Assembly: GCF_030817415.1 (NCBI RefSeq)
Contig: NZ_JAUSZI010000002.1
Span: 7,068,001 to 7,132,000 of the forward strand
DNA length: 64,000 nucleotides
From: Streptomyces umbrinus
GTDB taxonomy: Bacteria > Actinomycetota > Actinomycetes > Streptomycetales > Streptomycetaceae
Reading direction: 5' to 3'
Under the pieces are notes generated by a model. That model was not told the origin of the DNA and searched no databases. It saw only the letters and a program-made list of their open reading frames with translations. Every line of letters starts with the position of its first letter. Position 1 is the first letter of the stretch. Below are positions 1-64,000 of the stretch, in pieces. Made by a program: the position numbers and the translations under genes.

Positions 1-487
1 ACGGGACGGTGATCTCCTGGCACGCCATTCGGTGGCGGACGCGCAACTCGAGCTCGTCATCGGTGAGTTCGGGCACCCTGCCCGAAAAGACGCCTCGGGC
101 GTAGTCCTCGGTCTGCAGCAGGCCGGGTACGTACAGGATCGCGACATCGCGCCGGAACGAAGCGTGGTGGTTCAGCTCGGAGAGGTCCAGGAACGATGTG
201 GGCAGCAGGCCCCGGTACTCCTCCCACCAACCGCGTGTCCGGTCGGTCGCCATCGCGACCAGGGCGTCGATGAACTCCCCGTCCGTGCAGGCGTAGTGGG
301 ACGCGAGGCGGCGGAGACGCTTCTCGCTCACTCCTGCGAGGGCAGACTCGATGTGGGTGATCTGGGCGGGGCCCACTCCGAGCAGCGCCGCCGCTTGGCG
401 GGCGTTGAGGCCCGCCGCCTCTCGAAGTCTGCGCAACTCGACCGCCAGGCGCATCTGACGTGCTGTTGGCTCGCGCCTCAGGGCCAT
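1..487 (-). CDS. XRE-family regulator with DUF5753 domain (3' end outside window)
   Basis: Reading right to left from the ATG at 487, the frame stays open to the window edge, so the C-terminus is missing. The first about 60 residues form a helix-turn-helix (LNARQAAALLGVGPAQITHI), and the motif VPGLLQTEDYA, typical of the DUF5753 ligand-like domain, lies near residue 135. This is the Streptomyces WhiJ-like regulator type, usually encoded beside a DUF397 protein and an anti-sigma-type ATPase. The ATPase is present and divergent at 715; a DUF397 gene may lie beyond the left edge. Family assignment is firm; the target is unknown. Confidence 0.85.
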   Translation of the reverse strand, partial: MALRREPTARQMRLAVELRRLREAAGLNARQAAALLGVGPAQITHIESALAGVSEKRLRRLASHYACTDGEFIDALVAMATDRTRGWWEEYRGLLPTSFLDLSELNHHASFRRDVAILYVPGLLQTEDYARGVFSGRVPELTDDELELRVRHRMACQEITVP

Positions 488-714
488 CGACTGCTCCTTG
501 CTACCAACGCGCCTGTGAGCGCGACTCGTTCGGGGGCCAGATTACGCGATCGGCTTGCAAGACATGAATGAATAGACCTACCGTCAGTGACGCGACGCAC
601 ACTCTGCGGAATGCCGGGATCCCCGGAAGCGCACCGCCCCGTCCTGCCATGACGGCTGCGGCACAGCCACCGCCCGCTCTCCGCAACCCCCCACCACCCG
701 AACGGAGTTCACGC

Positions 715-1131
715 ATGCCTGAAAGCGGATCCGAACCCTGGGAGTACTCCCTCTACATCCCGAACGACCCCCGAGCCGTCACCATCTGCCGCCGTACGCT
801 CCGTCTGATCCTCACCATGCACGGCCTGATCCGCCTCGTCGATGTCGCCGAACTCCTCGCGACGGAGCTGGTCGCCAACGCGGTATGCCACACGAAGGGA
901 CCCGCTGCCCTGCGGGTGCGCTGGTCGGCGGGTGTGCTGCGGATCGGGGCGTGGGACGCCGATCCGGAGCCGCCCGAACCGCCGGGGAAACTGGAGCAGC
1001 TCGGTGAGGCGGAGGAGGGGCGGGGGCTCGCGCTGGTCCGGGCGTGCTCGGACCTGTGGGGCTGGCAGCCGCTGTCCAGATTCGGCAATCGCGGCAAGTA
1101 CGTGTGGTGCGAGCTGGCAGCCGTCGCCTGA
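715..1131 (+). CDS. Anti-sigma-type ATP-binding protein (HATPase_c_2)
   Basis: A 138-residue single-domain GHKL ATPase like the SpoIIAB/RsbW-type regulators common in Streptomyces. The N-box is visible at residues 51-60 (ELVANAVCHT) and the G-box in GRGLALVRA. The ATG at 715 is chosen because the frame upstream (from 568) is proline-rich and not family-like. It is divergent from the XRE gene at 1-487, an arrangement typical of the XRE/DUF397/ATPase sets. Such proteins are thought to bind a sigma factor or anti-anti-sigma partner; no partner is evident here. Confidence 0.85.
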   Translation: MPESGSEPWEYSLYIPNDPRAVTICRRTLRLILTMHGLIRLVDVAELLATELVANAVCHTKGPAALRVRWSAGVLRIGAWDADPEPPEPPGKLEQLGEAEEGRGLALVRACSDLWGWQPLSRFGNRGKYVWCELAAVA

Positions 1132-1211
1132 ACGTTTTCTTGCCCCCCGAAAGGGTGAACGCATCCCGATCACCCGGACAACCCATCCCTTGATCAACCT
1201 AGGTTGCGCAC

Positions 1212-2129
1212 ATGGTCACATCTGCTCACGAGGGCATGCATCGCATCTTTCAGGAGCGCCCCGAGGTCCTGGCTCCCGTGTTCGGCGTGCTGGGTGTTCC
1301 CTTATCTGCGAAGGCGACCGTGGACGCCGTCACCACGGACGTGACGGAGACCCGGCCCATGGAACGCCGCGTGGACACGGTGCTGCGCATCGGCCCGTCC
1401 GACGGCGAGGACTTCCTGCTCGCCATCGAGTCGCAGTCGGGCAAGGTCACGGGCAAGGAATGGAGTTGGGCGTATTACGTCGCCTACCTTCAGGCGAAGT
1501 ACGGGCTGCCCGTATTGCTGCTCGTGGTCTGTCAGGACGGTGCCACGGCCAAATGGGCGGCCGGCCCCTTCGACTGCGGCACGCGCGGCTGGACCGCTCT
1601 GCGCATCTATCCACTGGTCGCCGGGCCGGACAACCTGCCGGTGATCACCGACGCCAGGACCGTGGAGAGGAACCTCCCACTGGCCGTGCTCTCCGCCCTG
1701 GCACACGCCCGCAGCCTCGACTGCGACGCCATACTTGAGGCAATCGGCAGCGCCCTCCAGGAACTCCTGGAAACGGACCCCGAGACCGCCGGGTACTTCT
1801 TCGAGTTCCTGGAAGTCACCCTGGGTAAGACCTCAGCCGGACAGAAATGGAAGAGAATCATGTCGTTCGTCAGCTACTTCCCCGGCCGGGGGACGGTCCG
1901 TGAGACGGCCTATCTTGAAGGCAGGGCCGAAGAGCGTGCCTCGATGGTCCTGAGCGTCTTGGAGAAGCGCGGGATCCCCGTTCCCGAGGACACACGGGAG
2001 CGCATCACCTCGTGCGCTGATCTCGACACCCTCGCCCTCTGGGTCGGCCGCTCCTGGACAGCCACAGCGGCCGAGGACCTGTTCGCCGAGGACCCGGAGG
2101 TTCCGGGGATCAGTCCTGAACAGGCCTGA
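1212..2129 (+). CDS. Rpn-like PD-(D/E)XK protein, TTA-containing
   Basis: A 305-residue protein of a family common and multicopy in Streptomyces, related to Rpn/transposase-like PD-(D/E)XK nucleases. A plausible active-site set is D55 (RRVDTVLRI), E73 and Q75 (LLAIESQS). The C-terminal 60 residues contain a repeat-like segment (DTRERITSCADLDTLALW) also found in the next gene. Codon 31 is TTA (1302-1304), rare in this GC-rich genome and read by the bldA tRNA in Streptomyces, so translation may be developmentally limited. Nuclease activity is inference only. Confidence 0.7.
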   Translation: MVTSAHEGMHRIFQERPEVLAPVFGVLGVPLSAKATVDAVTTDVTETRPMERRVDTVLRIGPSDGEDFLLAIESQSGKVTGKEWSWAYYVAYLQAKYGLPVLLLVVCQDGATAKWAAGPFDCGTRGWTALRIYPLVAGPDNLPVITDARTVERNLPLAVLSALAHARSLDCDAILEAIGSALQELLETDPETAGYFFEFLEVTLGKTSAGQKWKRIMSFVSYFPGRGTVRETAYLEGRAEERASMVLSVLEKRGIPVPEDTRERITSCADLDTLALWVGRSWTATAAEDLFAEDPEVPGISPEQA

Positions 2130-2132
2130 GCG

Positions 2133-2549
2133 TTGACAGACCTGCAAGAGGAGGTCTCAGGCCTTGCCATGTCGCTCGCGGCGGCCATGGCCTTTGGACT
2201 CCCGCCCGAGAAGGGCATGGCGGAACTCCACGGAAGGTTCAAGGAGATCATCAAGGGGGAGGGCCTGTCACCCGGGGAAGTCGCGTATCTGCGGGGCAAG
2301 ATCGAGAAGTGGCCGCCCGGTTACGCCGAGCAGTGGGCCTCAGGGTATGCCGCAGGCCTGGCGAAGGGGCTGGCCAAGGGAACTCTGGCCGTGCTGGAAG
2401 TGCGGCTGCTCTCCATCTCCGACGATGTCCGCGAGCGCATCACCACTTGTACGGACCACGCTCGCCTCGACGACTGGCTCGACCGGGCCGGAACGGTCGA
2501 GCGAGCGGAGGACCTGTTCCGGGCGGGTGCGGAGCTTGACCAGGAATAG
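2133..2549 (+). CDS. Small protein sharing the Rpn-family C-terminal segment
   Basis: A 138-residue product from a TTG at 2133; an ATG at 2169 is an alternative start, with AGGAGG at 2149-2154 about 14 bases upstream, so the start is uncertain. The C-terminal part (VRERITTCTDHARLDDWLDR) matches the end of the preceding gene, but the nuclease core is absent. It starts 3 bases after that gene stops, so the two probably form an operon. It may be a truncated paralogue or a partner subunit. Function unknown. Confidence 0.6.
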   Translation: MTDLQEEVSGLAMSLAAAMAFGLPPEKGMAELHGRFKEIIKGEGLSPGEVAYLRGKIEKWPPGYAEQWASGYAAGLAKGLAKGTLAVLEVRLLSISDDVRERITTCTDHARLDDWLDRAGTVERAEDLFRAGAELDQE

Positions 2550-2558
2550 GGTGCCCGG

Positions 2559-2930
2559 ATGAGCATCATCGGGGTCGGAATCGATGTGGCGGAGATCGAC
2601 CGGTTCGCGGCGTCGCTGGAGCGGACGCCCGGGATGGCCGAACGGCTGTTTCTGGAGAGCGAGTTGTTGCTGCCGAGTGGGGAGCGCCGGGGTGTCGCCT
2701 CCCTCGCCGCCCGCTTCGCCGCGAAGGAGGCGCTGGCCAAGGCGCTGGGCGCGCCGGGGGGGCTGCGCTGGACCGACGCCGAGGTCTGCGTCGAAGACAG
2801 CGGGCAGCCCCGGCTCCGCGTGACGGGAACGGTTGCCGCGCGGGCGGCCGAGCTGGGGGTTCGGTCGTGGCATGTGTCGTTGAGCCATGACGCGGGGGTG
2901 GCTTCGGCGGTGGTGGTGGCGGAGGGATAG
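2559..2930 (+). CDS. acpS: Holo-[acyl-carrier-protein] synthase
   Basis: A 123-residue phosphopantetheinyl transferase that moves 4'-phosphopantetheine from CoA onto carrier proteins of fatty-acid and possibly polyketide synthesis. The AcpS signature is clear: [12 protein letters not shown] with magnesium ligand D9, and [13 protein letters not shown] with E57. Length is normal for the family. It is followed by nnr about 200 bases downstream, the usual Streptomyces order, with a palindromic repeat in between. Confidence 0.95.
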
Positions 2931-2977
2931 GGCTCCGCCGGGTGCGTTGTTCGTCTGCGGGCCCGTTGTGGCTGAGC

Positions 2978-3047
2978 GCGCAGTTCCCCGCGCCCCTGAA
3001 AAGCCGGGGCTGTACCGCCGCCTTTTCAGGGACGCGGGGAACTGCGC
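2978..3047. repeat. Inverted pair of the 20-bp GC-rich dispersed repeat
   Basis: GCGCAGTTCCCCGCGCCCCT at 2978-2997 is mirrored by its near-exact complement at 3028-3047. Inner bases CTGAAAAG and CTTTTCAGG extend the pairing, so the RNA could form a long hairpin. It lies between the acpS stop and the nnr start. It may act as a terminator or processing signal; this is inference. Confidence 0.8.
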
Positions 3048-3132
3048 GACCAGCCCCCACCCACCCGCAGCCGACGTACTGGCTCGCGTACCGGCTCGGC
3101 GCGCGGTGGCGGAATGCGGGAAACTCGGGGCC

Positions 3133-4569
3133 ATGCGTACTGCGTACAGCGTGGAGACGGTCAGGGCGGCTGAGCGGGAGCTGATGGCACGGCTGCCGGA
3201 CGGGGCGTTGATGCAGCGGGCGGCAGCCGGCCTGGCCGCAGCCTGTGCCGGGTTGCTGGGCCGCGTCTACGGCAGCCGGGTCGTGCTGCTCGTGGGGAGC
3301 GGCGACAACGGCGGCGACGCGCTGTACGCCGGGGCTCGGCTGAGCAGGCGCGGTGCGGGCGTCACAGCCGTGCTGCTCGCCCCCGAGCGCACCCACACCG
3401 CCGGGCTCGACGCCCTCCGGCGGGCGGGCGGCACGATCGTGCGAGGGGCGGACGCGGCCGAGGAACCGATCCGTCGCGCCGACCTCGTCGTCGACGGCAT
3501 CGTCGGCATCGGCGGGAAAGGCGGCCTGCGGCCCGACGCCGCCCCCCTCGCGGACCTGGCCCGCGAATCCCGCGCCGCCGTCGTGGCCGTAGACCTGCCC
3601 AGCGGCGTCGAGGCCGACACCGGGGAAGTACGGGGCGCCGCCGTACGGGCCGATCTGACCGTGACCTTCGGAACGCACAAGCCAGGTCTCCTCGTCGACC
3701 CCGCACGCGAGTACGCGGGGTCCGTACGGCTCGTCGACATCGGGCTCTCCCTGCCCGGCGACTCCGAACTGGAAGCGCTCCAGCACGCCGACGTGGCCGC
3801 CCTGCTGCCCGTGCCCGGGGCCGAGAGCGACAAGTACCGGCGCGGGGTCGTGGGGATCGTGGCCGGGTCCGCCCGGTACCCCGGCGCGGCCGTGCTGGCC
3901 GTCGCCGGGGCCCTGCGGGGCGGGGCCGGGGCCGTACGGTACGTCGGGCCCGCCGGGGACGCGGTGATCGCGAGGTTCCCGGAGACGCTGGTGTCGGACG
4001 GTTCGCCCGAGCGGGCCGGCCGGGTGCAGGCCTGGGTCGCGGGGCCGGGGGTCGGCGACGACGCCGATTCCGTGGCGGCCGTGCTGAAGTCGGACGTGCC
4101 GGTCCTCGTGGACGCCGACGGGCTGCGGCTCGCGGACCGGGACGTCGTACGGGCCCGGACCGCGCCCACGCTGCTCACGCCGCACGCCGGTGAGGCCGCC
4201 GCGCTGCTCGGTGTCTCGCGGGACGAGGTGGAAGGGGCCCGGCTGACCTCCGTACGGGAACTCGCGGCGGCGTACGGGGCGACCGTGCTGCTCAAGGGGT
4301 CGACCACCCTGGTGGCCGACCCCGGGGGCGGAGCCGTGCGGGTGAACTCCACCGGCACGTCCTGGCTCGCCACCGCCGGGAGCGGGGACGTGCTGTCGGG
4401 GCTGACCGGGTCGCTGCTCGCCGCCGGGCTCGGGGCGCGGGACGCCGGCAGCGTGGGGGCGTACCTCCACGGGCTGGCGGGGCGGTTCGCGGCGGACGGG
4501 GCACCCGTGGGGGCGTACGACGTGGCCGACGCGGTGCGGGAGGCCTGGCGGGACGTCATGGAGGGCTGA
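3133..4569 (+). CDS. nnr: Bifunctional NAD(P)H-hydrate epimerase / ADP-dependent dehydratase
   Basis: A 478-residue fusion that repairs hydrated NAD(P)H. The N-terminal epimerase (YjeF_N) half shows VLLVGSGDNGGDALYAG and VVAVDLPSGVEADTGEV. The C-terminal ribokinase-like dehydratase half shows LLTPHAGEAAALLG and TAGSGDVLSGLTGSLLAAG. The ATG at 3133 matches the family start (MRTAYSVETVRAAE); the upstream in-frame extension reads through the palindromic repeat and is rejected. It lies in the conserved acpS-nnr-alr run. Confidence 0.95.
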   Translation: MRTAYSVETVRAAERELMARLPDGALMQRAAAGLAAACAGLLGRVYGSRVVLLVGSGDNGGDALYAGARLSRRGAGVTAVLLAPERTHTAGLDALRRAGGTIVRGADAAEEPIRRADLVVDGIVGIGGKGGLRPDAAPLADLARESRAAVVAVDLPSGVEADTGEVRGAAVRADLTVTFGTHKPGLLVDPAREYAGSVRLVDIGLSLPGDSELEALQHADVAALLPVPGAESDKYRRGVVGIVAGSARYPGAAVLAVAGALRGGAGAVRYVGPAGDAVIARFPETLVSDGSPERAGRVQAWVAGPGVGDDADSVAAVLKSDVPVLVDADGLRLADRDVVRARTAPTLLTPHAGEAAALLGVSRDEVEGARLTSVRELAAAYGATVLLKGSTTLVADPGGGAVRVNSTGTSWLATAGSGDVLSGLTGSLLAAGLGARDAGSVGAYLHGLAGRFAADGAPVGAYDVADAVREAWRDVMEG

Positions 4570-4748
4570 GCCGCTCCCGCACCACTTTCCCGCCACCGCC
4601 CGTCGCACCCCCTGTCCCGCCGCCCGGCGCCCGCCGCACTCCTGTCCCCCCCGCCCGCCACCCGCCGTACCCCGTCCGCGTGCGCACAACGGGCGACCCT
4701 TCCGCGCGGCTGAACCCCGTACGCCGTCCCGGGGGTTTCGCTGGGGGC

Positions 4749-5660
4749 ATGGTCCGTCAGAGAACCGTTGCCGTGTTGGTCGCCGTCATCACGGCGCTGT
4801 CCGTGCCGGGGGCCGTCGCGGAGCCTCCGCCCGCCCCCGGCGTCCCCGGCGCCCCCCGGGTTCCCGCGCCGCTGAGCGAGCTGGTGCCCGGGGTGCCCCC
4901 CGGGCCGTCCCAGCCCTGGCACTTGGACACTCCCGACCAGGCGCTGGCCCCGAAGGTCTACACGCCGACCGCCGAGGAGGATGCCGCGGAGCCGGCCGAC
5001 GCCGACGCGGAGAGCGACGAGCTGATCGAGTACGTACCGCTGAGTGACGCCGTGGCGCGGCAGTCCGGGGTCGTGGCGTGCAGCAAGCAGACCGGGCCGT
5101 ACCAGCGGCAGGTCGAGGGGTGGCTGCGGCTCAGGGTGGACGGGAGGCAGTCGGCGAACGACTGCCTGGCCATCCGGGCCTTTCAGGTCAGGTACGGGAT
5201 CCGGCCCGACAGCGGCTTCGCCGGGCCCGTGACCTGGGCGAAGATGCAGCTCCTGTCGGCCGCGAAGAACCCGAACGCCGCCGGGAAATGTCCCGTACGG
5301 GCCTACCGGGTCGCCTGTGTCGACCTCACCCGGCAGCTGACCTGGGTGCAGAAGGGCACCAAGGTGCTGTTCGGGCCGGTGCCGATCCGCAGCGGGAAGG
5401 CCGGGTACCGGACCAGGAGCGGCTGGCACCGCGTCTACTGGAAGCACAAGAACCACTGGTCGACGCTCTACAACACCCCCATGCCGTACAGCCAGTTCTT
5501 CAGCGGCGGCCAGGCCTTCCACGGCATCTACGGCAGTGTCTACAACCCGCCCGGCTCGATGGGCTGCGTGAACATGCGGATCGCCGACGCCCGCACACTG
5601 TGGGGCGTGCTCTACAAGGGTGACAGCGTGTACGTGTGGGGCCGCAGGCCTGGTACCTGA
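4749..5660 (+). CDS. Secreted L,D-transpeptidase with peptidoglycan-binding domain
   Basis: 303 residues: a signal peptide (about 1-26), a Pro/Ala/Glu-rich linker, a peptidoglycan-binding-like segment around 120-165 (RLRVDGRQSANDCLAIRAFQ) and a C-terminal YkuD catalytic domain. The catalytic pair is visible as H258 (FHGIYGS) and C273 in SMGCVNM. The enzyme would form 3-3 cross-links or attach proteins to peptidoglycan outside the membrane. The ATG at 4749 precedes the signal peptide. It sits between nnr and alr. Confidence 0.9.
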   Translation: MVRQRTVAVLVAVITALSVPGAVAEPPPAPGVPGAPRVPAPLSELVPGVPPGPSQPWHLDTPDQALAPKVYTPTAEEDAAEPADADAESDELIEYVPLSDAVARQSGVVACSKQTGPYQRQVEGWLRLRVDGRQSANDCLAIRAFQVRYGIRPDSGFAGPVTWAKMQLLSAAKNPNAAGKCPVRAYRVACVDLTRQLTWVQKGTKVLFGPVPIRSGKAGYRTRSGWHRVYWKHKNHWSTLYNTPMPYSQFFSGGQAFHGIYGSVYNPPGSMGCVNMRIADARTLWGVLYKGDSVYVWGRRPGT

Positions 5661-5695
5661 GGGCTGTGTCCGACCCCTCTGAGACACTGGGCGCG

Positions 5696-6847
5696 ATGAC
5701 TGAAACAGCACCCGCGCGGGCCCGCGCCGAGATCGACCTGGCCGCACTGCAGGCCAATGTGCGGGCTCTGCGCGCCCAGGCGCCGACTGCCGCCCTGATG
5801 GCGGTGGTCAAGTCCGACGCGTACGGACACGGGGCGCTCCCGTGTGCCCGCGCGGCCCTGGACGCCGGTGCGACCTGGCTGGGCACCGCCACGCCCGAGG
5901 AGGCCCTGGCCCTGCGCGAGGCAGGGCTGCAGGGCCGGATCATGTGCTGGCTGTGGACCCCGGGCGGGCCCTGGCGGGCGGCCGTCGAGGCCGATCTGGA
6001 CCTGGGGATCAGCGGGCTGTGGGCGCTGCGGGAGGCCGCGGCGGCCGCGCGTGAGTCCGGGCGAACCGCCCGCGTCCAGCTCAAGGCCGACACCGGGCTC
6101 GGGAGGAACGGCTGCCAGCCCGCCGACTGGCCCGAGCTCGTGGCCGAGGCCCTGCGCGCCGAGGCCGAGGGGCTCGTCCGGGTCACCGGCCTGTGGTCGC
6201 ACTTCGCCTGCGCCGACGAGCCCGGCCATCCCTCCATCCAGGCCCAGCTCAGCAGCTTCCGCGAGATGCTGGAGTACGCGGAGGGGCAGGGCGTGCGCCC
6301 CGAGGTCCGGCACATCGCCAACTCGCCCGCCACGCTCACGCTTCCCGACAGCCACTTCGACCTCGTACGGACCGGGATCGCGGTGTACGGCATCTCGCCC
6401 AGCCCCGAGCTGGGCACCCCGGCTGACCTCGGGCTGCGCCCGGTGATGACGCTGTCGGCCTCGCTTGCGCTGGTGAAGCACGTACCGGCGGGGCACGGCG
6501 TCAGCTATGGCCACCACTACGTCACGGCGGGCGACACGACCCTCGGCCTCGTGCCCGTCGGGTACGCGGACGGCATTCCGCGCCATGCCTCCGGAACCGG
6601 ACCCGTCCTGGTCGCCGGCAAGTGGCGGACGGTCGCGGGACGGGTCGCCATGGACCAGTTCGCGGTCGACCTCGGCGGGGACGAGCCGCCGGTCGGCGAG
6701 CGAGTGGTCCTCTTCGGCCCCGGCGACCACGGCGAGCCCACCGCCGAGGACTGGGCCCAGGCGGTGGGCACGATCGCCTACGAAATCGTCACCCGGATCG
6801 GAACCCGGGTGCCGCGCGTTTACGTGAATACCGAACAAGCGGGGTAA
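5696..6847 (+). CDS. alr: Alanine racemase
   Basis: A 383-residue PLP enzyme making D-alanine for peptidoglycan. The PLP lysine is K39 in AVVKSDAYGHG, at the classical position. The second active-site tyrosine lies in GHGVSYGHHYVT, and the C-terminal domain keeps GRVAMDQ. The ATG at 5696 gives a family-like start. A small palindrome (ATGCCG, loop GGCA, CGGCAT; 6856-6871) follows the stop. Confidence 0.96.
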   Translation: MTETAPARARAEIDLAALQANVRALRAQAPTAALMAVVKSDAYGHGALPCARAALDAGATWLGTATPEEALALREAGLQGRIMCWLWTPGGPWRAAVEADLDLGISGLWALREAAAAARESGRTARVQLKADTGLGRNGCQPADWPELVAEALRAEAEGLVRVTGLWSHFACADEPGHPSIQAQLSSFREMLEYAEGQGVRPEVRHIANSPATLTLPDSHFDLVRTGIAVYGISPSPELGTPADLGLRPVMTLSASLALVKHVPAGHGVSYGHHYVTAGDTTLGLVPVGYADGIPRHASGTGPVLVAGKWRTVAGRVAMDQFAVDLGGDEPPVGERVVLFGPGDHGEPTAEDWAQAVGTIAYEIVTRIGTRVPRVYVNTEQAG

Positions 6848-6958
6848 CCGCATAGATGCCGGGCACGGCATCGCGGGGACCGGCAGCAACAGCACGACCG
6901 GCAGTAACAGCGACACCGACAGCGGACATGGGCAGCACCCCGGCGAAGAGGAGCGGTA

Positions 6959-8209
6959 GTGAGCGAGAGCAGCGCGGAGGCCGCCGTGGAAGCGGCCACG
7001 GCCGCAGCCTCGGCCGTCTCCGCAGCGGGGGGCGCGACCTGGCGCAGGGCCGGGATCGCCGGCGCCGCGATAGGCGTGGTCGCCGCGGGCGCCGCCGCCG
7101 GAGTCGCCATAGAGCGGCTCACGGTCGGCCGGGGCATGCGCAGGAAGGCCCGCCTCGCCCTCGACTCGGCCGGTCCGTACGGGTCGTTGCGCGGCATGCC
7201 CGGCAAGGCCGTCGCGGACGACGGCACGGAGCTGTACTACGAGGTCGACGAGGTGGAGCCCGACTCCACCCTCGCCCCGCGCCGCCGCCGGCTCTTCGGC
7301 CGCAAGGCCCCGGCCCCCGTCACCGTCGTCTTCAGCCACGGCTACTGCCTCAGCCAGGACTCCTGGCACTTCCAGCGGGCCGCGCTGCGCGGTGTCGTGC
7401 GGACCGTCCACTGGGACCAGCGCAGCCACGGCCGCTCCGCGCGGGGCGTGGCCCAGGTCGAGGACGACATGCCGGTCACCATCGACCAGCTCGGCCGCGA
7501 CCTGAAGGCCGTCATCGACGCGGCCGCGCCCGAGGGCCCGCTCGTCCTCGTCGGCCACTCGATGGGCGGCATGACGGTGATGGCCCTGGCTGACCAGTAC
7601 CCCTCCCTGATCCGCGAGCGGGTCGTCGGCGTCGCCTTCGTCGGTACGTCGTCGGGGAAGCTCGGCGAGGTCAACTTCGGGCTGCCCGTCGCGGGCGTCA
7701 ACGCGGTGCGGCGGGTGCTCCCCGGAGTGCTGAAGGCGCTGGGGCAGCAGGCCGCGCTGGTGGAGCGCGGGCGGCGGGCCACGGCCGACCTGTTCGCCGG
7801 GATCATCAAGCGGTACTCGTTCGCGTCCAGGGACGTCGACCCGGCGGTCGCGCGGTTCGCGGAGCGGCTGATCGAGGGCACGCCCATCGACGTGGTCGCG
7901 GAGTTCTACCCGGCCTTCACCGACCACGACAAGACCGAGGCGCTCGCGCACTTCGCCGAGATGCCCGTGCTCGTACTGGCCGGGGTCAAGGATCTCGTCA
8001 CGCCGAGCGAGCACAGCGAGGCGATCGCCGACCTCCTGCCGGACGCCGAGCTGGTGCTCGTGCCGGACGCCGGGCACCTGGTGATGCTGGAGCACCCGGA
8101 GGTCGTCATAGACCGGCTCGCCGACCTCCTCACCCGCGCCGGAGCCGTCCCGGCAGGGGCTACCGTGGGTGGTTATGGAAGCACCAGCAGCACCGCGCAA
8201 CCCGGCTGA
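6959..8209 (+). CDS. Alpha/beta hydrolase, membrane-anchored
   Basis: 416 residues. An alanine-rich hydrophobic N-terminal segment (about 20-55) probably anchors it. The hydrolase fold follows: oxyanion region VVFSHGYCLSQDSW, nucleophile elbow GHSMGG (S201), acid near DLVTPSEH and histidine in DAGHLVMLEHPE. The GTG at 6959 follows GAGGAG at a suitable distance. It overlaps tsaE by 35 bases, so the two are translationally linked. This hydrolase between alr and tsaE is conserved in Streptomyces; the substrate is unknown. Confidence 0.9.
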   Translation: MSESSAEAAVEAATAAASAVSAAGGATWRRAGIAGAAIGVVAAGAAAGVAIERLTVGRGMRRKARLALDSAGPYGSLRGMPGKAVADDGTELYYEVDEVEPDSTLAPRRRRLFGRKAPAPVTVVFSHGYCLSQDSWHFQRAALRGVVRTVHWDQRSHGRSARGVAQVEDDMPVTIDQLGRDLKAVIDAAAPEGPLVLVGHSMGGMTVMALADQYPSLIRERVVGVAFVGTSSGKLGEVNFGLPVAGVNAVRRVLPGVLKALGQQAALVERGRRATADLFAGIIKRYSFASRDVDPAVARFAERLIEGTPIDVVAEFYPAFTDHDKTEALAHFAEMPVLVLAGVKDLVTPSEHSEAIADLLPDAELVLVPDAGHLVMLEHPEVVIDRLADLLTRAGAVPAGATVGGYGSTSSTAQPG

Positions 8210-8726
8210 GTCCTCGGGACCCTCGGAGCCTTCCGTGGCCGGCGTCACCACTGAGATCACCGTCAACTCACCCGAACAGATGCGGGAGTTGGGTCGCAGA
8301 CTCGCCAAGCTGTTGCGGGCGGGAGACCTCGTGATGCTCACCGGCGAGCTCGGCGCGGGCAAGACGACGATGACCCGCGGGCTCGGCGAGGGGCTCGGCG
8401 TGCGGGGTGCGGTCACCTCGCCGACCTTCGTGATCGCGCGCGTGCACCCGCCCCTCGGCGACGGTCCGCCGCTGGTCCATGTGGACGCGTACCGCCTGGG
8501 CGGCGGGCTCGACGAGATGGAGGACCTCGACCTCGACGTCTCGCTCTCCGACTCCGTGATCGTCGTGGAGTGGGGCGAGGGCAAGGTCGAGGAGCTGGCC
8601 GACGACCGGCTGCACGTCCTCATCCACCGGGCCGTCGGCGACACCACCGACGAGGTGCGGCACGTCACGCTGACCGGGGTCGGGGAGCGGTGGGCGACGG
8701 TCGGGCTCGGCGTGCTCTCCGCCTGA
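8175..8726 (+). CDS. tsaE: tRNA t6A modification ATPase TsaE
   Basis: The 183-residue P-loop ATPase of the TsaBDE complex, which transfers threonylcarbamoyl to A37 of ANN-decoding tRNAs. The Walker A motif is GELGAGKTTMTRG, followed by TSPTFVI and HVDAYRLGG. The ATG at 8175 is preferred over the GTG two codons upstream. The gene begins inside the hydrolase gene. Its partners tsaB and tsaD lie downstream at 9895-12162, separated by one small gene and one opposed gene. Confidence 0.93.
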   Translation: MEAPAAPRNPAESSGPSEPSVAGVTTEITVNSPEQMRELGRRLAKLLRAGDLVMLTGELGAGKTTMTRGLGEGLGVRGAVTSPTFVIARVHPPLGDGPPLVHVDAYRLGGGLDEMEDLDLDVSLSDSVIVVEWGEGKVEELADDRLHVLIHRAVGDTTDEVRHVTLTGVGERWATVGLGVLSA

Positions 8727-8847
8727 TCCCGTCCGGTCCGGCCTGGACGTCCGGCCTGGTCCTCGTAGGTTCGCCCCAACATTCCGACAAGGCGTCGGGA
8801 AGATGTTGCGTCGGGCGGCTTCGGCGTGTTCACATGGACGGAGGAGT

Positions 8848-8867
8848 TGGTTAGGTCTACCTAACCA
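8848..8867. promoter_or_regulatory. 20-bp near-perfect palindrome (putative operator)
   Basis: TGGTTAGGT and ACCTAACCA form 9-bp inverted arms around a CT centre, about 32 bases before the start of the small gene at 8899. The half-site TTAGGT resembles DtxR-family iron-box halves, but the arms are 2 bases apart rather than about 7. This is probably an operator for an unidentified regulator. Confidence 0.6.
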
Positions 8868-8898
8868 CGTCTGCTCCCGGAGCCACTAGGAGGCCGCC

Positions 8899-9078
8899 AT
8901 GGCGACGTCTGAACGTGATGTGACGCGTCCGTCGGTGCCGGTGGAGTCGACTTCGTCGGGGGTGGCTGGGGTGTCCATGCGGGAGTTGCTTGCGGCGGGG
9001 GTGTTGGCGCGGGTCGTTTCCACGCCGCCGCGCCCTCCGGCTGCGCCGGTGCGGGAGGAACGGCGGCGCGCCGCGTAG
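8899..9078 (+). CDS. Conserved-looking 59-residue protein
   Basis: ATG at 8899 with a good ribosome site (TAGGAGG), giving 59 residues ending at 9078. The N-terminal half is polar, then a short helix-prone segment (SMRELLAAGVLARVV), then a Pro/Arg tail. No domain is recognised; SMRELLAAGV faintly resembles the start of ribosomal protein S2, but nothing else does. It is preceded by the palindrome at 8848-8867 and followed by a tandem repeat array, so it may be separately transcribed. Confidence 0.6.
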   Translation: MATSERDVTRPSVPVESTSSGVAGVSMRELLAAGVLARVVSTPPRPPAAPVREERRRAA

Positions 9079-9128
9079 CGCTCCGCGGGGAGCGTCGTTC
9101 GGATTCTGCGGGTGCGTTGTGGCTGGTC

Positions 9129-9209
9129 GCGCAGTTCCCCGCGCCCCTAGAAGCCAAAGATTGCGCAGTTCCCCGCGCCCCTAAAGACTGCGCCGTTCCC
9201 CGCGCCCCT
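9129..9209. repeat. Three tandem copies of the 20-bp GC-rich repeat
   Basis: Copies at 9129-9148, 9163-9182 and 9190-9209 (the last with one change) are separated by A-rich spacers of 14 and 7 bases. The array lies between the convergent ends of the genes at 8899-9078 (+) and 9230-9811 (-). The 9079-9229 gap contains nothing else recognised. Confidence 0.85.
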
Positions 9210-9229
9210 GAAGGGGCGCTTGTGTTGGC

Positions 9230-9811
9230 CTACTTGATCACTGTGACCCTTGTGCCGATGGTGGCGAACTCCCACATGGCTGTGCCGTCTTCGCGGGATT
9301 CTCGGATGCCGCCGAGCTTTTTCGAGGGGGCGGGGGCGGTGGTCGTGCCGTTCAGGGCGGCGCTGAAGCCGATCGCTACGCCGGAGACGTTCGTGAAGCG
9401 GACGACGTGTTCGACGGCGACGCCGTCCGAGCCGGTGATCTTGCCGGAGCGGGAGGTGACGACGTACGCGGCGGGCGCGGGATCGACCGTTCCGGGGGTC
9501 ACCTTGAACGTGCGCTTGACACGGTCACCCGACCCGACGAGCCATACGCGGTCGTCGTCCACCGAGTAGACGACCCGTCGGCCCGTGCCCGAGGCGGCGG
9601 GCAGAGCAGTCGGGTGCTGCTTGTCCCGGGGGGCCTTGGCGGCCGCGGCCTTCGAGGAGTCGGCGGGCCGGGAGGAGCCCAGGCTGCTGGGCACGTGCGC
9701 CGACGCCTGGTAGGTGAGGAAGCCGATCGCGGCGAGCGCCGTCGCGGTGAGCCCGGCCACGATTCCCGAGCTGCTCCGAACCACCTTGGGTGCCCACCTC
9801 TCGTACGGCAT
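9230..9811 (-). CDS. Single-pass membrane-anchored extracytoplasmic protein
   Basis: 193 residues: a short cytoplasmic N-terminus, a transmembrane segment (about 17-37), an Ala/Lys/Ser linker, then a beta-rich domain (VYSVDDDRVWLVGSGDRVKRTF...). No catalytic motif is recognised. The gene opposes its neighbours and sits between tsaE and tsaB, a position I remember as conserved in Streptomyces. Function unknown. Confidence 0.8.
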   Translation of the reverse strand: MPYERWAPKVVRSSSGIVAGLTATALAAIGFLTYQASAHVPSSLGSSRPADSSKAAAAKAPRDKQHPTALPAASGTGRRVVYSVDDDRVWLVGSGDRVKRTFKVTPGTVDPAPAAYVVTSRSGKITGSDGVAVEHVVRFTNVSGVAIGFSAALNGTTTAPAPSKKLGGIRESREDGTAMWEFATIGTRVTVIK

Positions 9812-9894
9812 TTGTGCTTTCTGTGACGTTAGCAGCAGGTCTGCGACGGATTGGGGCGGCCGTGCTCCGAGCCCGGGCGCCGTAGGCTGTTCGC

Positions 9895-10551
9895 GTGCTC
9901 TTGCTCGCTCTGGATACCGCCACCCCCGCCGTCACCGTCGCGCTGCACGACGGGACGTCCGTCATCGCCGCCTCCAGTCAGGTGGACGCGCGCCGGCACG
10001 GGGAGTTGCTCCTGCCGGCCGTCGACCGGGTGTTCGCCGAGGCCGGGCTGCGGCTCGACGCCGTCACCAGCATCGTTGTCGGCGTGGGCCCCGGCCCGTA
10101 CACCGGGCTGCGCGTCGGTCTGATGACCGCCGACACCTTCGGGCTCGCGCTCGGCATCCCCGTACACGGACTGTGCACGCTGGATGGTCTTGCGTACGCG
10201 GCCGACCGTTCCATTGCCGACGGGCCCTTCGTCGTGGCGACCGACGCCCGGCGCAAAGAGGTCTACTGGGCGCGGTACGCCGACTCGCGCACCCGGGTCA
10301 CCGAGCCCACTGTCGACCGGCCGGGCGAGCTGGACATCGGCGGTCTGCCCGCCGTCGGCGCGGGTGCGCTGCTCTACCCCGACACCTTCCCGGACGCGCG
10401 CGAGCCCGAGCACGTCTCGGCTGCCGCGCTGGCGTCCCTGGCGGCGGAACGGCTGGCCGCGGGCGAGGAACTGGAGGCGTCCCGGCCCCTCTATCTGCGA
10501 CGGCCGGACGCCCAGGTGCCCAAGAACTACAAGGTGGTCACCCCCAAGTGA
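9895..10551 (+). CDS. tsaB: tRNA t6A modification protein TsaB
   Basis: A 218-residue ASKHA-fold protein that scaffolds TsaD in t6A synthesis. It begins LLLALDTATPAVTVAL and carries VGVGPGPYTGLRVGL, the usual TsaB signatures. The start is GTG at 9895. Its stop overlaps the GTG start of rimI (GTGA), indicating coupling. Confidence 0.94.
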   Translation: MLLLALDTATPAVTVALHDGTSVIAASSQVDARRHGELLLPAVDRVFAEAGLRLDAVTSIVVGVGPGPYTGLRVGLMTADTFGLALGIPVHGLCTLDGLAYAADRSIADGPFVVATDARRKEVYWARYADSRTRVTEPTVDRPGELDIGGLPAVGAGALLYPDTFPDAREPEHVSAAALASLAAERLAAGEELEASRPLYLRRPDAQVPKNYKVVTPK

Positions 10552-11060
10552 CGACCGCGGTGCTGCGCGAGATGCGCTGGTGGGACATCGAGCCCGTGCT
10601 GGAACTGGAGAAGGACCTCTTCCCCGAGGACGCCTGGTCGCGGGGCATGTTCTGGTCGGACCTCGCCCATGCGCGGGGGCCGGGGGCGACCCGGCGGTAC
10701 GTCGTGGCCGAGACCGCGGGGGACACGGGCGGTGCGCGGATCGTCGGATACGGCGGGCTCGCCGCCGCCGGGGACGTCGGTGACGTGCAGACCATCGCCG
10801 TCTCCCGGGAGCACTGGGGCACCGGCCTCGGCGCGATGATCCTGACCGAACTGCTGCGGGCCGCGACCGCGTTCGAGTGCGCCGAGGTGATGCTCGAATG
10901 CCGTGTCGACAACATCCGCGCCCAGAAGCTGTACGAGCGCTTCGGCTTCGAGGCGATCGGTTTCCGGCGCGGCTACTACCAGCCGGGGAACGTGGACGCG
11001 CTCGTCATGCGACTCAACGACCCATCGACATCCGTACAAGGAACCGAGATCAATGGCTGA
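10548..11060 (+). CDS. rimI: Ribosomal-protein-alanine N-acetyltransferase (GNAT)
   Basis: A 170-residue GNAT enzyme of the RimI type. The acetyl-CoA loop is [13 protein letters not shown] and the C-terminal signature is [23 protein letters not shown]. It lies between tsaB and tsaD, overlapping both (4 and 8 bases), as in many actinobacteria. The substrate, classically S18, is inferred from family membership. Confidence 0.93.
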
Positions 11061-12162
11061 CGAACCGCTCGTCCTCGGCATCGAGACCTCCTGCGACGAG
11101 ACCGGCGTCGGCATCGTCCGCGGCAGGACCCTGCTCGCGGACGCGATCGCGTCCAGCGTCGACGAGCACGCGCGCTTCGGGGGTGTGGTGCCCGAAGTCG
11201 CGTCCCGTGCGCACCTGGAGGCGATGGTCCCCACCATCGAGCGGGCGCTGAAGGAGGCGGGCGTCAGCGCGAAGGACCTGGACGGGATCGCCGTCACCGC
11301 CGGCCCCGGGCTCGCGGGGGCGCTGCTCGTCGGGGTGTCGGCGGCGAAGGCGTACGCGTACGCGCTGGGGAAGCCGCTGTACGGGGTCAACCACCTCGCC
11401 TCGCACATCTGCGTCGACCAGCTCGAGCACGGGGCACTGCCCGAGCCGACCATGGCGCTGCTCGTCTCCGGCGGGCACTCCTCGCTGCTGCTCTCCTCGG
11501 ACATCACCAGTGACGTACGGCCCATGGGCGCGACCATCGACGACGCGGCCGGTGAGGCCTTCGACAAGATCGCGCGGGTGCTGAACCTCGGGTTCCCCGG
11601 CGGGCCGGTCATCGACCGGTACGCCAAGGAGGGGGACCCGGGTGCCATCGCCTTCCCGCGCGGGCTCACCGGGCCGCGGGATCCCGCGTACGACTTCTCG
11701 TTCTCCGGGCTGAAGACCGCCGTGGCGCGGTGGATCGAGGCGAAGCGGGCGGCCGGGGAGGACGTGCCGGTGCGGGATGTGGCCGCGTCCTTCCAGGAGG
11801 CCGTCGTCGACGTGCTGACGCGCAAGGCCGTACGGGCCTGTCGTGACGAGGGTGTCGACCACCTGATGATCGGTGGGGGAGTTGCCGCGAACTCGCGGCT
11901 GCGGGTGCTGGCGCAGGAGCGGTGCGAGGCCGCGGGGATTCGGCTGCGGGTGCCGCGGCCGAAGTTGTGTACGGACAACGGGGCGATGGTTGCCGCGCTG
12001 GGGGCGGAGATGGTTGCCCGGGGGCGGGGCGCCTCTGATTGGGATCTGTCTGCGGATTCGTCGTTGCCGGTGACTGACACGCATGTGCCTGGGCGGGCGC
12101 AGTCGCATGACCATGGTCATGATCATGTGCATGAGGTCAGTAAGGGCAATCTGTACTCATGA
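11053..12162 (+). CDS. tsaD: tRNA N6-threonylcarbamoyladenosine transferase TsaD
   Basis: The 369-residue catalytic subunit of t6A synthesis. It starts [15 protein letters not shown] and has the metal-binding HxxxH in [10 protein letters not shown], the ASKHA motif [12 protein letters not shown] and [11 protein letters not shown]. The C-terminal tail is rich in His and Asp. ATG at 11053; it overlaps rimI by 8 bases and the next gene by an ATGA. Confidence 0.96.
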
Positions 12163-12413
12163 CTGTTGCGTTGATGTGGGAGGCGCGAGCCGTCGAGGGG
12201 CGGGGGGAGGAACTGCTTGCGTGGGTGAGGGGGCAGGACCTCCCGGCGCGGCCCCTGCGTCGGGAGGTCCTGCGGGCTCCGGGGGATCGGGTGCTCGTCA
12301 TTACGTGGTGGGATGCCGCGTATGAGGCTGAGCTGCCTGAATTTCCGGAGCCGGCTGGGGAGTTGGTTGCGCGGGCGGTTCATCGGTGGCGGTTCGAGGC
12401 TGTGGAGGGGTAG
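12159..12413 (+). CDS. 84-residue conserved protein coupled to tsaD
   Basis: It starts within the tsaD stop (ATGA) and encodes a small acidic alpha/beta protein ([19 protein letters not shown]). Length and strand pattern suggest a ferredoxin-like or dimeric alpha-beta-barrel fold, but no motif proves it. Coupling implies co-expression with the t6A genes. Function unknown. Confidence 0.7.
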
Positions 12414-12457
12414 GGGGCGGGGGGTGTCTGTCGGGTGCGGGCCGGCTGTGGCTGGTC

Positions 12458-12608
12458 GCGCAGTTCCCCGCGCCCCTGAAAGACAAAAGATTGCGCCGTT
12501 CCCCGCGCCCCTAAAGACAAGGGACTGCGCCGTTCCCCGCGCCCCCAGGAAACGCGCAGTTCCCCGCGCCCCTGAAAGGCAAAAGATTGCGCAGTTCCCC
12601 GCGCCCTA
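12458..12608. repeat. Five tandem copies of the 20-bp GC-rich repeat
   Basis: Copies at 12458-12477, 12493-12512, 12527-12546, 12554-12573 and 12589-12608 are separated by 15, 14, 7 and 15 bases of A-rich spacer such as GAAAGACAAAAGATT. The array fills the space between convergent genes, and the GH3 stop codon lies inside the fifth copy. Spacers are too short and too similar for CRISPR. Confidence 0.9.
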
Positions 12609-14927
12609 GGGCGCCTCCGTTTCCCTTGACGCGCAGCGTAGGCGGCGGGTTGGGCCCAGAATTCGTTCCGGGCCCGTCAGGGTGATGTGTGTCGTGTGGC
12701 GTGTGTCTGCGCTGGATTTGGACAGGCGGAGTTCCAAAGCGCCCGGTTCTACTACGCGTTGGCCCCTACCGTCCGTGAACGCCGACAGGTCCGGGTGGAA
12801 GGTGAACGTGATTCGGCGGGCCTGGCCGGGGGGCAGGGTCAGGCGGTGGTAGCCGATCAGGCGGACGTCGGGGCGGGTTACGCGGGCCACCGGGTCATGG
12901 AGGTAGAGCTGGACCACCTCCGTGCCTTCTCGGGGGCCCGTGTTGCGGATCGTGACCGAGACGTCGTACGGGTCGTCCGTGCCAATCTCCGTCTCCTCCC
13001 CGTCCTTCGTCCCGTCCTCGATGTCCTCCCAGGTGAAGTCCGTGTAGCCGAGGCCGTGGCCGAAGGGGTGGAGGGGGGTCGGGTCGAGGTTGCTGACCGT
13101 GCCGGCCAGGCCCAGTGGGGGCTGGAGGTAGGTCCACGGCTGCCCGCCGGGTGTCTGCGGGACGCTCACGGGGAGCCTGCCCGACGGGTTCACGCGGCCC
13201 GACAGCACGCCTGCCACTGCCGGGCCGCCCTCCTCCCCCGGGAAGAACGCCTGTACGGAAGCGGCCAGTTGGTCCTTCCAGCGGCCGAGCGCGTACGGGC
13301 GGCCGGTGAGGAGGACCAGGATGACCGGGGTGCCGGTGGCCGTCAGAGTGTCCAGCAACTGGGCCTGTACGCCCGGGAGTTGGAGATCTCCGACGTCGCA
13401 GCCCTCGCCCGAGGTGCCCCGGCCGAAGAGGCCCGCCCGGTCGCCCAGTACCGCCACGCAGACGTCCGCCTCGGCGGAGCGTGCCACGGCCTCCGCGAAG
13501 CCCGAGGTGTCCGGGTCCGTGGTGTCACAGCCCTCGGTGAACGTGACCTTGGCGTCGGGGAGTTCCGTGCGCAGGGACTCCAGGAGAGTGGGGATCTCGA
13601 TGCCCATCGGCCGGTCGGGGTGGTTGATGCCCACGTGCGAGGGGAACGAGTAGCAGCCCAGCATGGCCAGGGCGTCGGCCGCCCGCGGGCCGACCACGGC
13701 GATCCGGGTGTCAGGGGCGAGGGGGAGCAGGCCGTCCGGGTTGGAGAGCAGGACGACGGACTCCTCGGCGAGGCGGCGGGCCAGCACGCGGTTCGCGCTC
13801 GAGTCCAGGTCGATCGGGCCCGTGGGCTCGGGGGCCCAGTCCTCGTCCAGCAGGCCCAGTTCGCACTTCTGGCGCAGGACCCGGGCCGCCGCCCGGTCCA
13901 CCAGGGACTCCGGGATCGTGCCCGCGCGTACCGCCTCGACCAGGGGGGTGCCGTAGCAGCGGAGCGTGGGGAGTTCGACGTCGATGCCGGCCGCCAGGGC
14001 CGCGTGGGCGGCCTCCGCCTTCGTGCCCGCGACGCGGTGGAGGGTCTCCAGGAAACCGACACCGTAGTAGTCGGACACGACCGTGCCCGTGAACTGCCAT
14101 TGCTCCCGCAGGAGTTCGGATAGGAGGTACGGGTCCGAGGACGCCGGTACGCCGTCCGTGTCCGTGTACGCGGCCATCACCGAGCGGGCCCCGCCCTCGC
14201 GCAGCGCGAACTCGAACGGCGGCAGGGTGATGTCGGCGAACTCGCGCACACCCGCGCGTACGGGGGCGAGGTTGCGGGCGCCCGCGGAGGACGCGTACCC
14301 CGCGAAGTGCTTGAGCGTGGCGATGACGCCGGCGGACTCCAGGCCGCGGACGTAGGCCGCGCCGATCGTGCCGACCAGGTAGGGGTCCTCGCCGATGGTC
14401 TCCTCGACGCGGCCCCAGCGCGGGTCCCGTACGACGTCCAGGACGGGAGCGAGGCCCTGGTGGACGCCGACGGAGGCGAGGTCCTTGCCGATGCGGTGGG
14501 CCATCTCCTCGACCAGGGCCGGGTCGAAGGTGGCGCCCCAGGCCAGGGGGACCGGGTACGCGGTGGCGCCCCAGGCGGTGAAGCCCGCCAGGCACTCCTC
14601 GTGGGCGACGGCCGGGATGCCGAAGCGGCCGGCCTCGGCGATGCGGCGCTGGGCGCGGGCCAGTGCCTGCGCGCCCAGCGCCGGGTCCACGGGGGACGTG
14701 CCGAAGGAGCGGGTCAGCTGGCCCAGGCCGTGGGGGATCAGCTCGTCCCAGTCGAAGTCCGAGGCCATCTCGTCCTGGTTCGGGGCGACCCCGTCGCCGT
14801 CCGTGGCGGCGCCCACCCACACGCCGTACAGCTGGGCGGTCTTCTCCTCCAGGGTCATCCGGGCGAGCAGGTCGTCGACCCGGGCCTCGGCGGGCACGGC
14901 GGGATCACGCCAGGGGGCGGTGGTCAT
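12606..14927 (-). CDS. Glycoside hydrolase family 3, probable beta-xylosidase (BxlA-like)
   Basis: A 773-residue cytoplasmic GH3 enzyme with no signal peptide: TIM-barrel domain, second sandwich domain and C-terminal fibronectin-III-like domain. The predicted nucleophile is D286 in VVSDYYGVG; the substrate motif is [12 protein letters not shown]. The ATG at 14927 has AGGAG 7 bases upstream; an ATG at 14957 overlapping the permease stop is possible. It is the last gene of the ABC operon. Beta-xylosidase rather than beta-glucosidase is inferred from the Bxl-like layout and the CGAA...TTCG boxes. Confidence 0.88.
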
Positions 14928-14953
14928 GAAACTCCTGTCGGGGTCTAGGGGGT

Positions 14954-15859
14954 TCATTTGCCGCCGACTCCCATCAGGCCGCCTACCAGGGCTCGGCGGG
15001 CCACCAGATAGACGGCGAAGATGGGGATGCCGGAGAGGACGACCGAGGCGAGCAGGGCGGGGATGTTCACGCCGAACTGGCTGACGTAGTTGAAGAGTCC
15101 GAGGGTCAGGACGCGTGGGCCGTCGGACTGGGTGAAGATCAGCGGGAAGAGGAAGCCGTTCCAGGCCTGGAGCGCGGCGAAGATGACGACCGTGCTGATG
15201 CCGCCCTTGGCCAGCGGGATGGCGAGCTGGAACAGCATCCGCTGGGGGGACGCTCCGTCCAGGGCCATCGCCTCGTACAGGTCCTCCGAGACGTCCCGCA
15301 GGGTGCCGACGAGGACGAGGACCGAGACCGGCATCGCGAAGGCCGCCGTCGGCAGGATGACCGCCAACAGGCTGTCGTACAGGTTGAGTTTGGCTATCAG
15401 GAGGTAGAGGGGTACGACGACCGCCTGGGCCGGGATCGCGACGCCGAGGAGGAACAGGCGGAAGGCGAGGCCCGACCAGCGGTTGCGGGTGCGGACGGCG
15501 ACGTACGCGATCGGGACGGACAGGCCGAGGACGATGGCCACGACGGCGACGGCCACGATCGCGGTGTTGCTGAGCAGATGGCCGAAGCCGCTGTTCAGCA
15601 CGGTGTTGTAGTTGTCGAGCGTCGGACTCGTGGGCGGGTTCAGCGGGTTGCCGGTGAGTGCCTTGTCCTGACTGGTGAGCGAGGCCGACAGCATCGCGTA
15701 GATCGGGACGACGACGATCGCCAGCCAGATGACCGAACCGAGGCCCGAGACGGGGTTGCCGCGCTTCGTCCAGTGCTTGCGGCGGCGTTGCGGGGGCGGT
15801 GGCGTGGGACGCTCCTCGGTCTTCGCGGGACGCGGACGCGGCAACGTATCGTGTGACAC
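14954..15859 (-). CDS. Sugar ABC transporter permease (MalG/CebG type)
   Basis: 301 residues, six predicted transmembrane helices after a basic Pro-rich N-terminus. The ATPase-contact EAA loop is EAMALDGASPQRMLFQLAIPL. The GTG start at 15859 lies just after the upstream permease stop. It pairs with the permease at 15864-16838 for import of an oligosaccharide delivered by the lipoprotein at 16972-18375. No ATPase gene is present; Streptomyces sugar importers commonly share MsiK. Confidence 0.93.
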   Translation of the reverse strand: MSHDTLPRPRPAKTEERPTPPPPQRRRKHWTKRGNPVSGLGSVIWLAIVVVPIYAMLSASLTSQDKALTGNPLNPPTSPTLDNYNTVLNSGFGHLLSNTAIVAVAVVAIVLGLSVPIAYVAVRTRNRWSGLAFRLFLLGVAIPAQAVVVPLYLLIAKLNLYDSLLAVILPTAAFAMPVSVLVLVGTLRDVSEDLYEAMALDGASPQRMLFQLAIPLAKGGISTVVIFAALQAWNGFLFPLIFTQSDGPRVLTLGLFNYVSQFGVNIPALLASVVLSGIPIFAVYLVARRALVGGLMGVGGK

Positions 15860-15863
15860 TCCG

Positions 15864-16838
15864 TCACATCCCTTCGCGGGTGCTGCGCATGCTGCCGAAG
15901 CCGGTCAGCCGCACGAGGATCAGGGACAGCCCCGTGGCGGCCACCACCAGGAAGGACGCGATGGCGCTCGCGTAGCCGAAGTCGTAGCTCTTGAAGCCCG
16001 CCTCGTACATCAGGTACGGCAGGATCGCCGTGTCGGTGCCCGGGCCGCCCTTGGTGAGGATCAGCACGGTCTCGAAGTACGTGAGCGAGCCGACGACCAG
16101 CAGGACGGTGGACGTCGTGACGGTGTGCCGCAGCTGCGGGAGCGTGATCGAGAAGAACTGGCGGTAGCGGCCCGCCCCGTCGATCGCGGCGGCCTGGTAG
16201 AGCACTTCGGGTATCTGACGGGCCCCGCCCTGGTAGATCAGGGTGTGGAAGGGGATGAACTGCCAGCCGCCGATGAAGACGATCGCGAGGAACGCGCCGC
16301 TGGAGGAGCCGAGGATGTTCTCGCGGATGATGCCGAAGTTCGGGTCGAGCAGGGCGTAGAAGAGCAGCGCGATCGCCGTCGAGGAGAGCAGGAACGGGAC
16401 GAAGAAGATCGCGGAGAGGACCGCCCGGTTGCGCTGGCGGCCCGCCGCCCAGACGCCGAGCAACAGGGCGATCACCGTCTGGAAGACCCAGCTCGCCGCC
16501 GTCAGCAGGACGGTGAGCCACAGGGACTGGACCATCCGGTCGTCGTCGATCAGCTTCCGCCAGTTGTCGAGGCCGACGGGCCGCGGGTCGCCCAGGCCGT
16601 CCCAGCTGGTGAAGGAGAGGTAGAAGGCCAGGCCCATCGGGACCACGGCGAAGAACGCGAAGAAGAGGACACCGGGCAGGGCCCAGGCGGCATGCGGGCG
16701 GCCGACGGCGGAGGACTTGGAAGACTTCGTGGGCGGGGTGGAGGCGGCGGCTACCGACCCCGCGGTCGGGTAAGTTGACCCTCGTGCGATGCGAGAACCA
16801 AGCGCGTACACCGTGCTGATCGAGAACCAAGACAGCAC
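15864..16838 (-). CDS. Sugar ABC transporter permease (MalF/CebF type)
   Basis: About 324 residues with six transmembrane helices and the EAA-type loop YQAAAIDGAGRYRQFFSITLP. The GTG at 16838 has GGAGG 5 bases upstream and is chosen over a TTG at 16880 without a ribosome site. The binding-protein stop at 16972 is 133 bases upstream; that gap holds an imperfect repeat (CCGGGCTGGTTTCAACCCGG), possibly a hairpin lowering permease expression. Confidence 0.92.
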   Translation of the reverse strand: MLSWFSISTVYALGSRIARGSTYPTAGSVAAASTPPTKSSKSSAVGRPHAAWALPGVLFFAFFAVVPMGLAFYLSFTSWDGLGDPRPVGLDNWRKLIDDDRMVQSLWLTVLLTAASWVFQTVIALLLGVWAAGRQRNRAVLSAIFFVPFLLSSTAIALLFYALLDPNFGIIRENILGSSSGAFLAIVFIGGWQFIPFHTLIYQGGARQIPEVLYQAAAIDGAGRYRQFFSITLPQLRHTVTTSTVLLVVGSLTYFETVLILTKGGPGTDTAILPYLMYEAGFKSYDFGYASAIASFLVVAATGLSLILVRLTGFGSMRSTREGM

Positions 16839-16971
16839 ATGCACCTCCAAGCTTTGCGGTACAAACCGGGCTGGTTTCAACCCGGCTGGTGTTGATCGTG
16901 GAAGACCTGTCGGGTCGTTGACCCGTAGGCGGCGTGAGCCAGGAATCCCTCTGTTTCAGCTGGGGGAGGAT

Positions 16972-18375
16972 TCAATTCAGCTCCTTGAGTGCTGACACGA
17001 AGTCGCTCGGCGAGGACTTCCCGACGAACAGCTTGTTGATCTCGGTGAGCATCGGCGTTGCGATGTCCGCGCCCAGCGCCTGGTCCCAGGAGAGCGTGAA
17101 TGCCGGGGCTTTCTCGACCATCTCGTACTGGAACTTCGCGAACTCCGGGTTGGGCGAGGCCTCCAGCAGCTTGGCCGCGTTGGCGGTCGTCGGGATGTCG
17201 CCGTTGGCCACCAGAGCCTTCGCGTACGCCTCCGAGGCGCAGTCCTTCAGGAAGGCGATCGCGGCGTCCTTGTTCTGCGTACGGGAGTTGACGGACCAGT
17301 AGTTGGTGGGGTTGCCGACGACGTTGCGGATGTCGCCCGTGCCGCCCTCGACCGTGGGGAACGCGCACCAGCCCAGGTTGTTCTTCGCGAAGGACGGGAA
17401 CTTGCCGAGCTGTGTCGAGTACTCCCACGAGCCCATCAGGTGCATCGCCGCCTTGCCCTTGGCGAAGACGGCCGGGGCGCCGCCGTTGACGTACGACACC
17501 GAGCTGAACTTCGAGCCGAACGCGCCGTCGTCGATGAGTTCCTTGACGGTCTCGGCGGCCTTGAGGACGGCCGGGTCGCCCCAGGCGGTCGCGTCGCCGC
17601 CCTGGATCTTCGCGAAGACCTCGGGGCCGCCGATGCGGTCGACGAGGTACTCCAGCCACATCAGCTCGGTCCAGGTGTCGGCGCCGCCGAGCGCGAACGG
17701 GGTGATCTTCGCGGCCTTCAGCTTGGCGTTGATGTCCTGCAACTCGGCCCAGGTGGTGGGCGGTTGGAGCTTGTGCTCGGCGAAGACGGACTTGTTGTAG
17801 AAGAGGATGACCGGCTGCATGCCGCGCATCGGTATGCCGTAGTTGCGGCCGCCGAGCCCGCCGGCCGCGAGCACGGAGGGCAGGAAGCCGCCCTTCAGGA
17901 CAGGGTCGCCCTCGATGGTGTCGGTCAGATCGACGAGCTGCTTCGCCTCCTGGTACGCCTTGATGGAGCCGCCGCCCCAGTTGAAGAAGACGTCGGGGGC
18001 GCTCGGGGAGCCCATCGCCGTGCGCAGCTTGGCCGAGTAGTCCGAGCCCGGGACCTTCTCCAGTTTCACCTTGCCCTTGGCCGACTTGCTCGCGGCGGAC
18101 TTGTTGAAACGGTCGACGGCCGCCGTCTGGACCTTCACCGCGTCGTCCCCGTACACCATGGCGGTGATCGTGCCGCCGCCCCCGCCGGAACCTTCACCGG
18201 AGCCGCAGGCGGTCAGACCAGTGGTGAGCAGGGTGGTGGCACCGGCGCCGAGGACCCAGCGCCTGCTGAACGTCCTGCTGCTGAACGTCCCGCCGTCCAG
18301 GCTCCCGGGGCTCTCGCCCGTGGGCTGCCCGCCCGTGGGCCGTCCGCCGTTGGACCGCCCGCTGATCGACTCCAT
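16972..18375 (-). CDS. Extracellular sugar-binding lipoprotein of ABC importer
   Basis: 467 residues of solute-binding family 1. The export signal is twin-arginine-like ([11 protein letters not shown]38-R39) with lipobox LTAC (C57), so a Tat-exported lipoprotein is likely. The N-terminal 35 residues are Gly/Ser/Pro-rich and longer than usual. ATG at 18375 with GAGGT upstream. First gene of the importer operon and divergent from the LacI gene. The ligand is probably xylobiose or a related oligosaccharide, by analogy with BxlE. Confidence 0.9.
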
Positions 18376-18403
18376 GACAGCACCTCTTTTTGTACTCGCG
18401 ACA

Positions 18404-18440
18404 CGAATGTTTCGGAAGGCACTTCGAATGTTCCGGGAAC
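18404..18440. promoter_or_regulatory. Two CGAATGTT-type operator half-site repeats
   Basis: CGAATGTTTCGG (18404-18415) and CGAATGTTCCGG (18425-18436) are direct repeats 21 bases apart, two helical turns, in the gap between the divergent binding-protein and lacI genes. Each resembles the CGAA...TTCG xylan-regulon box of streptomycetes. Probably bound by the LacI protein at 18495. Confidence 0.65.
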
Positions 18441-18494
18441 GTATGGCTGCCGAAGGGCTTCGTCAAGAGGTTGCGCAGGGATACGATCCGGTCC

Positions 18495-19553
18495 ATGACT
18501 CGCCCGAATCCCGCTGTAGCCCAGTCGGCGACACTCGCCGAGATCGCCCGCGAGGCGGGAGTCTCCGCTCCGACTGTTTCGAAGGTGCTCAACGGCCGTG
18601 CCGATGTGGCCCCCTCGACCCGCACCAGGGTCGAGGAACTGCTGCGCAACCACGGCTATCGGCGCCGCCGGGCCGAGGCGTCCCGGTCGCCGCTGATCGA
18701 CCTCGTCTTCCACGAACTGGAGAGCGCGTGGGCGATGGAGGTCATCCGGGGCGTGGAGAACGTGGCGCGGGACGAGGGGCTGAGCGTGGTCCTCTCCGAG
18801 AGCGCGGGCCGCCTCACGCCGGGGCGCACCTGGGCCGACCAGGTCGCCGCCCGCCGCCCGCACGGGGTCGTCCTCGTCCTGAACGGGCTCGACGAGTCCC
18901 AGCGGGCGCTGCTCACCAGCCGCTCGATCCCGTTCGTGGTGGTCGACCCGGCGGGCGACCCGGGCGACGACGTGCCGTCCGTGGGCGCCACCAACTGGCA
19001 GGGCGGCCTCGCGGCCACCCGTCACCTCGCCGACCTCGGCCACCGGCGCATCGGCGTGATCAGCGGGCCCTCGCGGATGATGTGCAGCCGCGCCCGGCTC
19101 GACGGCTACCGCGCGGCGCTCGACACGGCCGGGCTGCCGGCCGACCCCGCGCTCATCCGCACCGGCGACTTCCACCACGAGAGCGGCTACCGGGAGGGTC
19201 TTGAGCTGCTGAAGCTCCCCGACCGTCCGACGGCCGTCTTCGCGGGCAACGACCTCCAGGCCCTCGGCCTGTACGAGGCCGCCCGCGAGCTGGGTCTGCG
19301 CGTACCGGACGACCTCAGCATCGTCGGCTTCGACGACCTGCCGGTGGCCCGCTGGGTCGGCCCCCCGCTGACCACCGTCCGCCAGCCGCTCACGGAGATG
19401 GCCGAGGCGGCGGCCCGGCTCGTCCTCGACCTGGGCCGCGGCGAGCGCCCCTCGGCGGCGACCCGGGTGGAACTGGCCACGAGCCTGGTGGTGCGCAGCA
19501 GCACGGCGGCACCGGCGGGGGAGGGGCGGGAGGCGTACTTCGGGGCGCGGTGA
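18495..19553 (+). CDS. LacI-family repressor (BxlR-like)
   Basis: 352 residues. The N-terminal HTH is TLAEIAREAGVSAPTVSKVL with the hinge region after NHGYRRR; the rest is a periplasmic-binding-like effector domain ending SIVGFDDLPVARWVGPPLTTVRQP. ATG at 18495, 119 bases from the divergent importer start. It probably represses the importer and GH3 operon and is relieved by a xylo-oligosaccharide; the effector is inferred. Confidence 0.92.
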   Translation: MTRPNPAVAQSATLAEIAREAGVSAPTVSKVLNGRADVAPSTRTRVEELLRNHGYRRRRAEASRSPLIDLVFHELESAWAMEVIRGVENVARDEGLSVVLSESAGRLTPGRTWADQVAARRPHGVVLVLNGLDESQRALLTSRSIPFVVVDPAGDPGDDVPSVGATNWQGGLAATRHLADLGHRRIGVISGPSRMMCSRARLDGYRAALDTAGLPADPALIRTGDFHHESGYREGLELLKLPDRPTAVFAGNDLQALGLYEAARELGLRVPDDLSIVGFDDLPVARWVGPPLTTVRQPLTEMAEAAARLVLDLGRGERPSAATRVELATSLVVRSSTAAPAGEGREAYFGAR

Positions 19554-19587
19554 TCGAAGCGGGCCGTAAGCCGGGCCCGGTCGGCGC

Positions 19588-19610
19588 TTCGAAACTTTCG
19601 AATGCTTTCG
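19588..19610. promoter_or_regulatory. Perfect TTCGAAA-C-TTTCGAA palindrome (xylan-type box)
   Basis: A 15-bp perfect palindrome at 19588-19602 contains CGAAACTTTCG, which I recall as the conserved box of Streptomyces xylanase promoters. A second overlapping CGAATGCTTTCG follows to 19610. It lies after the lacI stop and about 127 bases before the LCP gene at 19729, so it may control that gene or an autoregulatory loop. Confidence 0.65.
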
Positions 19611-19728
19611 CCGGGTGCCGTCCGCCCCCTGGTGCCCGGCTGAGAAAACTCAACGAAATATTAGAGTTTGACTAGGAAAAGCGAGAAGTGGTTCCTCGTT
19701 GTAATAATTCGGACTTACGTTCCTGTCT

Positions 19729-20805
19729 GTGAGCGGAGAAGACGAGCACGGGGGCGGGGGCGCCGGGACACCCGGCGCGGGGCGGCAACGATCCAGACGG
19801 GCACGGCTGTTCAGGGCGGCGGGAATCGCGCTCGGCTGCGCTCTGGTCGTCTCGCTGGCCGGTGCGGCATGGGCGTACTGGCATCTGAACCAGAACATCA
19901 AGAGCGTCGACATCGACAGCGCGCTGGGCGACGACCGCCCGGCGAAGTCGATGACGACGCCGAGCCCCTATGGCGCGGCCTCCCCCTCCCCGCTCCCGAG
20001 CGGCGCGCTCAACATCCTGGTCCTCGGCTCCGACTCGCGGGACGGCAAGCGGAACAAGGAACTTGGCGGCGGCAGCAGCGGCGGGGCCCGTTCCGACACC
20101 GCGATGGTCATCCACCTCGACGAGGGCCGGACGAAGGCGACCGTCGTGAGCATCCCGCGCGACACGCTCGTCACGCGCCCCTCCTGCCCGCGGGAGTCCG
20201 GCGGTTCGACCTCGGTGTCGTACGGCGCGATGTTCAACTCCGCGTACTCGGTCGGCGGGCCCGTCTGCGCGGTCAAGACCGTGGAGTCCATGACGAACGT
20301 CCGCATGGACCACTACATCGAGATCGACTTCGCGGGCTTCGCCGATCTGGTGGACGCGCTGGACGGGGTCACGGTGACCACGGACGAGGACATCTCTGAC
20401 GAGGACAGCCACCTCGAACTGGAGGCGGGCACCCACCACCTCGACGGTACGCAGGCCCTGGCCCTCGCGCGCACCCGGCACGGCATAGGCGACCAGAGCG
20501 ACCTCGGCCGCATAGGTCTCCAGCAGCAACTGGTGAAGGCCCTCCTCGACCAGGTCGACACCACGAACCTCCTCACCAACCCCACCCGCCTCTACCGCGT
20601 CGCCGACGCCCTCACCGACAGCCTCACCACGGACACCGGCCTCAACTCCCTCACCGAACTGATGAGCCTCGGCCAGAGCCTGAATTCCCTCTCCTCCGCC
20701 ACGACGGAGACGGTGATGATGCCGGTGGTCCCGGCCCCGTCCGACCCCAACAGGGTGGTGGCGAACGAGCCGGAGGCTAGCGAGCTTTGGGAGTCGCTGC
20801 GGTGA
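19729..20805 (+). CDS. LCP (LytR-CpsA-Psr) family protein
   Basis: 358 residues: cytoplasmic basic N-terminus, transmembrane helix (about 27-48), Pro/Ser linker and LCP domain. Visible motifs are LGSDSRDG, VVSIPRDT, LDGTQALALARTRHG and GRIGLQQQLV. LCP proteins transfer lipid-linked glycopolymers onto peptidoglycan. The GTG at 19729 has no ribosome site; the leader is unusually AT-rich for this genome, with a short inverted repeat (AAACTC...GAGTTT, 19646-19669). Sixth and most isolated LCP gene of the window. Confidence 0.9.
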   Translation: MSGEDEHGGGGAGTPGAGRQRSRRARLFRAAGIALGCALVVSLAGAAWAYWHLNQNIKSVDIDSALGDDRPAKSMTTPSPYGAASPSPLPSGALNILVLGSDSRDGKRNKELGGGSSGGARSDTAMVIHLDEGRTKATVVSIPRDTLVTRPSCPRESGGSTSVSYGAMFNSAYSVGGPVCAVKTVESMTNVRMDHYIEIDFAGFADLVDALDGVTVTTDEDISDEDSHLELEAGTHHLDGTQALALARTRHGIGDQSDLGRIGLQQQLVKALLDQVDTTNLLTNPTRLYRVADALTDSLTTDTGLNSLTELMSLGQSLNSLSSATTETVMMPVVPAPSDPNRVVANEPEASELWESLR

Positions 20806-20918
20806 GGGGCTTTTAGCAGGTGGGGAGGAATGGATCTGCCCGATCCCCTTCACCTGCCGTAACCTCGAAGTGACCATTGATGCACACAGCGTGGTGTGCG
20901 CAGGTGGAGGTGGGGTTC

Positions 20919-21725
20919 TTGAGTGAGCAGTCGCCGATCGCGTGGAGGTACTGCGGCCATCAGTTCAAGATGTGGCGGCAGGAGGCCGGGGTCAGCCGCG
21001 AGGACGTGGGCAAGGAGTCCAACTACTCGCCGGACACGATCACCTCGTTCGAGCGTGGCGCCCGCAGGCCGACACCCCGGCTGCTGGCCATCGGGGACGA
21101 ACTGTTCGGTGCCCGGGGGAAGTTGAAGGCGGCGGCGCAGTATCTGGAGCCGGAGAAGTTTCCGCCGCGCACGCAGGACTTCATGGACTGTGAGGCGGAC
21201 GCGATCGCCTTGCAGTGGTACGAGACGTTGCTGATCCCTGGCCTGCTGCAGGCCGAGTCCTATGTGCGGGCGCTGCTCGGCGCCCACTATCCCCCCTTGG
21301 ACGACGAGACGATCGAGAGCCGGGTGGCGGCCAGGCTGGAGCGGCAGCATCTGCTGGTCCGCAAGCCGACGGCGTACTTTGGGTTTGTTTTCGAGGAGAT
21401 CGCGCTGCGGCGCCCTGTGGGAGGGGCGGCGACCATGCGGGAGCAGTGTCAACGGCTCTTGGAAGTGGGGCGGTTGCGGAATGTCTCCGTCCAGGTGCTG
21501 CCGACCGACCGGGGTGCGCATGCCGGTCTCAATGGCCCCATGGTGCTGATCGAGACGCCCGAGCGCGAGCACTATGCGTACGAGGAAGGGCAGGCGGTCA
21601 GCATGCTGCACTCCGGTTCGGAGGATCTCAGTAATCTGACTCAACGCTTTGGCATGATCCGGACGCAGGCTCTCAGTACGGAGGAGTCGGCACGGTTCAT
21701 CGGGAAGGTGGCTGACGAGTGGTGA
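20919..21725 (+). CDS. XRE-family regulator with DUF5753 domain
   Basis: 268 residues from a TTG at 20919, chosen because GGAGG lies 8 bases upstream and homologues begin SEQSPIAWRYC; other in-frame starts lie upstream to 20877. HTH near residues 12-60 (EDVGKESNYSPDTITSFERG), then DUF5753 with LIPGLLQAESYVRALLG. It overlaps the DUF397 gene (GTGA). A WhiJ/BldB-system-like regulator pair, usually tied to development or antibiotic control; no specific target is evident. Confidence 0.88.
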   Translation: MSEQSPIAWRYCGHQFKMWRQEAGVSREDVGKESNYSPDTITSFERGARRPTPRLLAIGDELFGARGKLKAAAQYLEPEKFPPRTQDFMDCEADAIALQWYETLLIPGLLQAESYVRALLGAHYPPLDDETIESRVAARLERQHLLVRKPTAYFGFVFEEIALRRPVGGAATMREQCQRLLEVGRLRNVSVQVLPTDRGAHAGLNGPMVLIETPEREHYAYEEGQAVSMLHSGSEDLSNLTQRFGMIRTQALSTEESARFIGKVADEW

Positions 21726-21910
21726 ACACCGAACTCTCCTGGTTCAAGTCGAGTTACAGCGGCACTGAGGGAGGCGCCTGCGTCGAGGTCGCCCTCCGCC
21801 CCCGCGCCGTCCACATACGAGACTCGAAGCTCAACCCCATCGGTGATGGCCCCGAGTTGACCGTCCCCGCCTCCGCGTGGGCGGAGTTCGTCGCGTACGT
21901 CGGGGCTTGA
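21722..21910 (+). CDS. DUF397 protein
   Basis: 62 residues with the hallmark SWFKSSYSGTEGGACVEV near the start and VHIRDSK, then VPASAWAEFVAYV. It starts at a GTG overlapping the XRE stop. DUF397 proteins accompany XRE-DUF5753 regulators and are thought to modulate them. A hairpin with a T-run follows. Confidence 0.93.
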   Translation: MNTELSWFKSSYSGTEGGACVEVALRPRAVHIRDSKLNPIGDGPELTVPASAWAEFVAYVGA

Positions 21911-21917
21911 GCTTCGG

Positions 21918-21941
21918 GGGTCGGGATTCGAGACCCTTTTT
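21918..21941 (+). terminator. Possible intrinsic terminator after DUF397
   Basis: GGGTC and GACCC can pair around GGGATTCGA and are followed by TTTTT, one of few T-runs in the window. The stem is short (5 bp), so efficiency is uncertain. Confidence 0.5.
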
Positions 21942-22089
21942 GTAAGGAATGGGTGGGAGGCTCAACCCGCCCTCCCTCCCTTGTGCCCGGCTGAGCCGGG
22001 CTCAAGTGGCGCCCGGGCCAGGGGAGATGACTTTTTGTGATCGAGTCGCGGCGGAGCGTGGCGGGCGTGTAGCGTGCGCCCAAAGAAAT

Positions 22090-22124
22090 GACCCCCGTGG
22101 GTGTTAGAGCACCGCGCGGGGGTC
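22090..22124 (+). promoter_or_regulatory. Strong leader hairpin before the HTH/Uma2 trio
   Basis: GACCCCCGTGGGTG pairs with CACCGCGCGGGGGTC across loop TTAGAG, with one bulged base. It ends 30 bases before the GTG at 22155 and has no T-run, so it looks like a leader structure or protein-binding site rather than a terminator. The remaining 21942-22089 stretch shows nothing clear. Confidence 0.6.
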
Positions 22125-22154
22125 TGACCATCTAGATCGAGGAAAAGTCGATCC

Positions 22155-23009
22155 GTGGCTACTGCCCAGCCTAGTGCTGCCCCGCGCCCCTCCGCCCATC
22201 CCATGGCCAATCCGGGGTACGGGAAGAAGTCCGCGCCCGACCAGGAGCCCCGTACCGGACGGGACTTCGTACATCTGCCCGCTCGTGAAGCGTCGATCGC
22301 CGGGTATCTCGACCGGCTCGACGACGAGGCGGACATGTCCATCAAGACCCTCGCCAAGCATCTGCCGTACGGGCAGTGCGCCATCGGGACCGCCCTCAAC
22401 AACCTCTCCGCGGCCGGGCATGTGCGGCGGGTGCGACGGCCCGTCACCGTCGACGGCTGCCCCCGGTGGGTCTGGCACACCTTCTTCTCGCGGACGGCAC
22501 GCGATGACGCCTGGTGGGGCTCATTTCTCGGCGGGGAGGTGCCGGTCACCGAGCCCTCGCGGGCGGCGCGGTCTGGCGCGTACGGCGTGCTCGCGCGGCT
22601 CGGTCGTATCGACGCCCGGCTCACGCTCTCCGCCGCCGAGTGCGGGGCCCTGGAGGAGCAGGCCGCCGAGTGGTTCGCGCGGGGTGCGGGCGAGGCGCAG
22701 CTCGTGCAGGCGGTGATCGCGGGGCTTCCGGAGCGGGTGGCGCATCCGTACGGGTTCGTACGGGCTCGGCTGCTGGGCAAGCTGCCGCCGGAGCGGGTCG
22801 AGGCGCGGGCGGCTCTTTACGAGGTGGTCTGCACCGGCTGTGGCGAGCCGGGTGAGGGGAGTGGGATGCGAGGTGGGCTGTGCGGGGGCTGCTGGGGTGC
22901 GCGGCCCGGCCTCGCCGCCGATCAGGTTCGCGCCCGTGCTGGGCAGGTGCGTGCCGCCCTTCGGACAGGGCGGCCTACGGAGAGTACAGAGAAAGGAGTA
23001 CGCGCATGA
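22155..23009 (+). CDS. Winged-helix-like regulator with C-terminal CxxC pairs
   Basis: 284 residues. Residues about 40-100 resemble a replication-initiator or MarR-like winged helix (YLDRLDDEADMSIKTLAKHLPYGQCAIGTALNNLSAAGHV). The C-terminus has two cysteine pairs (CTGCGEPG and GLCGGCW) that could bind zinc. GTG at 22155 behind a strong hairpin. Its stop overlaps the ATG of a 22-codon ORF, itself overlapping Uma2. A DNA-binding role is likely; the target is unknown. Confidence 0.75.
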   Translation: MATAQPSAAPRPSAHPMANPGYGKKSAPDQEPRTGRDFVHLPAREASIAGYLDRLDDEADMSIKTLAKHLPYGQCAIGTALNNLSAAGHVRRVRRPVTVDGCPRWVWHTFFSRTARDDAWWGSFLGGEVPVTEPSRAARSGAYGVLARLGRIDARLTLSAAECGALEEQAAEWFARGAGEAQLVQAVIAGLPERVAHPYGFVRARLLGKLPPERVEARAALYEVVCTGCGEPGEGSGMRGGLCGGCWGARPGLAADQVRARAGQVRAALRTGRPTESTEKGVRA

Positions 23010-23074
23010 CGACCTTGCAGCACGGTCCGCCCGTGACCGGGGCAGGACGTGGAGGGGAGGAGGCGACGCCATGA
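23006..23074 (+). CDS. 22-residue coupled small ORF
   Basis: ATG at 23006 with AAAGGAG 7 bases upstream encodes MTTLQHGPPVTGAGRGGEEA then TP and stop. The start overlaps the upstream stop (ATGA) and its stop overlaps the Uma2 ATG (ATGA). The Uma2 ribosome site (GGAGGGGAGGAGG) lies inside it. It may be a translational relay rather than a functional peptide. Confidence 0.5.
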   Translation: MTTLQHGPPVTGAGRGGEEATP

Positions 23075-23649
23075 CCCCCAGCACCGCCGATCAGCCCCAG
23101 ATGCTCGTCGAGGAATTCGAGGAGCTCGCCCGCAATGCGCCCGAGCTCGTGCAACTGGAGTTCATCAACGGAAAGGTCGTGGTCAAGCCTGTGCGGGACG
23201 GCAACCACAGCGAGATCATCGTGTGGCTTCAGCAGGTGTGCAGGCAGCACCGGCCCGAACTCTGGCTGTACGCCGAGCGGGAACTCAAGATCGAGGAGTA
23301 CCGGAAGGGGCGGGCCAAGTCCGATGGTGTTCTGGCTCCCCGTAAGCACTTCGTCGGTACGGGTGAGTGGGCCGAGCCGGACGGTGTCCTGATGACTGTC
23401 GAGGTCACCTCCCGTGATCGGGACACGAACCAGCGCGACCGCGTCGACAAGCCCCACGGCTACGCGGCCGCGGAAATCCCCGTCTACCTTCTCGTCGATC
23501 GGGACACGAACAGCGTCACCGTGTACGCCGATCCGGAGAAGGGGGAGTACCGCTCGGTCACCAGCCGGGCCTTCGGTGTCGCGATCGACCTCCCGGGCCC
23601 CGTCGGTTTCACCCTGGAGACCGACGAGCTCAAGGAGTTCGCCTACTGA
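23071..23649 (+). CDS. Uma2-family PD-(D/E)XK protein
   Basis: 192 residues of the Uma2 (DUF820) restriction-endonuclease-like family, abundant in Streptomyces and cyanobacteria. Visible core: ELVQLEFINGKVVVKP (E in strand 1), EPDGVLMTVEVTSRDRDTN (D and E of the active site) and DKPHGYAAAEIPVYLLVD. Strong ribosome site GGAGGGGAGGAGG. Nuclease activity is inferred from fold; physiological role unknown. Confidence 0.88.
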   Translation: MTPSTADQPQMLVEEFEELARNAPELVQLEFINGKVVVKPVRDGNHSEIIVWLQQVCRQHRPELWLYAERELKIEEYRKGRAKSDGVLAPRKHFVGTGEWAEPDGVLMTVEVTSRDRDTNQRDRVDKPHGYAAAEIPVYLLVDRDTNSVTVYADPEKGEYRSVTSRAFGVAIDLPGPVGFTLETDELKEFAY

Positions 23650-23730
23650 CGTGAGCCGGTGGCCCGGTGGCCTGCGGAAATGTGTCGGCGGAGATCTTCT
23701 CGAAGAAATTCCGAAGAAATTCGGCGAGCG

Positions 23731-23757
23731 TGTCGATCCCGCCGCCCGCCGTTCGAC
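23731..23757 (+). promoter_or_regulatory. Candidate ECF42 sigma promoter
   Basis: TGTCGA at 23731-23736 and CGAC at 23754-23757 are 17 bases apart, 65 bases upstream of the DGPF gene start. I recall TGTCGA as the -35 of ECF42-dependent DGPF promoters. The sigma gene itself is two genes downstream. Confidence 0.6.
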
Positions 23758-23821
23758 GCACGGGGTGAGAGGGAAGGTGGGACAAGCCCCGCCCCCGTAC
23801 CGAGAGACTCAGGGAGTCACC

Positions 23822-24178
23822 ATGCCTCGCTACCTGTCGATGATCCGTATCGATGAGCAGAACGCGCCCGCCGAGGGGCCGAGCGACGAGCTCATGGCGC
23901 GGATGGGGGAGCTGATCGAGGAGATGACGAAGGCCGGGGTGCTGCTGGACACCTCCGGGCTGAAGCCGACCGCGGAGGGGACGCGGGTGCGGTGGGAGGG
24001 CGGGGAGATGTCCGTCACCGACGGGCCGTTCACCGAGGCCAAGGAGGTCGTCGGCGGGTACGCGATGCTGCAGGCCAAGGACAAGGCCGAGGCGGTCGAG
24101 TGGACCAAGCGGTTCCTCCAGATCCACGAGGCCCACTGGACGGTGACCTGCGAGGTACGGGAAATCGTCGAGGGCTGA
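23822..24178 (+). CDS. YciI/DGPF-domain protein
   Basis: 118 residues with the family core MPRYLSMIRIDE and the name-giving VTDGPFTEAKEVVGGYAML. ATG at 23822 with AGGGAG upstream. DGPF genes are the classical partners and likely targets of ECF42 sigma factors, and this one lies 40 bases before such a sigma gene. Biochemical role unknown. Confidence 0.93.
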   Translation: MPRYLSMIRIDEQNAPAEGPSDELMARMGELIEEMTKAGVLLDTSGLKPTAEGTRVRWEGGEMSVTDGPFTEAKEVVGGYAMLQAKDKAEAVEWTKRFLQIHEAHWTVTCEVREIVEG

Positions 24179-24218
24179 GCCTTGGTCGTACGGCTCCGGG
24201 GGTGTCTGATGGTGGAGC

Positions 24219-25502
24219 GTGACACCAGAACCATCAGAACCATCGGCGGACGCCCCCTCCCACGCCATCGAAACCGTCTTCCGTATCGAGTCGCCCCGCA
24301 TCATCGCCGGGGTCGCGCGCATCGTGCGGGACGTCGGGATCGCGGAGGAGCTGGCGCAGGACGCGCTGGTCGCCGCGTTGGAGCAGTGGCCCCGGGAAGG
24401 GGTGCCCGGCAACCCCGGGGCCTGGCTCATGGCCACGGCCAAGCACCGGGCGATCGATCTCGTACGGCGGCGTGAGCGGTACGCGCGCAAGCTCGTGGAG
24501 ATGGGGCGGGACCTGGAGGCGTCCGCGCCGCACGGGCACGTGGACGAGCCGGCCGATCCCGACGACATCGACGACGACCTGCTGCGACTCGTCTTCACCG
24601 CCTGTCATCCCGTGCTGTCCGCCGAGGCCCGGATCGCCCTCACCCTGCGGCTGCTCGGCGGGCTGACCACCGTCGAGATCGCCCGTGCCTATCTCGTCCC
24701 GGAGGCGACCGTCGCCCAGCGCATCGTGCGCGCCAAGCGGACGCTCGCCGCGAAGGCCGTCGCCTTCGAGGTGCCGTACGGGCCCGAGCGCGAGGCCCGG
24801 CTCGGGTCCGTACTCGAAGTCATCTACCTGATCTTCAACGAGGGGTACGCGGCCACCGCCGGCGACGACCTGCTGCGTCCCGCACTCTGTGAGGACGCCC
24901 TGCGACTCGCGCGTGTACTCGCCGAGTTGATGCCCAAGGAACCCGAAGTGCACGGGCTGGCCGCGCTGTTGGAGATCCAGGCGTCCCGGTCCGTCGCGCG
25001 CACCGGTCCGTCGGGCGAGCCCGTACTGCTCAAGGACCAGCAGCGCTCCCGGTGGAACCGGCTCCTCATCCGCCGCGGGTTCGCCGCCCTCGCCCGTGCG
25101 GAGGCCGTGTCCACGGGTGGCGGTCCTGGGCCGTATGTGCTGCAGGCCGCGATCGCCGCGTGCCACGCCCACGCCTATACGTACGAGGAGACGGACTGGG
25201 CGCGGATCGCCACGTTGTACGGGCTGCTTGCCGCCCGGACTCCGTCTCCGGTGGTCGAGCTGAACCGGGCCGTGGCCGTGTCCATGGCCGAGGGGCCCGA
25301 GGCGGGGCTCGCCATCGTGGACGCGCTCGTCGGCGAACCGGCGTTGCGTGGCTATTACCTGCTGCCCAGTGTGCGGGGGGATCTGCTGGTGCGGCTCGGG
25401 CGGGTGGAGGAGGCGCGGGGGGAGTTCGAGAGGGCGGCATCGTTGACGCGGAACGAGAGGGAGCGGGGGCTTTTGCTGGGGCGGGCGGAGGAGTGCGGGT
25501 AG
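24219..25502 (+). CDS. ECF sigma factor, ECF42 group, with C-terminal TPR extension
   Basis: 427 residues, far longer than ordinary ECF sigmas. Region 2 (about 12-80: EELAQDALVAALEQW, WLMATAKHRAIDLVRRR) and region 4 (about 135-190: LTTVEIARAYLVPEATVAQRIVRAKRTL) precede a helical TPR-like extension of over 200 residues that replaces an anti-sigma in this group. GTG at 24219. It probably transcribes the DGPF gene at 23822. Confidence 0.92.
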   Translation: MTPEPSEPSADAPSHAIETVFRIESPRIIAGVARIVRDVGIAEELAQDALVAALEQWPREGVPGNPGAWLMATAKHRAIDLVRRRERYARKLVEMGRDLEASAPHGHVDEPADPDDIDDDLLRLVFTACHPVLSAEARIALTLRLLGGLTTVEIARAYLVPEATVAQRIVRAKRTLAAKAVAFEVPYGPEREARLGSVLEVIYLIFNEGYAATAGDDLLRPALCEDALRLARVLAELMPKEPEVHGLAALLEIQASRSVARTGPSGEPVLLKDQQRSRWNRLLIRRGFAALARAEAVSTGGGPGPYVLQAAIAACHAHAYTYEETDWARIATLYGLLAARTPSPVVELNRAVAVSMAEGPEAGLAIVDALVGEPALRGYYLLPSVRGDLLVRLGRVEEARGEFERAASLTRNERERGLLLGRAEECG

Positions 25503-25743
25503 CTCCGCCGGTTCGCTCCGCCTGTTGGCTCCGCCGGTTCGCTTCGCCGGCGGGCGGTTCGGAGTCTGCGGGTTTGTGGGGGCTGGGCGCGCCCACGCGG
25601 CGGAGCCGCAAAATGTCACAGCCCCGCGCCCCTTACGGGGCGCCCGGTGCCGTCGCTCGAACGGCTCATCCACCGAGACCCTCTCCCGCCCCCGTGTCAC
25701 GGTGGGGATACCTGTCGCCACCACCGGACCCCGGAGCGTCGCC
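25502..25743. repeat. Gap with 16-bp direct repeat and degenerate 20-bp repeat
   Basis: GCTCCGCCGGTTCGCT occurs at 25502-25517 and 25528-25543. Further on, GCCCCGCGCCCCTTACGGGG and following GCGC is a degenerate copy of the dispersed repeat and can fold. No gene is seen. Confidence 0.6.
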
Positions 25744-26904
25744 ATGGCAGATCTGCAGGACGAACTGCAAGCAACCGCCGAGGCCGGCGAGCTGGATCGC
25801 CCCGATGTCGAGGGGGAGTTCGAGCCGGGTGTTCTTGAGGACGAGCGGGGTCCCGCAGTCGATGCCGGACCCGAGGCGGACGAGGGGGACGCGGCCGAGG
25901 ACCCCCTCGTCCGCGCGCACGCCCTTCTCGCCGCCCACCCCGTCGCCGACGGCTACAGCGGTCTGCCGTGGGCGCTGCGGCACCTGCCCTGGTACGACCT
26001 GGAGCTCGGCGAGAGCACGATAGACACGGACGTGCCCAGGCTGAGGGAAGGGCACGTGGCGGCGTTGTTCTGGTCGCTGCATCTGCCCGAGGGCCTCGTC
26101 GGCGAGCGGGCGGTCGGGGCCACGCTGGAGCAGCTCGACCTGGTGAGGACCGTGGTGGAGGCCCATCCGGAGGGCCTGCGGATGGCCCACAGCGCGGCCC
26201 AGGTCACGGACGCCAGGAACTGCGGGCGGGTCGCCGTGCTGCTCGGCCCCGCGGCCGCCGCCGCGCTGGACGACTCGCTGGGCATCCTGCGCGCACTGCA
26301 CGCCCTCGGCCTGCGCGTCCTCACCCTCTCCGGCGCCTCCTGGGCCGGCGAGAACGGGCTGACCAGGTTCGGGGAGGAGGTCGTACGCGAGACGAACCGC
26401 ATCGGCGTGCTCGTCGACCTGTCCGGCGCCTCCGACGCGACCGTCCGCCGCGCCCTCACCATCTCCAAGTCCCCGGTCGTCTTCACCCGCTCCGCCGCCC
26501 GCGCCCTTCGCCTCCACCCGGCGAACCTCCCCGACGACGTGCTCGTCGAGCTCGGCATCACCAAGGGCCTGTGCCTCGTACCGCTGACCGCCGAGCAGAC
26601 GGGCCCGTCGGTACGGGACGTCGCGGACCACCTCGACCACGTACGCGCGCTCGCGGGGCCGGAGTGCGTCGGCCTCTCGGGTACGTACGACTCCGGGGCC
26701 GCGCACCCCCAGGACCTGTCCGACGCCTCGGGGTATCCGCGCCTCGTCGCCGAACTCCTCGGCCGCGGCTGGTCCGAGTCCGACCTCGCCCTGCTCACCT
26801 GGGGCAACGTCCAACGCGTCCTGCGCAGCGCGGACTTCATGGCTCGCGCGGCCCGCAGCCGCCGGGAGCCGTCGACGGCGAAGATCGCCGAGATGGACGG
26901 GTAG
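25744..26904 (+). CDS. M19 renal-dipeptidase homologue lacking metal ligands
   Basis: 386 residues with the M19 fold retained along its length: EGHVAALFWSLHL, HLDHVRALAGPECVGL and the C-terminal VAELLGRGWSESDLALLTWGNVQRVL. Every zinc-ligand motif is altered: DGHND is DGYSG, the central Glu motif reads LLGPA, LTH is LTLSG, VDLSH is VDLSG, and GSDFDG is SGTYDSG. The N-terminal about 50 residues are acidic and extra. Probably a non-catalytic paralogue with a binding or structural role. Confidence 0.85.
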   Translation: MADLQDELQATAEAGELDRPDVEGEFEPGVLEDERGPAVDAGPEADEGDAAEDPLVRAHALLAAHPVADGYSGLPWALRHLPWYDLELGESTIDTDVPRLREGHVAALFWSLHLPEGLVGERAVGATLEQLDLVRTVVEAHPEGLRMAHSAAQVTDARNCGRVAVLLGPAAAAALDDSLGILRALHALGLRVLTLSGASWAGENGLTRFGEEVVRETNRIGVLVDLSGASDATVRRALTISKSPVVFTRSAARALRLHPANLPDDVLVELGITKGLCLVPLTAEQTGPSVRDVADHLDHVRALAGPECVGLSGTYDSGAAHPQDLSDASGYPRLVAELLGRGWSESDLALLTWGNVQRVLRSADFMARAARSRREPSTAKIAEMDG

Positions 26905-26971
26905 CCCCCGGCGGTCGTTCGTCGGCTGCGGGCGGGTGGGGACAAAAGACAGGGGCGCAGCCGCGTCTTTT

Positions 26972-26991
26972 AGGGGCGCGGAGAACTGCGC
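26972..26991 (-). repeat. Single reversed copy of the 20-bp repeat
   Basis: AGGGGCGCGGAGAACTGCGC is the complement of the dispersed repeat with one change, between the convergent genes ending at 26904 and 27045. Upstream AAAAGAC and GTCTTTT (26943-26970) can pair to make a short hairpin. Confidence 0.75.
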
Positions 26992-27044
26992 GACCAGCCC
27001 CCACTCACCCGCACATCACACGAATCCGCGGCCCCGTCTCCGCC

Positions 27045-27410
27045 TCAGCAGGCGCAGAGGCAGAACGGGTGCCCGGCCGGGTCCGCGTACACCCGCCACC
27101 CCCGCCCCCGATCCCCCGCTTCGAGCACGGTCGCGCCCAGCGCCAGGACCTCCTTCTCCGCCGAGTCCAGGTCCTCGACCGTCAGGTCCAGATGGAACTG
27201 CTGGGAGCCGTCGGGCGCGGGCCACTTCGGCGGTACGTGGCCGGGGGCGGCCTGGAACGCCAGCGTCCGTCCGCCGGGCAGCCGCAGGTCGACCCAGTCG
27301 GCCTCCCCCTCGGTCTCGACGGTGCCGCCCAGCACCCCGGCGTAGAACGAAGCGAGCGCGCGGGGGTCGGGACAGTCCAGAACGACGGTGCCCAGTTCGG
27401 CGACAGCCAT
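27045..27410 (-). CDS. VOC-family (glyoxalase/bleomycin-resistance-like) protein
   Basis: 121 residues with two beta-alpha-beta-beta-beta halves (LGTVVLDCPDPRALASFYAGVLGG and FHLDLTVEDLDSAEKEVLALGA), ending YADPAGHPFCLCAC. ATG at 27410 with GAGGAGG upstream. Divergent from the CGNR regulator, whose palindromes fill the shared gap, so it may be under its control. Substrate unknown. Confidence 0.9.
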   Translation of the reverse strand: MAVAELGTVVLDCPDPRALASFYAGVLGGTVETEGEADWVDLRLPGGRTLAFQAAPGHVPPKWPAPDGSQQFHLDLTVEDLDSAEKEVLALGATVLEAGDRGRGWRVYADPAGHPFCLCAC

Positions 27411-27422
27411 GACTTCCTCCTC

Positions 27423-27448
27423 TGATGTCCATGCGTGATGTCCATGCG
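27423..27448. repeat. Exact tandem 13-bp repeat TGATGTCCATGCG
   Basis: Two adjacent identical copies (27423-27435 and 27436-27448) lie just upstream of the VOC ribosome site, within the divergent promoter region. They could be regulator sites or a slippage product. Confidence 0.7.
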
Positions 27449-27453
27449 TCGAT

Positions 27454-27515
27454 CGTTACCTGCAAAGCGGCTCAGCAGGTAACGGTTACTGCATGCTCCC
27501 CCATAAGAGGTAACG
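27454..27515. promoter_or_regulatory. GGTAACG operator set between VOC and CGNR genes
   Basis: CGTTACCTGC (27454-27463) and GCAGGTAACG (27475-27484) are perfect inverted arms 11 bases apart. An overlapping palindrome GTAACGGTTAC lies at 27479-27489, and a further AGGTAACG at 27508-27515, 9 bases before the CGNR start. Probably the autoregulatory operator of the CGNR protein. Confidence 0.7.
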
Positions 27516-27523
27516 TCGCAACC

Positions 27524-28024
27524 ATGAATGACCGCGCGCCCGCACCCGGCGGGCTGGCCCTGCTCCAGTCCCTGGTGAACACCCTGGACATCGAGTCGGG
27601 TGCCGATGCCCTGGACACGGCGGAGGGGCGCGCGGGGCTGGGCCTGGCGGCGGCCGATGTGGAGGCCGCGCGGGAGCTGCGTGAGTCGCTGCGGGCCGTC
27701 TGTCTCGCGCACGCGGGGCATCCGGCGCACCGGGAGGTACGCCCCCTCGACGAGCTGCTCGCTTCGGCCCCGCTCGTCGTCACGGTCTCCGCGGCGGACG
27801 GCTCGGCGACCCTCCGGCCGGCGGACCCGGCCGCCCTCACCTCCCGGGTCGCCGCGGCCGTCGCCGAGTCCCTCACCGCCGGTACCTGGCTCCGCCTCAA
27901 GGCCTGCGAGGCGCCGGACTGCCACTGGGCGTACTACGACCGCAGCCCGGCGGGGCGCGGCCGCTGGTGCTCGATGTCCGTCTGCGGGGCACGGGCGAAG
28001 ATGCGCCGCTACCGAGCCAGGTAG
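27524..28024 (+). CDS. ABATE/CGNR zinc-finger regulator
   Basis: 166 residues. The N-terminal ABATE-like domain begins LQSLVNTLDIESG; the C-terminal CGNR-type zinc finger is ACEAPDCHWAYYDRSP then RWCSMSVCGARAKMRRYR, with four cysteines. Members are putative DNA-binding regulators. ATG at 27524, divergent from VOC, with matching palindromes in the gap. Confidence 0.9.
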   Translation: MNDRAPAPGGLALLQSLVNTLDIESGADALDTAEGRAGLGLAAADVEAARELRESLRAVCLAHAGHPAHREVRPLDELLASAPLVVTVSAADGSATLRPADPAALTSRVAAAVAESLTAGTWLRLKACEAPDCHWAYYDRSPAGRGRWCSMSVCGARAKMRRYRAR

Positions 28025-28031
28025 CCTCCGG

Positions 28032-28832
28032 CTACGGAGAGTCCCGGCCCTCCCTCGCCGCCGAGCGCGAACCCACCAGCAGCAGGCACAGTACGGCCAC
28101 TCCCGCCACCACTCCCGCCAGGACGAGCAGGCCGTCGAGGGGGCGGGCGGAGGCGGTCGGTTCCATGGCCTGCGGGGTCGCCGCCGGACCTGCTGTCGAA
28201 GGTGCCGCCGCGGCCGCGGGAGCCGAAGTCGGCGGCGCGGACGGGGACTTGGCGGGAGCCGGCGACTTGGAACGCCCCGCCGGAGAGGCTGCCGAAGTCG
28301 TCGGTGCCTCGTGGTGCCCGGTCCCGGACCCGGTGCCCGTCCCGGCCCCGGTCCCAGCTCCCGTCCCGGACCCGTGATCGTCCGACCCCGTGTGCGTATG
28401 GGTCGGCGCCGCGGGCGTCGGTGCCGCCCGGACCACGATCCGGGCCGTCATGTCCGGGTGCACGGTGCAGTAGTACCCGTACGACCCGGCCGTCGTGAAC
28501 GTGAAGCTCCAGCTCTGCCCCTTCTGCAGCATCGGAGAGTGGATGGAGGCCGGGCCGGAGGTGGTCTTCACGTCGTGCGGGGCCGTGTCCTGGTTGGTCC
28601 AGGTCACCGTGGAGCCCACCGGGACGGTGAGAGCCGCGGGGCTGAACGCGTACCCCTTCATCGCCACCCGGTAGGTGGCCGCCGACGCGGACCCGGGTGC
28701 CGCCCACAGCAGCAACAGCGGTACCAGCAGGACGAGTACGGAGAGTACGGAGAGCGCCGAGAGTAGTGGGGAGAGTGCGGCGAACGCGGCGGGCCCCGGC
28801 GGCACGCGCCGCCCCCGCCATCCCGCGCTCAC
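28032..28832 (-). CDS. Membrane-anchored cupredoxin
   Basis: 266 residues: signal/anchor (about 17-51), a plastocyanin-like domain with type-1 copper ligands H86 (TAPHDV), C122, H125 and M128 (YYCTVHPDM), a Gly/Thr/Ser/Pro linker, and a C-terminal transmembrane helix. GTG at 28832 overlaps the upstream stop. It stops 8 bases from the convergent CGNR gene. Last gene of the copper-type operon; a copper shuttle or electron carrier at the outer membrane face is likely. Confidence 0.88.
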   Translation of the reverse strand: MSAGWRGRRVPPGPAAFAALSPLLSALSVLSVLVLLVPLLLLWAAPGSASAATYRVAMKGYAFSPAALTVPVGSTVTWTNQDTAPHDVKTTSGPASIHSPMLQKGQSWSFTFTTAGSYGYYCTVHPDMTARIVVRAAPTPAAPTHTHTGSDDHGSGTGAGTGAGTGTGSGTGHHEAPTTSAASPAGRSKSPAPAKSPSAPPTSAPAAAAAPSTAGPAATPQAMEPTASARPLDGLLVLAGVVAGVAVLCLLLVGSRSAAREGRDSP

Positions 28833-29353
28833 GCGAACTCCGCGGCGAGCAGCAGCCGCATCCGGGTCGCCGGGCGGGACCACGGCAGCCGGAAGCCGGT
28901 GGCGCGCCGGAGCAGCCGGTACGAGACCCGGGTCGAGCCCACCACCAGCAGCCGGTCCTCGGCGCACCTCACCACGCGCAGGCGCAGCAGCACAGGGAAC
29001 GCGACCCCCCGTACGTCGAGGTCGGCGAGCAGTTGCAGGTGCCGCCCGTCGGCCAGGGGTTCCACGTGCTCGGAGACCAGCGAGGCCTTCATCGTGCCGG
29101 CGAGGTCGAAGCGGAACACCGGCCGCGCGCCCTCGGAATCGGAAATGGACTCCGCCTCGGACAGGGATCCCGACTCGGACACGGACTCGGACTCGGATTC
29201 CGGGACCGTGAGCGACGCCCCGGTCAGGGTGACGCGGCGTCGCAGGGTCGCCAACGGGCCGTAGTACGCCGTGAGTTCGGCGAAGGAGCGGCCGGGTGCG
29301 ACGGCGTACCGGCCGGGCGGTGGGGAGACGGTGGGCAGGGTGACGGTCGTCAT
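28829..29353 (-). CDS. Possible YceI-like protein with Ser/Glu tract
   Basis: 174 residues without a clear signal peptide. The opening GRYAVAPGRSFAELTAYYG and later strand pattern vaguely match YceI-type beta-barrels. Residues about 52-75 are an ESESESVSESGSLSEAES-like tract encoded by GACTCG/GGACTCG microsatellite DNA. ATG at 29353 with GGAG upstream; it overlaps the cupredoxin gene by 4 bases. Family assignment is weak. Confidence 0.65.
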   Translation of the reverse strand: MTTVTLPTVSPPPGRYAVAPGRSFAELTAYYGPLATLRRRVTLTGASLTVPESESESVSESGSLSEAESISDSEGARPVFRFDLAGTMKASLVSEHVEPLADGRHLQLLADLDVRGVAFPVLLRLRVVRCAEDRLLVVGSTRVSYRLLRRATGFRLPWSRPATRMRLLLAAEFA

Positions 29354-29400
29354 CCTGGTTCTCCTTCCGAGGAGAAACAGAGCGGGGGAGAATGAACGCC

Positions 29401-29443
29401 GGACGCCGGGCCGGCCGACTGAGCCTCGGCCGGCCCGGCGTCC
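29401..29443. terminator. 18-bp perfect hairpin inside the copper operon
   Basis: GGACGCCGGGCCGGCCGA (29401-29418) pairs exactly with 29426-29443 around CTGAGCC. It lies after the larger cupredoxin stop (29504, minus strand) and before the gene at 29353, so it may terminate or attenuate transcription into the last two genes. Confidence 0.8.
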
Positions 29444-29503
29444 TCCTGTGGCGGCGGTACCGCGTGAATCAGCGGTCCGCCCGGATCGGCGGTGCCGCCG
29501 GTG

Positions 29504-30559
29504 TCAGCAGCTGCTGGTCAGATAGCCCGTCGTGGGGGCGAGCATGTGCTCGGCCCAGACCGTGTGCATCTTCACGTAGCTGTCGGGGTTGAGCAGATCG
29601 GTGACCTGCTGGCCGAGCGACTCCTCCAGGTGCGCCGAGTTGACGTGCTGGAGCAGCACACCGAGGGTGTCGTCGACGACCGCGCCCCCGCCTTCCGTGG
29701 CGGGCGTGAGGATGCTCTCGACCCAGACGGTGTGCATCTTGATGTACGAGTCGAGGGCCAGCGCGTCCTGCACCTGCTCACCCGGCGAACGCTCCAGGTG
29801 CGCGGCGTTGAGGTGCTGCAGGATCGGCAGCAGTACGTCCTGGACGCTGGCGCACTGCTCGTCGCCGCCGTCCCCACCGCCCGTGCCGCCACCGGTGCTG
29901 CCACCGCTGGTTCCGCCGGAGCTGCCTCCGGACGTGCCGCCGGTGTCACCCCCGCTCGTACCGCCCGAGCCGGAGCCCCCGGTCGAGCCCCCCGACGTAC
30001 CGCCGGAGGAGCCGCCCGTGGAGCCGCCGGACGTACCGCCGCTCCCGGAGCCGCCGGTGGACCCACCGGTGGACCCGCTGTCGTCCGCGACGACCTTCAC
30101 GGACGCCACCATGTCCGGGTGCACCGCGCAGTAGTACTCGTACGTCCCCGCCGTGGTGAAGGTGTACGACCAGGAGTCGCCCTTCTCCAGGGTGCCCGAG
30201 TCGAACTTCTTCGGGCCCTTGGTGGTGGTGACGGTGTGCGGGGCCGTGTCGTGGTTGGTCCACTGGACGGTCTCGCCGACCTTGACGACCAGCTGCTTCC
30301 CGTCGCCGAACTTGTTGCCCATGATGTCGACCTGGTGGTCGGCAGCGGCGGCTGCCGCGGGCTGGGCCTCGGCCGCCGCGGCTGCGGGCGCCTGAGCCGC
30401 GCCCGCAGCCGTGTCGGTCGTCGACGCCGAACCTGCCGTCGCCTGAAGCAGCCCCAGGCTGAGCACCGCCGCGAAGGCGGCGCCGAGGCCGGCGACCAGC
30501 AGGGCGCGGTTCCCGGCGGGCGCCCGGCGGCGCCGTTCGCCGGTGTCTTTACTGCGCAT
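29504..30559 (-). CDS. Cupredoxin with Gly/Ser/Thr linker and duplicated C-terminal domain
   Basis: 351 residues: membrane helix (about 18-42), Ala-rich spacer, cupredoxin domain with ligands H108, C144, H147 and M150 (EYYCAVHPDM), a linker of Gly/Ser/Thr repeats (161-232), and two tandem 48-residue helical repeats (about 239-287 and 296-343) each ending SY(I/V)KMHTVW(V/A)E..L.P. ATG at 30559 with AGGGAG upstream. No known family is recognised for the duplicated part. Second structural type of cupredoxin in this operon. Confidence 0.87.
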   Translation of the reverse strand: MRSKDTGERRRRAPAGNRALLVAGLGAAFAAVLSLGLLQATAGSASTTDTAAGAAQAPAAAAAEAQPAAAAAADHQVDIMGNKFGDGKQLVVKVGETVQWTNHDTAPHTVTTTKGPKKFDSGTLEKGDSWSYTFTTAGTYEYYCAVHPDMVASVKVVADDSGSTGGSTGGSGSGGTSGGSTGGSSGGTSGGSTGGSGSGGTSGGDTGGTSGGSSGGTSGGSTGGGTGGGDGGDEQCASVQDVLLPILQHLNAAHLERSPGEQVQDALALDSYIKMHTVWVESILTPATEGGGAVVDDTLGVLLQHVNSAHLEESLGQQVTDLLNPDSYVKMHTVWAEHMLAPTTGYLTSSC

Positions 30560-30608
30560 CAACGCAACTCCCTTGTCTATGAGGGGATTTCGGGGTTTTC
30601 AGGGGAGG

Positions 30609-31952
30609 TCAGCGGCCGGGATCGGCCGTGACCAGGAGACTCGTCACGGCGAGCACGACGAGGACGAGCCCCGTCTCCGCCGCGACCGAGTAACCGAAGG
30701 GCCGCACGGTGGCGGCCTCGCCGCGCAGCAGCACGGCGAGTTCCAGACGCGTACGCACCCACTGACGGCTGCGCCACGCGGCGAACAGAACGAGGGCCAG
30801 CACACCGGTCTTGACCAGCAGCAACTGCCCGTACGAGGTGTGCAGCAGGGCGTCGTACGAGCCCACGACCTGCCAGGCCAGCACCAGCCCGGCCACGGCG
30901 ATCGCCGCCACCGACGCGCCCGCGAGCTTCGAGTAGCCGGGCACGACCAGCGCCAGCTCGTCGGGGTCCCGGCGCGGCAGCACGGCCACCGCGAGCATGG
31001 CCAGACCGCCGATCCACAGACTCGCTCCGAGCAGATGCACCAGGTCGGCCAGCGCGCCCCAAGTCGGCGCGGTGCCCTCGGAGTTGTGACCCGTCATCCC
31101 GGTCGCGCGCAGCAGTCCCAGCGACACGGCGAGGGCACCCACCCGCCAGCCCGGCGAGCGTGCCGTACGGCCTCCGCCCTGGAGCAGCGCGCTCAGCACC
31201 ACGGCGGCGAGCACCCACAGCAGCCCGCGGGCGGCGAGCGCGAGACCCGGCCCGGTGCTGAGCACGTTCGTGTACGCCGACGCCGAGAGCGCGTCGCGAA
31301 TGCCGCCCAACTCGGCGTACGCGCCCTGCAGTCCGAGTGCTACGACCGTCGAGAGCAGCCCGCAGGTCCAGGCGAGGGCGAGCATCGCCCGTGCCCGCGG
31401 CTCACTCGCCCCGCGTGGCCAGAGCAGTGCGACGAACGCGATGCCGCCGATGAACAGGGCCAGCGAGAGATACCCGGCCCAGCGAGCGGCGACGAGGCCG
31501 TGCCGCACCGAGGGGGAGGGCACGGGGGCGGCCTCGTCGCCGCGGTCCTGGGCCGCGGCGGGCGCCGCCGCCGTACCGAGGCCGAACGTCAGCCGGCCGG
31601 AGGACGCGTGCCCGTCCTCCTCGTCGACGACGGACCAGGTGAGGGCGAGGTCACCGGACTTCGGAGCTATGTCCGGGAGCGCGGCCCGCACGGTGTCGGC
31701 GCCTCCGCGCGGGGCTCGGGAGACCGGGAGCCGGTCGCCGTCGAGCGTCATCACGCGTACGTCGGACAGCTCGACGGGCTCGTCGAAGGTGAGGGTGAGG
31801 TGGGCGGGCGCCTTGCCGAGTTCCGTGCCGTCCTTGGGAGTCGATCGGACCAGCTCGGTGTGGGCGGAGGCGGGCGCCGCGCCGGCGAGGACGTACAGGA
31901 GGGCGGTGAGGAGGACGAGGAAGGGAGCGAGGAGGCGGGGCCGGGATGTCAC
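30609..31952 (-). CDS. CopC-CopD fusion, copper resistance/import membrane protein
   Basis: 447 residues. Signal peptide cleaved near ASA, leaving the N-terminal copper-binding His of CopC (AHTELVRSTPKDG); DEEDGHASSGRLTFGL supplies later ligands. A CopD membrane domain of about eight helices follows (RWAGYLSLALFIGG; LLGASLWIGGLAML). GTG at 31952 overlaps the upstream stop (GTGA). Likely handles copper outside and across the membrane. Confidence 0.92.
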   Translation of the reverse strand: MTSRPRLLAPFLVLLTALLYVLAGAAPASAHTELVRSTPKDGTELGKAPAHLTLTFDEPVELSDVRVMTLDGDRLPVSRAPRGGADTVRAALPDIAPKSGDLALTWSVVDEEDGHASSGRLTFGLGTAAAPAAAQDRGDEAAPVPSPSVRHGLVAARWAGYLSLALFIGGIAFVALLWPRGASEPRARAMLALAWTCGLLSTVVALGLQGAYAELGGIRDALSASAYTNVLSTGPGLALAARGLLWVLAAVVLSALLQGGGRTARSPGWRVGALAVSLGLLRATGMTGHNSEGTAPTWGALADLVHLLGASLWIGGLAMLAVAVLPRRDPDELALVVPGYSKLAGASVAAIAVAGLVLAWQVVGSYDALLHTSYGQLLLVKTGVLALVLFAAWRSRQWVRTRLELAVLLRGEAATVRPFGYSVAAETGLVLVVLAVTSLLVTADPGR

Positions 31953-32581
31953 GGGGTGGCCTCCGCGTCGTCCGGGGCGGAGAGGAGGCCCGGCGTGGCG
32001 ACTCCGACGCAGAGGGAGGGGGTCGGTTCGGGGGTGGGTTCCGTGCCGCCGACGAGACCGAGGGCCTGGCCCGTGAGCCCGGCGATCCCGGTGAGCAGGG
32101 GCTGTACGAGGTGTACGTCGCCGTCGTCGCAGGAGTCGTCGGCCGGGGGCTCCTCGCCCGCGGAGCCAGAGGGGGAGGGCGTGGGGGTGGGAGTCGGCGT
32201 CGTGCCCTGCCCACCGTGACCGTCATGGCCGCCGGTACCGGACTCCCCGCTCCCGCCGCCGGTCCCGTGCCCGGCATGGCCGCCGCCCCCGATCGGCACG
32301 ACGCCGGTGCCGATCGGCAACTCACCATTGCCGACCGGGACTTGGGGCACGGGCGCGGCTCCCTCCGGCGCGTCCTCGCCCGGCTCCGGAGTCGTACTGG
32401 GCGGTGCCGTCGCCGCGGGCGGTGACGCGGGAGGCACGGCGGCCTGTGCCGGCCCCGACGACGGCGGGGCGCCGATCCCCGAGGCGTAACCGAGCACGAT
32501 CAGCACGGCGCCCACGAGCGCGCCCGCGACCACCTCGTCGCGGTGATCCCTCGGCCAATCCGCCCTGTTGAACAGGGGCAT
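31949..32581 (-). CDS. Membrane-anchored Pro/Gly/His-rich protein
   Basis: 210 residues: cytoplasmic MPLFNRADWPRDHRDE, one transmembrane helix (about 18-36), a long Pro/Thr/Gly region with a His-rich patch (GGGGHAGHGTGG, GGHDGHGG) and two cysteines (DDSCDDG, SLCVGV). The ATG at 32581 has AGGAG at good spacing; an ATG 5 codons upstream does not. First gene of the copper-type operon; the His patch could bind metal, which is inference. Confidence 0.75.
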   Translation of the reverse strand: MPLFNRADWPRDHRDEVVAGALVGAVLIVLGYASGIGAPPSSGPAQAAVPPASPPAATAPPSTTPEPGEDAPEGAAPVPQVPVGNGELPIGTGVVPIGGGGHAGHGTGGGSGESGTGGHDGHGGQGTTPTPTPTPSPSGSAGEEPPADDSCDDGDVHLVQPLLTGIAGLTGQALGLVGGTEPTPEPTPSLCVGVATPGLLSAPDDAEATP

Positions 32582-32850
32582 GATCACTCCTGGCATGGTC
32601 CGGTCATTCAGATCGGTGAATGCGGACCAGTGGAGTGGGAGCCGAATTCCGCGCGGCTACGCGTTGGTTAATCGCCTGTTGCCTGCCTCTCCTCCAGGGG
32701 TGCCCCTGCTGTGAGAACGGGCTACAACGACGTCATTCCGCGCATTGCGACTGTGAAGATGTAGCGCGCACGGCACGGCAATTCCACCACATTGCTCGAA
32801 TGCGATTCGAACCAATTGGAGAGAACGAGTGCAGGGCCGTGCCCAGCTGA

Positions 32851-32886
32851 CATCAGGCCGTCAAGCCATCAGGCCATCAAGCCGTC
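32851..32886. repeat. Imperfect octamer repeats
   Basis: CATCAGGC CGTCAAGC CATCAGGC CATCAAGC CGTC run in tandem, in effect a 16-bp unit twice with one change. It lies just after the ugd stop. The whole 32582-32893 stretch is less GC-rich than its surroundings and shows no other convincing feature. Confidence 0.65.
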
Positions 32887-32893
32887 GCGGCGG

Positions 32894-34237
32894 TCAGGCG
32901 GCCGGTCGGCCCATCGCCCGGTACTTCCAGCCCGCCGCCCGCCACACGGCGGGGTCGAGCGCGTTGCGGCCGTCCAGTACGACGCGGTCCGTCACGGCCT
33001 CGCCGAGCGCCGCCGGGTCCAGCTCGCGGAACTCGCTCCACTCGGTGAGGTGCAGGACGACATGGGCACCGCGTACGGCCTCCGCGGCGGTGTCCGCGTA
33101 CCCGAGTGTCGGAAAGAGTCGTCGCGCGTTGGCGAGGCCCTTGGGGTCGTAGACCGTGACCTGGCCGCCCTGCAGATGAATCTGCCCGGCGACATTCAGC
33201 GCGGGCGAATCCCGGACGTCGTCCGAATCCGGCTTGAACGTCGCGCCGAGCACCGCGATCCGCTTCCCGAGGAAGGAACCGCCACCCAGGGCCTCGCGGG
33301 TCATTTCCACCATCTGACCGCGGCGCCGCATATTGATGGAGTCGATCTCGCGCAGGAAGGTGAGCGCCTGGTCCGCGCCCAGTTCACCGGCGCGTGCCAT
33401 GAAGGCGCGAATGTCCTTGGGGAGGCATCCGCCGCCGAAGCCGATGCCCGCGCGCAGGAACTTCCTTCCGATCCGGTCGTCGTAGCCGATCGCCTCGGCG
33501 AGCTTCACGACGTCGCCGCCGGCGGCCTCGCAGACCTCGGCCATCGCGTTGATGAAGGAGATCTTGGTGGCGAGGAAGGAGTTCGCGGCGGTCTTCACCA
33601 GCTCGGCGGTCGGGAAGTCGGTGACCACGAAGGGCGAGCCCTCGGCCATCGGCGTCGCGTACACCTCGCGCAGCAGCTTCTCGGAGCGCTCGCTGCGGAC
33701 GCCGGCCACGATGCGGTCGGGGTGCAGGGTGTCCTGGACGGCGAGGCCCTCGCGCAGGAACTCGGGGTTCCAGGCCAGCTCGACCTCCTCGCCGGCGGGA
33801 GCGAGCTCGACGAGCGTGCGGCCCAGCCGCTCGGCCGACCCCACGGGCACGGTGGACTTGCCGACGACGAGGGCGGGGCCCGTGAGGTGGGGAGCGAGGG
33901 AGGCGAAGGCGGCGTCGACGTACGACATGTCGCACGCGTACTCGCCGTGCTTCTGCGGGGTGTTCACACAGACGAAGTGGATGTCGCCGAACTCCGCGAC
34001 CTCGGCCCAGTCCATGGTGAACCGCAGCCGCCCGCTGGACCCCTCGATGCCGGCGACGTGCTTGGCCAGCAGCTCTTCGAGACCCGGCTCGTACATCGGG
34101 ACCTCGCCCCGCTGGAGCATCTCGATCTTCTCGGGTACGACGTCGAGTCCCAGCACCTCGAACCCGAGCTCGGCCATGGCCGCGGCGTGCGTGGCGCCGA
34201 GGTAGCCGGTGCCGATCACGGTGATCTTGAGGGCCAT
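32894..34237 (-). CDS. ugd: UDP-glucose 6-dehydrogenase
   Basis: 447 residues. NAD-binding start KITVIGTGYLGATHAAAMAE; catalytic C271 in GFGGGCLPKD; C-terminal UDP-binding region VLGATFKPDSDDVRDSPALN. It oxidises UDP-glucose to UDP-glucuronate for wall or capsule polymers. ATG at 34237. In S. coelicolor an acyl-CoA dehydrogenase gene neighbours it, as here. Confidence 0.95.
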   Translation of the reverse strand: MALKITVIGTGYLGATHAAAMAELGFEVLGLDVVPEKIEMLQRGEVPMYEPGLEELLAKHVAGIEGSSGRLRFTMDWAEVAEFGDIHFVCVNTPQKHGEYACDMSYVDAAFASLAPHLTGPALVVGKSTVPVGSAERLGRTLVELAPAGEEVELAWNPEFLREGLAVQDTLHPDRIVAGVRSERSEKLLREVYATPMAEGSPFVVTDFPTAELVKTAANSFLATKISFINAMAEVCEAAGGDVVKLAEAIGYDDRIGRKFLRAGIGFGGGCLPKDIRAFMARAGELGADQALTFLREIDSINMRRRGQMVEMTREALGGGSFLGKRIAVLGATFKPDSDDVRDSPALNVAGQIHLQGGQVTVYDPKGLANARRLFPTLGYADTAAEAVRGAHVVLHLTEWSEFRELDPAALGEAVTDRVVLDGRNALDPAVWRAAGWKYRAMGRPAA

Positions 34238-34460
34238 GGATGCTCCAGTAGGTGTCCGTCAGGTATCCGTCAGGGGTGCGCCTGCAGTGCGCCTCGAGTG
34301 CGCTGACCGAGCATAGTCGGGGCTTGTTCGAGTGCTTCACCGGGCAGTTTCCCCCTTGTCGCCAAGCTCACGTATCACTCCCGTGGGCGGGCCCCTAAAA
34401 TTTGAGTTACTTAACGGTAATTAGCGTCAGCATCACAGCGTCTTTGGAGCGTGAGAGACC

Positions 34461-35619
34461 TTGGCCGGATCGGCTGATTTCGACCTGTACCGCCCGTCCG
34501 AGGAGCACGACATGCTCCGTGACGCGATCCGCTCACTGGCCGAGGCGAAGATCGCGCCGTACGCCGCCGCCGTGGACGAGGAGGCCCGGTTCCCCCGGGA
34601 GGCCCTGGACGCCCTGGTCTCCTCCGACCTGCACGCGGTGCACGTACCGGAGTCGTACGGCGGTGCGGGCGCGGACGCGCTGGCGACGGTCATCGTGATC
34701 GAGGAGGTGGCGCGGGTCTGTGCCAGCTCCTCCCTGATCCCCGCGGTGAACAAGCTGGGCTCGCTCCCGGTGATCCTCTCCGGCTCCGAGGACCTGAAGA
34801 AGAAGTACCTGGGCCCGCTGGCCAAGGGCGACGGCATGTTCTCGTACTGCCTCTCCGAGCCGGACGCGGGCTCGGACGCGGCGGGCATGAAGACGAAGGC
34901 GGTCCGCGACGGCGACTTCTACGTCCTGAACGGCGTGAAGCGCTGGATCACCAACGCGGGCGAGTCGGAGTACTACACGGTGATGGCCGTGACCGACCCC
35001 ACGAAGCGCTCCAAGGGCATCTCGGCCTTCGTCGTCGAGAAGTCGGACGAGGGTGTCTCCTTCGGTGCCCCGGAGAAGAAGCTCGGCATCAAGGGCAGCC
35101 CGACGCGCGAGGTCTACCTCGACAACGTTCGCATCCCGGCCGACCGCATGATCGGTGAGGAGGGCACGGGCTTCGCCACCGCGATGAAGACCCTGGACCA
35201 CACCCGCATCACGATCGCCGCCCAGGCTCTGGGCATCGCGCAGGGCGCCCTCGACTACGCCAAGGGCTACGTCCGGGAGCGCAAGCAGTTCGGCAAGGCG
35301 ATCGCCGACTTCCAGGGCATCCAGTTCATGCTCGCCGACATGGCCATGAAGATCGAGGCCGCCCGCGCCCTGACGTACCAGGCCGCGGCGAAGTCGGAGC
35401 GCGGCGACAGCGACCTCACCTTCCAGGGCGCGGCGGCCAAGTGCTTCGCCTCCGACGTCGCCATGGAGGTCACCACGGGACGCCGTCCAGCTCCTCGGCG
35501 GCTACGGCTACACCCGCGACTACCCGGTCGAGCGCATGATGCGCGACGCCAAGATCACCCAGATCTACGAGGGCACGAACCAGGTCCAGCGCATCGTGAT
35601 GGCACGCAACCTGCCGTAG
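34461..35619 (+). pseudogene. Acyl-CoA dehydrogenase with single-base frameshift
   Basis: From a TTG at 34461 the frame encodes a typical short-chain/butyryl type enzyme (YCLSEPDAGSDAAGMKT, WITNAGESEYY, LDHTRITIAAQALGIAQGA) up to residue about 339. At 35477-35479 ACCACGGGACGCC has one G more than the expected ACCACGGACGCC. The normal C-terminus ([20 protein letters not shown], then [18 protein letters not shown]) continues in the next frame to a TAG at 35617. The unshifted product runs on as a 434-residue protein lacking the catalytic Glu of IYEGT. Real mutation or sequencing error. Confidence 0.85.
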
Positions 35620-35648
35620 GGCCCGCGTCGAAGCGGCGCGGTACCGCC

Positions 35649-35695
35649 GCACAGCGAGAAGCCCCCGGCGTGGCGCCGGGGGCTTCTCGCTGTGC
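35649..35695. terminator. 22-bp perfect bidirectional terminator hairpin
   Basis: A stem of 22 bp (35649-35670 with 35674-35695) around loop TGG, containing AGAAGCCCCCGGCG. It sits between the convergent acyl-CoA dehydrogenase and the secreted-protein gene and can serve both. Confidence 0.9.
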
Positions 35696-35697
35696 TG

Positions 35698-36153
35698 TCA
35701 GCCGCAGTTGTGCGGGGGAGCGGCCTCTCCGAAGAACATCAGAGTGCCACCGGGCGACTCCATGATGAGCATCTCGCTCACGCACGAGCCGGGTGCCTTG
35801 ATCTCCACCGGTCCCGCGTAGCTGCTGAACGCGCCGTGGTCGCGGTCGAAGGTGCCGTCGTTCTCCTTGTAGATGGAGAGGTCCAGATTGGTGGGCGTCC
35901 CGACGTACACCGACTTCACGAACACGGAACAGTTGTACGTTCCGTCGTAGTACGAGTACACCGTTCCGATCTTGCCTGTAAGGCCGCTTCTGTTGGCGTT
36001 GACGGACTTCGAGTAGACCAGGTTGCCGTCGCACCCGTAGGCGCCGGCCGAGGCGGGCGCCGCTGTGACGACCGGCGCGACGACGGCGACCGAGGTCAGC
36101 ACTACGGCGGTGGTCAGCCACTTGGTGAACTTGGACGGCTTGCGTACTCGCAC
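35698..36153 (-). CDS. Secreted protein with cysteine pairs
   Basis: 151 residues: signal peptide (about 1-36, cut near ASA) and a compact beta-rich mature part with four cysteines (GCDGN, YNCSVF, GSCVSE, HNCG). ATG at 36153. No family recognised. Monocistronic between terminators. Confidence 0.8.
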   Translation of the reverse strand: MRVRKPSKFTKWLTTAVVLTSVAVVAPVVTAAPASAGAYGCDGNLVYSKSVNANRSGLTGKIGTVYSYYDGTYNCSVFVKSVYVGTPTNLDLSIYKENDGTFDRDHGAFSSYAGPVEIKAPGSCVSEMLIMESPGGTLMFFGEAAPPHNCG

Positions 36154-36236
36154 CAGGTTTCTCCCGTTTCAGTTGTGATCAGGTCATGACACCTGACGCA
36201 TCCTGACATGTTCGGGAGATGGTGTGAAGATCTTTT

Positions 36237-36273
36237 CAGGGCCCGTAGGCGCACTGCGCGCCGACGGGCCCTG
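36237..36273. terminator. Terminator hairpin downstream of LCP gene
   Basis: CAGGGCCCGT and ACGGGCCCTG pair, with inner GGCGC and GCGCC extending the stem. It lies 33 bases after the LCP stop (36306, minus). Confidence 0.8.
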
Positions 36274-36305
36274 ATGCGTACGGAGGTGGCGGTGGAGGCG
36301 GGGGA

Positions 36306-37571
36306 TCAGTTCCCCGACACCGTCACCTTCTCGTCGTTCTTCAGCTGGTTCACCAGGGTCTTGACCTTGGCGGTGTCCCACTGGAGGTTGCCGTTGGCCG
36401 CGTTGCCGGAGATGGGCATGTTCATCGACTTGCCGTCGCCACCGGTGATGCCCTTCATCGCCCAGAACATCGAGGCGAGGTTCCAGAGGGACATGTCCTT
36501 GTCGACGGTGAGGGTGTCGAGGCCGGCGCCCATGGTCGGGTAGAGCTTGAAGGGGTTGAGGATCGTGGACGGCGTCGCCGTCTGGCTCGCCAGGGCCGCG
36601 AGGAACTTCTGCTGGTTCTTCGTACGGTCCAGGTCGCTGCCCGCGAACGCGTAGCGCGTACGGACGAAGGCCAGGGCCTGCTCGCCGTTCAGGGTCTGCT
36701 TGCCCGCCGTGAAGTCGGCGCCGGACTTGTCGTCCTTGAACGCCTTGGGGATGTCCATCTCGACACCGCCCACGGCGTCGACGATCTTCGCGAAGCCGCC
36801 GAAGCCGATCTCCGCGTAGTGGTCGATGCGCAGCCCGGTGTTGGCCTCGACGGTCCGCACGAGCAGCTCGGGCCCGTCCTCCGCGTACGCCGCGTTGAGC
36901 TTCACCTGACGGCCGGTGCCCGGGAAGGTCTTGCCGGACTCGGAGCCCTTGAACGTGGGGATCGTCACGTTCGAGTCGCGCGGCAGCGAGATCATCGTGT
37001 TCCCGTTGTCGCCGACGTGCAGGATCATCATCGAGTCCGTGCGCTTGCCCTCGGCGGAGCCCGTGTGGAGCTTCTTCTTCTCCTCGGCGGACATGCCCTC
37101 GCGGCTGTCGGAGCCGACGATCAGGTAGTTGGTGCCCTCGCCCCCGTCGGGCCGGTCGATCACCTTCGACAGGTCGACCTCGCGCTTGAGCTTCGAGTCG
37201 GCCCAGAAGTACGTACCCACGGAGACCACGACCAGCACGGTGACCACCGTGATCGCGGTCCACTTGATCCGCTTGCGCCAGTTCGGCGCGGGCCGCGGAC
37301 CCCGTCCATGGCCGCCCGGAGGCTCCTGCGGACCGCCTCCGCCCGGCGAGCCGTACACCTGTCCGGTGTTGTAACCGTCGTAGGCGTCCTCGCCGTAGCC
37401 GTCCGTGTACGTCGGCTGGGGCGGGACTCCGCGCGACGGCGCCGAGGGGCGTGGACCGGCCCCCGAGCCGCGCTGCACCTGCCGCATCACACGGGCGCCC
37501 TCGGGCTCGGCGCCTGTGCTGCCGCGGCCGTGCCGGTCGCCGCCGTTGTATCCCTGGGGCCAATCGCTCAT
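36306..37571 (-). CDS. LCP family protein
   Basis: 421 residues: a long Gly/Pro/Tyr-rich cytoplasmic N-terminus, transmembrane helix (about 105-127), LCP domain with VGSDSREG, MISLPRDSNV, VKLNAAYAEDGPELLVRTVE, LNGEQALAFVRTRY and RTKNQQKFLAAL. ATG at 37571. Divergent from the thioesterase gene at 37691. Probably attaches teichoic-acid-like or other glycopolymers to peptidoglycan. Confidence 0.92.
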   Translation of the reverse strand: MSDWPQGYNGGDRHGRGSTGAEPEGARVMRQVQRGSGAGPRPSAPSRGVPPQPTYTDGYGEDAYDGYNTGQVYGSPGGGGPQEPPGGHGRGPRPAPNWRKRIKWTAITVVTVLVVVSVGTYFWADSKLKREVDLSKVIDRPDGGEGTNYLIVGSDSREGMSAEEKKKLHTGSAEGKRTDSMMILHVGDNGNTMISLPRDSNVTIPTFKGSESGKTFPGTGRQVKLNAAYAEDGPELLVRTVEANTGLRIDHYAEIGFGGFAKIVDAVGGVEMDIPKAFKDDKSGADFTAGKQTLNGEQALAFVRTRYAFAGSDLDRTKNQQKFLAALASQTATPSTILNPFKLYPTMGAGLDTLTVDKDMSLWNLASMFWAMKGITGGDGKSMNMPISGNAANGNLQWDTAKVKTLVNQLKNDEKVTVSGN

Positions 37572-37690
37572 GGGCCCAGTGTGCAGGGTCCCACTGTGTG
37601 CCATACAAGGGTCTTCGGAAAATCGCACCAGGGCTGTTGCAGAGCTGATGCAAAGCAACCCTTGCGTGTGCCCGGCATAAGGTGGTCGGC

Positions 37691-38239
37691 ATGACAGACC
37701 AGGCCCGTACCCCGGAATCCGATATTCCGGGCAAGCCGACTTCGGCGTCCCGAACGACCCTCAGCCACATCATGACCCACAACGACACCAACCTTCTGGG
37801 CACGGTGCACGGTGGTGTGATCATGAAACTGGTCGACGACGCGGCCGGCGCGGTGGCGGGGCGGCACTCCGGCGGGCCCGCCGTGACCGCCTCCATGGAC
37901 GAGATGGCCTTCCTGGAACCCGTACGCGTAGGCGACCTCGTGCATGTGAAGGCGCAGGTGAACTGGACGGGTCGTACGTCGATGGAGGTCGGCGTCCGCG
38001 TTCTCGCCGAGCGTTGGAACGAGTCCACGCCGCCTCAGCAGGTCGGCTCGGCCTACCTGGTCTTTGCCGCGGTGGATGCCGATGGGAAGCCTCGGCGGGT
38101 ACCTCCGGTGGTTGCGGAGAGTGAGCGGGACCGGCGCCGCAATCAGGAGGCGCAGATTCGTCGTACGCATCGGTTGGCTCGGCGGCGGGCGATTGTGGAG
38201 TTGAGGGAAAAGCGTTCCGCGGAAGGGCTCGACGACTAG
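37691..38239 (+). CDS. Acyl-CoA thioesterase (hotdog fold, YciA/Acot type)
   Basis: 182 residues. Hotdog signature: LSHIMTHNDTNLLGTVHGGVIMKLVDDAAG, with the catalytic Asn/Asp region and HGG; a basic helical C-terminus follows (RDRRRNQEAQIRRTHRLARRR). ATG at 37691 is preferred over a GTG three codons upstream. Divergent from the LCP gene. Confidence 0.93.
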   Translation: MTDQARTPESDIPGKPTSASRTTLSHIMTHNDTNLLGTVHGGVIMKLVDDAAGAVAGRHSGGPAVTASMDEMAFLEPVRVGDLVHVKAQVNWTGRTSMEVGVRVLAERWNESTPPQQVGSAYLVFAAVDADGKPRRVPPVVAESERDRRRNQEAQIRRTHRLARRRAIVELREKRSAEGLDD

Positions 38240-38274
38240 GCGGTTTGGCGGCTGCGGGCCGGTGGGGGCTTGTC

Positions 38275-38294
38275 GCGCAGTTCCCCGCGCTCCT
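38275..38294 (+). repeat. Copy of the 20-bp repeat with short palindromic tail
   Basis: GCGCAGTTCCCCGCGCTCCT (one change) is followed by TACGGGGCGCGG, which pairs back with CCCCGCGC. Located between the convergent thioesterase and LCP genes. Confidence 0.75.
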
Positions 38295-38351
38295 TACGGG
38301 GCGCGGCCCGTCACCAGTTATTCGGCGCGAGCCCCTCGTTGGATTGCTGGG

Positions 38352-39800
38352 CTACGGGCAGACCACCTGGTCGCCCGTCACCGTTTTGAATTCGCCCTGG
38401 GTGGGGTCCTCCGCGCGGACCTTGTGGACCTGTTTGAAGTCCGAGCCGGCGATGACCTTCATGAGGGGGCCCTGGCCGTTCACGGGGCGTAGTTCGCTGC
38501 CGGGCAGGGCCGTGGCGAGGGACTTCGCGGAGCGGTCCCAGCGGGGGTCGTACTGAACGATCGTGCGCGGGACCGAGCGGTCGGGGGCGTTCACGGGAGC
38601 CCGGGTCGTGCGGAAACCGGTGGCCGCCAGACCGCTGTCGACGCGGCGGCCGAGACCGGCGGTCATGGTGCCGTTCTCGACCTGGACCCGGATCTGCTGC
38701 GGGGCGACATCGACGCGCAGGGCCTTGGAGCGGACCCGGTGCGGGGCGAGCGGCCTGTCGTCGCGCAGGGTGCGGAAGAGCCGGTCCGCCTTCTGCTCGT
38801 CCCACTTCAGGGTCGAGCCGATGCCCTTGACGGCGTACCCCATCTTCCCGATCGGGACCGTCGTGAACTCCGAGGAGGACGGCGAGAAGGTCCGCATCGC
38901 CCGCCCAAGGTCGATGAGTTCGTCCGACCCGAGGCCCTTGTCGGCGCGCACCGAGCCGAGCACGGCACCGGTCACGTCCCGGAACTTGATCGGGTTGAGC
39001 AGCACCCCGGACGAGGTGGCCCGTTCGATCAGCGCGGCCAGGAAGCGCTGCTGGCGCTGCATCCGGCCGAGGTCCGAGGCCCCGTCGATGTGCCGCGAGC
39101 GCACGTACTGCAGCGCCTGCCCGCCGTTCAGATCGTGCACGCCGGTCGGCAGGTCGAGCCCGGTGTAGGTGTCCTTGAGCGGCTTCACCGTGCAGATCCG
39201 GACCCCGCCGAGCACGTCCACGGTCTTGATGAAGCTGGTGAAGTCGACCTCCAGATAGTGGTCGATCTTCACATGGGTCATGTTCTCTACGGTCCGCACG
39301 GTCAGCCGGGGCCCGCCCTCCGCGTACGCGGCGTTCAGCTTGACCGGGTGCGGCTGGTGCCGTCGTCCGGTGGTGCGGTCGATGTGGGCGGGCGTCTCGG
39401 CGTACGAGTCGCGCGGCAGGCTCACGATGCTGGCCCGCCTGCGGTCCTCGGAGAGGTGCACGATCATGATCGTGTCGGTGCAGTGGCAGGGGGCGCCGCC
39501 GAGCCGGTACTTCTCCTTCTCCTCCGGGGTGATCCGGTCGCGGCCGTCGGTGCCGACGAGGAGGACGTTCATGCCGTGGCCGTGCGCGGGCCGGTTCTTC
39601 ATGTCCTTGAAGGGGTCGATCCGGTCGATGTCGGAGCCGAGACCGGTGAGCAGCGCGTGCCCGATGCCGGCCGCCGCGAGCACCGTCATGGACACCGAGG
39701 TCGTCACCCTCATGGCCCAGCGCGGCCGCCTGCGCCGTACGGGCGGCCGCGCTGGGCGCTGCCGCTGCGGGCGGGCGGGGGAGCGGGGCGGCGTGGGCAA
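38352..39800 (-). CDS. LCP family protein with LytR C-terminal domain
   Basis: About 482 residues. After a Pro/Arg-rich cytoplasmic part and a membrane helix come LVGTDGRDRI, ASIVSLPRDSY, VKLNAAYAEGGPRLTVRTVE, LNGGQALQYVRSRH and RMQRQQRFLAAL, then a LytR_C-type region (IRVQVENGTMTAGLGRRV). The TTG at 39800 has GGAGG 8 bases upstream; the frame is open to 40094, so the start is uncertain. An IS607-type element lies just upstream and may have replaced the native promoter. Confidence 0.85.
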   Translation of the reverse strand: MPTPPRSPARPQRQRPARPPVRRRRPRWAMRVTTSVSMTVLAAAGIGHALLTGLGSDIDRIDPFKDMKNRPAHGHGMNVLLVGTDGRDRITPEEKEKYRLGGAPCHCTDTIMIVHLSEDRRRASIVSLPRDSYAETPAHIDRTTGRRHQPHPVKLNAAYAEGGPRLTVRTVENMTHVKIDHYLEVDFTSFIKTVDVLGGVRICTVKPLKDTYTGLDLPTGVHDLNGGQALQYVRSRHIDGASDLGRMQRQQRFLAALIERATSSGVLLNPIKFRDVTGAVLGSVRADKGLGSDELIDLGRAMRTFSPSSSEFTTVPIGKMGYAVKGIGSTLKWDEQKADRLFRTLRDDRPLAPHRVRSKALRVDVAPQQIRVQVENGTMTAGLGRRVDSGLAATGFRTTRAPVNAPDRSVPRTIVQYDPRWDRSAKSLATALPGSELRPVNGQGPLMKVIAGSDFKQVHKVRAEDPTQGEFKTVTGDQVVCP

Positions 39801-39905
39801 GGCGGACACCTCCGCGTCGGCCGGGTGTGGCGTGGTTGTGAGCTGCTCGTGCTTAGTCAACTTTAGTGTGCACAAGTGCCTTTGAGTGGGTGTTAGGATC
39901 GTGTC

Positions 39906-40484
39906 ATGAATCTGAAGGAATGGGCGATAGCGAACGGCGTGCATCCGCATACCGCGTATCGCTGGTTCCGCGAGGGCACGCTTCCGGTTCCTGCTGAGAG
40001 GGTCGGGCCGCGCACGATTCTTGTGAACGTCAAAGCGAATTCCGCACCATCCGCGGCCAGTGGCGTGGGCCTGTATGCCCGTGTGTCGTCGCATGACAAG
40101 AAGGACGATCTGGAGCGCCAGATATCACGGCTGTCCCGATGGGCGGCCGAGGCCGGGCACCGGGTGGTGCGGATCGAAGCCGAGATTGCCTCCGGGATGA
40201 GCGCGGGACGTACCAAAGCCCGCCGTCTGCTGGCCGATCCTGCTGTGATGGCCGTGGTGGTGGAGCGCAAAGACAGACTCGGTCGGATGAATGTCGAACT
40301 GGTTGAGGCCGCTCTGTCTGCGGCCGGCCGGCGCTTGGTGGTGCTGGACGAGGGTGACGTCGATGACGATCTCGTACAGGACATCGAGGACGTGCTGACT
40401 TCGTTCTGTGGCCGTTTGTACGGGGGCGGCTCGGCGAAGAGCCGGGCACGCAGGGCCCTGGAAGCGGCGGCAGACGATGACTGA
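39906..40484 (+). CDS. tnpA: IS607-type serine recombinase TnpA
   Basis: 192 residues. The N-terminal MerR-like helix-turn-helix (MNLKEWAIANGVHPHTAYRW) precedes the resolvase catalytic domain with nucleophile S61 in LYARVSSHDKKDDLERQ, then RIEAEIASGMSAGR and VVVERKDRLGRMNVELVE. Full length and intact. It cuts and joins DNA for transposition. Confidence 0.95.
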   Translation: MNLKEWAIANGVHPHTAYRWFREGTLPVPAERVGPRTILVNVKANSAPSAASGVGLYARVSSHDKKDDLERQISRLSRWAAEAGHRVVRIEAEIASGMSAGRTKARRLLADPAVMAVVVERKDRLGRMNVELVEAALSAAGRRLVVLDEGDVDDDLVQDIEDVLTSFCGRLYGGGSAKSRARRALEAAADDD

Positions 40485-42123
40485 GCCCAAGAAGAAGTTC
40501 CGTCAGATGGTCCCTGCATTCGTCGCGCTCGGCCCGTCCGGTGTCGCGATTCGCGACCGGCTGAAGCACCTGACACCCGAAAACGACAGGGCGCTTCGCC
40601 TTGTCGGCGAACATCTGGGCTCTCTGGCGTCTCGTGATCTGGCGGCCCGTTGCCGCGACGGCAACGACCACGGCAGCGACAAGTGGGCGGCCCGCAAACA
40701 GGGTCTGACCGCAGAGTCGTCCTCGCGCTGGGCTGGTTCGATCACCAAGGCTACACATGATCAGTGGGCGCTCTCGCGTCGCTGCCAGCTTGCCCACATC
40801 CAGAACCTCGAAGCCGGTGTCCGCACCTTGATGCACCGGCTGTCGTTGCCGGTCGGAGAGAAGGGCACGAAGCGGGCTCCGGGTGGATACCGCTCCCAGC
40901 ACGAGTGGTTCCAGAAGTCCCGTCGGCTGGCCATGCTGGAAGACCGGCTGGAACAGGAGCGGGCCGACCGTGAGGCCGGGGTCGTGCACGTGGTGCGCGG
41001 CGGGAAGAAGCTGGCCCACAACCGGCACAACCTCGAAGCTGCGCAGCTCACCGAGGCGAAATGGCGGCAACGGTGGGCTGCCGAACGCCGATTCCTCCAA
41101 GCGGACGGCGAGTCGGGAAAACGGTTCGGGAACGAGACCATTCGCGTCACCTCGGCCGGCGAGGTCTCGATCAAGCTCCCGGCACCGCTGGCGGACTTGG
41201 CCAACGCGAAGCGCGGCCGGTACGTGTTGGCCGCTCGTGTGGAGTTCAAACATCGGGGCACTGAATGGCGGGACCGGATCGAGGCCAACCGGGCGGTGGC
41301 CTACCGCATCCACTACGACGTGGCCCGGGACCGCTGGTACCTCACTGCCTCGTGGCAGCGGCCGGCGGTCAAGACGATGCCGCTGGAGGCGGCCCGCGCA
41401 GGCGGCATGGTTGCTGTTGACACGAACAGCGACCACTTCGCCGCCTACCACCTCGATGTCCACGGCAACCCGGTAGGCGAGCCGCACCGGTTCTCCTTCG
41501 ACCTCACCGGCGCCGCCCCTCATCGGGATGCCCAGGTGCGACACGCAATCACTCGCCTCCTGCATTGGGCTGGGCGGTGCGGCGTGACCGCAATCGGGAT
41601 CGAGGACTTGGACTTCGAGCAAGAGAAGACCCGCGAGAAGTACGGGCGCAAGAGGAGGTTCCGGCAACTCATCTCTGGCTTGCCCACCGGAAAGCTCAAG
41701 GCCCGACTCGTATCGATGGCCGCCGAGGTGGGCATCGCGATCGTCGCGGTCGACCCTGCCTACACATCCATGTGGGGCGACGAACACTGGCGCAAACCCC
41801 TGACCAGCAAGAATCGCAAGATGACTCGCCATGACGCCGCCTCGGTGGCGATCGGCAGACGCGCCCTCGGACATCCGATCCGGCGACGGACGGCACCGCC
41901 CCACGATGACCGGAGTGATCGGCGTGGGCATCGGACCGTTCAGGCTGATCGTGGTGTCGGAGGGCGTGAGGGAACCCGACGCCCGGTCACGGAGCGTGCA
42001 CACGATGCGCGTGCCCGGACAGGGAGACATGAAGGAACGCGGGGGACCAGCGCATCCAAAACCGTTCGGGATGCGCGCAGTACCGGGACGTGGGTTCAAG
42101 ACTCCCTCCTGCGTACTGAGTAG
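40477..42123 (+). CDS. tnpB: IS607-associated TnpB (RNA-guided nuclease type)
   Basis: 548 residues, start ATG overlapping tnpA. RuvC residues are intact: D315 (MVAVDTNSDH), E376 (GIEDLDFE) and D453 (TRHDAASVAIGRRALGH). The usual CxxC zinc-finger pairs between the last two blocks are absent (VDPAYTSMWGDEHWRKPLTS). The low-complexity basic C-terminus probably overlaps the guide RNA. TnpB proteins cut target DNA using an RNA from the element end; activity here is inferred. Confidence 0.92.
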   Translation: MTEPKKKFRQMVPAFVALGPSGVAIRDRLKHLTPENDRALRLVGEHLGSLASRDLAARCRDGNDHGSDKWAARKQGLTAESSSRWAGSITKATHDQWALSRRCQLAHIQNLEAGVRTLMHRLSLPVGEKGTKRAPGGYRSQHEWFQKSRRLAMLEDRLEQERADREAGVVHVVRGGKKLAHNRHNLEAAQLTEAKWRQRWAAERRFLQADGESGKRFGNETIRVTSAGEVSIKLPAPLADLANAKRGRYVLAARVEFKHRGTEWRDRIEANRAVAYRIHYDVARDRWYLTASWQRPAVKTMPLEAARAGGMVAVDTNSDHFAAYHLDVHGNPVGEPHRFSFDLTGAAPHRDAQVRHAITRLLHWAGRCGVTAIGIEDLDFEQEKTREKYGRKRRFRQLISGLPTGKLKARLVSMAAEVGIAIVAVDPAYTSMWGDEHWRKPLTSKNRKMTRHDAASVAIGRRALGHPIRRRTAPPHDDRSDRRGHRTVQADRGVGGREGTRRPVTERAHDARARTGRHEGTRGTSASKTVRDARSTGTWVQDSLLRTE

Positions 42124-42135
42124 GAACGGTCCGTG
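41900..42135 (+). ncRNA. Candidate omega/reRNA at element right end
   Basis: For TnpB elements the guide RNA overlaps the 3' end of tnpB and extends past the right border. Here the last about 200 bases encode an Arg/Thr-rich tail of low constraint, and the stem-loop GGGTTCAAGACTCCC followed by CTCCTGCGTACTGAGTAGG lies at the border. The guide would be the bases after about 42135. No direct proof. Confidence 0.4.
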
Positions 42136-42223
42136 AGCACCGTAGGCCCATACGATCTGCGGCCCGGCGCAGGGAGCGGGCGGCGCGCGTCCGTGTCCCC
42201 CATTCGCGGTAACGTAATCCGCG

Positions 42224-43252
42224 ATGAACGCCAAGCCCGACGTGCAGCTCCCCGCCGTCTCCGTGATCATGCCCGTCCTCAACGAGGAACGGCATCTGCG
42301 CGGAGCCGTCCAAGCGATCCTCGCCCAGGAGTACGGGGGCGAGATGGAGGTCGTGATCGCCATCGGTCCCTCGACGGACCGTACGGACGAGATCGCCGCC
42401 GAGCTCGTACGAGAAGACTCCCGTGTGCACACGGTGCCGAATCCGACCGGCCGCACCCCCGCCGCGCTGAACGCCGCGATCAAGGCGTCCCGCCACCCGA
42501 TCGTGGTACGCGTCGACGGGCACGGCATGCTCTCGCCGAACTACATCGCGACCGCCGTCCGCCTCCTGGAGGAGACCGGCGCGCAGAACGTCGGCGGCAT
42601 CATGCACGCCGAGGGCGAGAACGACTGGGAGCACGCGGTCGCCGCGGCGATGACGTCGAAGATCGGCGTGGGCAACGCGGCCTTCCACACGGGCGGCGAG
42701 GCCGCACCGGCCGATACCGTGTACCTCGGTGTCTTTCGCCGTGAGGCCCTGGAGCAACAGGGCGGCTACAACGAGGAGTTCATCCGCGCCCAGGACTGGG
42801 AGCTGAACTTCCGGATCCGTGAGGCGGGCGGCCTGATCTGGTTCTCGCCCGAGCTGCGGGTCTCGTACCGCCCTCGTCCTTCGGTGGGGGCCCTGGCCAA
42901 GCAGTACAAGGACTACGGGCGTTGGCGTCATGTCGTCGCCCGCTACCACTCGGGTTCGATCAACCTGCGCTACCTCGCCCCGCCGACGGCGGTCTGCGCG
43001 ATCGCCGCGGGCCTGGTGGTGGGTGCGGCGCTGACCCCCTGGGGCTTCCTGGTCCCCGGCGGCTACCTCGCGGCGATCGCCCTCGGTTCGCTCCCGGCGG
43101 GCAAGGGGCTGCCGCTGAAGGCGCGGCTGCAGATCCCGGTGGCCCTCGCGACGATGCACATGTCGTGGGGCTGGGGCTTCCTGACCAGTCCGAAGGCCCT
43201 GGCGAAGAGGGTTATCGCGTCGCGGCGGCCGGCGGTGCTGAGCGAGACCTGA
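42224..43252 (+). CDS. Family 2 glycosyltransferase
   Basis: 342 residues. GT-A domain: VSVIMPVLNEERHLRGAV, nucleotide-binding RVDGHGMLSPNYI and QDWELNFRIREAGG, followed by two C-terminal hydrophobic segments. Resembles exopolysaccharide/succinoglycan-type transferases. ATG at 42224. Its natural neighbour is the LCP gene at 38352, consistent with a wall-polymer role; the IS separates them. Confidence 0.92.
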   Translation: MNAKPDVQLPAVSVIMPVLNEERHLRGAVQAILAQEYGGEMEVVIAIGPSTDRTDEIAAELVREDSRVHTVPNPTGRTPAALNAAIKASRHPIVVRVDGHGMLSPNYIATAVRLLEETGAQNVGGIMHAEGENDWEHAVAAAMTSKIGVGNAAFHTGGEAAPADTVYLGVFRREALEQQGGYNEEFIRAQDWELNFRIREAGGLIWFSPELRVSYRPRPSVGALAKQYKDYGRWRHVVARYHSGSINLRYLAPPTAVCAIAAGLVVGAALTPWGFLVPGGYLAAIALGSLPAGKGLPLKARLQIPVALATMHMSWGWGFLTSPKALAKRVIASRRPAVLSET

Positions 43253-43282
43253 CCGCGACGGCGGAACGGGCGGAAACGGGTG

Positions 43283-43313
43283 ACGGCGCCCGGCGGTGAC
43301 CGCCGGGCGCCGT
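43283..43313. terminator. 13-14 bp terminator hairpin after GT2
   Basis: CGGCGCCCGGCGG (43284-43296) pairs perfectly with 43300-43312 around TGA, with an A-T closing pair. It separates GT2 from the opposed SH3-like gene. Confidence 0.85.
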
Positions 43314-43369
43314 TGTGCATCGCAGGGGCGTGCGGTTGACGTGCGCGCCCTCGAACTCCCGTCAAAGCG

Positions 43370-43735
43370 TCAGCACTTGCTGCTGTCGGCCACCGAACCG
43401 CCGTCGTCGAGGTTCCCGTTCCACACCCAGCCGCCGGTGGCGGCGCTGGGCACCCGGACATGCGTCCAGCGGTTCCCGGCCGAGTTGATCACCCAGCAGT
43501 CGTACTGCAACTCGTAGTTGCTTCCGACGGCGATGTTCACCGAGCAGTCCGAGCTCGGGCCGAGGCGGACGCGCGCGAAGCCCTCCTTGGCGTGCCCGAC
43601 GCCGGTCGACTTGTTCGACCAGCTGGGGCGGACGCAGGCTTCGGCGGCCGCGGCGGCCGAGGGAACCGTGGCGGTCAAGGTGCCCGCCGTCAGCAGTGCG
43701 GATGCGGCCGCCGTCATGAGACGGATCTTCTTCAC
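43370..43735 (-). CDS. Secreted SH3-like domain protein
   Basis: 121 residues from GTG at 43735 (GGGGAG upstream). Signal peptide about 1-30, then a bacterial SH3-like domain (GFARVRLGPSSDCSVNIAVGSNYELQYDCW...RWTHVRVPS...GGWVWNGNL) with four cysteines. Such domains bind cell-wall material. Third gene of a leftward group with a lipoprotein and an I36-like protein. Confidence 0.82.
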   Translation of the reverse strand: MKKIRLMTAAASALLTAGTLTATVPSAAAAAEACVRPSWSNKSTGVGHAKEGFARVRLGPSSDCSVNIAVGSNYELQYDCWVINSAGNRWTHVRVPSAATGGWVWNGNLDDGGSVADSSKC

Positions 43736-43764
43736 TGGCGTCTCCCCGTTCTCCGGTGGTCGTG

Positions 43765-44712
43765 TCAGCGGGCGCCGGCCTCTGCGGCTGCCTTGAGGAT
43801 CGCCACCTTGCGGTCCTTGAGCGTGTTCAGCAGCTGCTGGTTCTTCTCGATGGCCCGGTCCTGGTAGGCGAGTTCGACGGCGTACCAGGTGCCGATCACG
43901 TTGTGTTTGCGTTTGCACGCGACATCGGTCTCGGCCACCCGGATCTCCTCCGCGGAGGCGCTGGATGCCCGACTGAACCGCTTGTCCTCCACGGCGGCCA
44001 TGGGCTGCGCGTAGGAGTAGCCGCTCTTCTTCATGCAGGCGGACCAGGCGGCGAACGCCTTCTTCACCCGGGAGTCCTTCTGGGACTCCTGCCAGGTGTA
44101 CCCGGCGAGCTGGTCCGCGAACTCCTCCTTGTCCGGCTGGACCTCGGGCCCCTTGGCGGCGAGGTCGCGCAGGGACTTGCCCCAGCACCCGCCCTTCGGG
44201 ATCGTCTTGCCGTTCTGCTTCTCCGCCTGCTGCCCGTCCTGCGGGCCGAAGAGCACCAGGGACTCGGCGGGCGAGTAGCTCTCCTCGGGCCTGGAGCCGC
44301 GCGCGGCGGGGTCCGGGTGGTAGCCGAAGCGCGAGGCCGTGGCCGTCTCGGTCACGCCGTAGCGGCTGGCGTCGCGCAACGCCTTGTCGCCCCGGTAGAG
44401 GGGCCGCGGCTCCAGGTCGAAGCCGAATCCGCGCATGCACGCGGCGGCGAGCTGGTCCTCGCCCTGGCGCTTGGTGCGCTCCTCGGCGTCCGTCCACGCA
44501 TACGCTTCCAGTGGCAGCTGCAAATTGCGCGAACTGGGCATGGACGGGGTGGCCGAGACCTCCGGCGGGTTCTTGAAGTCGACCGGAGGGGCCTCCGAGG
44601 AGCGGCTGCCCGCCTGATCGTCGCCGGGGGAGTCCCCCGAGCAGCCGGTCAGCCCGAGGGCGGCGCAGACGAGCGCCGCCCCGAGCAGTCGTACGGTGGC
44701 GCTGCGTGACAT
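43765..44712 (-). CDS. Four-cysteine lipoprotein, paralogue of the gene at 48769
   Basis: 315 residues: lipobox LTGC (C24), Pro/Ser spacer, then a charged helical domain. Four cysteines recur in the same contexts as in the paralogue: ACMRGFGF, GGCWGKS, SACMKKSGYSY and VACKRK. Shared tail pattern PMAAVEDKRF...EIRVAETDVACKRK. ATG at 44712, 15 bases after the I36-like stop. Family not recognised; it probably works with the exporter cluster. Confidence 0.83.
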   Translation of the reverse strand: MSRSATVRLLGAALVCAALGLTGCSGDSPGDDQAGSRSSEAPPVDFKNPPEVSATPSMPSSRNLQLPLEAYAWTDAEERTKRQGEDQLAAACMRGFGFDLEPRPLYRGDKALRDASRYGVTETATASRFGYHPDPAARGSRPEESYSPAESLVLFGPQDGQQAEKQNGKTIPKGGCWGKSLRDLAAKGPEVQPDKEEFADQLAGYTWQESQKDSRVKKAFAAWSACMKKSGYSYAQPMAAVEDKRFSRASSASAEEIRVAETDVACKRKHNVIGTWYAVELAYQDRAIEKNQQLLNTLKDRKVAILKAAAEAGAR

Positions 44713-44727
44713 GTGTTCGTCCGCGAC

Positions 44728-45129
44728 CTAGAAGGGCTCGTAGCTGGACGCGTTGTTGTTCTGCAGCCAGCCGGGCGTGTTGCGGCGCACACCGTCACAG
44801 GTGTGGTTGTGGCGCTGCCCGTTGAAGTTCGAGTTGAAGAAGATCGCGTAGTTGTAGCGGGTGCCGGCGCACTTGGCGGACGAGGCGTTGTTGCCGACGA
44901 CCTGGCCCTTGCCGTCACCGCTGGAGCGGAACACGTCGTCGTGGTGGCTCGGCTCCTCGTCGTAGTAGTCCACGTACGACGAAGCCCCGTACTGGGTCGA
45001 GTGGTAGTACATGCACAGCTCACCGCTGTCGCAAACGCCGTCGTTGTAGGCGGCCTGAGCCGGTGCCGTGTTCAGCGCGATCGTGCCGAGCGCGATGGCC
45101 GCCGCGGCGAAGAAAGAACGAGCCCTCAT
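44728..45129 (-). CDS. Secreted I36-like (SMPI/beta-gamma-crystallin-type) protein
   Basis: 133 residues: signal peptide (cut near AQA), then CDSGELCMYYHSTQYG, NNASSAKC, IFFNSNFNG and NNNASSYEPF. The C..xxxCxYY, NNAS and FNSN elements recur in the proteins at 49699 and 50162. The family includes the Streptomyces metalloproteinase inhibitor SMPI. ATG at 45129; divergent from the exporter operon. Confidence 0.83.
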   Translation of the reverse strand: MRARSFFAAAAIALGTIALNTAPAQAAYNDGVCDSGELCMYYHSTQYGASSYVDYYDEEPSHHDDVFRSSGDGKGQVVGNNASSAKCAGTRYNYAIFFNSNFNGQRHNHTCDGVRRNTPGWLQNNNASSYEPF

Positions 45130-45381
45130 GGTTTCCTCCCGTTGTGTGTGAGCCGTAAGTGCCCAACGGCGAAGGATCTTTACATGGCTTGTGCATCAGT
45201 GGGCATTTTGAGGTGTCCATCTGACCGAAAATGATCTTCCTGGCCGTAAATGATCGACTGTCAAGTGGCCCCGAGTGAAACCGGCTTGACAGTTTTGGAG
45301 GCCGAATGATCGTCTTTTGCATGGCCATGACGACGTGATGCCGGGCTCGGCACACGTCGTCCACAGTTGGGGGAGTGTGTG

Positions 45382-46749
45382 GTGTCGAAACAGGGGGAGA
45401 GCTCCGGCCTGACCCGGCGCAAGCGGTCGCTGACCGCGGTTGCCGTGGGGTCCGTGGTGCTCGTCGGTGCCGCTCTGTGGACCTCGGTCTATGTGAAGTC
45501 ACCGGCCCAGGCCGCCGCCGAGGCGCAGCCGCCCGCCCCCGACGTGCTCACCGCGTCCGTCGAACGGCGCGTGCTCGCCGACACGGTCGTCACGCGGGGA
45601 GCGGTCGCGGCGTCGCAGACGGTGGACATCGCCCCGGGCGGAACAGCCGCGGAGGGCGCCGCCAAGCCCGTGGTCACCAAGGTCATGGTGCGCTCGGGCC
45701 AGACCTTCCGAAGCGGCCGGGTCCTCGTCGAGGTGTCGGGCCGCCCGGTGTTCGCCCTGCGCGGCAAGCTCCCCGTCTACCGGGACCTCAAGCCCGGCTC
45801 CCACGGAGACGACGTGCGCCAGCTCCAGGAGGCGCTGCGCGACCTCGGTCATGCCACGGGCGGCGACGCCGCGGGCACCTTCGGCCCCGGCACCAAGGCA
45901 GCCGTCGGAGCGTTGTACGCGTCCATCGGCTACGAGCCGGCGACCACGGGCGGTGGTAAGGACGGCGGCGACCCGGTGGAGGGCGCACGCGACGAGGTGA
46001 AGGGTGCCCAGCGCGCGCTCGACGGACTCGTGCGTGACAAGGCCGACGCCGACGAGATCCGATACGCACGCGAGGACCTGGCCGAGGCCAGGTCCGAACT
46101 GGCCGACGCCGAGGCGGTGTCGGGGCCGATGGTGCCCGCCTCCGAGGTGGTGTTCCTCTCGGGCTTCCCCGCCCGCGTCGACAGCATGACCGCCAAGGTC
46201 GGAGCGGCCGCGGGCGAGAAGCTCGCCACCGTCTCCGCGGGGAAGCTCGTCGTCACGGGCTACCTCGGTGCCCAGGAGAAGGACCTCATCCGCCCGGGCC
46301 AGAAGGTCCAGGTGCTGTCCGAGGTGTACGGCGACGAACTGACCGGCACGGTCAGCGCCGTCGCGAACACCCCCACGGTTCCCGAGACGGAAGGCGAGGG
46401 GGCGGCCGCGGCGACGCCTGCCGGACAGGGGTACGCGGTCACCGTGAAGCCGGACCGCGCGCTCCCCGGCCGCCTCGCGGGTCAGGACGTCCGCCTCACC
46501 GTCGAGGCGGGTTCATCGGGCGGGAAGGTCCTGGTGGTCCCGGTCTCCGCGCTGTCCGCCGGGGCCGACTCGCGCACCAGGGTCACCGTGCTGGAGCGCT
46601 CCGGCGACCGGCGCCGCGTCGAGGTGCGGCCCGGCACCTCCGGTGACGGCTACACCGAGGTGACCCCGGTGGGCGGGACCCCGCTCGCCGAGGGCGACAA
46701 GGTCGTCGTGGGTGTCAGGCCCGCGGAGGGTGACGAGGCCGCCAAGTGA
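45382..46749 (+). CDS. MacA-like adaptor with peptidoglycan-binding domain
   Basis: About 455 residues: membrane helix near 18-36, a barrel/lipoyl-like half (VERRVLADTVVTRGAVAAS), a peptidoglycan-binding-1 domain (about 135-165: GSHGDDVRQLQEALRDLGH... FGPGTKAAV), a helical hairpin and a C-terminal beta domain (VLVVPVSALSAGADSRT). GTG at 45382 with GGGGAG at 6 bases; GTG 45379 possible. Its stop overlaps the ATPase start. It would link the permease to the wall. Confidence 0.9.
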   Translation: MSKQGESSGLTRRKRSLTAVAVGSVVLVGAALWTSVYVKSPAQAAAEAQPPAPDVLTASVERRVLADTVVTRGAVAASQTVDIAPGGTAAEGAAKPVVTKVMVRSGQTFRSGRVLVEVSGRPVFALRGKLPVYRDLKPGSHGDDVRQLQEALRDLGHATGGDAAGTFGPGTKAAVGALYASIGYEPATTGGGKDGGDPVEGARDEVKGAQRALDGLVRDKADADEIRYAREDLAEARSELADAEAVSGPMVPASEVVFLSGFPARVDSMTAKVGAAAGEKLATVSAGKLVVTGYLGAQEKDLIRPGQKVQVLSEVYGDELTGTVSAVANTPTVPETEGEGAAAATPAGQGYAVTVKPDRALPGRLAGQDVRLTVEAGSSGGKVLVVPVSALSAGADSRTRVTVLERSGDRRRVEVRPGTSGDGYTEVTPVGGTPLAEGDKVVVGVRPAEGDEAAK

Positions 46750-47441
46750 CCACACCCGCGGTGCCGCCGGTCATCGAGTTCCGCGGCACAGGTCTCACGT
46801 ATCCCGGGCCGCCGCCCGTACAGGCCCTCAGACCCTGTGACCTGGCGATCCGGCAGGGAGAGTACGTCACCATCGTCGGCCCCTCCGGTTCCGGCAAGTC
46901 GACGTTCCTCAACATCGCCGGGCTGCTGGACGCACCCACCGAGGGGCACTACCTCCTCGACGGCATCGACACCGGCCCGCTGGCCGACGCCGACCGCACC
47001 GGACTGCGCGGCCGGCGCATCGGATTCGTGTTCCAGAGCTTCCACCTGCTGCCGCACCGCTCCGCGCTGGAGAACGTCGAGCTGGCGATGGTCTACAACG
47101 GCGGGGTGCGCCGCGGCCGCCGGGAGCGGGCCCGCGAGGCACTGCACCGAGTCGGTCTCGAACACCGGACCGACGCGCTGCCCACCCGGCTCTCCGGAGG
47201 CGAGCGCCAGCGCGTCGCCATCGCCCGGGCCCTGGTCGCCCGGCCGTCGCTCCTGCTGTGCGACGAACCGACCGGCAACCTCGACACGCACACGGCCGAG
47301 TCGGTCCTCGGGCTCCTCGACGAGCTCCACCGGGACGGCATCACCCTGCTCGTGATCACCCACGACCCGGACGTCGCGGCTCGTGGCCGCCGCACGATCG
47401 CCATCCGGGACGGCGTGCTCAGCGAGCAGGTGGCCGTCTGA
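46746..47441 (+). CDS. ABC transporter ATPase (MacB/LolD type)
   Basis: 231 residues. Walker A GPSGSGKSTFLNIAG, Q-loop FVFQSFHLLPHRSALENV, signature LSGGERQRVAIARAL, Walker B LLLCDEPTGNLD, H-loop VITHD. GTG overlaps the adaptor stop and TGATG joins it to the permease. Powers the mechanotransmission-type permease that follows. Confidence 0.95.
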   Translation: MTTPAVPPVIEFRGTGLTYPGPPPVQALRPCDLAIRQGEYVTIVGPSGSGKSTFLNIAGLLDAPTEGHYLLDGIDTGPLADADRTGLRGRRIGFVFQSFHLLPHRSALENVELAMVYNGGVRRGRRERAREALHRVGLEHRTDALPTRLSGGERQRVAIARALVARPSLLLCDEPTGNLDTHTAESVLGLLDELHRDGITLLVITHDPDVAARGRRTIAIRDGVLSEQVAV

Positions 47442-48709
47442 TGCCGGGCCGCAAGCTGAAGTGGGTGCGGCGACGGGGGACCGGGGGAGCGGCGGCCGAC
47501 CGGTCGCGGTTCAGTCCGCGCGACCTGCTGTCCGAGTCCGTCGCCGGAATCCTCCAGCGTCCGGCGCGCTCCGTCCTGACCGCCCTGGGTACCGTGCTGG
47601 GCGTCGGCACGTTCGTCGCGGTGCTCGGTCTGACGGCGACCACGTCCTCACAGATCGATTCCCGCTTCAATGAGCTGACCGCCACCGAGGTGACCGTCGA
47701 GGACACCGGGGGCGAACAGCCCGAGTTCCTCTCCAACGCCTTCCCCGCCGACGCGGACCGCCGTATCGGCGCGCTGGGCGGGGTCCGGGAGGCCGGTGTG
47801 TACTGGCCCGTGCGCCTCGGACCCGGCACCGTCGTGAGCGCCGCGCCCGTCGGTACGGAGGGGACGGGGGAGCAGACGCAAGTGGTCGCCGCGTCTCCCG
47901 GCGTCCTCGCGGCGGCCGGCCCACACCTGGCGCAGGGGCGGATCTTCGACGAGTACCACGACCGGCGTGGTGAGAACGTCGCCGTGATCGGCGCCGGACT
48001 CGCCTCCCGCCTGGGCATCACCACGCTGGAGGCGGCCCCGGCCATCTTCGTGGAAGACCGCGCCTTCACGGTGATCGGCATTGTCGACGACGTGCGGCGC
48101 AAGGCGGACCTGCTGCTCTCGGTGGTGGTGCCGCGGACCACGGCCGAGGAGATATGGGGCGGTCCTGAGGCAGGGCAGCGGGCCAAGATGCTCATCTCCA
48201 CCGACCTGGGGGCCGCCCGGCAGATCGCCTCCGAGGCGGCGCTGGCCCTCGACCCCGCGCACCCCGACCACTTCAAGGTCGTACCGCCGCCGGATCCGAG
48301 GTCCCTGCGCGGTGACGTCACCTCCGACCTGAACCAGCTCTTCATGCTGATGGCCGGGATCTGCCTGGTGATCGGGGCGGTCGGCATCGCCAACACCACG
48401 CTCGTGGCCGTTCTCGAACGCACGGGGGAGATCGGCCTGCGCAGGGCGCTCGGCGCCCGCGGCCGCCACATCACCGTGCAGTTCCTGGCGGAGTCGGGCG
48501 CCCTGGGAGCGCTCGGCGGGCTGGCCGGCACGAGCCTCGGCACGGTGACCGTGGTCGTCATGGCGGTCGTCCGTGACTGGACACCGGTCATCCATCCGGC
48601 GACCGTCGTCGCCGCCCCGGCGATCGGCCTGGTCACCGGGGTTCTCGCGGGGCTCTACCCCGCATGGCGCGCCAGCCGCATCCAACCCGCGGAGGCGTTG
48701 CGCCGCTGA
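47441..48709 (+). CDS. FtsX/MacB-type ABC permease
   Basis: 422 residues: N-terminal transmembrane helix after an amphipathic segment (SVAGILQRPARSVLTALGTVLGV), a large extracytoplasmic MacB_PCD-like domain, then three C-terminal helices with GICLVIGAVGIANTTLVAVLERTGEIGLRRALGARGR, the FtsX signature. Completes an adaptor-ATPase-permease set. Confidence 0.94.
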   Translation: MPGRKLKWVRRRGTGGAAADRSRFSPRDLLSESVAGILQRPARSVLTALGTVLGVGTFVAVLGLTATTSSQIDSRFNELTATEVTVEDTGGEQPEFLSNAFPADADRRIGALGGVREAGVYWPVRLGPGTVVSAAPVGTEGTGEQTQVVAASPGVLAAAGPHLAQGRIFDEYHDRRGENVAVIGAGLASRLGITTLEAAPAIFVEDRAFTVIGIVDDVRRKADLLLSVVVPRTTAEEIWGGPEAGQRAKMLISTDLGAARQIASEAALALDPAHPDHFKVVPPPDPRSLRGDVTSDLNQLFMLMAGICLVIGAVGIANTTLVAVLERTGEIGLRRALGARGRHITVQFLAESGALGALGGLAGTSLGTVTVVVMAVVRDWTPVIHPATVVAAPAIGLVTGVLAGLYPAWRASRIQPAEALRR

Positions 48710-48768
48710 GGCACACCGCTTGCCGTTCGTTCAGGTCCCAGCCCCTCCATGGCTCCCAAGGAAGAGAC

Positions 48769-49647
48769 GTGCGAAAGACGACAGCGACTGCCCTGCTTGC
48801 CACAGCTCTGCTTCTCGCGGGCTGCTCCGGCTCCGGCGACGGCGACAAGGCGGCTGTACCGGAGCAGCCGGACAGCTCCATCGCGCCCAAGTCGTCGAGC
48901 CTCACAGCGGATCTGGTCCTGCCCATAGAGGGCTACATCTTCTCCGAGTCCGAACTCGGCCTGATGACCAACGCGATGAGCAGCCTGGCCAAGCGCTGTA
49001 TGAAGCGGTCCGGCTTCGACTACCGCCCGGACGAGACGCAGTCCCCCGACATCGGTGTCATGGACCGTCGCTACGGCATAGCCAACTCGCGCACGGCGGA
49101 GGGGTACGGCTATCACTTCCCCACCCCCAAGGCCGGTGAGTCGGCCACCAGGACGCTGGGCGAGGCGGGCCGCGTCGCGCTCGCGGGCAAGCCTCTCGCG
49201 GACGGTTCGTTCGACCCCGACGGCGGATGCATCGGCGAGGCCAAGCGACGACTGGCGGGCAAGGAGGCCGAGTTCGGCCCGGACAAGGTGGCCCGCGAAC
49301 TCAATATGGAGAGTTACGTCCGCAGCAAGAAGGACCCACGCGTCCTCTCCGTGTTCCGCACCTGGTCCTCGTGCATGGCGGCCAAGGGGTACCGCTATGC
49401 CTCGCCCATGGAGGCCATCGACGACCCTCAATTCGGGGCCGAGAAGACCAGCCCCGCCGAGATTTCGACGGCCCGAGCGGACGTCGAATGCAAGGAGAAG
49501 ACCGGACTCGTACGCGCCTGGTTCGACGTCGAGTCCGAATGGCAGCGGACGGAGATCGAGAAAAAGGCCGAGGAACTCGCCCGGATCAAGCGGCACAAGA
49601 CGGACCAGCTCAAGCGGGCCGCTGCCGAGATGGGCGAATCCCGGTGA
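48769..49647 (+). CDS. Four-cysteine lipoprotein, paralogue of the gene at 43765
   Basis: 292 residues. GTG at 48769 with AAGGAAG upstream; lipobox LLAGC (about C18). The four cysteine contexts match the paralogue: RCMKRSGFDY, GGCIGEA, SSCMAAKGYRY and VECKEK, as does PMEAIDDPQF...EISTARADVECK. It follows the permease by 59 bases and precedes two I36-like genes. Function unknown. Confidence 0.83.
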   Translation: MRKTTATALLATALLLAGCSGSGDGDKAAVPEQPDSSIAPKSSSLTADLVLPIEGYIFSESELGLMTNAMSSLAKRCMKRSGFDYRPDETQSPDIGVMDRRYGIANSRTAEGYGYHFPTPKAGESATRTLGEAGRVALAGKPLADGSFDPDGGCIGEAKRRLAGKEAEFGPDKVARELNMESYVRSKKDPRVLSVFRTWSSCMAAKGYRYASPMEAIDDPQFGAEKTSPAEISTARADVECKEKTGLVRAWFDVESEWQRTEIEKKAEELARIKRHKTDQLKRAAAEMGESR

Positions 49648-49698
49648 ACCGCCGCTGCCCTACCACCCCCATCCGCAGGACAGAAGGGACACCCTCCC

Positions 49699-50115
49699 AT
49701 GCGTATCCGTAACTCCGCCCTCACCGCCGCCCTGGCGGCTGCCGGCGCTCTCGGCATGCTGGTCACCGCGGCGCCCGCACAGGCTGACGACATCCCGGAC
49801 GGCCTGTGCGGCGGTGTCATCGATGTCGACTACTGCCTTTGGTACAACTCCAACCAGAAGGGCGGCTGGACCGCCACCTACGAGAATATTCCGAACTGGG
49901 CCAACTGGAACTTCTCGGACGGCGGCCAGGGCACCAACGGTGTGAACACCCCCGTGAAGAACAACGCCGCGTCCTACGCGAACAGCCACGACAGCAAGAC
50001 CGGTGTCTCGTACTTCAACTCGAACTACGCCGGTGCCTCCGATGTCGCCCCGCCGCGCGACAAGGGCAATCTCTCCAACACCTACAACAACAACGCGTCC
50101 TTCCGCTGGCGCTGA
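49699..50115 (+). CDS. Secreted I36-like protein (copy 1)
   Basis: 138 residues: signal peptide (cut near AQA), then CGGVIDVDYCLWYNSNQKGGW, PNWANW, VKNNAASYANS, GVSYFNSNYAGASD and NNNASFRWR. Only two cysteines, probably disulfide-bonded. Tandem duplicate of the next gene. May be a protease inhibitor or beta-gamma-crystallin-like wall protein. Confidence 0.85.
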   Translation: MRIRNSALTAALAAAGALGMLVTAAPAQADDIPDGLCGGVIDVDYCLWYNSNQKGGWTATYENIPNWANWNFSDGGQGTNGVNTPVKNNAASYANSHDSKTGVSYFNSNYAGASDVAPPRDKGNLSNTYNNNASFRWR

Positions 50116-50161
50116 GCAGGGCAGCGAACAGGCCAGGGAAATTCCCGAGACAGGAGTGACC

Positions 50162-50593
50162 ATGCGTATTCGATCTCTGCTCGTCGCCGGTGGCGTACTC
50201 GCCGCCGGCACCATGGGCGTCTTCACCACGGCGACTTCGGCCCAGGCCGCGTCCAGATCCAGCATCTGTGGCGGGGTACTCGAAGGGATGTACTGCCTCT
50301 ACTACAACTCCGGCCAGAAGGGCGGCGCCACCGGAGCCCGGGAGAACGTCCCCAACTGGGGCAACTACAACGGCACCGGGCTTCCGATGAACTTCGCGGA
50401 CTGGGGCCTCGGCACGGCCGGGGTCGGACAGAGCGTGAAGAACAACGCCGCGTCCTGGGCCAACACCGCGAACAAGTCCGGAGTTTCGTACTTCAACTCC
50501 AACTACGGCGGTGCGTACGACGTCGGTGCCCCGAACTCCAAGGGGCAGCTGGTGAACACCTACAACGAGAACGCGTCCTTCCGCTTCCGCTGA
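50162..50593 (+). CDS. Secreted I36-like protein (copy 2)
   Basis: 143 residues; after the signal peptide CGGVLEGMYCLYYNSGQKGG, PNWGNYNG, VKNNAASWANT, GVSYFNSNYGGAYD and NENASFRFR align with copy 1 throughout. ATG at 50162 preceded by CAGGAGTGACC. Followed by a strong terminator, so it closes the exporter operon. Confidence 0.86.
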   Translation: MRIRSLLVAGGVLAAGTMGVFTTATSAQAASRSSICGGVLEGMYCLYYNSGQKGGATGARENVPNWGNYNGTGLPMNFADWGLGTAGVGQSVKNNAASWANTANKSGVSYFNSNYGGAYDVGAPNSKGQLVNTYNENASFRFR

Positions 50594-50630
50594 GCCGACG
50601 CCGACCCTGTAGAGCCTGTGGGACCTGGTG

Positions 50631-50660
50631 CGGGCCCCTCCCCGGCGGGGGAGGGGCCCG
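50631..50660. terminator. 13-bp terminator hairpin
   Basis: GGGCCCCTCCCC (50632-50643) pairs with 50648-50659 around GGCG, plus a closing C-G pair. It separates the convergent I36-like and LCP genes. Confidence 0.88.
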
Positions 50661-50692
50661 TCCTCTGACGCGTCACACGGACCGGCAGACCG

Positions 50693-52327
50693 TCACAAGC
50701 GGTAGGGCTTGTACACCGGCATGCACGCGCCGCTGTCGGAACCGCTCACGACGTCGGCATCCTTGGGGAGTTCCCCGGCCTTCGGCGCGGACTGCTTCGG
50801 ATAGGCCGTGCCGGTACGCCAGTCGGCGCCCACGACGAGGGTGACCCCGGAGACGTCGGTCGACTTCTTCACCGAACTCAGCGGGATCCCCAGGGACTTG
50901 GCGACCGCCTGGGCGTCGCCCTCCAACTCGGCGCTCGGGAAGCGGACGACCGTCTTGTCCTCGGCCACCGCGGCCGACCTGTCGGCCGTCGCCCTGGTGA
51001 AGCCCTTCTGGGTGAGCAGCCCGGCGATCGTGCTCGCCCTGCCGCCGACCGGGCCGAGCGTGGCCGACTGCGTGCCGTTCCGCACCGTCACGCCGATCTC
51101 GTCGTCGGCGGCCGCGGGGTCTTTGGAGACCTGCTCCTCGGCCTTCTTCTTCGTCGGGTCCCCGCCCTTGTCGAACGCGATGTCGTCGCGGACCATCGTC
51201 CACAGCTTCTCGGCGTCGGCGCCCGCCGGGACCAGGTGGTTGGGGTCGAGCGGGTCGACGACGGTCGGGATGGTCGTCATGGTGATGCGTTTGGTCGGCA
51301 CCGTCTTGAGCTGCATGCCCAGGTCGTACAGGTCCTTGACCGAGCCGAGTTCCTCGGAGACCTTCAGGGACTTCGTGGCTGCCTCGGCCAGGCCCATCAA
51401 CCGCCCGCCGTCGGTGAAGACGTTCTGGTCCTTCAGCGTGCGGATCATCGAGTTCATGTACATGTGCTGGGCCTTGGCCCGGCCCAGGTCGCTGTAGAAG
51501 GCGTGCCTGGTGCGCAGCCACTGCAGTGCCTTCTTGCCCGTGATCTTCTGCTTGCCGGCATCCAGCCTCAGATTGGAGCCGCCGGGCACGCCGGGCAGCG
51601 GGCGGTCCCACATCTTGTGCTCCACACAGACCTCGACACCGCCGATGGCGTCCGCCATCTTCACCACACCCGCGAAGTCGATGGTCATCCAGTGGTCGAT
51701 ATAGACGCCGGTGAGGTTCTGCCAGGTGGCCAGGGTGCAGCCGGCTCCGCCGCGGCCCAACGACGCGTTGATGATGTTGTTGGTCGCGGGGTACTGCTCG
51801 TCGGTCTCGGGATCCGTGCACTTCGGGATGTCGACCCGGGTGTCGCGCGGAATGCTCACGACGGCGGCGCTCTTGCGGTCCGCGGACAGATGGATGAGCA
51901 TCTGGACGTCGCCCAGCGGTTTGCTGCCGACCTGGTCCCGGCTGCCGCCGAGCTTGACGTTCTCCGTGGAGTTACGGCTGTCGGAGCCGATCAGCAGAAT
52001 GTTCAGCGGTGTCTGGCCGGCCGCGTTCGGCTTCGCCTTCTCCGCTTTGGAGTCTCCGCTGGCGCGCTCGCCCTTGCGGATGTTGCTGTTCAGATGCTGG
52101 TAGTAGAGATAACCGGCGCCGGCCGTCCCGAGTATGAGCACCGCGAGAGTCGCGGCGGACCACCGGAGTATGCCGTGTTTGCCGCGGCGGCGCGTCGATC
52201 TGCCGTGCCGGCCACCGCCGGCGTCACCCCCCTCCTCCTTTGCCCCACCACTGTGCGAGCCGCCCTCCCGCGTGGCCGACTGGTCATGTGGTCGGGTCCC
52301 CTCCCCACGCACACTGCTCTGCACCAT
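50693..52327 (-). CDS. LCP family protein with LytR C-terminal domain
   Basis: 544 residues from ATG 52327 (GGAGG 7 bases upstream). Cytoplasmic Gly/Arg-rich part, transmembrane helix (about 55-75), LCP domain (LIGSDSRNST, VVSIPRDTRVD, WLRTRHAFYSDLGRAKAQ) and a C-terminal LytR_C region (IGVTVRNGTQSATLGP...). Ends with GACMPVYKPYRL. Lies directly downstream of another LCP gene in the same direction. Confidence 0.92.
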   Translation of the reverse strand: MVQSSVRGEGTRPHDQSATREGGSHSGGAKEEGGDAGGGRHGRSTRRRGKHGILRWSAATLAVLILGTAGAGYLYYQHLNSNIRKGERASGDSKAEKAKPNAAGQTPLNILLIGSDSRNSTENVKLGGSRDQVGSKPLGDVQMLIHLSADRKSAAVVSIPRDTRVDIPKCTDPETDEQYPATNNIINASLGRGGAGCTLATWQNLTGVYIDHWMTIDFAGVVKMADAIGGVEVCVEHKMWDRPLPGVPGGSNLRLDAGKQKITGKKALQWLRTRHAFYSDLGRAKAQHMYMNSMIRTLKDQNVFTDGGRLMGLAEAATKSLKVSEELGSVKDLYDLGMQLKTVPTKRITMTTIPTVVDPLDPNHLVPAGADAEKLWTMVRDDIAFDKGGDPTKKKAEEQVSKDPAAADDEIGVTVRNGTQSATLGPVGGRASTIAGLLTQKGFTRATADRSAAVAEDKTVVRFPSAELEGDAQAVAKSLGIPLSSVKKSTDVSGVTLVVGADWRTGTAYPKQSAPKAGELPKDADVVSGSDSGACMPVYKPYRL

Positions 52328-52404
52328 CTCCCTGCCTCCCCACCCCTGCGCCCGACACAAAGAATCCGTCGTACGTCTGTTAGACGCACGACGGACCCGT
52401 TGGG

Positions 52405-54150
52405 TTACCCGGCGCACTCAACCTTGTCTGCCGTCGATTTCTCGACGTCCGTCGAACCCGCCGACGGAGTGGTCAGTGAAACCCCGGCCCCCTTGAAGTC
52501 CTCTCCCAGGGTCAGCGAGATCGCAGGCAGGCCCTGGGAGTTGATCACGCTCTTGCCCGGCTTCATCGCCGACCCGGGCAGACCCATGAGGTCGGCGAGC
52601 CTGCGTGCTTGATCGGCCTGGTCAGGAGCGTACTCAAGAGTAGTCTTCTTCAGCGTCGTCCCGGCGTTGCCCGCGTTCTCGGACTTGGTCACGCCCTCTT
52701 CGACCTGCAGCCAGTTGAGGGTCTCCTGCGCGGACCCGCCGGGGGCGCCGCCGTTGAGGACCCTGACGCGTACTTCCGAAGGGTCGGCCTTGGTGCCCTT
52801 GAGCCGGGCGGCCACGGCGGCCTTCTCCTTCTTCTCCTTCTGCTTGACCGCGGTGAGCGAAACGTCGTCCTTGATCAGGGCGAACAGGTCCTTGGCGCTG
52901 GGCTCCTTGAGGACGACCGTCGCCTTGATCTTCTCGGCCGGGTTGTCGACCACCGGCACCGTCGTGAAGGACAGGTTCTTCATGTCGAACTTGCCCAGCT
53001 CCAGGCCCAGATCGCGGAGCTTGGTGATGCTGCCGATCTTCGAGTCGACGGTCAGCGCCTTGGTGCCCGCCTCGGCCAGCTTCACGAGCTTCGTCGGGCT
53101 GGTGAGGGTGCCCTTCGACTTGAGCTTGCGCATCAGCGAGCTGAGGAACTGCTGCTGGATCTCGATCCGGCTCAGGTCGCCGCCGAAGCCCACGGAGTGG
53201 CGGGTACGGACGAAGGAGAGTGCCTCCTCGCCTTCGATGGTGTGCTTGCCCTTGGGCAGGTTGAGCTTGGAATCCGGGTCGTTGATGTCCTTGGACAGAC
53301 AGACCTCGACACCCTCGACCGCCGAGGTCAGTGTCTTGACCGCGTTGAAGTCGGCGATCATGAAGTGGTCCAGCTTGATGCCGGTCATCGCGGTGACGGT
53401 CCGCATCGTGCAGCTCGGCGTCCGGCCTTCCTGGCCGAGGCTGTTGTTGAAGCGGGTGTTCGTCCGGCCCGGGATGACGTCGGTTGTGCCGTCCTTCTGA
53501 GTGGTCGGACAGTCCGGGATGTCCGTGATCAGGTCACGCGGAATGCTCAACGCGGTCGCGTTCGTACGGTCCTTGGAGACATGCAGTACGACGGTGGTGT
53601 CGGCGTGCCCTGCGCTGCCCGAGTCGCCGTAGCCGCTGTTCCCGCTACCGGTGCGCTTGTCCGTGCCGACCAGCAGGATGTTGATCGCGCGGTCCTTGCT
53701 GAAGCCGCCGGTGCCCGCGCCGTCGTCGGAGACGGACGTGATGTTGTTGTTGAGGTGCTGGTAGTAGAGGTAGCCGCCGACGCTCGCCCCGACCAGCAGG
53801 AAGGCCATCGTGCCGCCCGTCCAGACCAGGATCTTCTTGGCCTTCGACTTCTTCGGCCGGCCCTTGCGCCGGCCGGGCGGAGGGGCCTGCGGCGCGCGTC
53901 GTCTGCGCGGTTCCGGGATGCCTGGCTCCGGTGCCTCCTCCGGCGTGCCCCGGCGCTCCCGGCCCGGTGCGGTACGCCCGCGCGGGGGTGCGGCGGTGGT
54001 GCCCGCGGTTCTCCGGGCACGAGGTCCCGGCACTGCTCGCTGCTCTGCGGAACTCTGCAGTCGCAGTTCGTAGTCACCGGTATTGGGGTTGAGTACCCAC
54101 TGGTCTGCGGGATCGATATCGTCCGCCCGCCCACGGCCTTGCGCGTCCAC
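52405..54150 (-). CDS. LCP family protein, long, with LytR C-terminal domain
   Basis: 581 residues from GTG 54150 (VDAQGRGRADDIDPADQWVL, the start I expect for this orthologue; GGAGG is 12 bases upstream). Long Pro/Arg-rich cytoplasmic part, transmembrane helix (about 107-129), LCP domain with LLVGTDKRTG, ALSIPRDLITD, TRFNNSLGQEGR, IEGEEALSFVRTRHS and RIEIQQQFLSSL, then LytR_C (VRVRVLNGGAPGGSAQE). 77 bases upstream of the LCP gene at 50693. Confidence 0.9.
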   Translation of the reverse strand: MDAQGRGRADDIDPADQWVLNPNTGDYELRLQSSAEQRAVPGPRARRTAGTTAAPPRGRTAPGRERRGTPEEAPEPGIPEPRRRRAPQAPPPGRRKGRPKKSKAKKILVWTGGTMAFLLVGASVGGYLYYQHLNNNITSVSDDGAGTGGFSKDRAINILLVGTDKRTGSGNSGYGDSGSAGHADTTVVLHVSKDRTNATALSIPRDLITDIPDCPTTQKDGTTDVIPGRTNTRFNNSLGQEGRTPSCTMRTVTAMTGIKLDHFMIADFNAVKTLTSAVEGVEVCLSKDINDPDSKLNLPKGKHTIEGEEALSFVRTRHSVGFGGDLSRIEIQQQFLSSLMRKLKSKGTLTSPTKLVKLAEAGTKALTVDSKIGSITKLRDLGLELGKFDMKNLSFTTVPVVDNPAEKIKATVVLKEPSAKDLFALIKDDVSLTAVKQKEKKEKAAVAARLKGTKADPSEVRVRVLNGGAPGGSAQETLNWLQVEEGVTKSENAGNAGTTLKKTTLEYAPDQADQARRLADLMGLPGSAMKPGKSVINSQGLPAISLTLGEDFKGAGVSLTTPSAGSTDVEKSTADKVECAG

Positions 54151-54408
54151 GGTTGCTTGAGTCCTCCGTCGGGGCCACGCGGCGTCTTTCCCCCTCAAAA
54201 GACGCTCGGTCAGTCGGTCCAACCAGTGCGCGACCTCAGGACAGACCTCAGGACCGGGTGCACCGGATCGCTCACACTATCCGCCCAGTTCGGCGTACAG
54301 CGACGACGGTGAGAAATTGCACGTCCCTACAACCGGGCAATCCACCCAATTCTTTGAACGTCCGTTCCCCGTCTTGGTGTGCTCTTTACTCAGAGGCCTG
54401 TTCGGGCG

Positions 54409-55773
54409 TTAACCGCAGGTGTCCTCGGCGGCTGTGTTTCCGCGGAAAGTGGGAGCGGGGCTCGGTGTCAGCGAGGGGTCCTCGGGCCGCTTTGTGCCCG
54501 ATTTGCCGTCTTCCTGGCCGAATCCCTGGTCGAGGCCCTCCTCGCGGTCCTCGATGCTCCCGTCATAACTCCCGTCATGCGACTCGTAGTTGTGCGAATC
54601 GCCGTACGCGTCCCCGTCGCCGACCGGCTCCGTGCCGCTCCTCTTTGTGCCGGAATCCTCCGGAAGTTCCTTCGAGACCTCCAACGGGGCGTCCATACGC
54701 AGCCGTTCGAAGAGTTTCTCCGCCTCGGGTTCCACGAGCTGGTCGCGATTGGCGTTGTACGCGTACGACTCCCGCGGCACCGTAAGGAATTGCACACGTT
54801 CGGTGGGGATGTTGCGCATGCCGCGGACCAGGTCGTAAAGGCCCCGCAGGCTCGCGAGACCCGGGTCGGTGGTGAGCGACGAGGTCGCCGCGTCCAGCAC
54901 CGGATAGAGCTTCACCGGATTCAGCAGTACGTCATTGCTGCGCACCTTGTTGACGAGGGCGCCCAGGAAGCGCTGCTGGCGGTCCATCCGGTCGGTGTCG
55001 CTGCCGTCGCCGATGGTCTTGCGGGCGCGTACGTACCCGAGGGCCTGCTCGCCGTTGAGCTTCACCTTGCCCGCGGGCAGCCGGAGCTTGGCGGCGGGAT
55101 CGTCGATCGGCTCCTTCAGGCACACCACGACCCCGTCGACGGCGTCGACCATGTCCTTGAAACCGTGGAAGTCCACGACCATGTGGTGGTCGATCCGGAT
55201 GTCGGTCAGCTTCTCGACCGTGCGGATCGTGCAGGCCGAACCGCCGCTCTGGAAGGCGTGGTTGAACATCGCGAACACCGGTGCGGTGCGGCTGCCGTCG
55301 GGCCGGCGGCAGCTCGGTACGTCCACCATCAGATCGCGGGGGAGGGAGACCGCGGTCGCGCTGCGGCGGTTCGCCGTGAGGTGGAGCAGGATCGTGGTGT
55401 CGGACCGCTCGGTGCCGGAGTCCCGTCCGTACTTCTGGTTCCCGTTCCCCGAGCGTGAGTCCGACCCGATCAGCAGGATGTTCTGCGCGTCGCGCACCAG
55501 CGAGGTCGGGCGCTCCTTCTCGAACCGCGCGAGTTCGGCGGCCGTGTCGTCGTCCGACGTGATGTTGCCGTTCAGCTTCTCGTACAGCACCCAGCCGGCT
55601 CCCGCGGCGCCCACCACGACCACGACGACGCCGAGCGCGGTGTACCGCAGCCACCGCCGCCGACGCCGCCTGACCCCGGCCCCGGTGGGAGACGCACCGA
55701 CCCCGGGTCCGACCGGGGCCGGGCCCGGGGCCGCCCCGCGCGTCCCTCCGGTGTCGCTCACGTCTGAGTCCAC
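54409..55773 (-). CDS. LCP family protein with acidic C-terminal tail
   Basis: 454 residues. Membrane helix about 41-63, LCP domain (LIGSDSRSGNG, AVSLPRDLMVD, LNGEQALGYVRARK, RMDRQQRFLGAL), then an Asp/Glu/Gly/Ser-rich tail instead of LytR_C. GTG at 55773 is adjacent to AGGGG; GTG 55761 is an alternative. The gap 54151-54408 shows no other feature. Confidence 0.9.
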   Translation of the reverse strand: MDSDVSDTGGTRGAAPGPAPVGPGVGASPTGAGVRRRRRRWLRYTALGVVVVVVGAAGAGWVLYEKLNGNITSDDDTAAELARFEKERPTSLVRDAQNILLIGSDSRSGNGNQKYGRDSGTERSDTTILLHLTANRRSATAVSLPRDLMVDVPSCRRPDGSRTAPVFAMFNHAFQSGGSACTIRTVEKLTDIRIDHHMVVDFHGFKDMVDAVDGVVVCLKEPIDDPAAKLRLPAGKVKLNGEQALGYVRARKTIGDGSDTDRMDRQQRFLGALVNKVRSNDVLLNPVKLYPVLDAATSSLTTDPGLASLRGLYDLVRGMRNIPTERVQFLTVPRESYAYNANRDQLVEPEAEKLFERLRMDAPLEVSKELPEDSGTKRSGTEPVGDGDAYGDSHNYESHDGSYDGSIEDREEGLDQGFGQEDGKSGTKRPEDPSLTPSPAPTFRGNTAAEDTCG

Positions 55774-55891
55774 CCCTCATGGCGTACGGACCTACTCCTA
55801 CGACCATGGCCCGGACGGGGGCGGGGGGCTTCGGGGGGTGGGCCGAACGGGGGACGGGGTTTGTCGGGTGCGTGCCCGGCTGTGGCTGATG

Positions 55892-55934
55892 GCGCAGTTC
55901 CCCGCGCCCCTAAAAGGGGCGCGGGGAACTGCGC
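55892..55934. repeat. Perfect palindrome made of two 20-bp repeats
   Basis: The repeat at 55892-55911 and its exact complement at 55915-55934 flank AAA, giving a 20-bp stem with a 3-base loop. It is the most perfect form in the window and lies upstream of the LCP gene at 54409 and beyond the stop of the TIGR03089 gene. Confidence 0.92.
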
Positions 55935-55942
55935 AATCTTTT

Positions 55943-56042
55943 GGGGGTTCGGGGGCGAAGCCCCTGAGTTAGTGATGGTGGGGGTCCCCCCGCTCGAGCG
56001 AAGCCGAGAGTGGGGGAGGGTAGGGGCGGCGGGGGCGAAAAA
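55943..56042. repeat. Composite GGGTTCGGGGGCG...GGGGCGAAAAA element, copy 1
   Basis: GGGGGTTCGGGGGCGAAGCC, then CCTGAGTTAGTGA, a segment with CCCCCGCTCGAGCG and GAGTGGGGG, and GGGTAGGGGCGGCGGGGGCG plus AAAAA. Blocks recur near 60051-60116, again just beyond the stop of a leftward gene. Confidence 0.75.
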
Positions 56043-56070
56043 CTCAGCCCAGCCACCCCAGAGGGACCGG

Positions 56071-56826
56071 TCAGCGAGCCGTAGCCGAAACCCGCTCACT
56101 CTCGATCCGCTTCGCCACCGCATCCTCACCGACCCGCTCAAGGTTCCGGCACAACACCACGGACCCCCCGACAGCCAGCGGAGCGAAGAGCCCGGCGCTC
56201 AGCCCCTCCCACGTGTCGTAGGAAAGAGCGGACAACAACCGAGCCCCAGGCCCGGTCAGCCCCAGCGCGGGCGCATCCGCACGAGCTCGCTCGACAACCT
56301 TCGCCCCCGTCAGCTCGGCCCCGGCGACAACCACCGAGGGCGCCTCCGGATCCACAGGCCCGTACGCCTGGAAGACGTCCCCCTGACCGGGCACCTCGAC
56401 GGCGTAGTCGGCGTATCCGGCGGGCACCTGGGCGAACCGCCGCCCGAGCGGCGCGAGCGACAACGCCACCCGCTCCCCGGAACACGCGAGCCCGGCCTCG
56501 AACTGCCCGGGCCCGGCCACCACATGGTCGGCGGCACCCGGGTCGCCCCCGACATCCGCCACGACCCCCACGGAGGAACAGGCGAGCAGCCACACCGCCG
56601 TCTGCCAGTGCGCGGGCAGCAGCAGAGCGACCCGCTCCCCGGGCTCGGCGGCCAGCTCGCCCTGGAGCAGGTTGGCGGTCTTGGCCACCCAATTGGCGAA
56701 GGTGGCCACGGACAGTTCGACACGTTCACCCGTGGCGTCGTCGTAGAAGGTCACCAGGGGGCGCGCGGGATCCGTGGCGAGCGCGGATCGCAGCAGGTCG
56801 GCAGGGGTGCGGTCGGTGGCGTTCAC
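56071..56826 (-). CDS. TIGR03089 family protein (AMP-binding-like)
   Basis: 251 residues from GTG 56826. Resembles the N-terminal part of acyl-CoA synthetases (FYDDATGERVELSVATFANWVAKTANLLQ; PGERVALLLPAHWQTAVWLLA) but ends before a catalytic C-terminal domain. This short actinobacterial family lies beside LCP and mannose-1-phosphate guanylyltransferase genes in streptomycetes, as I recall. Role unknown. Confidence 0.85.
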   Translation of the reverse strand: MNATDRTPADLLRSALATDPARPLVTFYDDATGERVELSVATFANWVAKTANLLQGELAAEPGERVALLLPAHWQTAVWLLACSSVGVVADVGGDPGAADHVVAGPGQFEAGLACSGERVALSLAPLGRRFAQVPAGYADYAVEVPGQGDVFQAYGPVDPEAPSVVVAGAELTGAKVVERARADAPALGLTGPGARLLSALSYDTWEGLSAGLFAPLAVGGSVVLCRNLERVGEDAVAKRIESERVSATAR

Positions 56827-56954
56827 GGGACGCAAGGGTACGCGGACACCCGCCCGGGCGGGGGAGCGAGGGCCACCGGTTCGGCGGAGTGCGGCCGACG
56901 GTCCGTCAAATCCCAGATGGACAGATAAGTATGACTATGTCCAGGATCAGGGGC

Positions 56955-58628
56955 ATGCGCGAATATCTTGCTTCCTCGATCGCCGTCACGTGTGCGGCCG
57001 CCCTGGCCTTCCCCCTGGCCGTGTCCACCGACGCCGCGGCCGCACCTCCGGCGGCCGAGAGCCCGACCACCGAGCCGGCGACACCGGACAGGCCGGCATC
57101 CGAACGAACGGCCAGGGCCCGACCGGAAACGCCGAGCACCTCGAAGACATCGGCCGAGACGGCCGCGGAAGCCGCCCCCGTCGCCCCCGTCGTCCCCGCC
57201 GACTCCGCGACCGGCCGATCCATCCCCTCGATCCCCGGCAGCACCCAGTCCCTCCCCCTCGCGCCCCTCAGCCCACCCCCCAGCGACCGCACCCTGCCCC
57301 CCACGTCCGCCCCGGCCTCCACCCCCGCCTCCGTCCAAGGCCTCCCGAGGCGCGACGTACGCCACTTCTCCCTCGTGGGCGTCGTCTGGGACAACCCGGA
57401 CACGGAACTCCAGGGCCGGGTCCAGGTCCGTACCCGCGCGAGCGGCACCGCGAAGTGGTCCGTCTGGCAGGACGTGGACACGCACAACCACGAGCACGCG
57501 GCTGACCCGGACACGGCAGAGCGCACCTCGGGGCGCGTACGGGGATCCACGGCCCCCCTGTGGGTCGGCGACTCGGACGGTGTGGAGGTCCGCGTCCAGG
57601 CGGAGACGGACGGCAGGCCGGAAGCGCACGGCCGGGCCGTCGCAGGCGACTCTCTCCCCAGGGGCCTGCACATCGAACTGATCGACCCGGGCGTCGACCC
57701 GGCCGCCGAGCCCCCGCCCCAGACTTCCGGAGTGGACACCCCGCGGGGCGACGTCCTGTCCCCCGAGGCCGCGGCCTCCTCGGCCGTCAACGCCGACCTC
57801 GCCCCCCTCGGCGCGACCTCGATCCCCGCCCTCAGCCAGAAGCAGACGGAGGCCGACCTGGTCGCGACCCGCGGCGACTCGGCGGGCGTGGCGAGCGGGA
57901 CGGACAAGCCGGCGCCCAAGGACAAGCCGGTCGTGAAGGAGAAGCCGGGTACGACAGGCAAGACCGGCACGATCGGCAACGCCGACGCGGCGAGCGCGGG
58001 GGAGGGCCAGCGCGTGAAGCCGTACATCGGCGCACGTCCGCGCATCGTCACCCGCCGGGGCTGGGGTGCCGACGAGACGCTCCGCGAGCGGAACTTCAGC
58101 TACACGAAGACCGTGAAGGCCGCCTTCGTCCACCACACCGCGTCCGGCAACAACTACCGCTGCGCGCAGGCCCCTTCAGTCATCCGCAGTATCTACCGCT
58201 ATCACGTGAAGAGCAGCGGCTGGCGGGACATCGGCTACAACTTCCTCATCGACAAGTGCGGAAACATCTACGAGGGGCGGGCCGGAGGCGTGGCCAAGCC
58301 CGTCATGGGCGCACACACTCTCGGTTTCAACACCAACAGCATGGGGATCGCGGTCCTCGGGAGCTTCGGTGCCTCGAACCCGCCCGCCGCCGCGGTGAAG
58401 GCGATCGCGAAGCTCACGGCGTGGAAGCTCGGCCTCTTCGGAGCGAACCCGAAGGGCAAGACCTACCTCAAGTCCGGGGGCGGAAATCTCTACCGAAAGG
58501 GAAAGAACGTACGACTCAATGTAATCTCCGGTCACCGGGATGGTTTCGCCACCGAATGCCCGGGCGGCCGACTCTACGCGAAGCTCGGCACGGCCCGTGC
58601 GACTTCGGCCCGCTACCAGGGACGATGA
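56955..58628 (+). CDS. Secreted N-acetylmuramoyl-L-alanine amidase (PGRP)
   Basis: 557 residues from ATG 56955, which places the signal peptide first (REYLASSIAVTCAAALAFPLA); earlier ATGs at 56931 and 56937 exist. A long Pro/Ala/Thr linker and a beta domain (about 130-220) precede the C-terminal PGRP/amidase-2 domain: RRGWGADE, zinc ligands in FVHHTASGN and GHRDGFATECPG. Cleaves the MurNAc-L-Ala bond or recognises peptidoglycan. Confidence 0.9.
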   Translation: MREYLASSIAVTCAAALAFPLAVSTDAAAAPPAAESPTTEPATPDRPASERTARARPETPSTSKTSAETAAEAAPVAPVVPADSATGRSIPSIPGSTQSLPLAPLSPPPSDRTLPPTSAPASTPASVQGLPRRDVRHFSLVGVVWDNPDTELQGRVQVRTRASGTAKWSVWQDVDTHNHEHAADPDTAERTSGRVRGSTAPLWVGDSDGVEVRVQAETDGRPEAHGRAVAGDSLPRGLHIELIDPGVDPAAEPPPQTSGVDTPRGDVLSPEAAASSAVNADLAPLGATSIPALSQKQTEADLVATRGDSAGVASGTDKPAPKDKPVVKEKPGTTGKTGTIGNADAASAGEGQRVKPYIGARPRIVTRRGWGADETLRERNFSYTKTVKAAFVHHTASGNNYRCAQAPSVIRSIYRYHVKSSGWRDIGYNFLIDKCGNIYEGRAGGVAKPVMGAHTLGFNTNSMGIAVLGSFGASNPPAAAVKAIAKLTAWKLGLFGANPKGKTYLKSGGGNLYRKGKNVRLNVISGHRDGFATECPGGRLYAKLGTARATSARYQGR

Positions 58629-58795
58629 GGTCCGGTCGGCGGGAATGGTGAGCCCGGCAAGCCGGGGCCCCAGCCCCGGCGGCTCCCCACAGCCATACCT
58701 CCCCCAGAGGCGCCCCACAGCCATCGAAACGGTCTGCATACACCGGCCGGTCGAAAGACAGTTCGACCGGCCCCATCAGGAAGCAGAGACGACAG

Positions 58796-59878
58796 GTGAC
58801 AGAAGCGATCCTCCTGGTCGGCGGCAAGGGCACACGGCTGCGCCCCCTCACGGTGCACACGCCGAAGCCGATGGTTCCGGCGGCCGGGGTACCGTTCCTC
58901 ACGCACCAGCTGGCACGGGCGAGAGCGGCGGGGGTCGAGCACATCGTGCTCGCCACGTCCTATCTGGCCGAGGTCTTCGAGCCCCACTTCGGCGACGGCT
59001 CGTCACTGGGGCTCCACATCGAGTACGTCACCGAGGAGGAGCCCCTCGGCACCGGCGGCGCCATCCGGAACGTGGCCTCCCGTCTGAGATCGGCCCCCGA
59101 CGACCCGGTCCTGATCTTCAACGGGGACATCCTGACGGGCCTGGACATCCCGGCTCTGATCAGTACGCACCGGTCTTCGGGCGCGGACGTCTCCCTGCAC
59201 CTCACGAGGGTGACGGACCCGAGGGCGTACGGCCTGGTCCCCACGGACTCGTCGGGCCGGGTCCAGGCGTTCCTGGAGAAACCCCAGACGCCCGAGGAGA
59301 TCGTCACCGACCAGATCAACGCGGGAGCGTACGTCTTCCGCCGCTCGGTGATCGACGCGATCCCGGTGGGCCGCCCGGTCTCGGTCGAACGGGAAACGTT
59401 CCCGGAGCTCCTTGCCTCCGGCGCCCACCTCCAGGGAATGGTCGACTCGACCTACTGGCTGGACCTGGGCACCCCGGGGGCCTTCGTGCGCGGCTCGGCC
59501 GACCTGGTCCTCGGCCGCGCTCCGTCCCCGGCCGTCCCGGGCCGCTGCGGGGACCGCCTGGTCCTCCCGTCGGCCACGGTCGCCTCCGACGCCAAGTTGA
59601 CCGGCGGCACCGTCGTCGGCCACGGCGCCACGGTCGGCGAGGGCGCCCGCATCTCCGGCAGCACCATCCTCGACGGCGCGGTCATCGCCCCGGGCGCGGT
59701 CATCACCGACTCCCTGATCGGCGCCCGCGCCCACGTAGGCGCCCGCTCGATCCTCACAGGAGTGGTGGTGGGCGACGGCGCCTCGGTAGGCCCGGACAAC
59801 GAACTCCGCGAGGGCGTACGCATCTGGTGCGACGCCCAAATCCCACCAGCAGCACTCCGCTTCTCATCGGACCAGTAA
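58796..59878 (+). CDS. NDP-sugar pyrophosphorylase (mannose-1-phosphate guanylyltransferase type)
   Basis: 360 residues. Nucleotidyltransferase start AILLVGGKGTRLRPLTVHTPKPM, NGDILTG and FLEKPQTPEE; a C-terminal left-handed beta-helix of hexapeptide repeats (VVGHGATVGEGARISGSTIL). GTG at 58796 with only a weak ribosome site. Supplies activated sugar, probably GDP-mannose, for wall glycans handled by the nearby LCP and glycosyltransferase genes. Confidence 0.9.
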   Translation: MTEAILLVGGKGTRLRPLTVHTPKPMVPAAGVPFLTHQLARARAAGVEHIVLATSYLAEVFEPHFGDGSSLGLHIEYVTEEEPLGTGGAIRNVASRLRSAPDDPVLIFNGDILTGLDIPALISTHRSSGADVSLHLTRVTDPRAYGLVPTDSSGRVQAFLEKPQTPEEIVTDQINAGAYVFRRSVIDAIPVGRPVSVERETFPELLASGAHLQGMVDSTYWLDLGTPGAFVRGSADLVLGRAPSPAVPGRCGDRLVLPSATVASDAKLTGGTVVGHGATVGEGARISGSTILDGAVIAPGAVITDSLIGARAHVGARSILTGVVVGDGASVGPDNELREGVRIWCDAQIPPAALRFSSDQ

Positions 59879-59951
59879 CACCGACTAAACCAAGGGCTTC
59901 ACCAAGGGGGGAGCAGAGCCTGCGCGCACAAACTGGCGCAGGCTCACACCA

Positions 59952-60035
59952 CCCAGCCCGTCCGGCGTTTGAGGACGAGGCCGTTAGGCCGATCTCCCAC
60001 CCACTCACCCAGCCCGTCCGGCGTTTGAGGACGAG
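59952..60035. repeat. 28-bp exact direct repeat, two copies
   Basis: CCCAGCCCGTCCGGCGTTTG followed by AGGACGAG occurs at 59952-59979 and 60008-60035, 56 bases apart start to start. It lies between the convergent NDP-sugar pyrophosphorylase and AlkA-like genes. I recall this motif as widespread in Streptomyces. Confidence 0.9.
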
Positions 60036-60050
60036 CGCGGAGCGCGATAC

Positions 60051-60116
60051 GGGGGTTCGGGGGCGGAGCCCCTGAGTAAGTGACGGGATTGGGTAGGGGC
60101 GGCGGGGGCGAAAAAA
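60051..60116. repeat. Composite GGGTTCGGGGGCG...GGGGCGAAAAA element, copy 2
   Basis: GGGGGTTCGGGGGCGGAGCC, CCTGAGTAAGTGA and GGGTAGGGGCGGCGGGGGCG plus AAAAAA match the blocks at 55943-56042 without the middle CTCGAGCG segment. It ends 8 bases from the AlkA-like stop. Confidence 0.78.
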
Positions 60117-60124
60117 GCCCCGAC

Positions 60125-61147
60125 TCACAGCCGCCCAATATCCCCGCGAGGCATCCGCGGCTGCCGCCGCGCCGGCGTACGCCCACTCAACAGAATGAGC
60201 CGAGCAGCCCGATGCCGCTGCCCCGCATAAGGCTCCAGCAACGACAACATCACGGCATCATCCGCATCCCGGTCCCCGGCCAGCGCATACCCCACGATCC
60301 CGGGAAGGTGAAGGTCCCCGACCGTCACCGCATCCGCCGCCCCATGACTCCGCTGCACAACCTCCGCCGAGGTCCAAGGCCCCACCCCCGCCACCACCTC
60401 AAGCCGCTCCTGGGCCCGCCCCGCCTCGAACCCCACCGCCTCCTCCATCCGCCGAGCCACCCGGACGACCCGCAGAATCGTCGACGCCCGCTTGTTGTCG
60501 ACCCCGGCCCGATGCCACTCCCACGAGGGAATCAACGCCCACACCCGAGGCTCGGGCATCACGAACATCCCCCCACCCCGCCCCACCAGAGGCCCGGGCC
60601 CGGGCGCCGGCACCCCGTACTTCCGCACGAGCAACCGCCACGCCCGATACGCTTCGTCCGTCGTGACCTTCTGTTCGAGAACCGACGGAATCAACGACTC
60701 CAGCACGAGCCCGGTACGCGTCAGCCGCAACCCGGGCCGCCGGTGCCGGGCCACCGCCACCAGCCGATGCCGCGGCTCGAAGGCATCGGGATCGTCCGAC
60801 TCCCCGAGCATCCGCGGCAACTGCTCCAGCAACCACTCGGCCCCGGGCCCCCACGCCTCCCCCTCGACCACACCCGCGCGCACGGACACCCGCAGGGTGC
60901 CGGGCCCGACCGGCGTGAGACTGGCCCGCCACACGGCCCCGTCCGGCGTCGTACGGAAGGTCGGATCGGCGGGCCCCCGCCGCAACGGCCCGAGCACCAG
61001 CCCGAGATCCAGCGGCCACGGCGGCACCCACCTCCGCGTACGCCCGCCGAGTCCGCCCGACCGGTCCGCCCGCGCCTGCCCGGGCACGACGACATGCCCG
61101 CCGCGCACGGTCGTACGCGTCGGCCGAGGATCAAAACGTCCGGCCAC
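60125..61147 (-). CDS. AlkA-like DNA-3-methyladenine glycosylase
   Basis: 340 residues of the HhH-GPD superfamily. The helix-hairpin-helix is VVAGVGPWTSAEVVQRSHG, and the catalytic Asp follows in VTVGDLHLPG. Upstream: SLIPSVLEQKVTTDEAYRAWRLLVRKYG. GTG at 61147. Removes alkylated bases from DNA. It lies downstream of the F420 genes with an 81-base gap. Confidence 0.9.
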   Translation of the reverse strand: MAGRFDPRPTRTTVRGGHVVVPGQARADRSGGLGGRTRRWVPPWPLDLGLVLGPLRRGPADPTFRTTPDGAVWRASLTPVGPGTLRVSVRAGVVEGEAWGPGAEWLLEQLPRMLGESDDPDAFEPRHRLVAVARHRRPGLRLTRTGLVLESLIPSVLEQKVTTDEAYRAWRLLVRKYGVPAPGPGPLVGRGGGMFVMPEPRVWALIPSWEWHRAGVDNKRASTILRVVRVARRMEEAVGFEAGRAQERLEVVAGVGPWTSAEVVQRSHGAADAVTVGDLHLPGIVGYALAGDRDADDAVMLSLLEPYAGQRHRAARLILLSGRTPARRQPRMPRGDIGRL

Positions 61148-61228
61148 GATGGGGTCCTAGGGCTTGGGGCGCTCGGTCGTGCCGTACGAGAATGCCGTAC
61201 GAACCAGGGGCGATGTGAACGTCGGCGC

Positions 61229-62596
61229 TCAGCGCACCTCGATGAACGCCCCCGCATCCCGCTCCGGCCGCGCCTTCGGCTCCTCCGCCGCATGCCCGAC
61301 CGCGACGGCACCCATGGGATCCCATCCCTCCGGCAGCCCGAGCACGTCCCGCACGACCTCCCGGCAGAACATCGTCGACGACACCCACGCGGACCCGAGC
61401 CGCTCCCCGGCGAGCGCGACGAGGAAGTTCTGCACCCCGGCACCCGCGGCGACCACGAACATCTCGCGCTCGGCCCCGTCCCGCCGGTCGTCGCCGTACG
61501 TGTGGGACCCGTCCATGACGAGGCACGGCACGACGAGATACGGCGCGCCCCGCAGCACGTCCCCGCGCCGCACGCGCTTGGCGATGGACTCCGCGCTCTT
61601 CCCGTCCCGCTCAAGATCGGCGATCCAGGCGTCCCGCATGGCGTCGAGCAGCCGCGTCCGCGACTCGGCCGACTCAAGGAGTACGAATCTCCAGGGCGTC
61701 GTGTGATGCGGCGCGGGCGCGGTCACGGCGGCGGCCACCGCACGCCGTACGGCATCGGGGTCGACGGGCTCGTCGGTGAAGGCCCGTACGGTACGCCGCT
61801 GGGTGACGGCCCCCCGGACGGCCTCGGAGGTGCCGAGCCGGAACATGTCGTCGCGCGCGCCCCGGACCATGCCTCGTGTCCCTTCGTCCTTGCCTTCCTC
61901 GCCGCTCGTGCCCACCACATGGGGCAGTCCGCGCACGACGGCGACGGGCAGCCCGGCGGCCTTGCCCTTGACGAGGTCACCGGCGGAGGCGAGCTCGTCG
62001 GCGGTGGCGACCACGGTGGCGCTGAGGGGATTCCCGTGCGCGTCCGTGCCGCCCCGCAGATCGTCGAGGACGCGCACCCCGGCGGCGCCGATGGCGACAT
62101 CGGTGAGCCCGGTCCGCCAGGGCCGCCCGAACGTGTCCGTGACGACGACCCCGACTTCGACCCCGAGCGCGTCCCGCAGCCCGTCGCGGATCGCGCGCGC
62201 GGAGGCGTCGGAGTCCTCGGGCAGCAACAGCACGGTCCCGGAGGGCGTGTTGGAGGCGTCGACGCCGGCGGCGGCCATGATGAGCCCCTGCCGGTTCTCC
62301 ACGATCCGCAGCGGCCCGCGCCGCGCGACGACCCGCACGGTCTCGGCGTCGATGGCGGCCTCCCGGTCCGCCGCCTCGACGATCCGCCCCTCGGCCTTGG
62401 ACACGATCTTCGAGGTGACCAGCAGCACGTCCCCGTCGGCAAGACCCGGCTCGGTACTCGCGATCAGCTTGGCGAGATCGTCCCCCGGCCGTACTTCGGG
62501 CAGTCCGGGCAGCGCCCAGACCCGGAAGCCGGGCACACCCGACGGCAGCCCTTCGTCACCTGCCGGAGCCGGACTCGCCGAAACCTCGTCGCTCAT
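61229..62596 (-). CDS. fbiB: Coenzyme F420:L-glutamate ligase FbiB
   Basis: About 455 residues in two domains. The N-terminal CofE-like ligase shows [36 protein letters not shown] and [21 protein letters not shown]. The C-terminal nitroreductase-like FMN domain shows [21 protein letters not shown] and ends in [16 protein letters not shown] at 62596 used; a TTG at 62644 overlapping the fbiA stop (TTGA) is possible. Adds glutamates to the F420 core. Confidence 0.94.
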
Positions 62597-62640
62597 GTGC
62601 CCCGTACCCCCGAACCCGTCACTGCCGAAGTCGTCGTCGC

Positions 62641-63600
62641 TCAAGCGCCCCGCACCTCCTCCGCCAGCGCCAGCGCCTGACGGGCCATCTCGGCCGTCGC
62701 GTCCAGGTCGGTCATCATCAGGGGCACGGCCCGGCACTGGATGCCGGCGGCGGCGACCCGCTCCACCGTCCCGGCGTCCACGGTGTCGACGAGCCAGCCG
62801 TCGAGAAGCCCCGAGCCGTAGTGCTCGGCGACCGCGGCGGCCGTGGACTCGACGCCGACGGCCGCGAGGACCTTGTCGGCCATGCCGCGCACGGGCGCGT
62901 CACCGACGATGGGGGAGAGGCCGACCACCGGGACGCCCGCCTCGGCGATGGCCTCGCGGATGCCGGGCACGGCGAGGATGGTGCCGACGGAGACGACCGG
63001 GTTGGACGGCGGGAAGAGAATCACGTCGGCCGAGGAGATCGCCTCCAGCACTCCGGGCGCCGGCTTGGCCTGGTCGGCGCCGACGGGCACCACCGCGTAC
63101 GCGTCCACGGAGGCCCGCAGCCGCACCCAGTACTCCTGGAAGTGGATGGCCTTGCGCTCGCCGTCGATCTCGACGGCCACATGGGTCTCGATGCGGTCGT
63201 CGGACATGGGGATCAGCCGGACGCCCGGCTTCCACCGGTCGCAGAGCGCCTCGGTGACGGCGCTGAGGGGATACCCGGCGCTCAGCATCTGTGTCCGCAC
63301 GATGTGTGTCGCGAAGTCCCGGTCGCCGAGCCCGAACCACTCGGGTCCGACCCCGTACGCCGCGAGCTCCTCCTTGAGATGGAAGGTCTCGTCGGTCCGC
63401 CCCCAGCCCTGCTCCTCGTTGATACCGCCACCGAGCGTGTACATCACCGTGTCGAGGTCCGGGCAGACCTTCAGCCCGAAGAGGTGGATGTCGTCCCCGG
63501 TGTTGCCGATGACCGTGACGTCCGCGTCCGGCGCGGCCTGCTTGAGACCACGCAGGAACCGTGCACCACCGATGCCGCCTGCCAGAACCACAATGCGCAT
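62641..63600 (-). CDS. fbiA: 2-phospho-L-lactate transferase FbiA (CofD)
   Basis: 319 residues. [19 protein letters not shown] nucleotide-binding start, [27 protein letters not shown], and [15 protein letters not shown]. Joins the phospholactyl/PEP moiety to Fo in F420 synthesis. ATG at 63600. Upstream of and coupled to fbiB. Confidence 0.96.
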
Positions 63601-63641
63601 GCATTCAGTCTTGCAGGCGGCTACGACAACGCGTCAGCCGG

Positions 63642-64000
63642 TTACGAGACCTTGGCCACCGTCCCCGACTCCGCCGCGCACCGGACGGCGTGCATCGGCA
63701 TCTCCGTCAACCCGGGGTAGTACACGTGCAGGCTTATGGCCGGATCGAGCGAGTCGTTGACGACCTCGTGCACGTACCCGGGCGCGAACACACGTTGAGC
63801 GCCCGCGCCCAACGCGCGCGTGCCCCGCTCGGTGCGCTCGGTCAGCGCGCCCTCCAGGACGGTGAGCACGCCGGAGGAGCGGCCGTGGTCGTGCAGCCCG
63901 CTGCCCTGCCCGGGCACCCAGGAGAGCAGCCACACCTCGTAGCCGGGCCCGGTGCGCAGCCGGTGGTACCAGCGGGACGTCGCGTCGTACTCGACGAGGT
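63642..64000 (-). CDS. Cysteine dioxygenase family protein (5' end outside window)
   Basis: The frame is open to the right edge; the first visible residues are LVEYDATSRWYHRLRTGPGY. The cupin iron motif HDHGRSSGVLTVLEG and a later His in APGYVHEVVN are present, with the end at LHVYYPGLTEMPMHAVRC. Oxidises cysteine to cysteinesulfinate. In Streptomyces this gene commonly lies by fbiA and a whiB-type gene, which may lie just beyond the window. Confidence 0.88.
   Translation of the reverse strand, partial: LVEYDATSRWYHRLRTGPGYEVWLLSWVPGQGSGLHDHGRSSGVLTVLEGALTERTERGTRALGAGAQRVFAPGYVHEVVNDSLDPAISLHVYYPGLTEMPMHAVRCAAESGTVAKVS

Follow-up and report, generated by a model that had tools for sequence, protein, structure and literature searches.

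A secreted crystallin-like protein and lipoprotein pair on both sides of an exporter in Streptomyces umbrinus: candidate effectors and candidate immunity proteins

Soil actinobacteria have many movable two-gene units, each formed by a small secreted crystallin-like protein and a dedicated lipoprotein anchored in the membrane. Here we describe a locus of Streptomyces umbrinus in which two such units flank one exporter (RefSeq GCF_030817415.1, contig NZ_JAUSZI010000002.1, positions 7,068,001-7,132,000 of the forward strand; this whole stretch of 64,000 nt is the window). The layout suggests a candidate secreted weapon with its self-protection protein, and we give roughly even odds (about 0.5) to the reading that the locus is a mobile island carrying two independent effector-immunity pairs around the exporter. 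The pairing of the genes, their spread and co-divergence, their plasmid and insert state and the optional presence of the exporter are all observed in the genomes compared.

Layout of the locus and its products

The nine genes that the initial annotation had placed in two divergent arms were all recovered between positions 43370 and 50593 of the window, three in the left arm (minus strand) and six in the right arm (plus strand). In the intergenic region between both arms (45130..45378), mean column identity is 76% when the window is compared with loci L108, L154 and L124, and simple SigE-like or sigma70-like patterns have no match there. The borders lie outside the system: on the left, a conserved family 2 glycosyltransferase gene (42224..43252, plus strand) present in 39 of 41 genomes, and on the right, a LytR-CpsA-Psr gene (50693..52327, minus strand; PF03816). 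An empty-site check covering 30 of the 39 genomes that have the glycosyltransferase gene found the LytR-CpsA-Psr gene directly downstream of it in 25 of the 29 other loci. The locus is an insert, whose left and right arms are gained or lost independently.

The outermost gene of the left arm (43370..43735, minus strand) encodes a small secreted protein of 121 aa and is optional, having a close homologue in L108 and none seen at that place in L154 and L124; the label “SH3-like” first given to its product was confirmed by no search, and the product has no Pfam match. Nine proteins, the ATPase being left out, were compared with the PADLOC models; the permease weakly matched two CARF-LolE fusion models, and nothing else matched.

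Each arm carries a lipoprotein gene, and the prior description of four-cysteine lipoproteins holds for both products, which have a lipobox-type cysteine plus four conserved ones. The left-arm protein (43765..44712, minus strand, 315 aa) has no Pfam or NCBIfam family above cut-off. The right-arm protein (48769..49647, plus strand, GTG start, 292 aa; conserved C77, C154, C202 and C241) is predicted to be all-helical, with a pLDDT mostly around 90 in the mature part, and comparison of this predicted structure with the PDB gave no clear fold match.

The accompanying secreted proteins are encoded at 44728..45129 in the left arm (minus strand, 133 aa) and, in the right arm, at 49699..50115 (138 aa) and 50162..50593 (143 aa), both on the plus strand and 58% identical in their products. 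They had been called I36-like. Their predicted fold agrees with that of solved betagamma-crystallins through most of the domain, but all three proteins stand below the Pfam gathering cut-off of 21.1 bits for PF03995 (peptidase inhibitor family I36), with 17.1 bits for the left-arm protein, no match for the first right-arm protein and none at E 0.01 for the proper frame of the second, whose over-long frame scores 13.7 bits. Of the solved relatives found, protein S is closest in sequence and spherulin-type crystallins are closest in fold. Microbial betagamma-crystallins include structural calcium-binding proteins such as protein S and spherulin 3a, and calcium-type [ND][ND]xx[ST] motifs occur at least twice in the 44728-45129 and 49699-50115 products and once in that of 50162-50593. 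Signal-peptide-like starts were seen by eye and with a crude script; against a role as effectors, the proteins show no recognisable motif for catalysis, pore formation or killing. Some sources label relatives of these proteins peptidase inhibitors.

Between the two pairs lie the exporter genes, all on the plus strand. The adaptor (about 45379..46749, GTG start, 456 aa; alternative upstream start at 45367) has a PG_binding_1 domain (28.2 bits, cut-off 23), which bears out the peptidoglycan-binding half of its previous description; the “MacA-like” half corresponds to weak sub-cut-off matches to MacA/CzcB, so that the adaptor is identified by these together with PG_binding_1 and gene position. 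It is followed by an ABC ATPase (46746..47441, 231 aa; PF00005 at 110.8 bits, over cut-off), whose best NCBIfam matches, MacB, LolD and FtsE, are each under their cut-offs, and by a MacB/FtsX-type permease (about 47441..48709, 422 aa; PF12704 at 63.2 and PF02687 at 61.5 bits, over cut-off). Judged by sequence, an adaptor, a separate ATPase and a MacB_PCD/FtsX permease make up a MacAB/YknXYZ-type exporter set.

Pairing, co-divergence and spread of the two genes

The module of lipoprotein and I36-like gene that the initial annotation had seen on both sides of the exporter is present in both arms, and in most of the loci examined the two genes also occur together across genomes. An I36-like ORF lies within 1 kb of 106 of 131 lipoprotein ORFs (fragments such as L009, L116 and L123 included), with 116 neighbours on the same strand against one on the opposite strand and a median gap of 58 bp to the partner. 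These loci were chosen for holding a lipoprotein, their genes were called by a simple custom caller, and counts of them are not independent since some loci, such as L126 and L131, are closely related. Of the 66 lipoprotein matches outside the own genome in the 41 Streptomyces genomes, 63 were fetched, in 60 loci (the first match of G009:C1, G034:C21 and G032:C201 being left out). Counts made with our I36 profile are partly circular, because the profile was built partly from own-genome pairs. The independent test is the Pfam I36 model: 21 of its 127 matches in 41 genomes fall within 500 bp of a lipoprotein match, 20 of them on the same strand, against 0.07 expected. The adjacency of the two genes is thus far beyond chance. 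The other 106 PF03995 matches lack a lipoprotein match within 1 kb, so many I36 relatives work without a lipoprotein partner.

The two genes also diverge together. Distances between lipoproteins and between their partners correlate over 94 pairs with a Mantel r of 0.78 (the highest of 2000 permutations reached 0.12), and within genomes the pooled r is 0.85 (20 pairs, 4 genomes), a value attained by none of 5000 permutations. The left- and right-arm lipoproteins of the window fall in different well-supported sets of the lipoprotein tree, a quick tree for which 116 of 131 rows passed a length and E-value filter. Tandem lipoproteins or pairs occur in L124, L098 and L060. The two genes lie next to each other on one strand and are inherited and duplicated together, as effector-immunity pairs are; such adjacency and co-divergence would also suit any obligate complex of two proteins.

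The partner itself can be exchanged: its slot is held by a Crystall_2 protein in L158 (30.8 bits, cut-off 25) and by a ricin-B beta-trefoil protein in L160 (26.0 bits, cut-off 25.6). By a strict rule, 21 of the 131 lipoproteins have no small partner, yet four of these (L009, L071, L116, L123) have an I36-like ORF within 1 kb; L074, L076 and L081 are examples of lipoproteins without a partner. Three lipoproteins linked to an exporter (L017, L105, L107) likewise lack a crystallin in their vicinity, which counts against the effector-immunity reading.

The unit does not centre on the exporter, because adaptor plus permease are found in just 22 of 125 lipoprotein loci, some of the other 103 being cut by contig ends in the fetched stretch. 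On the lipoprotein tree the exporter label needs 10 changes, at least three of them forced by well-supported branches, against a mean of 17.9 after shuffling (none of 500 shuffles as low); the label is therefore clustered, and exporter docking is partly inherited.

Among 41 Streptomyces genomes, lipoprotein profile matches number from 0 to 9 per genome, a few being pieces of one gene, and 11 genomes have none at E up to 1e-5. Relatives are carried on 32 plasmid records, and all five plasmid loci inspected have an I36-profile neighbour, one of them with the whole exporter. In a phylum-wide survey, just 5 of 20 fetched loci have such a neighbour, in one case a weak match (E 0.0065).

A proposed function and its alternatives

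For secretion route, disulfides, toxicity, binding, immunity and export, we infer the following scheme. The small betagamma-crystallin-fold protein of each pair would be secreted by the general pathway; once outside, it would most probably serve as a bacteriocin-like effector that targets related actinobacteria. Its partner lipoprotein, helical and probably disulfide-bonded, would be tethered to the outside of the producer membrane, where by binding the effector it would protect the producer. The adaptor-ATPase-FtsX set would constitute a second layer, expelling effector that reached the envelope, a role modelled on Bacillus YknWXYZ against SDP or on lantibiotic LanI plus LanFEG. Of the release or self-protection system previously envisaged, self-protection thus stays plausible, the lipoprotein being its chief agent; nothing requires dedicated release, given the signal-peptide-like starts of the secreted proteins and the lack of an exporter beside most pairs.

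It is also conceivable, albeit unlikely, that the exporter is the centre of an envelope system without killing, in which the lipoprotein is a fourth subunit of a MacAB-like exporter (sensor or substrate binder) and the crystallin-like protein is cargo or a wall-protecting partner under envelope stress. The lipoprotein profile is indeed related to exporter-linked lipoproteins that have no crystallin partner (hhalign probability 97.9, E 4.6e-13, 234 columns) and, over one 51-column repeat unit, to short CMRxxG lipoproteins whose genes precede other adaptor-ABC-FtsX sets. Moreover, in a result that also favours the effector-immunity reading, all nine adaptor matches with E < 1e-140 in the 41 genomes adjoin a lipoprotein, eight as paired through lipoprotein profile matches and the ninth (L017) through separate analyses, while a weaker full-length match (G029, E 7.9e-42, in L196) has none alongside; profile A5, used to find adaptors, derives from lipoprotein-adjacent ones and is biased toward them. 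By eye, sigma-factor-like genes (L017, L105) or two-component-like genes (many of L196-L215) adjoin such sets. Against an exporter-centred function stand the 103 lipoprotein loci whose fetched stretch lacks adaptor plus permease, and the 10 exporter-label changes with their forced minimum of three.

Two further alternatives concern the crystallin-like protein, and we consider both quite improbable. The secreted proteins could be I36-type (SMPI-like) protease inhibitors, tethered or regulated at the surface by the lipoprotein against own or foreign proteases, in line with the name peptidase inhibitor given to relatives and with the 47 of 102 scanned lipoprotein neighbours that match PF03995 at E up to 0.01 (a hand-picked set, near-copies and non-secreted-looking frames omitted, of which a few are probably not partners). 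SMPI has a disulfide-held reactive loop; among a different set of 102 I36-like neighbours, 15 have no cysteine after residue 28 and 31 have two, and because the number varies, such a conserved loop is not common to them. The sub-cut-off scores of the three window proteins, their nearest solved relatives and the ricin-B-type protein in the equivalent slot of L160 also speak against inhibition. The least probable possibility is a structural calcium-binding surface protein akin to protein S or spherulin, which the lipoprotein would anchor or assemble into a coat of spores or hyphae: the predicted fold agrees, as do the 63 of those 102 I36-like neighbours with at least two calcium-type motifs, but patchiness, with 11 of 41 Streptomyces genomes showing no lipoprotein match, plasmid carriage and exchange of partner families would be unusual for a coat protein.

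Returning to the effector-immunity reading, we tentatively suggest a wider class of Actinomycetota protein bacteriocins, of which no description was found. In it, a conserved two-repeat cysteine-rich helical lipoprotein would be the common immunity scaffold for small secreted beta proteins that can replace one another (betagamma-crystallins, Crystall_2, beta-trefoils). The pairs would move as cassettes, on chromosomes or plasmids, and could dock beside an adaptor-ABC-FtsX exporter that binds peptidoglycan, the relatives of this exporter making up a general lipoprotein-exporter set. Work on Streptomyces antagonism has dealt mostly with small molecules and, recently, with umbrella particles. If the reading is true, the paired genes would open an easy way to new protein antibiotics and immunity factors, provide a function for some of the “peptidase inhibitor I36” genes and for hypothetical lipoprotein genes, the paired lipoprotein having no Pfam or NCBIfam family, and account for its travelling with a peptidoglycan-binding MacAB-like exporter.

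Comparison with known systems

Bacillus YknWXYZ protects its producer against the secreted toxin SDP, which that bacterium makes itself (PMC4887032); together with pneumococcal Spr0693-0695 (PMC5768738) it belongs to the MacAB-like exporters of Gram-positives. Both share with the window exporter an adaptor, a separate ATPase and a MacB/FtsX permease; unlike them, the window adaptor has a peptidoglycan-binding domain, a lipoprotein adjoins the strongest adaptor matches and the presumed substrate would be a folded crystallin-like protein.

Lantibiotic immunity combines a dedicated LanI lipoprotein and a LanFEG ABC transporter in two layers. The likeness, one of layout, lies in this two-layer self-protection by lipoprotein and ABC exporter; the putative effector of the window differs in being a folded protein, and the exporter in being of the FtsX type. 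According to the portions of PMC4055356 consulted, bacteriocin producers often have more than one immunity system, nisin (nisI, nisFEG) being named, and in lactococcin 972 loci a secreted protein lies beside putative ABC transporter genes thought to give immunity. This neighbourhood recalls the window locus, while those portions mention no lipoprotein. The resemblance to lactococcin 972 loci proposed at first did not hold: the window ATPase scores 179.2 bits with the bacteriocin export ATPase TIGR03608, under the cut-off of 254.85, and PF09683, the structural protein of lactococcin 972, has no match in the own genome; the 4 of 41 genomes that do match it have the hit, compared by eye, apart from lipoprotein or adaptor matches.

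Protein S and spherulin 3a are structural stress or spore proteins, for which we know of no lipoprotein partner. Closer in kind are I36 (SMPI) and Crystall_2 (PF09076), the latter family including the Streptomyces killer toxin-like protein SKLP. Both share with the window proteins a small size, secretion and the betagamma-crystallin fold predicted here, and a Crystall_2 member takes the partner slot in L158; the window proteins differ from them in scoring below the Pfam I36 cut-off and in being tied to a lipoprotein.

The locus and its insertion state

The two divergent arms of nine genes that the initial annotation described are present, and lie between a family 2 glycosyltransferase gene on the left flank (ending at 43252) and the gene of a LytR-CpsA-Psr (LCP) protein on the right flank (ending at 50693). 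The left arm (43370-45129, minus strand) encodes an 'SH3-like' protein, a four-Cys lipoprotein and an I36-like secreted protein, and the right arm (about 45379-50593, plus strand) the adaptor, ATPase and FtsX-type permease of an exporter, a second lipoprotein and two I36-like proteins. The S. umbrinus genome (G000) is Streptomyces-like, with 12.4 Mb. Of 41 Streptomyces genomes, 39 share the conserved glycosyltransferase gene, and in 30 of these an LCP gene was sought within 1.5 kb of it. Besides the locus under study, the LCP gene is convergent and directly downstream in 25 of 29 loci; none was seen downstream within that distance in L253, L257, L262 and L270. Since this junction is conserved elsewhere and the LCP gene is displaced here, with terminator-like hairpins visible by eye at both borders, the nine-gene locus forms a distinct insert about 7.3 kb long. 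Adjoining the glycosyltransferase gene, window positions 40083-42123 (plus strand) carry a serine-resolvase gene (PF00239) and, after it, a gene that by eye looks like TnpB, with no match in Pfam at E 0.001; together they resemble an IS607-type element.

The same exporter was found in four relatives, and their arm content differs: L108 (S. albicerus) has both arms, L154 only the left one, L124 the left arm plus a second, different pair on the left side and no right arm, and L109 only the right arm, with a different left flank. This shows that the arms are gained and lost separately. By eye, small secreted-looking proteins resembling the 'SH3-like' protein of the window occur at or close to the same insert in L108 (9464-9925, minus strand) and L154 (13977-14432, plus strand).

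The lipoprotein and its I36-like neighbour

The S. umbrinus genome holds seven lipoprotein homologues by direct search, five of them outside the window, and an eighth, divergent one adjoining a second exporter (L017). All five have an I36-like neighbour, and a script search gave no adaptor or FtsX match near them. The lipoprotein profile gave 73 matches, spread over 30 of the 41 Streptomyces genomes; single genomes have between 0 and 9, and a few matches are fragments of the same gene. The full set comprised 131 lipoprotein ORFs in 125 loci: those of S. umbrinus, 60 from Streptomyces genomes with profile matches, and 58 named loci picked up by scanning genome contigs for a pattern (Streptomyces, Kitasatospora, Kribbella, Jiangella, Actinoplanes, Lentzea, Nocardiopsis, Nonomuraea, Amycolatopsis, Actinomadura, Rhodococcus, Microbispora and others). 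Among the 131 lipoprotein ORFs, 106 have an I36-like ORF no more than 1 kb away, such neighbours being on the same strand in 116 cases and on the opposite one in a single case; conversely, 115 of the 119 I36-like ORFs have a lipoprotein within 1 kb. Under a stricter rule (immediate neighbour, same strand, at most 400 bp), the partner is an I36-like protein for 100 lipoproteins and another small secreted-looking protein for 10; 21 have neither. Adaptor and permease are both present in 22 of the 125 loci.

Because the I36 profile used for these counts was partly built from such pairs, the Pfam family Inhibitor_I36 (PF03995) served as an independent test. In those 41 genomes it matched 127 times; 21 of the matches are within 500 bp of a lipoprotein match (0.07 expected), 20 of these sharing its strand. 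For the remaining 106, no lipoprotein match occurs within 1 kb, which means that pairing is confined to part of the I36 family.

In a tree built from 116 lipoproteins, of which 19 have a permease no further than 6 kb away, the exporter label changes 10 times, at least three of these changes being forced by well-supported branches; it is nonetheless clustered (mean of 17.9 changes when shuffled, and none of 500 shuffles as low as 10). The two lipoproteins of the window belong to separate, well-supported sets (3 and 4 rows) that share no member, and the next rows are at path lengths of about 1.4 or more; one exporter is thus flanked by two long-separated pairs.

Exporters, plasmids and the wider phylum

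In the 41 genomes, nine matches of the adaptor profile have E under 1e-140, and all nine adjoin a lipoprotein, eight by lipoprotein profile matches and the ninth (L017) by analysis of the S. umbrinus locus. A full-length but weaker match in genome G029 (E 7.9e-42; L196) showed no lipoprotein at its locus. Twenty weaker loci (L196-L215) are other adaptor-ABC-FtsX sets; at least 10 of them have, directly upstream, a short lipoprotein with repeated CM(R/K)xxG and Cys motifs (for example L200 4323-4883, L201 3912-4352 and L209 4155-4799), often with two-component genes close by. None of eight such lipoproteins scanned had a Pfam family over the cut-off. In L017 (7428-13537; at 6.28 Mb of the S. 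umbrinus genome), L105 and L107, a divergent four-Cys lipoprotein accompanies adaptor, ATPase and FtsX permease, and the crystallin partner is absent; by eye, a sigma factor-looking gene lies just upstream in L017 and L105. The long lipoprotein shows a clear relationship to those of these three sets (hhalign probability 97.9, 234 columns), and one limited to a single repeat unit to the short ones (95.4, 51 columns). It looks as if an exporter-set lipoprotein had been taken into two-gene pairs, or the opposite.

Lipoprotein relatives also occur on 32 plasmid records (Streptomyces, Kitasatospora, Streptantibioticus, Embleya, Nonomuraea), several of them near-copies or megaplasmids; all five plasmids inspected have an I36-profile neighbour, and one a full adaptor-ABC-permease set. 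Among 296 Actinomycetota genomes, 15 including that of S. umbrinus have a lipoprotein match, and 10 of the 15 are from outside the class. One of these outsiders (G291, 2.6 Mb) holds seven matches on a few contigs (L216-L219), some with other small secreted-looking neighbours. From 20 loci fetched in this survey, five have an I36-profile neighbour (four from Streptomyces, the fifth weak), and the rest different small secreted-looking neighbours or none.

Partners and a possible function

Lipoprotein and partner distances are correlated (Mantel r 0.78 over 94 pairs; maximum of 0.12 in 2000 permutations), and 54 of the 94 pairs have the identical nearest neighbour for both proteins. Setting the species tree aside by comparing only paralogues of the same genome, in four genomes that have three pairs or more (20 pairs, 45 comparisons), gave r 0.85, equalled or exceeded in none of 5000 permutations. 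Three near relatives of the right-arm crystallin-like proteins (P0055, P0056, P0065), for which no Pfam domain is listed, are named 'peptidase M23' in one source, a label that looks erroneous.

In L060 (10854-15320), L067 (2607-7154), L160 (3696-7799), L161 (8935-12792) and L164 (8998-12795), the lipoproteins are accompanied by large proteins (1265-1515 aa) that look secreted and are possibly a further partner type; all three scanned match Golvesin_C, two passing the cut-off.

We consider most likely, with a probability of roughly one half, an effector-immunity pair in which the secreted protein would act as a bacteriocin-like effector, the lipoprotein would be the immunity protein against it, and the exporter would supply an additional layer of protection. 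The pairing, the exchangeable partners, the copy-number variation, the plasmid carriage and the insertion at a conserved gene junction are more in keeping with this reading than with a housekeeping function; its rivals are an exporter-centred envelope system, control of proteases and a surface coat. In the open-licence literature, no paper was found on peptidase inhibitor family I36 in Streptomyces, with or without a lipoprotein, and the titles and abstract openings among the matches listed for crystallins (in Streptomyces, bacteriocin, immunity protein, killer toxin and lipoprotein contexts) held nothing on crystallin-lipoprotein pairs; covering open-licence papers only, this silence does not prove absence.

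A Pfam scan of 102 small neighbours that we picked from the neighbour list matched Inhibitor_I36 (47), Crystall (4), RicinB_lectin_2 (2), Crystall_2 (1) and nine more families once each, some of these clearly real domains (DUF4097, DUF948, AMIN) whose bearers are probably not partners. Crystall_2 is also the family of the killer toxin-like protein SKLP. As the match to Crystall_2 (in L158) and one to ricin-B (in L160) exceed Pfam's cut-off, the same slot next to one lipoprotein family holds at least two fold types.
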